Positions 1-10,415 of a stretch of 10,415 nt of DNA are shown here, one piece after another (position 1 is the first letter of the stretch; each line of letters starts with the position of its first letter). The position numbers and the translations under genes were made by a program. Below the pieces are notes generated by a model, which ran no database searches, was not told the origin of the DNA, and worked only from the letters and a program-made list of their open reading frames with translations. This DNA comes from Eubacteriales bacterium (GTDB lineage: Bacteria; Bacillota; Clostridia; Peptostreptococcales; Anaerovoracaceae). The stretch is taken from the NCBI GenBank assembly GCA_028691625.1, contig JAQUYZ010000028.1:1-10415 (forward strand), read 5' to 3'.

Positions 1-540
1 ATACGGTACCAGCGTCACATGGATGAAGAGGCAGTTCTCCTTACCTGCTTCAAGAGAAACCTGACGGATGGCTTCCAAAAACGGCTGGCTTTCAATATCG
101 CCCGTGGTTCCTCCAATTTCAGTAATGACAACGTCTGCGTTTATTTTTTCTCCCACGGAATAGATAAAATTTTTAATTTCATTGGTCACATGGGGAATGA
201 TCTGTACTGTGCTGCCAAGGTATTCCCCTGCTCTTTCCTTGGAGAGAACATTCCAGAATATCTTACCTGTCGTAAGATTGGAATACTGATTCAGGTCCTC
301 ATCGATAAAACGTTCGTAGTGGCCCAAATCCAAGTCGGTTTCTGCGCCGTCCTCTGTTACGTAGACTTCGCCGTGCTGAAACGGGCTCATGGTCCCGGGG
401 TCGACATTGATATATGGGTCCAGCTTCTGTGCCGCTACCTTAAACCCTCTTGCTTTCAGCAGCCTGCCCAGTGAGGCAGCGGTTATGCCTTTTCCCAGGC
501 CGGATACTACACCTCCCGTAACAAAGATAAATTTAGTCAT
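1..540 (-). CDS. pyrG: CTP synthase, N-terminal third (partial at window edge)
   Basis: CTP synthase makes CTP from UTP, ATP and glutamine in the cytoplasm. The 180 codons visible are the start of the synthetase (ATP/UTP-binding) domain. The full enzyme is about 535 residues, so the C-terminal glutamine amidotransferase domain lies beyond the left edge. Visible family signatures are the P-loop-like [10 protein letters not shown] at residues 9-18, [15 protein letters not shown] at 39-53, [20 protein letters not shown] at 55-74 (the metal-binding Asp is D71 by comparison with the E. coli enzyme), and [11 protein letters not shown] near 141-151. The ATG at 538-540 follows a strong AAGGAGGTG site. 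No frameshift is seen. The family assignment is secure from sequence; only the 3' part is missing. Confidence 0.97.
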
Positions 541-869
541 AATATCTTTCACCTCCTTGAAATAAAAAAATAAGAAACAGTCTTTTGGGGTGCAGGATAA
601 ATACCCCCACCATATGACCGTCCCTATTCGTTCACGATTTGTTCCTATGTTTAATTCGTAACAATATTACCATAACGTCCAAAAAATATCCAGCACTTTC
701 CGAAAAACAGCACATTTTTTTCTGGGGATTGCAGCCGCCTTTTATGTCCATAGAAACATGTTCATAAATCTATAAACATGGTATAATATGACTGTTGTAA
801 CTCTGCAACCCAATCATTTGGCGGCAGGGATACGATTCTATTATGATTCAGATATTTGGAGGCGAATGA
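541..869. other. Divergent intergenic region between pyrG and the threonine aldolase gene
   Basis: This 329-bp gap contains no convincing gene. It must hold the promoters of both divergent genes. On the pyrG side, a G-rich/C-rich pair (TGGGG near 596-600 and CCCCA near 605-609) could form a short hairpin in the pyrG leader, followed on the minus strand by a T-rich stretch just before the ribosome binding site. In Bacillus subtilis, pyrG is controlled by CTP-sensitive attenuation in its leader. Here the stem is short and the T-rich run starts several bases after it, so I cannot claim the same mechanism. No good minus-strand -35/-10 pair was found for pyrG. Confidence 0.4.
759..787 (+). promoter_or_regulatory. 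Candidate sigma-A promoter of the threonine aldolase gene
   Basis: A perfect -10 hexamer TATAAT lies at 782-787, about 82 bases before the aldolase start codon. The hexamer 17 bases upstream (TGTTCA, 759-764) is only a weak -35 match, so the promoter rests mainly on the -10. Confidence 0.5.
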
Positions 870-1904
870 ATGTACAGTTTTTTATGCGACTACAGCGAAG
901 GAGCCCATCCTCGAATTTTAGATGCTCTTACCAGGACGAATCTGGAGCAGTCAGATGGATACGGTCTTGATGTCCATTGCAGGAATGCTGCTTCTTTGAT
1001 CAAAAACAAAATCGCCAGGGAGGATGCGGATGTTCATTTTCTCGTGGGCGGCACCCAAACAAATTTCATTGCCATATCCGCCTTTCTGCGGGCCCATGAG
1101 GCGGTAATAACCGCCAAAACAGGACATATCAATGTTCACGAAACCGGCGCTGTGGAAGCAACGGGACACAAGGTTCTCACCGGGTCTTCACCTGACGGCA
1201 AGCTTACCCCGAAGGAAATCCAGGCTGCACTTGACTACCATGAGGATGAGCACATGGTAAAGCCCAGGCTCGTCTATATTTCCAATTCGACGGAAATCGG
1301 TTCTATATATCAGAAAACAGAGCTTGTTCAATTGAGTGAGTTCTGCAAAAATAACAAGCTGATCCTGTATATGGACGGAGCAAGACTCGGCTCCGCCTTG
1401 GCATCGGAAGAAAATGATCTGTCCCTCTCCGATATCGCAACGCTTGTTGACGCCTTCTATATCGGCGGAACGAAAAATGGCGCACTTATGGGTGAGGCAC
1501 TGGTAATCTGCAAGGATGAATTAAAGGAGGATTTCCGCTACCATATCAAGCAGAAAGGCGGCCTGCTGGCAAAGGGATGGCTGCTTGGAATCCAGTTTGA
1601 GGAGCTGTTTCGGGACAACCTCTATGTCGAGCTTGCAAGCCATGCCAATCAGATGGCGGCGCTCCTCAGCAAGAGCCTTCGTGATCTGGGATTTTCTTTC
1701 CTGGTTCATTCTCCTTCCAACCAAATCTTCCCGATCCTTCCCAATGTGCTCATCCGAAAGCTGGAAGAGGACTATTCCTTTTATCCCTGGGGGAAAATCG
1801 ATGAGGACCGCTCAGCGATCAGGCTGGTAACCTCCTGGGCCACGGAGGAATCCGCTGTCAGACAGTTTATTGAAACGCTGACACAATATCATCATAGTTT
1901 CTAG
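870..1904 (+). CDS. ltaE: Low-specificity L-threonine aldolase (beta-eliminating lyase family)
   Basis: This is a PLP-dependent fold-type I enzyme that cleaves L-threonine or L-allo-threonine to glycine and acetaldehyde in the cytoplasm. The 344 residues match the family's usual length. Visible landmarks are the N-terminal DYSEGAHPRILDAL, GGTQTN at 60-65 (cofactor phosphate region), HETGAVEATGHK at 90-101, YMDGARLGSAL at 167-177 (D169 and R172 fit the residues that hold PLP), and YIGGTKNGALMGEA at 197-210, where K202 is the expected Schiff-base lysine. The ATG at 870 is chosen because GGAGG at 858-862 sits at good spacing and because family members start with this motif. It has its own upstream promoter and diverges from pyrG. 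The gene name follows the family; stereospecificity cannot be read from sequence, and a related aromatic amino acid lyase is a less likely alternative. Confidence 0.9.
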   Translation: MYSFLCDYSEGAHPRILDALTRTNLEQSDGYGLDVHCRNAASLIKNKIAREDADVHFLVGGTQTNFIAISAFLRAHEAVITAKTGHINVHETGAVEATGHKVLTGSSPDGKLTPKEIQAALDYHEDEHMVKPRLVYISNSTEIGSIYQKTELVQLSEFCKNNKLILYMDGARLGSALASEENDLSLSDIATLVDAFYIGGTKNGALMGEALVICKDELKEDFRYHIKQKGGLLAKGWLLGIQFEELFRDNLYVELASHANQMAALLSKSLRDLGFSFLVHSPSNQIFPILPNVLIRKLEEDYSFYPWGKIDEDRSAIRLVTSWATEESAVRQFIETLTQYHHSF

Positions 1905-1940
1905 GGAATTCGGGTATACTAGTTTTGATATGGCTGCCAG

Positions 1941-1946
1941 TATAAT
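1941..1946 (+). promoter_or_regulatory. Candidate -10 element upstream of the cupin operator
   Basis: A perfect TATAAT lies between the aldolase stop and the 26-bp palindrome. No good -35 is found 16-18 bases upstream. If this is the cupin promoter, the palindrome would lie downstream of the transcription start, as expected for a repressor. A competing -10 (TATGAT, 1998-2003) lies downstream of the palindrome. Confidence 0.3.
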
Positions 1947-1960
1947 CTTTTATATTTTTT

Positions 1961-1986
1961 TATTTCGTTGCATATGCAACGAAATA
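1961..1986. promoter_or_regulatory. Perfect 26-bp palindrome, probable operator of the cupin-ferredoxin unit
   Basis: The half-site TATTTCGTTGCAT is followed directly by its exact reverse complement, giving 13 + 13 bp of unbroken dyad symmetry in the gap before the cupin gene. It has no T-tract after it on the plus strand, and on the minus strand it is followed by A-rich sequence, so it is not a terminator. Perfect symmetry of this length is typical of sites for dimeric regulators such as the Crp/Fnr or MarR families. The downstream -10 candidate TATGAT (1998-2003) would place the palindrome over the -35 region. The regulator is not encoded in this window. Confidence 0.65.
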
Positions 1987-2052
1987 TGGGCTGTGATTAT
2001 GATAGGATTCCATCAAGAAGTTAAATAATGGAAAGAGAAAGCAGGGATGAAA

Positions 2053-2388
2053 ATGAACAACAAAACTATGAAGAACATCGATATGGCAAAGGTGCAGAAT
2101 TTGGCGGACTTGGTTACCTATCAGGACGGGCAGGTCGTCAGTAAGACGCTTGTTCAGAATCCCGGTGTCAGCCTGACCTTGTTTTCCTTTGACAAAGGAG
2201 AAGAGATCAGTTCCCATTCTTCCCACGGGGATGCAATGGTTTATGTGATCGACGGGCAGGCGGAAATCACCATCGGCGAAGAGACATTCAACGTAAAAGC
2301 AGGAGAAACCATCGTCATGCCGGCAGAAGTACCGCATGCAGTCGCGGCGGCTGAGCGGATGAAATTCATGCTTACCGTCATTTTTTAG
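2053..2388 (+). CDS. Small single-domain cupin protein
   Basis: This 111-residue protein is a single cupin_2 beta-barrel of the kind common in Clostridia. Cupin motif 1 is visible as GEEISSHSSHGDAMVYVIDG (residues 49-68) and motif 2 as GETIVMPAEVPHAV (84-97). Likely metal ligands are H55 and H95. The canonical HxH pair is not kept (H-S-S-H instead), so metal binding may be altered. The start at 2053 is preferred over the in-frame ATG at 2047 because AGGG at 2043-2046 is six bases from it, whereas it almost touches the earlier ATG. The gene follows the 26-bp palindrome and precedes a ferredoxin gene by 106 bp in the same direction. The ligand or reaction is not known; a binding or sensor role is possible. 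Confidence 0.85.
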   Translation: MNNKTMKNIDMAKVQNLADLVTYQDGQVVSKTLVQNPGVSLTLFSFDKGEEISSHSSHGDAMVYVIDGQAEITIGEETFNVKAGETIVMPAEVPHAVAAAERMKFMLTVIF

Positions 2389-2494
2389 AGCCGGGAGTTC
2401 TGTTTACAGACCAGCTGCGTAAATCGGTGAATGGTTATGCCGAACCACAGGCATACTATTGATTAGATAATAGAATTTTCAGGAGGAAAGTAAA

Positions 2495-2683
2495 ATGAAA
2501 GCAACAATTGATCGTTCCGGCTGTATCGGATGCGGCCTTTGCCCGTCAATGTGTCCGGAGGTATTTCAAATGGCGGATGACGGTCTGGCGGAGGTCATCG
2601 TGGATGACATTCCAGCCGGCGTGGAAGGCACTGCGCAGGAAGCCGCCGAAAGCTGTCCTGTTTCCGTAATCAGTGTAGAATAA
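2495..2683 (+). CDS. Small 4Fe-4S ferredoxin
   Basis: This 62-residue, acidic, soluble electron carrier has CIGCGLCPSMCPEVF at residues 10-24 and ESCPVSVI at 52-59. C10, C13, C16 and C54 fit the ligands of one [4Fe-4S] cluster. C20 is an extra cysteine at the position that forms a disulfide in some monocluster ferredoxins, but no obvious partner cysteine is present. The second cluster motif of clostridial 2[4Fe-4S] ferredoxins is absent. AGGAGG at 2481-2486 is eight bases before the ATG. It lies downstream of the cupin gene with no clear promoter of its own and is followed by a strong terminator, so the two genes probably form one transcript. The redox partner is unknown. Confidence 0.93.
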   Translation: MKATIDRSGCIGCGLCPSMCPEVFQMADDGLAEVIVDDIPAGVEGTAQEAAESCPVSVISVE

Positions 2684-2701
2684 CAGCCGCATTCATAGAT
2701 T

Positions 2702-2738
2702 AAAACAGCTCAAACCATGTCATGTTTGAGCTGTTTTT
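2702..2738 (+). terminator. Rho-independent terminator after the ferredoxin gene
   Basis: A perfect 14-bp stem (AAAACAGCTCAAAC at 2702-2715 with its complement at 2724-2737) encloses an 8-base loop and ends in a run of T, 18 bases after the ferredoxin stop codon. The A-rich 5' arm means it could also work on the minus strand for the convergent lipase transcript, although that gene ends 300 bp away. Confidence 0.93.
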
Positions 2739-3038
2739 CAGTTTTCATGCAAAATATGATAATTTTGTGTAAGATTATGTAAACTTATGACTGAATCATA
2801 AATTAAGTTTTTCAACAGCTTCAATCAGCATGTTTTTAAGGTTTCCATCGTTTTTCCACATGTTGATTCTTATTGTATACAAAGATATGCACATAATCCT
2901 GTGGAAAACTATTTGCTGTAAAAACGCTTGAATTTCAACCCAAATTCAGTTTCATCGATATTGATCTGCAAAACTTATCCACAGTTTTGATTGAATTATC
3001 GTTGTGTATTTCTTGGCTGTTTTTTATGTATTACTATG
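2739..3038. other. AT-rich convergent gap with three DnaA-box matches
   Basis: This 300-bp gap lies between the 3' ends of the ferredoxin and lipase genes, so it needs no promoter. It is clearly AT-rich. It contains a perfect DnaA box TTATCCACA at 2975-2983 (plus) and two one-mismatch boxes TTTTCCACA at 2852-2860 (plus) and 2900-2908 (minus), within 132 bp. The perfect box is flanked by AAAAC and GTTTT. No gene, clear terminator for the lipase, or RNA was found. A DnaA-binding cluster is possible, but the neighbours are not those of oriC. Confidence 0.45.
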
Positions 3039-3917
3039 TTATTTTGACAGGAATTCCAGCCATTTTGGCAAATCGCGCCGCCCCTGTTCATAGCCAAGCC
3101 GATAACTTTCCGCAAGTTTATAATACTTGACCTCACGATTGGAAACGGGCATGCTTTCCGGATAGACCAGATAGGCCTTACCCTCACTTTCCAGCTCATC
3201 CAGCTCATCGAGGGTACGATTGTATATCACATGACGATTCAGCAAAGCTTCGGTTACGATAGGAAATTTTCGGTAATATGCTTTGATTGCACCCTTGTAT
3301 TTAACCGGCTGCTTCCGGTACCCCTTTTCACGGCTGAGGACAACAAAAAATTTCTTCATCCCGTCTTTTTTTGCAATATCATACGCAATCCCTCCCCCAA
3401 GGCCGCCGTCAACATAATAATGGTCATCATAGTAGGTAGGGGGCATGAAAATAGGCATGGAAGAGGAGGCGCGGACAATCTTCATCAGATCCCTGATGTC
3501 ATGGATCTGCTCCTTGGTATAATACACGGTTTCACCGCTGTCCCGCTCAAAGGTGCCAATGCGGAGCCGGGCCGGGTTTGCCATAAAAGTGTCGAAATCA
3601 AAGGGCAGCGATGCATCGGGGTATGGGGTTTCCTCATAAATATACTGTGCTCTGAAATACCCTTCTCCCTTAAATAATGATTTCCAGCCGCCGAATTGCG
3701 GATCCATGACCAGATCCACAAAGGAGCGTTTTGCGCGCTCAATGTCCCGGGAAAGATAGTTTACACTGTGGCTGGAGCCTGCGGAAATGCCCGCCACATA
3801 ATCAAAGTAGAGCTCGTTTTCCAGCAGATTGTTCAGAAAGCCTGCCGTATAGCTGGCTCTCATGCCGCCGCCTTCAAAAATCAATGCCGTATCATGGATG
3901 TTGTTCGAAATTTTCAT
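3039..3917 (-). CDS. Patatin-like phospholipase / esterase (YjjU type)
   Basis: This is a patatin-family serine acyl hydrolase with a Ser-Asp dyad, expected to hydrolyse phospholipids or other esters. Residues 14-20 (FEGGGMR) form the glycine-rich oxyanion motif, GISAG at 43-47 carries the nucleophile S45, and VDGGLGGG at 169-176 supplies the catalytic D170. The 292 residues match the YjjU-like bacterial subgroup. There is no signal peptide or membrane segment, so it is probably cytoplasmic. The ATG at 3915-3917 has AGGAGA eight bases upstream. It is a single gene, convergent with the ferredoxin gene and divergent from the tRNA gene. Its natural substrate cannot be read from the sequence. Confidence 0.92.
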   Translation of the reverse strand: MKISNNIHDTALIFEGGGMRASYTAGFLNNLLENELYFDYVAGISAGSSHSVNYLSRDIERAKRSFVDLVMDPQFGGWKSLFKGEGYFRAQYIYEETPYPDASLPFDFDTFMANPARLRIGTFERDSGETVYYTKEQIHDIRDLMKIVRASSSMPIFMPPTYYDDHYYVDGGLGGGIAYDIAKKDGMKKFFVVLSREKGYRKQPVKYKGAIKAYYRKFPIVTEALLNRHVIYNRTLDELDELESEGKAYLVYPESMPVSNREVKYYKLAESYRLGYEQGRRDLPKWLEFLSK

Positions 3918-4023
3918 GGGTTTTGTCTCCTGTAATTTTTCTTTTTCAACGTATCAGTAATCATCTCAAGTCTTATCATACTACGCTTCCCTTAGAAATT
4001 CATCAGAAATAACATCTTATTTT

Positions 4024-4037
4024 ATCGTTCGAACGAT
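4024..4037. promoter_or_regulatory. 14-bp perfect palindrome upstream of the lipase gene
   Basis: ATCGTTCGAACGAT is a perfect dyad in the 243-bp gap between the lipase start (3917) and the tRNA gene (4161). It lies about 110 bp upstream of the lipase start, which is rather far for a classical operator. It could be a regulator site, but a chance palindrome cannot be excluded. Confidence 0.3.
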
Positions 4038-4099
4038 TATGGTCTGCATCTCTGTCTGAATTTTCCGCATTGCCCATTCCAAAATTTACGATGAACCAC

Positions 4100-4128
4100 T
4101 TGCATTTTCCCACTACTTCAGTTATTAT
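4100..4128 (+). promoter_or_regulatory. Probable promoter of tRNA-Gly
   Basis: TTGCAT (4100-4105) and TATTAT (4123-4128) are separated by 17 bases, and transcription would start about 26 bases before the mature tRNA 5' end. The -10 is one base off consensus; the -35 keeps only the TTG. Confidence 0.6.
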
Positions 4129-4160
4129 TAAGAACAGCAGGTTCAGCACCCAGAACACCT

Positions 4161-4234
4161 GCGGGTGTAGTTCAATGGCAGAACACCAGCTTCCCAAGCT
4201 GGATACGGGGGTCCGATTCCCCTCACCCGCTCCA
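4161..4234 (+). tRNA. tRNA-Gly (anticodon CCC)
   Basis: A full cloverleaf can be drawn. The acceptor stem is GCGGGTG (4161-4167) with CACCCGC (4224-4230). The D arm is GTTC/GAAC with loop AATGGCA. The anticodon arm is CCAGC/GCTGG with loop TTCCCAA, giving anticodon CCC at 4193-4195, which reads GGG glycine codons. The T stem is GGGGG/CCCCT with one G-T pair. The discriminator is T4231 and CCA is encoded at 4232-4234. One oddity is the T loop TCCGATT: the second position (tRNA position 55, normally T and converted to pseudouridine) is C. The G18-G19 pair of the D loop is kept. A terminator starts two bases after the CCA. Confidence 0.95.
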
Positions 4235-4411
4235 ACAAAAAAAGAAATGTCCCACAGGGGCATTTCTTTTTTTGTCTATATTGTGAGGGGAATCGGACCC
4301 GAAAGGGCATCGAGCGTTAAAAAAACCATTGTGAATGGTTTTTAGCGAGATGGTCCGAGCCCTGTACATGGGCGAGGACGGCAGATGCGAGCGCCGGCGA
4401 AGCAGCTGAAA
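4216..4411 (+). repeat. Tandem tRNA-tail repeat, copy 1 (196 bp)
   Basis: This is the first of two tandem copies of a structured unit. It begins inside the T arm of tRNA-Gly (ATTCCCCTCACCCGCTCCAA) and contains, in order: the tRNA 3' end with CCA, the tRNA terminator hairpin, an exact inverted copy of the tRNA T arm (GTGAGGGGAATCGGACCC, 4283-4300, complementary to 4209-4226), an A7/T5-flanked hairpin CCATT-gtg-AATGG (4326-4338), GGTCCG (4352-4357, complementary to CGGACC at 4294-4299), a GCCC/GGGC hairpin (4359-4373), and a GC-rich tail rich in short palindromes (4374-4408). The next direct copy of the tRNA 3' end begins at 4412. The layout suggests a non-coding mobile or recombining element linked to the tRNA 3' end. 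Open frames through it are a result of its length, not evidence for a protein. Confidence 0.9.
4237..4273 (+). terminator. Rho-independent terminator of tRNA-Gly (repeat copy 1)
   Basis: A stem of A7 GAAATGTCCC with GGGGCATTTC T7 (one G-T pair) encloses the loop ACA and ends in seven T. The A7/T7 arms make it equally able to work on the minus strand. It sits just after the encoded CCA of the tRNA. Confidence 0.93.
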
Positions 4412-4606
4412 ATTCCCCTCACCCGCTCCAACAAAAAAGAAATGTCCCACAGGGGCATTTCTTTTTTTGTCTATATTGTGAGGGGAATCGGACCCGAAAG
4501 GGCATCGAGCGTTAAAAAAACCATTGTGAATGGTTTTTAGCGAGATGGTCCGAGCCCTGTGCATGGGCGAGGACGGCAGATGCGAGCGCCGGCGAAGCAG
4601 CTGCAA
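4412..4606 (+). repeat. Tandem tRNA-tail repeat, copy 2 (195 bp)
   Basis: This is the second copy of the unit, directly abutting the first. I count three differences from copy 1: six instead of seven A in the run after the tRNA tail (4433-4438), G for A at 4561 in the loop of the GCCC/GGGC hairpin, and C for A at 4604. It starts with a copy of the tRNA 3' tail including CCA (4412-4430) but has no tRNA 5' half before it, so it encodes no tRNA. Such near identity indicates a recent duplication or ongoing homogenisation. Confidence 0.9.
4433..4468 (+). terminator. Second copy of the tRNA terminator hairpin
   Basis: This is the same hairpin as at 4237-4273 with one A fewer in the 5' arm, within repeat copy 2. 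No gene needs it here, so it is probably carried along as part of the repeat. It would stop any read-through from the tRNA before the gdx promoter. Confidence 0.8.
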
Positions 4607-4620
4607 ATTCCCCTCACCCG
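4607..4620 (+). repeat. Truncated third copy of the tRNA tail
   Basis: ATTCCCCTCACCCG repeats the first 14 bases of the unit once more and then stops; unique sequence resumes at 4621. This marks the right boundary of the repeat array and cuts the tRNA tail before TCCA. The inverted segment 4478-4488 (GTGAGGGGAAT) pairs with it exactly, so it also closes the outer stem of copy 2. Confidence 0.85.
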
Positions 4621-4637
4621 GAGAAAACCCGTTGCGT

Positions 4638-4666
4638 TTGACTTGGCCACAAAATTATGTTATATT
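4638..4666 (+). promoter_or_regulatory. Strong sigma-A promoter of the riboswitch-gdx transcript
   Basis: TTGACT (4638-4643) and TATATT (4661-4666) are separated by exactly 17 bases, one mismatch each from consensus. Transcription would start near 4673, shortly before the riboswitch. It lies just right of the repeat array, so the array does not interrupt the control region. Confidence 0.8.
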
Positions 4667-4694
4667 TAATGCACCAATTAAATAAAAAATGAGT

Positions 4695-4793
4695 TTTATA
4701 GGGTTCCGCAGCTGTAATCCGCAGCCGGTCTGGTCCAAGATAAAACCTACAGTTGAAGAGCTGTAAACACGGAAGGACAAAAGCCTGGGAGAT
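4695..4793 (+). ncRNA. Guanidine-I riboswitch (ykkC class)
   Basis: This leader RNA binds guanidinium and raises expression of the exporter gene behind it. Conserved ykkC blocks occur in the right order: GGGTTCCG (4701-4708), CTGGTCCAAGA (4730-4740), a P3-type hairpin ACAGTT-GAAG-AGCTGT (4749-4764), ACACGG (4767-4772) and AAAAGCCTGGGAGA (4779-4792). The base after GGTCC is A where the usual consensus is G. The last conserved block is also the 5' arm of the terminator, the standard design in which ligand binding holds this strand and prevents termination. The gene downstream is the expected Gdx-type SMR transporter, which supports the class assignment. Confidence 0.94.
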
Positions 4794-4821
4794 ATGGAAT
4801 GATATCAGCCCCGGCTTTTTT
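4779..4821 (+). terminator. Riboswitch-controlled terminator
   Basis: AAAAGCC (4779-4785) pairs with GGCTTTT (4813-4819) and GGG (4787-4789) with CCC (4809-4811), with an inner GATAT/ATATC hairpin and a run of six T. The 5' arm overlaps the conserved 3' block of the riboswitch, so the terminator and the ligand-bound aptamer exclude each other. It stops transcription before gdx when guanidine is absent. Confidence 0.9.
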
Positions 4822-4868
4822 GGTTTGAAAAAAAGGCAGAAACTGAACGGTAAGGAGGACAAAAAATT

Positions 4869-5189
4869 ATGAATTGGATTTTGTTATTGGTAGCAGGTGG
4901 TTTTGAAGTATTTTGGGCATTCGAGTTAAAGAATTCTCTCGGATTTACAAAATTGATCCCCAGTGTGCTGACAATTTTGGGTATGATTGCAAGCTTTTAC
5001 TTTCTGGCGTTGGCCTTGAGAAGCCTCCCGTTAGGTACCGCATATGCGATCTGGACCGGAATCGGTACTGTTGGCACTGTAATTTTAGGCATGTTCCTGT
5101 TAAACGAACCAATAAGTGCAGGCAGAATCATTTTTATCTCGTTGATTGTAACAGGGATAATCGGGTTGAAAATAACATCTTCTCATTAA
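4869..5189 (+). CDS. gdx: Guanidinium exporter Gdx (SugE-type small multidrug resistance protein)
   Basis: This 106-residue inner-membrane protein has four hydrophobic helices and is expected to act as an antiparallel dual-topology homodimer exporting guanidinium in exchange for protons. The signature residues of the Gdx subtype are present: GGFEVFWAFELK at 10-21 with the essential E13 and W16, S42 in helix 2, and GTAYAIWTGIG at 56-66 with Y59 and W62. The C-terminus GIIGLKITSSH also matches SugE/Gdx proteins. AAGGAGG at 4852-4858 precedes the ATG. It is a single gene without a second SMR partner, as expected for Gdx, and sits directly behind a guanidine-I riboswitch. Export of guanidinium is inferred from family and riboswitch together. 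Confidence 0.95.
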   Translation: MNWILLLVAGGFEVFWAFELKNSLGFTKLIPSVLTILGMIASFYFLALALRSLPLGTAYAIWTGIGTVGTVILGMFLLNEPISAGRIIFISLIVTGIIGLKITSSH

Positions 5190-5201
5190 CTCAAAACAAA
5201 C

Positions 5202-5246
5202 AGCCACAGATTCCCTTCCCGGACAATCTGTGGCTTTCATTTTTTT
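5202..5246. terminator. Two-way terminator between gdx and the SpoIIQ-like gene
   Basis: AGCCACAGATT (5202-5212) pairs perfectly with AATCTGTGGCT (5225-5235), an 11-bp stem. On the plus strand it is followed by TTCA and a run of seven T. On the minus strand it is followed by GTTTGTTTTG, a weaker T-rich tail. It lies between two convergent genes and probably serves both. Confidence 0.88.
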
Positions 5247-5257
5247 ATCGATTCGTA

Positions 5258-5935
5258 TTATCTTATATAATCGCTCGGATCTATCGCAACTCCATCCTTT
5301 AGTACTTCAAAATGTAAATGCGGAGCTTCTAAGCTTTCAAACAAGGCTGAGCTTCCAACCCCGCTGATGGTCTGCCCCTTTTTCACCACGTCGCCCTCTT
5401 CAACCATCTTCGTTGTGCTTAAATTTGAATACTTTGTCACGATACCATCTCCATGTGATATTTCAATGGTAAATCCATATTTGTCATCGTTATAAACCTT
5501 TGTAACGGTTCCATCTCCGGCTGCCAGAACCTGCGTGTCAGCAGGCGCCTGGATATCAATTCCGGTATGAACAACATACTGATCCAAGGTTGGAGAATAA
5601 ATCGGTACCTCAACAGAAAACTGCTTTGAGATCTGTCCCTCCAGTGGTACCTTAAAGGAAGTTGTGCTTTTCCTGTCATCTTTCACCTGATCATCCGCAG
5701 CATCAGGCTTTGAAGTCGTACTGTCAACAGTAGGAATCGGATTAACGACATTTTGTTCAAAATCTTCTTTTTGCTGATCCTCCTTTTGCGCAATATTAAT
5801 GTTGTCGTCACTGTCCAGGTCAAGCTGGCTGAAATTTGACCTCATTGTAAAAATCGAAGCAATCGCTACCACGCAGAAACATAATACAAGTGCAACCGCT
5901 ACACGGTCATTTGGCTTTTTATTATTCAATCGCAT
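5258..5935 (-). CDS. spoIIQ: SpoIIQ-like membrane-anchored M23 (LytM) peptidase
   Basis: This 225-residue protein has a short basic N-terminus, one membrane segment (about residues 11-30), an acidic low-complexity linker (38-90) and a C-terminal M23/LytM domain (94-225). The zinc motif is complete: H123 and D127 in HTGID, and H206/H208 in HLHFE; H161 fits the remaining active-site histidine. Clostridial SpoIIQ proteins keep these residues, whereas the B. subtilis protein does not. The stretch YSPTLDQY...GIDI and VYNDDKYGFTIEI...YSNL closely resembles clostridial SpoIIQ as I recall it. In sporulation SpoIIQ sits in the forespore membrane and pairs with SpoIIIAH across the intermembrane space. 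The ATG at 5933-5935 follows GGAGG (5944-5948). The usual neighbours spoIID and spoIIID are not in view, so another M23 envelope peptidase remains possible. Confidence 0.8.
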   Translation of the reverse strand: MRLNNKKPNDRVAVALVLCFCVVAIASIFTMRSNFSQLDLDSDDNINIAQKEDQQKEDFEQNVVNPIPTVDSTTSKPDAADDQVKDDRKSTTSFKVPLEGQISKQFSVEVPIYSPTLDQYVVHTGIDIQAPADTQVLAAGDGTVTKVYNDDKYGFTIEISHGDGIVTKYSNLSTTKMVEEGDVVKKGQTISGVGSSALFESLEAPHLHFEVLKDGVAIDPSDYIR

Positions 5936-5953
5936 ATAAAACACCTCCAACAA

Positions 5954-5983
5954 TATTATTTCCTACTTTCCAAGAATTCATAC
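5954..5983 (-). promoter_or_regulatory. Sigma-F/sigma-G-like promoter of the SpoIIQ-like gene
   Basis: On the minus strand GTATG (5979-5983) is followed after exactly 15 bases by GGAAATAATA (5954-5963). This fits the forespore sigma-F consensus (GYWTA, 15 bases, GGNNANAHTR) with one deviation in the -35, and no sigma-A promoter is evident nearby. A start about seven bases downstream would fall at the ribosome binding site, giving an unusually short leader, which is a caution. Confidence 0.45.
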
Positions 5984-6051
5984 CGTCAGAGGTTTTTGAA
6001 ATGATTATTTTTCGTGATAAAATTTTGAAAATAATGGATATTTATGGGAAA

Positions 6052-6747
6052 TCAGAAGAATAAAACAAAGACCGGAGACAAAATCGCGGTAAGCGTTCCT
6101 GCAATTGCCATGGCAAGACTGCTCATGGAGCCCTCTATTTCACCTTCTTTAAAAGCTCTGGCCGTTCCGACCGCATGGCTCATGCTGCCCAGAGCGATCC
6201 CTCTTGCCACTTCATGCTTTATCCGGATCAGCTTAAGAACCTCTGGTCCAAGAACGCCGCCGAAGATTCCGGTTGCTACGACAAGAGATACTGTTAAGGA
6301 AGGAATCCCTCCGATAATGCCCGCAACTTCGATTGCAATGGGATTGGTCGCACTTTTCGGAATCATGGAAATAAGAATGCTGTCATCGGTGCCGATCAGC
6401 TTACCGATCACGACGATAGCCGCCATGGTGGCGATTGTCCCCGCCAGGATCCCCGCAAGAATCGGCAGCAAATGCTTCTTCAGCACGTTCAGATTCCTGT
6501 AGAGCGGCACAGCAAGCACTACGGCAGTCAGCGGCAGAATATAGTTCAATACCGTATTCTGTTGATAGTAAACATCATAGGGTATTTTTGCATACATTAA
6601 AAACAGTATGATCATCGTTGATGAAGTGAGGATCGGCTGCAGCACTGTCCATTGTGTCCTGTCATAAATGATTTGTCCGATCCAATAGCATCCGATGGTC
6701 ATCAGCATACCTGATATGGGATTCGCTTGAAAGAACTCATTCAGCAT
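6052..6747 (-). CDS. lrgB: LrgB/CidB/YohK family membrane protein
   Basis: This 231-residue polytopic membrane protein is the partner of LrgA. LrgAB/CidAB pairs were described as holin-antiholin-like modulators of murein hydrolase activity, and related pairs act in pyruvate uptake in Bacillus and streptococci; which applies here is open. Family signatures are SMIPKSATNPIAIEVAGIIGGIPSLT in the middle and ARGIALGSMSHAVGTARAFKEGEIEGSMSSLA near the C-terminus, the most conserved segment of LrgB. The ATG at 6745-6747 has GGTGG close upstream; a GTG nine bases earlier is possible. The start overlaps the 3' end of lrgA by 11 bases, indicating translational coupling. No strong terminator follows, only an AT-only stem near 6004-6035. 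Confidence 0.93.
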   Translation of the reverse strand: MLNEFFQANPISGMLMTIGCYWIGQIIYDRTQWTVLQPILTSSTMIILFLMYAKIPYDVYYQQNTVLNYILPLTAVVLAVPLYRNLNVLKKHLLPILAGILAGTIATMAAIVVIGKLIGTDDSILISMIPKSATNPIAIEVAGIIGGIPSLTVSLVVATGIFGGVLGPEVLKLIRIKHEVARGIALGSMSHAVGTARAFKEGEIEGSMSSLAMAIAGTLTAILSPVFVLFF

Positions 6748-7123
6748 CACTGCCACCCAGGCCTTTCTTTATTCTGTTTCTTTCGCCGAGCCGGATAAAC
6801 AGCTCCGTCACCTTCGCAGCGACAAAGAATCCAATGAGAATACTGGCCAGCAAGGGTACCACAATATGAATAAACTGCTCTCCGATCAGATCAAAATATT
6901 GCATGATTCCGACGGTGGGTGTTATAAAAAAAACTGCCAGATATTTTATGATAAAATCGCTGACTTTGTCCACATGGCAAAGCTTCACAATTCCAACGCA
7001 AATCGCGGCAAATAAAAGGGCAAATCCGATCACATTGGCGGGAATCGGAAGATGAACCGTAAGCGACAATGCATATCCCAGGAATAGTGCGGATAAAATA
7101 AGGAAAAGCTGCTTTAAAATCAT
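6737..7123 (-). CDS. lrgA: LrgA/CidA family holin-like membrane protein
   Basis: This 128-residue membrane protein has four hydrophobic segments and a basic C-terminal tail (RNRIKKG). LFLGYALSLTVHLPIPANVIGFALLF and KYLAVFFITPTVGIMQYFDLI are typical of the family (conserved PxPxxVxG and FFxPxxVGxM-type motifs). The ATG at 7121-7123 is chosen because GGGAG lies six bases upstream; an in-frame GTG further out lacks a ribosome binding site. It is the first gene of a two-gene operon with lrgB and diverges from the aminotransferase gene. Usual LytSR-type two-component regulators of this operon are not in the window. Confidence 0.92.
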   Translation of the reverse strand: MILKQLFLILSALFLGYALSLTVHLPIPANVIGFALLFAAICVGIVKLCHVDKVSDFIIKYLAVFFITPTVGIMQYFDLIGEQFIHIVVPLLASILIGFFVAAKVTELFIRLGERNRIKKGLGGSDAE

Positions 7124-7154
7124 ATCAATCTCCCAACAAATCACTAATATTGCT

Positions 7155-7184
7155 ATTTTAACATAAAAATTCTTGCCTATGTAA
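7155..7184 (-). promoter_or_regulatory. Candidate promoter of lrgAB
   Basis: On the minus strand TTACAT (7179-7184) and TAAAAT (7155-7160) are separated by 18 bases, about 32 bases before the lrgA start. The -10 lies in the 12-mer TATGTTAAAATA, which also forms the -10 region of the divergent aminotransferase gene. Confidence 0.5.
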
Positions 7185-7224
7185 CCTTTTTATATTATAA
7201 TTAGTCCATTCATTTATTTTTAAG

Positions 7225-7237
7225 GCAGCGTGGCTGC
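7225..7237. promoter_or_regulatory. Short inverted repeat in the lrgA/aminotransferase control region
   Basis: GCAGC-GTG-GCTGC is a perfect 5-bp inverted repeat near the middle of the 199-bp gap between two divergent genes. It is a possible binding site for a shared regulator; its small size makes chance a real alternative. Confidence 0.25.
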
Positions 7238-7273
7238 AAACCAGAAATGATTGAAACATACGGCAATAGATTG

Positions 7274-7285
7274 TATGTTAAAATA
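7274..7285 (+). promoter_or_regulatory. Candidate -10 region of the aminotransferase gene
   Basis: TATGTTAAAATA includes the -10-like TAAAAT (7279-7284), 38 bases before the start codon. No good -35 lies at 16-18 bases; TTGAAA at 7251-7256 is too far. The same 12-mer occurs in inverted orientation at 7154-7165 in the lrgA promoter. Confidence 0.4.
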
Positions 7286-7322
7286 CTCCCATGATGCATA
7301 AATTAAGGCAGGTGATAATAGT

Positions 7323-8573
7323 ATGTCCAATTACAAGATGGCAGAGGCCAACAACAGAGTGATACCGATTGAGGATAAGATATTCGGAATCAACCAAAAG
7401 GCAAGAGAAATGGCAGCGAGAGAAGGCGCTGACAAAGTAGTCAACGCTACCATTGGCTCCCTTCTTGATGATGACGGAAATCTGGTTATCCTGTCCTCAG
7501 TGGTAGAAGTCCTGAAAAATTTAACTCCGAATGATTATGCTGACTATGCCCCGATTGCGGGGACCCCCGATTTTATTGCAGCAATAAAAAAGGCGGCGTT
7601 TGGACGCTTTGTTCCGAAAGCATATACAGAAACAGTGGCTACCCCCGGCGGTACAGGTGCAATCAGAAATACGATTCAGAATTATTCAAAACGCGGTGAC
7701 CGGGTTTTGACCTCGGATTGGTACTGGAGCCCGTACAGCACGATCGCGCAGGATATCGAACGGTCTATCGCAACCTTCACCCTTTTTGACGAAGAAGGAA
7801 GCTTTCATATTACATCTTTTGAAAGCAAAATCAAGGAGCTTCTTTCCATTCAGGATGGTTTGGTTATCATATTAAATACGCCTGCTCACAACCCGACCGG
7901 TTACAGCTTAACCCTGGAGGATTGGAATAAAATCATAAAGGTTGTCAGAGCTGCGGCAGAAGCCGATAATAAAAAAATAACCCTGCTCGTTGATGTGGCC
8001 TATTTGGATTATGCAGGAGACGAAGAGGAACACAGAGAATTTTTCCCTCTGCTCGACAATTTCCCTGCCAATATTCTGGTCGTTGTTTCATACAGTCTTT
8101 CCAAAAGCTATACCATGTATGGCATGCGGAGCGGCGCTATGATCTGTAGGACTCCGGCTAAAGAGATCGCAGAGGAATTCAAAACCGTCTGCGGCTTCTC
8201 AAGCAGAGGAACCTGGTCCAACTGCAACAGAGCCGCCATGGCTACCCTCTCAAACATCTATGCAGACAAAGCACTTCTGGCAAAGGTAACCCACGAACGC
8301 CAGGATTATTGTAAAATGCTTGTGGAAAGAGGCCATACCTTCGCAAGGTCGGCAAAAGAAGCCGGTTTGACAACCGTTCCCTTCGAGGCTGGTTTTTTTG
8401 TAACCGTACCGTGTGAAAATGCGGATGCAGTTGGTCTTGCGCTTCAAAAACAGGGCATCTTTACTGTTCCGGTCGGAAAGGGGCTCCGCGTATCGGTGGC
8501 TTCCATTTCGGAAGAAAAATGCAGAATGCTTCCGCCAATCATCTTAAAGACGATTCATACAGTAAATTCATGA
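7323..8573 (+). CDS. Class I PLP-dependent aminotransferase (aspartate/aromatic aminotransferase-like)
   Basis: This 416-residue fold-type I aminotransferase moves an amino group between an amino acid and a 2-oxo acid in the cytoplasm. Visible landmarks are YAPIAGTPDFIAAI (75-88), TPGGTGAIRN (107-116, phosphate-binding region), TPAHNPTG (186-193, N190), LLVDVAYLDYAG (221-232, D224 and Y227), SYSLSKSYTMYGMRSGA (256-272, Schiff-base K261 and R269) and KGLRVSVASI (386-395, R389 for the substrate carboxylate). The SKSYTMYGMRSGA form resembles the AspC/TyrB branch more than the AlaT branch. AGGTG at 7310-7314 precedes the ATG. The gene is a single unit, divergent from lrgAB, with a terminator behind it. 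The amino acid substrate cannot be decided from sequence. Confidence 0.9.
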   Translation: MSNYKMAEANNRVIPIEDKIFGINQKAREMAAREGADKVVNATIGSLLDDDGNLVILSSVVEVLKNLTPNDYADYAPIAGTPDFIAAIKKAAFGRFVPKAYTETVATPGGTGAIRNTIQNYSKRGDRVLTSDWYWSPYSTIAQDIERSIATFTLFDEEGSFHITSFESKIKELLSIQDGLVIILNTPAHNPTGYSLTLEDWNKIIKVVRAAAEADNKKITLLVDVAYLDYAGDEEEHREFFPLLDNFPANILVVVSYSLSKSYTMYGMRSGAMICRTPAKEIAEEFKTVCGFSSRGTWSNCNRAAMATLSNIYADKALLAKVTHERQDYCKMLVERGHTFARSAKEAGLTTVPFEAGFFVTVPCENADAVGLALQKQGIFTVPVGKGLRVSVASISEEKCRMLPPIILKTIHTVNS

Positions 8574-8578
8574 AATCC

Positions 8579-8617
8579 AATGAAACCTGCCGGGCAAAAC
8601 CGGTAGGTTTCATTCTT
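8579..8617. terminator. Terminator between the aminotransferase and the convergent 205-residue gene
   Basis: AATGAAACCTGCCGG (8579-8593) pairs with CCGGTAGGTTTCATT (8600-8614) over 15 bp with one G-T pair and a GCAAAA loop. The following T tract (CTTT) is short. On the minus strand the stop codon of the convergent gene (8610-8612) lies inside the stem. Confidence 0.82.
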
Positions 8618-9227
8618 TAGGAGTCAAAGTTGTTCTTGTTCTTAGAAGATCTCTTGCAATTAGTCCTTGTGCCATAAAGCTTCCCATTATTGTCATAAGA
8701 TCAAAAACACGATTATAGATTTGTTCTTCATGATCATAATTACCCGTGTAGAAGGCGTTAATCATATCAGATTTTAATTGTATATACTGATAAAATAAAT
8801 TTGCCCATTGTTCTTCGGTCCAAAATACATTAATGCTGTTAAGAAATTTTGAAAGCTCGTTCGCATCATGATACCATTTTTGAGTACTTTGATTTAAAAG
8901 TTCCTGATCATTAGAACCATACCCTTCCAGTGTAGTAAAAATATTTGAAATAAAGCTTGTCATGAGATTATTAAAACGATCAGCAATCGCCGGACCGTAA
9001 AATAATAATAAAGCGTTCCGAAAATCCACTGGAACTCTCGTTAAGTTTTGTGATACTGAATTATAATCCGGTGTTTTAAAAACCCAAGCAGCAATAGTGG
9101 CTCTCATCGACGTAGCGAGTTGAGTAAACAATCGTTGAAATGTACTTACAATATTTAATTGCTCATATGAGAAACAAAGTCCTTCTCTGAGAATCGGTGT
9201 TGTTATCGCCTCCTGCTTTCTATACAT
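8610..9227 (-). CDS. Helical protein of unknown function
   Basis: This 205-residue soluble protein has no signal peptide and is probably mostly alpha-helical with many aromatic residues. The segment from TRVPVDFRNALLLFYGPAIADRF through KWYHDANELSKFLNSINVFWTEEQW to a C-terminal GNYDHEEQIYNRVFDLMTIMGSFMAQGLI resembles, from memory, a family of small Bacillus and Clostridium proteins with RLLRNPxDxxxxxxPFYG and WYxNADxIAxFLxxxNPxW motifs. Members of that family have sometimes been labelled acetylglutamate kinase, but no kinase motif is visible here. The two halves look related, as in a duplicated helical bundle. AGGAAGG precedes the ATG, and the gene starts 28 bp after trmB in the same direction, so it may be co-transcribed. 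It is noticeably more AT-rich than its neighbours, which hints at a different origin. Function unknown. Confidence 0.75.
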   Translation of the reverse strand: MYRKQEAITTPILREGLCFSYEQLNIVSTFQRLFTQLATSMRATIAAWVFKTPDYNSVSQNLTRVPVDFRNALLLFYGPAIADRFNNLMTSFISNIFTTLEGYGSNDQELLNQSTQKWYHDANELSKFLNSINVFWTEEQWANLFYQYIQLKSDMINAFYTGNYDHEEQIYNRVFDLMTIMGSFMAQGLIARDLLRTRTTLTPKE

Positions 9228-9255
9228 GGCCTTCCTACCCCTTTCGTAATGTATA

Positions 9256-9915
9256 TTATGAATTAACGACGATTTCTGTTACCTGTACTTTGCAGTAATT
9301 AATCTTCTTTCCCTCCGCATGGAACTTGTCCTCGTATTCCGTGGTCACATTCTTCGCTTCCAGTCCGGTACGATGTAAATCCTCCGTGGATTCCAGAATA
9401 CTCATATCGCTGGACTCAAATTCATTGATCGCAAAGGAAAACAGATCAACGTTATCTGTCTTGAATTCAATACAGCCACCCTTTTTCAGAATCTCCCGGT
9501 AACCGGTCAGATATCTGCTGTGAGTCAATCTTCGTTTCGCATGGCGATCCTTTGGCCAGGGATCGCTGAAATTCAGATAAATCCCGGTCAGTTCCCCTGC
9601 GTCGAAATATTCCGTTACATCCTTGATATATTCTTTCACGAAGACGATGTTTTTCAGTTCTTCCCTGGCGGCTTTTTCCAGTGCTCTCAGGATGATGCTG
9701 CCCCGGCCTTCAATCGCGATATAATTCCGATCCGGATTCTGCTCCGCCAGAGACATGATGAATTTGCCCTTGCCGCAGCCAAACTCGGCATATATCCCGT
9801 TTCTGTTTTCGAAGACCTCCTGCCACTTCCCCTTCCATGCCTTGGGATCCTCAGCCAAATACTGATGATGCTCCGCAAGCCGTTCTTCTTCGTTTTTCAC
9901 TTTTCTTTGTCGCAT
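9256..9915 (-). CDS. trmB: tRNA (guanine-N7-)-methyltransferase
   Basis: TrmB forms m7G at position 46 in the variable loop of many tRNAs using S-adenosylmethionine. At 219 residues it has the usual length. The SAM-binding motif is EFGCGKGKF at 44-52, followed by AIEGRGSIILRAL at 67-79. The family hallmark is NFSDPWPKDRHAKRRLTH at 115-132, and FKTDN at 151-155 is the expected C-terminal substrate-side motif. The start MRQRK is typical of the family. The ATG at 9913-9915 lies 15 bases after the stop codon of the transpeptidase gene, and its AGGAAG site overlaps that stop codon, so the two are very likely co-transcribed. Assignment is firm. Confidence 0.96.
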   Translation of the reverse strand: MRQRKVKNEEERLAEHHQYLAEDPKAWKGKWQEVFENRNGIYAEFGCGKGKFIMSLAEQNPDRNYIAIEGRGSIILRALEKAAREELKNIVFVKEYIKDVTEYFDAGELTGIYLNFSDPWPKDRHAKRRLTHSRYLTGYREILKKGGCIEFKTDNVDLFSFAINEFESSDMSILESTEDLHRTGLEAKNVTTEYEDKFHAEGKKINYCKVQVTEIVVNS

Positions 9916-9930
9916 TGTACTTTCATCTTC

Positions 9931-10389
9931 CTATTCGTATATTTCTACTGTATCTCCGATCTCTGCACGTTCCCAGAGCCACATCACATCCTCATCCTCC
10001 ATGGCCACACAACCTGCAGTCCAGTCTCTGGAAGCGCCCATTCCGTGAATCCCTATTTTTCCTCCCAGGGTGGTTTCCCAGCAAGGTCTCTTCCCGTTCT
10101 CGATGGATGTTTTGATCCAGTCGAATTCCTCCTGGGAGATCAAACCCACCGTCAGACCTCTTTCTGCATCTTGTATGTTGGGATAGCTGATCCCTAAAAA
10201 CAAAGTAAATTTACTTTGCTTATTTTTTGTACAAATATAGTATCGCCCCTCCGGTGTTCTTCCGTCTCCGTCTCTTAATTTCTGACCTTCCGGAGAAAAA
10301 CCCAAAGAAATCCTGAAGCTGCGTCTCAGAGAATCATCCTGCCAGAATTCCAGTTTCCTATCCTTTTTAAATACTCTGATCACATTCAT
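9931..10389 (-). CDS. L,D-transpeptidase (YkuD domain), short form without a signal peptide
   Basis: This 152-residue protein is little more than a YkuD catalytic domain, which normally makes 3-3 cross-links in peptidoglycan or attaches proteins to it. GDGRTPEGRYYI at 41-52 and KIGIHGMGASRDWTAGCVAM at 111-130 give the expected H115 and the nucleophile C127. The usual Ser-His before Gly-Cys is replaced by Thr-Ala (TAGC), as in YafK/ErfK-type relatives that I recall with WTxGC. No signal peptide or membrane segment is seen, although the enzyme should act outside the membrane. The ATG at 10387-10389 has AAGGGGG five bases upstream; only 26 bases of upstream sequence are in the window, so a longer N-terminus cannot be fully excluded. 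It heads a probable operon with trmB. Confidence 0.85.
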   Translation of the reverse strand: MNVIRVFKKDRKLEFWQDDSLRRSFRISLGFSPEGQKLRDGDGRTPEGRYYICTKNKQSKFTLFLGISYPNIQDAERGLTVGLISQEEFDWIKTSIENGKRPCWETTLGGKIGIHGMGASRDWTAGCVAMEDEDVMWLWERAEIGDTVEIYE

Positions 10390-10415
10390 TTTGGCCCCCT
10401 TCAGTCGGCGGACGC

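Follow-up and report, generated by a model that had tools for sequence, protein, structure and literature searches.

A glycine tRNA gene in a clostridial genome is followed by two tandem units of a repeat which we consider, with a probability of roughly 60%, to be the clostridial branch of the tRNA-linked repeats (TLRs), that is, a mobile or concerted, gene-free element that would be transcribed by read-through. The core of the element is roughly 100-120 nt long; its structure is conserved, and the plus strand gives the best reading. An antisense arm and a sense tail match their own upstream tRNA better than other tRNAs, and different tRNA genes have related cores between arms that stay local. 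The element is an RNA family outside Rfam with strong covariation.

Results

Two tandem units behind a glycine tRNA gene

The window (the whole stretch of DNA that was analysed, 10,415 nt) contains the following features at this locus, all on the plus strand:

4161..4234, +, host gene tRNA-Gly(CCC), with T-loop TCCGATT and C at position 55
4235..4275, +, first terminator (T1), a hairpin with T-run, seen as an inverted repeat
4283..4300, +, antisense T-arm ('guide') of unit 1, complement of tRNA positions 51-68
4301..4412, +, structured core of unit 1 (model match, covariation, fold), ending just 5' of the tail
4413..4430, +, sense copy in unit 1 of tRNA positions 59-76, CCA included (sequence, boundary test)
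4431..4470, +, second terminator copy, within the repeat (repeat analysis)
4478..4495, +, antisense T-arm of unit 2 (inverted repeat)
4496..4607, +, structured core of unit 2 (repeat analysis, model match)
4608..4620, +, truncated tail copy at the right end, tRNA positions 59-71 (sequence)

The initial annotation had described two units of 196 and 195 bp that differ at three places, a third copy of the tRNA tail only 14 nt long and an 18-bp inverted copy of the tRNA, and all of these were recovered. The units span 4216-4411 (196 bp) and 4412-4606 (195 bp) and differ by an A-run that is shorter by one A, by TACAT/TGCAT and by CTGAAAA/CTGCAAA; repeat analysis returned 188 nt at a spacing of 195 with 99% identity and 27 nt at a spacing of 196 with 100% identity. 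The third piece lies at 4607-4620, and no terminator was seen after the truncated tail at 4608..4620. The inverted copy (4209-4226 against 4283-4300) is perfect over 18 bp, corresponds to positions 51-68 in tRNA numbering and recurs at 4478-4495 in unit 2. Given that the same layout was found at other tRNA genes, with an antisense arm that fits each local tRNA, the inverted copy is beyond chance. The repeated tail begins at 4217, which is tRNA position 59, and base 58 can be assigned to neither side, since every one of the 105 unique tRNAs compared has A there. The core of unit 1 consists of a GAAA loop and the 3' strand of hairpin P2, followed by P3, P4 and P5. The plus strand of the unit folds at -63.7 kcal/mol (z -4.4), with none of 200 shuffles equally good, and the fold of the minus strand was weaker, with 6 of 200 shuffles as good.

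Directly 3' of the array is a guanidine-I riboswitch (4687-4793, 86.5 bits), followed by a gene that by eye is of the small multidrug-resistance exporter type (4869-5189). A tRNA-Gly(CCC) with C55 in its T-loop was seen in three species of the genus (the window, G008 and G006; loci L003 and L005). Position 55 is T in 102/105 of the compared tRNAs, and the antisense arm has a G that matches C55. The related genome G003, which is free of the element at its tRNA-Gly locus, has the usual T at this position.

A structured RNA family in Clostridia

A covariance model with 37 pairs (R1) was built from 31 copies of the element and matches the window at 4291-4420 and 4486-4615. Both sides changed in 26/37 pairs, and the covariation score was 0.485 compared with 0.147 after shuffling and at most 0.097 after sliding. 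The pair cells included 21 G-U and 5 A-C, which favours the plus strand, and several positions had non-standard pairs (G-A or A-G) that are Watson-Crick in other copies. A structured RNA had been one of the readings offered from the sequence at the outset, with a lack of covariation in the stems named as evidence against it, and both the covariation and the fold (beyond all 200 shuffles) uphold that reading.

Replication slippage and template switching could produce repeats of a tRNA end without any selected RNA. Tandem units that are nearly identical and arrays that end in truncated units (L003 and L036) are what such passive duplication would leave, and it may be the source of array growth; as a full account it is contradicted by the covariation and by a core that is common across the class, and we find it exceedingly improbable. 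The earlier statements that the unit has no gene of its own and that it grows in tandem are both supported.

R1 carriers were at least 155 of 296 genomes of the family, at least 49 of 341 of the class and at least 5 of 299 of the phylum; these three samples overlap, the window's own genome is counted in each, and the strict filters of the searches, with no more than 10 or 11 candidates scored in any genome, make all carrier and copy numbers lower bounds. The window's own genome has at least 6 matches. By DNA search, 10 of 61 near genomes had a match, as did 13 of 297 from the order (own genome counted), and a pattern scan limited to a single genome per species yielded 48 stretches, of which 12 were named Emergencia, Aminicella, Anaerovorax, Sinanaerobacter, Clostridium aminobutyricum or Family XIII and the remainder under broader names. 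The wide clostridial family that had been proposed in the initial annotation is supported. The spurious minus-strand proteins mentioned with it did not appear, as a protein search gave one candidate and none at E 0.001.

With the 4227 families of Rfam at gathering score, only the tRNA and guanidine-I were found in the window and the element was unmatched; 20 related loci gave only tRNA and tmRNA, and when 4100-4660 of the window was searched with E up to 10 the tRNA alone was above threshold. A distant-mode search of plasmids and phages gave zero matches. Viral contigs gave a single match (L168, IMG/VR), in which the element lies near the contig end behind a 3' tRNA fragment (by eye) and probably belongs to host sequence next to a prophage boundary. 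One element was found on a contig titled Parabacteroides (L081); in the core tree it was placed among clostridial copies, so this contig may be misbinned.

Linkage to tRNA and tmRNA genes

Over 113 loci R1 gave 142 matches, 92 of which followed a tRNA or tmRNA gene on the same strand at a distance of no more than 90 nt, and with 28 further matches the count became 110/170. Overlapping loci cover some places twice, which applies to three of the 170 and to two of the 110; three L180 matches were removed as duplicates of L053, and L121 (duplicate of L097) and two L189 matches (duplicates of L014) were kept among the 170. The 60 matches that had no tRNA within 90 nt were later array members, contig ends or orphans, and some of the orphans (L016 and L060) have only a 3' tRNA fragment upstream. 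Copies without any link to tRNA 3' ends had been named beforehand as evidence against a tRNA-associated element; a linkage was found instead. Host genes include tRNAs for Arg, Gly, Thr, Glu, Ser, Leu, Ala, Lys, Pro and Val as well as tmRNA.

The number of units per locus was three at L053 and five at L033, where the five scored units lie behind tRNA-Gly, mostly 184 bp apart and partly N-masked. Inside or beside the elements of L013 and L014, from two species of the genus, another short repeat was seen (GGCACCTACC...GGTTAGGTGC), possibly a second structured repeat.

The antisense arm and the tail follow the local gene

The antisense arm corresponds to tRNA positions 51 to about 65 and the sense tail starts at exactly 59. 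The fit of the antisense arm to its own tRNA was compared with that to permuted tRNAs, a comparison that ignores common descent, at 105 unique loci obtained by merging identical pairs of antisense arm and arm from 110 (an earlier, smaller set was 88 merged to 84, after removal of 4 unusable loci). The largest difference was at position 59 (96% own, 27% permuted). The corresponding values were 97% and 79% at position 60, 99% and 88% at 62, 93% and 80% at 63 and 64% and 37% at 64; further towards the 5' side of the T-arm they were 91% and 74% at position 57, 96% and 91% at 55, 100% and 89% at 52 and 100% and 86% at 51, and at positions 49-50 the fit was nowhere above permuted. Given that positions 51, 52, 55 and 57 are absent from the tail copy, the antisense arm fits the full upstream tRNA.

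The antisense arm closes two helices, P1 with the tail (59 to 64) and P2 with a short sense copy of 51-53. Pairing of the antisense arm with the tail at 59-64 was above every permutation at the variable positions. The 3' strand of P2 matched sense 51-53 of its own tRNA in 98% compared with 83% for permuted tRNAs, and among loci with an unusual 51-53 the strand fitted in 12/13. The proposal to check whether the inverted segment always matches the local T arm thus had a divided outcome: the own tRNA is clearly preferred, as position 59 shows, but position 58 fits only 90% although the tRNA base is A in 105/105, and at L018 and L033 the antisense arm has the G expected for C55 while their tRNAs have T55. 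A very long inverted repeat was seen by eye at L185 (tRNA-Arg CCT, genome G201), with an antisense copy from 51 to one base beyond CCA and one mismatch; this may be a fresh copy.

The right tail matched its own tRNA at position 59 in 95% compared with 28% for permuted tRNAs, and positions 51-58 were at chance. A right copy (at least 7/9 identical at 59-67) was present in 79/92 loci, the boundary test leaving out the 13/92 that had no readable right copy or T-loop, and identity jumped at 59. The last base of the core was A in 69/78.

Such an exact 58|59 boundary would be expected if a cassette of tail, terminator, antisense arm and core entered the T-loop through a recombinase, its folded strand standing in for the T-arm in the way that attC imitates a site in double-stranded DNA. 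Integron attC cassettes are tandem units with a fixed boundary and a folded end whose stem uses bases of the next unit. The clostridial units resemble them in being tandem, in their fixed boundary and in a folded end that includes bases of the next unit; they differ in having no gene cargo, no integrase seen, a conserved RNA-like core and arms specific for the host gene. Terminators that differ between the tandem units of one array (L053/L180) also fit with a cassette, as do three species of one genus (L104, L107 and L112) in which terminator, antisense arm and core are alike and the sequence differs right after the tail, except that L104 and L107 have the next downstream gene in common, so that this last difference may be local decay. 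Among the one longest downstream ORF per locus at 22 loci none was integrase-like by eye, units of about 150-200 bp have no room for an integrase gene, and a protein recognizing a fixed sequence would not explain the tracking of the tRNA at 51, 55 and 57. We consider this cassette reading unlikely, and no integrase-type target duplication was demonstrated at the junctions, where the initial annotation had noted a resemblance to one.

Terminators before and after the element

Where the gap between the tRNA and the element was 40 nt or longer, 89/98 loci had a terminator in it, compared with a rate of 0.007 in shuffled sequences; where the gap was shorter, 1/12 had one. A second terminator followed in 38/60 cases after a full-length tail and in 3/11 after a truncated tail.

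Related cores occur at different tRNA genes

A tree was made from 67 cores, in which many forks are poorly resolved. tRNA type changed 34 times on this tree (61 rows, 11 states; shuffled mean 44, minimum 38), which indicated both that cores switch tRNA type often and, given the clustering relative to shuffled, that spread is vertical in part. Genus changed 13 times (40 rows, 7 states; shuffled mean 24, minimum 20) and genome 17 times (26 rows), hardly below shuffled (mean 20.5, minimum 17). The cores thus carry lineage and tRNA signals together with frequent changes of tRNA type. In genome G201 the tRNA-Gly and tmRNA copies form one group of six rows (support 83) while their arms differ, a grouping that is only suggestive of core sharing, and some tRNA-Thr(TGT) operon copies from two genera group in four rows (support 93).

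For an empty site at the Gly locus, 10 loci were fetched, 5 of which had tRNA-Gly and one of which (G003) was empty, with an orthologous tRNA-Gly next to a peptidase gene 84% identical to that at the window's locus. No insertion event was caught at this locus, the G003 orthologue being too diverged to tell a native from an added terminator.

These data also bear on the possibility of a regulatory small RNA that is kept by host selection, with arms that track the tRNA for the folding of P1 and cores homogenised by gene conversion. The strong covariation, the second terminator after 38 of the 60 full tails and the grouping of the tRNA-Thr(TGT) operon copies across two genera all agree with such an RNA, and there is a precedent in E. 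coli, where, according to the available text of PMC8144298, RrA, RrB and RrF are proposed to be regulatory RNAs acting with CsrA and Hfq. Against it are the patchy distribution even within the family and the element-free orthologous locus in G003, the many tRNA types and tmRNA that serve as hosts, and the tracking at 51, 55 and 57, which P1 would not need. We regard a host-selected RNA as possible though rather unlikely.

A retroelement would join the core RNA to a tRNA transcript at position 59 and be reverse transcribed, leaving the 18-nt tail as a duplication. The tail has this length and start, and retroviral primer sites are likewise 18 nt long. The direct repeat of some single copies continues through the terminator, at L145 as far as the antisense arm, which would also agree with reverse transcription, and the reverse transcriptase family RVT_1 was present in 7/10 of the multi-copy genomes tested. 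It was absent from G201, G463 and G312, which are multi-copy all the same (at least 6, 7 and 4 R1 matches, respectively), and the absence from 3/10 lowered the standing of this route. RT-bearing genomes among element carriers were 28/47, against the at least 155/296 overall. A stop of the reverse transcriptase at m1A58 was also lowered as a candidate: RVT_1 was missing from three genomes as stated and PF08704, the family of the m1A58 methylase that could cause such a stop, gave no match when 9 genomes of the genus were searched (weak matches in 6/21 genomes overall). We judge the retroelement quite unlikely.

Relation to the tRNA-linked repeats of E. coli

The closest known kind of element is the E. 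coli TLR, which the initial annotation had missed, and the window element is a clostridial TLR variant outside the E. coli sequence family. TLRs were first described in 1978, and the original descriptions are reportedly those of Egan and Landy in 1978 and Rudd in 1999. The available text of a 2021 paper counts 22 TLRs in ten E. coli loci, with between one and five at each locus; 18-19 bp at their 3' ends are the same as in the tRNA or rRNA gene that precedes them, and in three rrn operons they lie between two terminators (PMC8144298). In the same text rrA/B/F are transcribed and processed, three sRNAs of the TLR kind located after 5S rRNA arise by read-through of T1, and the function of TLRs is called unknown save for the paper's own proposal for three (PMC8144298). 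Like the E. coli TLRs (the tyrT 178-bp repeats/rttR, rrA, rrB and rrF), the clostridial element is located downstream of tRNA genes, carries at its end a copy identical to the 3' end of the upstream gene within the 18-19 bp of the E. coli repeats and occurs as one to five units per locus, two in the window. Clostridial copies are also found behind tmRNA, unlike E. coli TLRs, and the cores differ: on tyrT, R1 left the TLR unrecognised (E 0.88), and on rrnB its match (E 0.038) was out of register by eye.

The E. coli regions examined were tyrT, eight other tRNA regions and the end of rrnB. The repeat script found 12 units that had no intervening tRNA in 4/9 tRNA regions (L194, L197, L201 and L203) and zero units in the other five. 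An antisense copy of the unit's own tRNA positions 59-68 was present in 8/12 units with 9 or 10 of 10 nt (3 Tyr, 1 Arg and 4 Lys), with 0-2 of 200 shuffles as good. Two Arg units matched weakly (7 and 8 of 10), and two further Lys units (lysV and lysQ), which matched at 7/10, show by eye an antisense T-arm (50-60) with a sense copy after it. The clostridial antisense arm as a rule extends over 51-58 as well. The available text of the TLR paper contains no mention of an antisense copy of the tRNA end (PMC8144298). The rrnB T1-T2 terminator region (L195 850-1065) contains the 5S-linked repeat rrB, for which the same text reports a read-through RNA (PMC8144298).

Discussion

The proposal of a mobile, tRNA-dependent element held in so far as related cores are located at different tRNA genes; how the elements spread and function we infer from such patterns, and gene conversion between copies could mimic movement. 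For a clostridial branch of the TLRs, RNA polymerase would read through the first terminator and transcribe the element, in a manner comparable to that of the E. coli sRNAs, and the transcript would end at the second terminator where present. The element would behave as a gene-free repeat, mobile or concerted. On arrival at another tRNA gene, its antisense arm may arise across 58|59 by copying of the T-arm or by selection for pairing with it, and the tail and terminator would be duplicated so that the tRNA remains intact.

Group I introns have an internal guide sequence that spans an exon junction by P1 plus P10, and the clostridial antisense strand similarly covers both sides of 58|59, with the polarity of P1 and P10. 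It differs in that the Rfam scans gave no group I match and the upstream tRNA is intact, so that there is no need for splicing. A guide function could be imagined in another form, in which the RNA or its single-stranded DNA pairs across the T-arm at 58|59, gives up its own P1 and P2 partners in favour of the tRNA strand and in this way becomes copied or inserted at genes for tRNA and tmRNA. The E. coli TLRs and the clostridial elements would in that case belong to a single class of RNA elements in bacteria, free of genes and directed by guides that are rewritten whenever a new gene is reached. This bolder proposal we consider doubtful. REP/BIME and MITE sequences are, like the clostridial element, short, non-coding, present in many copies and devoid of their own enzyme; they are not known to carry sense and antisense copies of their own adjacent gene.

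The element is thus a clostridial counterpart of the E. coli TLRs, present class-wide and with a well-supported RNA fold. It comes with a rule that is open to testing, namely that the antisense arm and the tail track the local gene and the core does not, and named isolates (e.g. Emergencia timonensis) would provide a setting for questions of element movement and tRNA maturation.
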